A DNA stretch of 8,113 nt from contig JADFON010000069.1 of the NCBI GenBank assembly GCA_022562855.1, positions 1 to 8,113 on the forward strand, in the 5' to 3' direction. The notes below the pieces were generated by a model. That model saw only the letters and a list, made by a program, of their open reading frames with translations. It was not told the DNA's origin and searched no databases. Source of the stretch: Candidatus Zhuqueibacterota bacterium (GTDB lineage Bacteria; SM23-31). The position numbers were made by a program, and so were the translations under genes. Shown here piece by piece: positions 1 to 8,113 of the stretch (the first letter of the stretch is position 1; each line of letters opens with the position of its first letter).

Positions 1-19
1 CATCTAAAGGTATATAGTC

Positions 20-559
20 TTACGAAATTGCCTCTCCATGGGATTCAGATTGAAGCCAAGTATCGTTTGATGAGATAATGGTCAGTACCAGGAGAAACAT
101 ACCCACCGATACGGCGATATCGGCAACGTTGAAAATGGGCCATCTGGTGAGGTTGACTGAAGGCGTGCTGAATAAAAAGAGATCAAACGACCGGAATTGT
201 ATATCGGGAACATTCATATCCATAAAATCCACAACACTGCCATTCATAAACCGGTCATAGAGATTTCCGACGGCGCCTCCAAAGATTACGGCAAGTGAAA
301 ATCGCGGCAAAAGTCTCTCCTTACGGAATTTGAAAATGTAATACAATATTGCCCCTGCGGCAACTATACTCAAAAGATTAAAGAAAATCTTGTTCGGAAT
401 AGCGATTCCGAATGCCATTCCGTCGTTTTTGATAAAGGTCAGTTGGAAAAAGTTTCCGAATACACGGATAGACTCACCAAGAGACAAATTGACTTTTACA
501 AGCCATTTAGTCAACTGGTCGACAAAGAACACGGCGCCCGAAATTAAAAATATTTTCAT
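20..559 (-). CDS. lspA: Lipoprotein signal peptidase (signal peptidase II)
   Basis: This inner-membrane aspartyl protease removes signal peptides from prolipoproteins after diacylglyceryl transfer to the lipobox cysteine. The 179-residue protein is slightly longer than the usual 160-170. Hydrophobic segments lie near residues 3-20, 58-76, 86-103 and 144-163, fitting the four-helix family topology. Family motifs are VDQLTKW (13-19), KNDGMAFG (44-51), GGAVGNLYDR (94-103), SVVDF (108-112) and FNVAD (143-147). By family knowledge the catalytic dyad is D111 and D147. They are 36 residues apart against 19 in the Pseudomonas enzyme, so the periplasmic loop between them is enlarged. The ATG lies 2 nt after the stop of the TraR/DksA-type gene, with only a weak AAAGGCG Shine-Dalgarno-like stretch 8 nt upstream, suggesting translational coupling. 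Last complete gene of the cluster; identity is secure. Confidence 0.96.
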   Translation of the reverse strand: MKIFLISGAVFFVDQLTKWLVKVNLSLGESIRVFGNFFQLTFIKNDGMAFGIAIPNKIFFNLLSIVAAGAILYYIFKFRKERLLPRFSLAVIFGGAVGNLYDRFMNGSVVDFMDMNVPDIQFRSFDLFLFSTPSVNLTRWPIFNVADIAVSVGMFLLVLTIISSNDTWLQSESHGEAIS

Positions 560-561
560 AA

Positions 562-936
562 CTATAACGCCTTTTTTTTCTCTGTTTTACAATCAACGCA
601 CATTGTTGCGATAGGGACAGCTTCCAGGCGTTCCCTGTCAATCAGTTTTTGGCATTTCACGCATATGCCGAATGTCCCTTCGTCAAGACGTTTCAAAGCT
701 AATTCCAGTCTTTCAAAGTACTGGCTTTCGCGGGAAGCAAATAGAAAAGCCTTTTCCCGTTCCTGCGAATCGGTACCCTGGTCTGCCATATGAAAAGAGT
801 AAGAAGAATGGTCGCCGGTCGCGTCTTTTACTGTCGTATTCATTGCGTTTTCACGCAGATAACCAAGTTTGTCCAACAGGTTCTCCTTCTCTTTTGCTAT
901 CAGCGTTTTGAAGAATTCCACGTCTTTTTTATTCAT
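562..936 (-). CDS. TraR/DksA-family C4 zinc-finger protein
   Basis: A 124-residue protein with an N-terminal helical hairpin (about 1-85) and a C-terminal four-cysteine zinc finger: C92-x2-C95 and C113-x2-C116, 17 residues between the pairs. This is the DksA/TraR layout, whose members bind in the RNA polymerase secondary channel. The tip reads HMADQG where E. coli DksA has DPVDRA, so one tip aspartate is kept and the other, with the alanine, is not. An effect on transcription is therefore not assured. I chose the ATG at 936 because GGGAGT sits 4 nt upstream. An in-frame TTG at 966 would add ten residues but lacks a comparable site. It lies between ileS and lspA, exactly where Bacillus carries ylyA, a member of the same family. 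Confidence 0.9.
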   Translation of the reverse strand: MNKKDVEFFKTLIAKEKENLLDKLGYLRENAMNTTVKDATGDHSSYSFHMADQGTDSQEREKAFLFASRESQYFERLELALKRLDEGTFGICVKCQKLIDRERLEAVPIATMCVDCKTEKKKAL

Positions 937-940
937 TTTT

Positions 941-946
941 ACTCCC
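941..946 (-). promoter_or_regulatory. Ribosome binding site of the TraR/DksA-type gene
   Basis: GGGAGT on the minus strand, followed by AAAA and the ATG at 936. It is one of the better Shine-Dalgarno matches in the cluster and is the reason for preferring this start over the TTG at 966. Confidence 0.65.
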
Positions 947-986
947 GTTTCATTAAAATGATTCAAAAATAATCATTCGTATGAAT

Positions 987-1017
987 GTTATAAAATCATT
1001 TTCTGTAGGAATTTCAA
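987..1017 (-). promoter_or_regulatory. Weak sigma-70-like promoter candidate before the TraR/DksA-type gene and lspA
   Basis: In the spacer after ileS the minus strand has TTGAAA (1012-1017) and TATAAC (987-992) separated by 19 nt, longer than the preferred 17. A short dyad, CATTC-gtat-GAATG on the plus strand (974-987), overlaps the edge of the -10 element. There is no strong terminator after ileS, so read-through is the simpler source of transcription and this would at most be an internal promoter. Confidence 0.2.
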
Positions 1018-1072
1018 TAATCCTCTCAAGCAAGTTCACTGTTTGACGAAAAAACGGAGATTGAAAAAGAAA

Positions 1073-4000
1073 TCATTTATTAATACGTTCAATACCGATT
1101 CTTGCGGAACCGGATTCAAATTCGAACGTCTGTTCAAATTCTCCCGGGTCAAATTCAGTCGATATTTCCGATGTAAGTGTCTCGCTTGTAATATACTCTT
1201 CTTCCTGTTTAATTAAATCATTTATATCGTTTGAGGCTTCGAGATATATCCTTATCCGGTCAACGATTTCGAAGTTTGCCTCTTTACGCATATTCTGTAC
1301 CCGGTTAACAAATTCCCTGGCAAACCCTTCGCGTAACAGGTCAGGCGTCAGTTTTGTATCAATCCCGACCGTAAGACCGTTATCTTCTGCAATAAGGAGG
1401 TTCGGTCGATCTTCGGATACAATTTCCAAATCACCTTCGTTTAATATATATGACTTCCCGTTAACCCGGATCGTTAATTGATTTTTCTCCTCAAATTCAG
1501 CAAGGTCATCTTCCGAAAGGTTTGCGATAATCTCCTTTGCGGGTTGAATGTCCTTTCCAAGTTTTGGCCCTAACAATTTGAAATTAGGTTTTGCCACTTT
1601 TAGCACAAGTGAAGAATTGTCGGGAACAAAGGAAATTTGCTTAATATTGACTTCACCTTTTATAAATGCTATCCCGTTTTCAATCTGCGATTTCTGTGTT
1701 TCGTCACGTGGTACAACAATAATCCCCGCAAGCGGCTGCCGTATCTTGATGCTTGCCTTATTTCTTAACGAACGTACTAAGAAACATACCCTGCGGATTT
1801 GCCTCATTCTTTTTATAAGCGAATCGTCCTTGAACTGAAACCATGGATCGCCCGTAACAGGGTATCGCTCGAGATGCACACTGGTGTCCTGCCCATTTTG
1901 GGCTTCACTGCTTTTATTAAGGTTCCTGAATATTTCTTCAGACAAAAACGGAGCGAAAGGAGCCATCAATTTGGTTACCGTTATCAGGGATTGGTATAAG
2001 GTTTGGTATGCGGCATCCTTATCAGAGCCTTTTTCACTTTTCCAGAACCTTCTCCTGTTGAGCCTGACATACCAGTTCGAAAGGTCGTCGATTACAAACT
2101 CGGAGATTGCTCTCGATGCCTTGGTGATGTCATAATTCTCCATATGCAGGTTGACGGATTCAACTAATTGTGAAAGCAAAGACAGAATCCACTTGTCGAT
2201 TTCCGGTCTGTCTTCAGCAGGAATCGTGTTTTCTTCGTTATAGCTGAACTCATCAATATTTGCGTATGTAGCAAAAAACGAATAGGTGTTGACTAACGTA
2301 CCAAAAAATTTCTTTATTACTTCCTTTACAAGTTCGCGGTCGAATTTTGTCGGCACCCATGGCGGGCTCCCGCTGACAAGATACCACCGGAGGGCGTCTG
2401 CCCCTTCTTTTTCAAGCACATCATTCGGGTCAACAACATTGCCCTTGGTCTTTGACATCTTTACCCCGTCTTTGTCGAGTATAAGGTCATTGGTAAGACA
2501 ACTCATATATGCGGGTTTATCAAAGAGCAGGACCGAAATCGCCATCAGGGAATAAAACCAGCCCCTCGTCTGGTCGACGCCTTCACAAATAAAATCGGCA
2601 GGATAATGGATTTCAAACTTATCTTTATTTTCGAATGGATAGTGCAGTTGGGCATAAGGCATACAACCGGAATCAAACCAGCAGTCGATAACCTCGGGCG
2701 TCCGTTTCATATCACCGCCGCACTCCCTGCACTGCAAAACAACGTCGTCGATATAAGGTTTATGCAGGTCTAAATTCTCCGGCAGAGGATTACGGCTTCG
2801 TTTAGCGAGAGTCTCTATGCTGTCAACAGAATCCAGGGCGTTACACTTTTTGCAAATCCAGATATTAAGGGGCGTACCCCAGAACCTGTCACGTGATAAC
2901 GACCAATCGACATTGTTCTCAAGCCAGCGGTGAAACCGTTTTTCACCGACCTCTTTTGGCACCCATTTTACCTTAGTGTTGTTGGCAAGCAGCCTGTCTT
3001 TGAATTTCGTTGTCTTTATGTACCATGACTGACGCGCATAGTAAAGAAGCGGGGTTTCGCACCGCCAGCAATGTGGATAATTATGTTCATAATCTTCGCT
3101 GTAATAGAGAATGCCGGAACTTTCCAGGTCCTTGATTATTTTTGGATCGGCGTCTTTTACATTCAAATCTTTATAGGGTGTGATTTCACTTGTAAACCTG
3201 CCTTTTTCGTCAACCGGTTGAAAGAAAGGAAGATCGAATTTTTTTCCAGCCGTAAAATCGTCTTCCCCGAATGCAGGTGCGATATGCACTATCCCTGTAC
3301 CTTCTTTCGTAGAAACGAAATCACCGGAAATCACAAAAAACGCCCTTTTATCAGCTTTCTTGAAAGGAAAGATCTGCTCGTATTCCATATCAAGAAGCTC
3401 CGAACCCTTGCATGTTTTTACAATTTCGTAATTCTCTTTTATGACATCCCGCCGTTCGGAAACAAGGATATAGGTTGCATCAGCCGTTTTGGCAAATACA
3501 TATTCGAGTTCCGGGTTGACTGCAAGCGCCACATTTGAGATTAACGTCCAGGGAGTTGTCGTCCAGACAAGAAAGTAAGTATCGGCAAGACCTTTTACCT
3601 TCATTTTCACGTATACAGTTGGATCGGTAACATCTTTGTATCCCAGTGAAACTTCGTGACTCGACAGCGGCGTGCCGCACCGGGGACAGTAAGGGAGTAT
3701 TTTATATCCTTTATAGATAAGGTCACGTTTGAAGAAATTATCAAGAATCCACCAAACCGTTTCAACATATTCGTTCTTATATGTTATGTAAGGGTTGTCC
3801 AGATCGAGCCAGAAACCGATACGTTCGGTCAGGTAGTCCCAATCCTTTTTATACCGAAATACCGATTTTCTGCATTTTTCATTAAACTTGTCGATACCGT
3901 ATTCTATGATTTTTTCCTTGCTGTCGAGTTTAAGTTCTTTTTCGACTTCGATCTCGACCGGCAGCCCGTGCGTATCCCATCCGGCTTTTCTTTCAACGCG

Positions 4001-4231
4001 GTAACCCTGCATAGTTTTGAACCGGCAAATAAGGTCTTTTATGGTTCTTGAAATTACATGGTGAACGCCGGGTTTCCCGTTGGCGGTCGGCGGTCCCTCA
4101 TAGAATATAAATTGATTATCCTCAGGTCGTTCGTCTACAGACCGTTTGAACGTTTCGTTTTTCTTCCAGAATGAAAGAATTTCTTTTTCGAGTTCCGGAT
4201 AATTGACCTGTGACGGCAGTTTTTTATACAT
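1073..4231 (-). CDS. ileS: Isoleucyl-tRNA synthetase, type 2 (IleRS2), with a swapped GxHH signature motif
   Basis: This cytoplasmic class I enzyme attaches isoleucine to tRNA-Ile and edits valine. The 1052 residues match type-2 (eukaryote-like) IleRS rather than the roughly 930-residue type 1. In order: the signature region GPPTANGKPGVHH (46-58), GWDTHGLPVE (84-93), the CP1 editing domain with WTTTPWTL (223-230) and HIAPAFGEDDF (316-326; H316 and D325 match known editing residues), Cys pairs at 182/185, 388/391, 460/463 and 501/504, KMSKT (591-595), an anticodon-binding domain (about 676-830), and a type-2 C-terminal region with KLLGPKLGKD (885-894) and VNRVQNMRKEANFE (975-988). The type-1 C-terminal zinc finger is absent. 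The signature reads G55-V56-H57-H58 instead of HxGH, so its first and third positions are exchanged. The ATG at 4231 has no clear Shine-Dalgarno. It is the only ileS in the window and sits at the conserved housekeeping locus. Confidence 0.97.
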   Translation of the reverse strand: MYKKLPSQVNYPELEKEILSFWKKNETFKRSVDERPEDNQFIFYEGPPTANGKPGVHHVISRTIKDLICRFKTMQGYRVERKAGWDTHGLPVEIEVEKELKLDSKEKIIEYGIDKFNEKCRKSVFRYKKDWDYLTERIGFWLDLDNPYITYKNEYVETVWWILDNFFKRDLIYKGYKILPYCPRCGTPLSSHEVSLGYKDVTDPTVYVKMKVKGLADTYFLVWTTTPWTLISNVALAVNPELEYVFAKTADATYILVSERRDVIKENYEIVKTCKGSELLDMEYEQIFPFKKADKRAFFVISGDFVSTKEGTGIVHIAPAFGEDDFTAGKKFDLPFFQPVDEKGRFTSEITPYKDLNVKDADPKIIKDLESSGILYYSEDYEHNYPHCWRCETPLLYYARQSWYIKTTKFKDRLLANNTKVKWVPKEVGEKRFHRWLENNVDWSLSRDRFWGTPLNIWICKKCNALDSVDSIETLAKRSRNPLPENLDLHKPYIDDVVLQCRECGGDMKRTPEVIDCWFDSGCMPYAQLHYPFENKDKFEIHYPADFICEGVDQTRGWFYSLMAISVLLFDKPAYMSCLTNDLILDKDGVKMSKTKGNVVDPNDVLEKEGADALRWYLVSGSPPWVPTKFDRELVKEVIKKFFGTLVNTYSFFATYANIDEFSYNEENTIPAEDRPEIDKWILSLLSQLVESVNLHMENYDITKASRAISEFVIDDLSNWYVRLNRRRFWKSEKGSDKDAAYQTLYQSLITVTKLMAPFAPFLSEEIFRNLNKSSEAQNGQDTSVHLERYPVTGDPWFQFKDDSLIKRMRQIRRVCFLVRSLRNKASIKIRQPLAGIIVVPRDETQKSQIENGIAFIKGEVNIKQISFVPDNSSLVLKVAKPNFKLLGPKLGKDIQPAKEIIANLSEDDLAEFEEKNQLTIRVNGKSYILNEGDLEIVSEDRPNLLIAEDNGLTVGIDTKLTPDLLREGFAREFVNRVQNMRKEANFEIVDRIRIYLEASNDINDLIKQEEEYITSETLTSEISTEFDPGEFEQTFEFESGSARIGIERINK

Positions 4232-4365
4232 GGTATTTGTTGATATGAAATATAATATTAAATCTATGAAAAAAAGTTCTCACGCCATGAAAATCATACT
4301 TGAATCTGTGTCCTTCAGTGTCAAAAAATTTACATCTTGATGACGAATTGTCCCCACAGGAATAA

Positions 4366-5187
4366 TTACAATTCCTCGATAACCCTGCTTATCAATTTTG
4401 TCAGTTTCGGTTCTGCTTCGCCGGCGGTTTGTATTATTTCGCTGATATCGACCGGCTCCAGTGTTTCCGGAATGCACATATCTGTAATAACCGATAAGGC
4501 AAGGATTCGCATTCCCATATGAACCCCGGCAATGACTTCGGGCACGGTGGACATTCCTATAGCGTCCGCTCCGATCACTCGCAGCATTTTGTATTCTGCT
4601 CTCGTTTCAAGACTTGGTCCTGTCATTGATGCGTAAACGCCCTGTTTTACTTCGATGTTTTCTGAATTTGCAATCTGTTCAACCTTCTTTATTAAATCCG
4701 GATCGTACGCATTAAACATATCGGGATACCGGGGTCCGATAGAATCGTCGTTAGGTCCTATTAACGGGTTGTCGCCCAGCAGGTTAATGTGGTCGTTCAG
4801 TATCATAATATCACCGCGGTCAAAAGCCGGGTTTAACCCCCCGGAAACATTTGATATAATCAGTGTTCCGGCGCCGAGATATTTCATAACCCGGACGGGA
4901 AAAGTTATATGTTTTTGCGAATAGCCTTCATAAACGTGAAACCTGCCCTGCATTACGACTACTTTTTTTCCGCGCAGAGTTCCCAGTATAAATTTACCCG
5001 CATGGAACTCAACAGTTGAAAGCGGAAAGCCCGGAATTTCCTCATAGGGGATCTCAGCGTCTATCTCTATTTCCTTTACAAGACCTCCAAGACCGGATCC
5101 GAGAATTATCCCGGTTTCCGGCACAAGACCGCTGTGTTCACGGACAGCCTTTACTGCTTTTTCTATCGATTCACGAAATTCCGGCAT
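4366..5187 (-). CDS. Purine nucleoside phosphorylase (trimeric PNP/MTAP family)
   Basis: The enzyme reversibly cleaves purine (deoxy)nucleosides with phosphate to give free base and pentose 1-phosphate, for cytosolic purine salvage. The 273 residues are full length for the trimeric family. Visible are the phosphate loop ILGSGLGGL (28-36), GRFHVYEGYS (81-90; R82, H84, Y86 and E87 match phosphate- and ribose-site residues), NVSGGLNP (113-120), the TGPSLETRAEY segment with the base-binding E194, and GMSTVPE (211-217). The position matching human PNP N243 is aspartate (D236 in ITDMC), as in the related methylthioadenosine phosphorylases, so 6-aminopurine use is possible. The remaining sequence looks more like PNP than MTAP. 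It lies 63 nt after the DivIVA-domain gene and 134 nt before ileS. Family is secure; substrate preference is not. Confidence 0.93.
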   Translation of the reverse strand: MPEFRESIEKAVKAVREHSGLVPETGIILGSGLGGLVKEIEIDAEIPYEEIPGFPLSTVEFHAGKFILGTLRGKKVVVMQGRFHVYEGYSQKHITFPVRVMKYLGAGTLIISNVSGGLNPAFDRGDIMILNDHINLLGDNPLIGPNDDSIGPRYPDMFNAYDPDLIKKVEQIANSENIEVKQGVYASMTGPSLETRAEYKMLRVIGADAIGMSTVPEVIAGVHMGMRILALSVITDMCIPETLEPVDISEIIQTAGEAEPKLTKLISRVIEEL

Positions 5188-5250
5188 TCGGCGGTTCCGC
5201 TTTTGTCTTAGATTCTAATACAATTTTTTGGTGATGGTAATAGCGTGTAT

Positions 5251-6033
5251 TCAACTAACCGGACCGCTGTCCGGTTTATCTTTTGAATCTTGTTCTTCTT
5301 CGTCGATAATTTTATCGATCATATTAAAACCGTCGTGTATCTGGGAAACCGGATTATCACTTTCAGTTTGAGTTTCCGGATTGGGTATTGTCTGTTTCAC
5401 CGGAGTATCAGACTTGTCCCGGAACGAGATATCTTCCTTGCTTTCTAAAGGCGTAGAATCATCAGACGCTAAAGACAGTTCGGGTTCATCGTCATTTTTT
5501 ATTGCTGTTCTAACCTCGTCGCTTGAATCGCCGGCTGTTTTTTCATCCCCCGGTTTTTCGTTCATATGAGAGGCGGCTTCTTCGGAATCATTCGATTCAA
5601 TCTCATCGAGTTCAAGCACACGTACCCATTCTTTCAACCTCCGGACAAACGATTCTCTTTGCTTCTTCAACATGCCGATTTCGTCTCGAAGCTGGTTTGC
5701 TTCCCTGTGTGCGTCTTCGATTATTTTTTGCGCTTTCGATTCAGCTTCCCGCAGTATTGTTTCAGCTTCACGTTTTGACGCTTCCAAAGACTGAGTGGAA
5801 GTCCGCTTTGCCTCGACTAAGGTTTCCTGCAAGGATCCTTCAACTTCTTTATACTTCTCAAGCTCTGTCCCGTATTTGGTAACCTTTTCCTGTAGATCGT
5901 TTTTAGTTCGTAGTAGTAGTTCAAATTCATCCGAGACCATTTCAAGGAATGTTTCTACCTCGACCGTGTCAAACCCCCTGATCACTTTTTTAAATTCTTG
6001 TTTTTGGATCTCTCTCGGTGTGAACTTAAGCAT
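5251..6033 (-). CDS. DivIVA-domain coiled-coil protein
   Basis: A 260-residue protein opening with a DivIVA/GpsB-type domain: FTPREIQKQEF (4-14), then RGFD (19-22) and VEVETFL (24-30). Family members bind negatively curved membrane at poles or septa and recruit partners. The Bacillus membrane-inserting pair F17-R18 aligns with I18-R19, so a bulky hydrophobic-plus-Arg arrangement is kept. Residues about 30-145 are charged heptad-like coiled coil. About 150-260 is a low-complexity acidic, Ser/Asp/Glu-rich tail, probably disordered, with a more ordered-looking patch near the end (GFNMIDKIIDEEEQD). I chose the ATG at 6033 because AAGGTGA lies 5 nt upstream; the in-frame GTG at 6042 overlaps that site. 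It follows yggS and precedes ileS at a distance, as in Firmicutes. The cellular role in this organism is inferred only. Confidence 0.88.
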   Translation of the reverse strand: MLKFTPREIQKQEFKKVIRGFDTVEVETFLEMVSDEFELLLRTKNDLQEKVTKYGTELEKYKEVEGSLQETLVEAKRTSTQSLEASKREAETILREAESKAQKIIEDAHREANQLRDEIGMLKKQRESFVRRLKEWVRVLELDEIESNDSEEAASHMNEKPGDEKTAGDSSDEVRTAIKNDDEPELSLASDDSTPLESKEDISFRDKSDTPVKQTIPNPETQTESDNPVSQIHDGFNMIDKIIDEEEQDSKDKPDSGPVS

Positions 6034-6038
6034 AATAT

Positions 6039-6045
6039 TCACCTT
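6039..6045 (-). promoter_or_regulatory. Ribosome binding site fixing the DivIVA-domain gene start
   Basis: AAGGTGA on the minus strand, with a 5-nt spacer to the ATG at 6033, is a strong anti-Shine-Dalgarno match. The alternative GTG at 6040-6042 lies inside it, which argues that the ATG three codons later is the true start. Confidence 0.7.
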
Positions 6046-6080
6046 GATTGTTTTTTAATAAAAGCAATTTATCTTGATTC

Positions 6081-6776
6081 CTAATGATGTGGATCATAAG
6101 GTATTCGTTCACCGAATATTGCCCTTCCAACCCGGACCATAGTGGAACCTTCTTCTATTGCCGTCTCGAAGTCATTGGTCATTCCCATCGATAATTCGGT
6201 AAGCGGATTGTCAAATATATTTGTCCTGTTTGCCTCTTTCAGTATGTCGCGGACAGCACGGAAATAACTCCTCAGTCTTTCAATATCGTCTGTCAAAGGA
6301 GGAATCGTCATCAGTCCAAGACATTTCAACTTTGCAAACGTTCTGACCTCTTTTAATAAGCCAAGAGTCTCATCCGGCATGACGCCTGACTTTGCCTTTT
6401 CCTCACCGATATTTACTTCTACAAGAAAATCAATTGTACGAGAAGCCCTTTTGTCGATTTCCGCAGCAAGGCTGACGCTGTCAACCGAATGAATCGTATC
6501 GAATATCTTCAGCGCAGTTTTCACTTTGTTGCGCTGCAGATGACCGATCATATGCCATACGGCTCGCTCACGAACATCGTCGAACTTTGCCGCAGCCTCC
6601 TGGATACGGTTTTCCCCTATATCATTTATTCCATTTCGTATAGCTTCGTCAACAGTTTCAGCCGGATGAGTTTTTGAAACTGCGATGAGTTTAACGTTAT
6701 CTGCACTTCGTCCCGACCTCTGTGCAGCACGCGTTATCCGTTCCAGGATAACACGAATATTCTCTCCAATATCCAT
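6081..6776 (-). CDS. yggS: YggS/PROSC-family pyridoxal-phosphate homeostasis protein
   Basis: A 231-residue single-domain PLP-binding protein of the YggS/YlmE/PLPBP family. It has an alanine-racemase-like barrel fold but no established enzymatic activity; relatives buffer PLP and affect Ile/Val metabolism. The PLP-binding lysine is K35 in LIAVSKTHP (30-38). Other family motifs are GENRIQE (54-60), WHMIGHLQRNK (74-84), VNIGEEKAKSG (121-131), GLMTIPP (154-160), the phosphate-binding region LSMGMTNDFETAI (195-207), and VRVGRAIFGER (214-224). The protein is complete, with typical length. It is the first gene of the minus-strand cluster, followed after about 40 nt by the DivIVA-domain gene. There is no Shine-Dalgarno before the ATG; a TATAAT ends 7 nt upstream, so the message may be leaderless. 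Confidence 0.95.
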   Translation of the reverse strand: MDIGENIRVILERITRAAQRSGRSADNVKLIAVSKTHPAETVDEAIRNGINDIGENRIQEAAAKFDDVRERAVWHMIGHLQRNKVKTALKIFDTIHSVDSVSLAAEIDKRASRTIDFLVEVNIGEEKAKSGVMPDETLGLLKEVRTFAKLKCLGLMTIPPLTDDIERLRSYFRAVRDILKEANRTNIFDNPLTELSMGMTNDFETAIEEGSTMVRVGRAIFGERIPYDPHH

Positions 6777-6783
6777 GAGCGTT

Positions 6784-6789
6784 ATTATA
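6784..6789 (-). promoter_or_regulatory. Consensus -10 box giving a possible leaderless yggS transcript
   Basis: A perfect TATAAT on the minus strand lies 7 nt from the yggS ATG, which would put the transcription start at or next to the initiator codon. No good -35 is found 17 nt upstream. The missing Shine-Dalgarno fits leaderless translation. The region is AT-rich, so a chance match is possible. Confidence 0.4.
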
Positions 6790-6802
6790 CATATAAACTT
6801 AA

Positions 6803-6831
6803 AATATACGTCTTATTCAAATAAAAAACAA
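6803..6831 (-). promoter_or_regulatory. Alternative sigma-70-like promoter for the yggS cluster
   Basis: The minus strand has TTGTTT (6826-6831), a 17-nt spacer and TATATT (6803-6808). The -10 matches five of six consensus bases and the -35 matches three. It would give a leader of roughly 20 nt before yggS, still without a Shine-Dalgarno. It competes with the TATAAT at 6784-6789; both could be used. Confidence 0.35.
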
Positions 6832-6842
6832 TATAATAAGAC
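6810..6842. repeat. 8-bp inverted repeat around the yggS promoter -35 region
   Basis: GTCTTATT (6810-6817) and AATAAGAC (6835-6842) are perfect inverted arms with a 17-nt gap. They flank the candidate -35 at 6826-6831. The layout could be an operator for a dimeric regulator of the cluster. In AT-rich sequence an 8-bp match has a real chance probability. Confidence 0.35.
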
Positions 6843-6912
6843 TTTATTGTTAGGTGAATTTTTTTAATATTCTGGTATTTGATGGCTGGAATTGAAATAA
6901 TTCTTGTTTTTA

Positions 6913-6932
6913 GGGTAACGTTTCCCGGTAAC
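6913..6932. promoter_or_regulatory. Operator-like near-palindrome with overlapping direct repeat
   Basis: GGGTAACGTTTCCC (6913-6926) equals its own reverse complement at 12 of 14 positions and is centred on AACGTT, the kind of CG-centred core seen in LacI-family operators. GGTAAC also occurs twice, at 6914-6919 and 6927-6932, 13 bp apart. The site lies about 130 bp upstream of yggS and just outside the presumed left end of the insertion sequence. Which gene it serves, if any, is unknown. Confidence 0.3.
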
Positions 6933-6955
6933 AGTGGTTATATTTAGAGAGAGCG

Positions 6956-6983
6956 TTGCATAATTAGTTAAAATAGTTATAGT
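6956..6983 (+). promoter_or_regulatory. Candidate transposase promoter in the IS left end
   Basis: TTGCAT (6956-6961) and TATAGT (6978-6983) are separated by 16 nt on the plus strand, 53 nt before the transposase ATG. The -10 matches five of six consensus bases; the -35 keeps only the TTG. Its -35 would lie inside the presumed terminal repeat, an arrangement common in insertion sequences. Confidence 0.35.
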
Positions 6984-7026
6984 CAAAATTATTCAAAATT
7001 CGTACCTTAATCGAACCACGAACAAT

Positions 7027-7032
7027 GGAGGT
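7027..7032 (+). promoter_or_regulatory. Ribosome binding site of the transposase
   Basis: GGAGGT is a near-perfect Shine-Dalgarno sequence, but only 3 nt separate it from the ATG at 7036, a short spacing. It supports that start over the out-of-frame ATG at 7025. Confidence 0.65.
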
Positions 7033-7035
7033 ACG

Positions 7036-8052
7036 ATGTACAAACGGGAGCGTTCTCAGCTTAGTTTTCATGATATGATCTATGATAGAGTTATCCGCAA
7101 GAGTCATTTTTTATATAAGCTCGAAAGTGTTATTGATTGGCATCGTTTTGAGCGGTATTTTGACCGGTTGTACCCGTCTTCTGTGGGCAGACCTGCATAC
7201 AATCCGGTTATGATGTTTAAAGCTTTGGTTCTTCAGTTTTTGTATGATCTATCCGATCGTCAATTGGAAGATAACTTGAATGACCGCCTGTCCTTTCGTT
7301 ATTTTTTGGGCATTGACCCGTCCGATGCGGTTCCTGATCATACGGTTTATTGCCGTTTCAGAGACCGTCTCGGCGCCGAAACGATTGCCGAATTGTTCAA
7401 CGAAGTTGTTTCACAGGCACGGTCGAAGCGGCTGGTAAAAGACCGTCTCTGTATCGTTGATGCAACGCATGTCGAGGCAAAAGTGAACACCTACCGTATG
7501 AATGGAGAGCGTGATGATGATGCTCCCGGAAGCCCTCCCAGCCGCATAGATCCTGATGCGCGTCACGGATATAAATCAAAGAACAAGCCGTTCTTCGGCT
7601 ATAAAGTCGGCATCGGTATCGATAAGGATACCAACATAGTCACCACTGTTACAGCGACACCCGGCAACGAGCACGACAGTACCCACTTTCCGGATGTTGC
7701 CGACCCGCATGCAAAGACGGTAACCGCCGATAAAGGCTATGACAGCCCGGACAACTTTGCACTCATCAAAGATCGTAAACAAAAAGCCGCGATCATGGTC
7801 AAACGTAGAAGGGGTAAACAGCGAGGTCATATCAAGGCACGCTACCCCACCCAGAAAGCATATCAGCATTACTACCGTCTGAAACAATTCCGCTCATATA
7901 TCGAAAAAATCTTTGCCACTGCCAAACAGTGGTACGGACTCGGTAGAGCACGTTACCTCGGTCTGGCGAAAATGAAACTACAAGCAGCCATGACGATGAT
8001 GGCTATGAACTTAAAACGTATGGTGTTATTGGATAAATCCGTCCAAACATGA
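7036..8052 (+). CDS. IS5-family DDE transposase
   Basis: A 338-residue, apparently intact transposase that would cut and rejoin its element's ends. The N-terminal DUF772-type region (about 45-125) includes GRPAYNPVMMFKALVLQFLY (51-70) and VPDHTVYCRFRDRLG (99-113), typical of IS5 relatives. The catalytic core shows D142 in IVDATHVEAK, D232 in TADKGYDS and E290 in RSYIEKIFATAK. The last fits the family R-x3-E-x6-K signature (R286, E290, K297). The reading frame has no internal stop or frameshift, so the copy could be active or recent. It is the only plus-strand gene and starts about 260 nt from the divergent yggS. There is no passenger gene before the window end. Confidence 0.93.
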   Translation: MYKRERSQLSFHDMIYDRVIRKSHFLYKLESVIDWHRFERYFDRLYPSSVGRPAYNPVMMFKALVLQFLYDLSDRQLEDNLNDRLSFRYFLGIDPSDAVPDHTVYCRFRDRLGAETIAELFNEVVSQARSKRLVKDRLCIVDATHVEAKVNTYRMNGERDDDAPGSPPSRIDPDARHGYKSKNKPFFGYKVGIGIDKDTNIVTTVTATPGNEHDSTHFPDVADPHAKTVTADKGYDSPDNFALIKDRKQKAAIMVKRRRGKQRGHIKARYPTQKAYQHYYRLKQFRSYIEKIFATAKQWYGLGRARYLGLAKMKLQAAMTMMAMNLKRMVLLDKSVQT

Positions 8053-8113
8053 AAACAGAGGGAAACTATCCCCCAAAATAGGTCAACTTACGTGAAAATG
8101 AACCAAAATTACG

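Follow-up and report, generated by a model that had tools for sequence, protein, structure and literature searches.

Exchange of the first and third positions of the class I HxGH signature is a described natural variation of type 2 isoleucyl-tRNA synthetases (IleRS2): G/AxHH occurs in 86 of 163 prokaryotic IleRS2, distributed over two clades, and in none of the type 1 enzymes (IleRS1) (Brkic et al. 2023, PMC10485003). That work inferred at least two origins for the swapped motif, plus a reversion in Deinococcus-Thermus, and tied G/AxHH to millimolar inhibition constants (Ki) for mupirocin. The D. radiodurans enzyme (DrIleRS2; ALHH) is inhibited by mupirocin with a Ki of 6.6 mM, which becomes 823-fold lower once the motif is changed to HVGH, and it shows little catalytic trade-off (PMC10485003). 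When GVHH was engineered into the IleRS2 of T. thermophilus and P. megaterium, Ki rose about 200- to 430-fold, and kcat in these mutants was reduced yet retained (PMC10485003).

Here, we analyze an 8,113-nucleotide stretch of DNA (the window) from an uncultured bacterium, Candidatus Zhuqueibacterota, which encodes an IleRS2 that natively carries GVHH. Like natural G/AxHH enzymes, such as those of D. radiodurans and S. griseus (PMC10485003), which are often housekeeping, it is a type 2 enzyme with positions 1 and 3 of HIGH exchanged; it differs from them in coming from another bacterial lineage.

An intact type 2 IleRS with GVHH in the signature column

The window contains ileS within a cluster of genes on the minus strand (Table 1), adjoined on the opposite strand by a transposase; no RNA element or tRNA was found in the window. 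The ileS reading frame runs uninterrupted over 1052 codons and includes the KMSKT loop as well as two segments of the editing domain, WTTTPWTL and GTGIVHIAPAFGEDDF.

Table 1. Features of the window, with positions numbered from its first nucleotide.
Feature	Positions	Strand	Evidence
lspA, signal peptidase II, conserved neighbor	20..559	-	TIGR00077 above cut-off
DksA/TraR-type zinc-finger protein (YteA/YlyA-like), conserved neighbor	562..966	-	TIGR02890 (E 3.8e-26) and TIGR02420, both under curated cut-offs
ileS, type 2 isoleucyl-tRNA synthetase, 1052 aa, intact	1073..4231	-	ORF; TIGR00392; best PDB matches PmIleRS2 and T. thermophilus IleRS
GVHH at residues 55-58, the site of the class I HxGH signature	4058..4069	-	Direct translation; column match to PmIleRS2 HVGH/GVHH
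Purine-nucleoside phosphorylase (PNP), neighbor conserved in the class	4366..5187	-	NF006054 and TIGR01700 above cut-off
DivIVA-domain protein, conserved neighbor	5251..6042	-	TIGR03544 above cut-off
YggS family PLP-binding protein, conserved neighbor	6081..6776	-	TIGR00044 above cut-off
Transposase, IS5/IS1182 kind	7036..8052	+	

Residues 55-58 read Gly-Val-His-His (codons GGC GTT CAC CAT; GGCGTTCACCAT), within the translated context GPPTANGKP-GVHH-VISRTIKD (residues 46-66). This GVHH aligns without gaps to the HVGH of P. megaterium IleRS2 (PmIleRS2; u140264) and to the GVHH of its active engineered mutant (structure 8c8w). Glycine (G55) thereby falls at the first and histidine (H57) at the third HxGH position, the state that defines G/AxHH. 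Thus, the translation and the alignment bear out the original prediction that a swapped motif occupies the HxGH column of an enzyme with no sign of decay. The 12-base motif pattern is by itself not rare, with nine matches in the genome; what makes GVHH significant is that it falls in the column of the class I signature.

With the genome available as a fragmented draft (491 contigs), a sequencing or assembly error, or a decaying gene, might be imagined as the source of the motif. The intact reading frame argues against this, as do the two relatives in the same family whose motif can be read, which have GVHH or GIHH, and the clade surrounding the window IleRS, which carries GxHH throughout. An erroneous or decaying motif is thus refuted in practice, and we regard its probability as negligible.

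Assignment to ileS is supported by score, and assignment to type 2 by scores and by phylogeny. The window protein scores 980.6 bits against the TIGR00392 ileS model (cut-off 621.4), and 1004.9 bits to PmIleRS2 vs 402.6 to PmIleRS1. In a tree of 107 IleRS, it falls within the IleRS2 group (SH-aLRT 100), outside the 15 IleRS1 rows. The structures of P. megaterium IleRS2 (PDB 8c8u, 8c8v, 8c8w, 8c9d) share its domain order over residues 12-1020, with the signature column aligned. The original prediction had cited the P. megaterium work as showing that an altered HIGH motif is competent and resistant; this holds for the mutant, but that enzyme is natively HVGH, with GVHH introduced only by engineering (PMC10485003), while the window enzyme is natively GVHH.

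A probable native gene in a conserved cluster

The window ileS was predicted to be a native housekeeping gene and not an added copy, and gene order and genome content agree. The order yggS-divIVA-PNP-ileS-dksA-lspA is common to the window and G002, a genome of the same family; in G001, another family member, the upstream half of the cluster is conserved and the contig ends inside ileS. The position of the DksA/TraR-type gene is identical in G002 and in G004, which belongs to the same class. Apart from PNP, the cluster resembles the Bacillus subtilis ylmE-...-divIVA-ileS-ylyA-lspA region. Neither the window protein nor TIGR00392, used as queries against the genome, turned up another ileS in a bin that is 79.6% complete, and the weaker matches of these searches were other class I synthetases. 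Given the conserved gene cluster and the lack of a further ileS among the roughly 80% of the genome that is covered, the swapped motif looks native, although that level of completeness leaves room for a second ileS.

An acquired mupirocin-resistance copy of the MupA/MupB kind, sitting beside another ileS, might be suspected from the nearby IS5/IS1182-kind transposase, and the plasmid-borne MupA and MupB are likewise type 2 homologues. The window enzyme, however, scores far under the cut-offs of 1900 bits for MupA (NF000257; 980.1 bits) and MupB (NF000258; 929.8 bits), the bin yielded no other ileS, and the cluster order is kept in related genomes. We therefore consider an acquired copy very improbable and treat the window ileS as the native gene.

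Distribution of the swapped motif

We searched 290 genomes, sampled outward from the genome of the window, with a sequence pattern that matched 66 places, one of them false; the pattern read backward gave three matches as a control. G/AxHH was found in 57 of the 65 IleRS2 genes and HxGH in the remaining eight, a ratio that is an estimate, since the pattern misses some IleRS2 (e.g., those with PPSANG or PPFANG). In addition, 80 loci were fetched from genome contigs with the window protein, mostly from Clostridia and Tissierellia with some Bacteroidota and Chloroflexi: 73 have GxHH, six have HIGH, and one (L085) starts too late to match the first pattern, yet is GIHH by alignment. The original prediction had seen something special in GxHH in the housekeeping ileS of an unrelated lineage. 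With 86 of 163 published (PMC10485003) and 57 of 65 surveyed here, that claim does not stand; the window ileS is an ordinary member of a described, common variant, and the first interpretation was mostly right but not new.

Six type 1 IleRS (L116, L118, L213, L215, L217, L114) have a natural change elsewhere in the signature, at the fourth HIGH position (HLGT, HMGT, HIGT, HLGQ). A short literature search on threonine at this position of IleRS1 gave nothing relevant.

The phylum of the window is represented by six genomes in the collection. Within the family, the G001 protein has GVHH and is 88% identical over residues 1-97, and that of G002 has GIHH and is 67% identical. Two genomes of the same class, G004 (L243 2223-5351) and G005 (L244), encode ileS products of 37-38% identity with TANNPM-GVHH and with GVPMHKS or GIPMHKS in place of the KMSKS loop; these fall in the other IleRS2 clade (SH-aLRT 100). 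In G004, where gene order was checked, the cluster again runs yggS-divIVA-PNP-ileS-dksA-lspA, with the other-clade ileS in the position flanked by PNP and dksA-lspA, and an exchange in place is likely, as the simplest reading. The clade placement of both genomes, together with the gene order of G004, raises a broader possibility: within the class, an ileS of one IleRS2 clade may have replaced that of another, deeply separate clade at the same slot of a conserved cluster, each clade having derived the swapped signature independently, which would hint at continued selection for GxHH in the niche. We advance this proposal only tentatively and think it rather unlikely to be correct.

The IleRS tree requires six switches of motif state between GxHH and HxGx, and starred branches force no fewer than four of these. 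Since this is a quick tree, built with no mixture model and weakly supported at many forks, the count agrees with the published repeated origins without improving on them.

Residues at the adenine-stacking column

The adenine-stacking residue, Phe586 in PmIleRS1 and His582 in PmIleRS2, corresponds to residue 583 of the window enzyme. Here the window protein has Asp-Leu at residues 582-583 (about 2480-2488, minus strand), while in HxGH type 2 enzymes these positions are usually Gly followed by His or by some other residue. In the major IleRS2 clade, column 583 is Leu, the commonest residue in GxHH enzymes, in 43 of 54 of them, vs His in 7 of 14 HxGH enzymes; column 582 is Asp or Glu in 41 of 54 and Gly in 13 of 14, respectively. 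We do not take this raw association as coupling to the motif, as it is confounded by descent. Covariation of the two columns with the motif was considered and rejected: supported branches provide three independent pairs, which is too few, and column 583 goes both ways. Given Leu583 in place of His582, the exact active-site geometry may differ from that of PmIleRS2.

Predicted activity and mupirocin insensitivity

We conclude with high confidence that the window enzyme, with its natural GVHH signature, serves the uncultured bacterium as its native housekeeping IleRS2, and we predict that it is active and mupirocin-insensitive. The sequence and its intactness, the signature column, the family, the gene order, the relatives, and the tree were observed here, and the expected catalysis and resistance are drawn from the literature. 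By analogy with the characterized enzymes, the tip of IleRS2 helix alpha-1 would be shifted such that His57, at the third motif position, substitutes in catalysis for the first His of HxGH, whose place would be occupied by Gly55. The predicted insensitivity follows from His57, which in that position would clash with mupirocin. The enzyme should thus remain active and withstand mupirocin at concentrations reaching the high micromolar or millimolar range, and we infer resistance of the organism on the same grounds.

Why GVHH is kept is a separate question. The motif might be retained for another reason, such as another isoleucyl-adenylate mimic or drift between near-neutral states, with resistance as a by-product. 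The commonness of the motif across lineages (57/65), the four or more motif-state changes that the tree requires, and the small trade-off in DrIleRS2 all fit such a scenario, to which we give serious weight, if somewhat less than an even chance. It concerns only the reason for retention and is compatible with the main explanation, a native GVHH enzyme predicted to be mupirocin-insensitive.

Altogether, the window adds one more lineage to those for which a swapped catalytic motif predicts natural mupirocin insensitivity. It supports the published view that the swap is widespread in type 2 IleRS and leaves the overall picture unchanged. The likely exchange in place between GxHH clades in its relatives would be a good setting in which to ask what maintains the motif.
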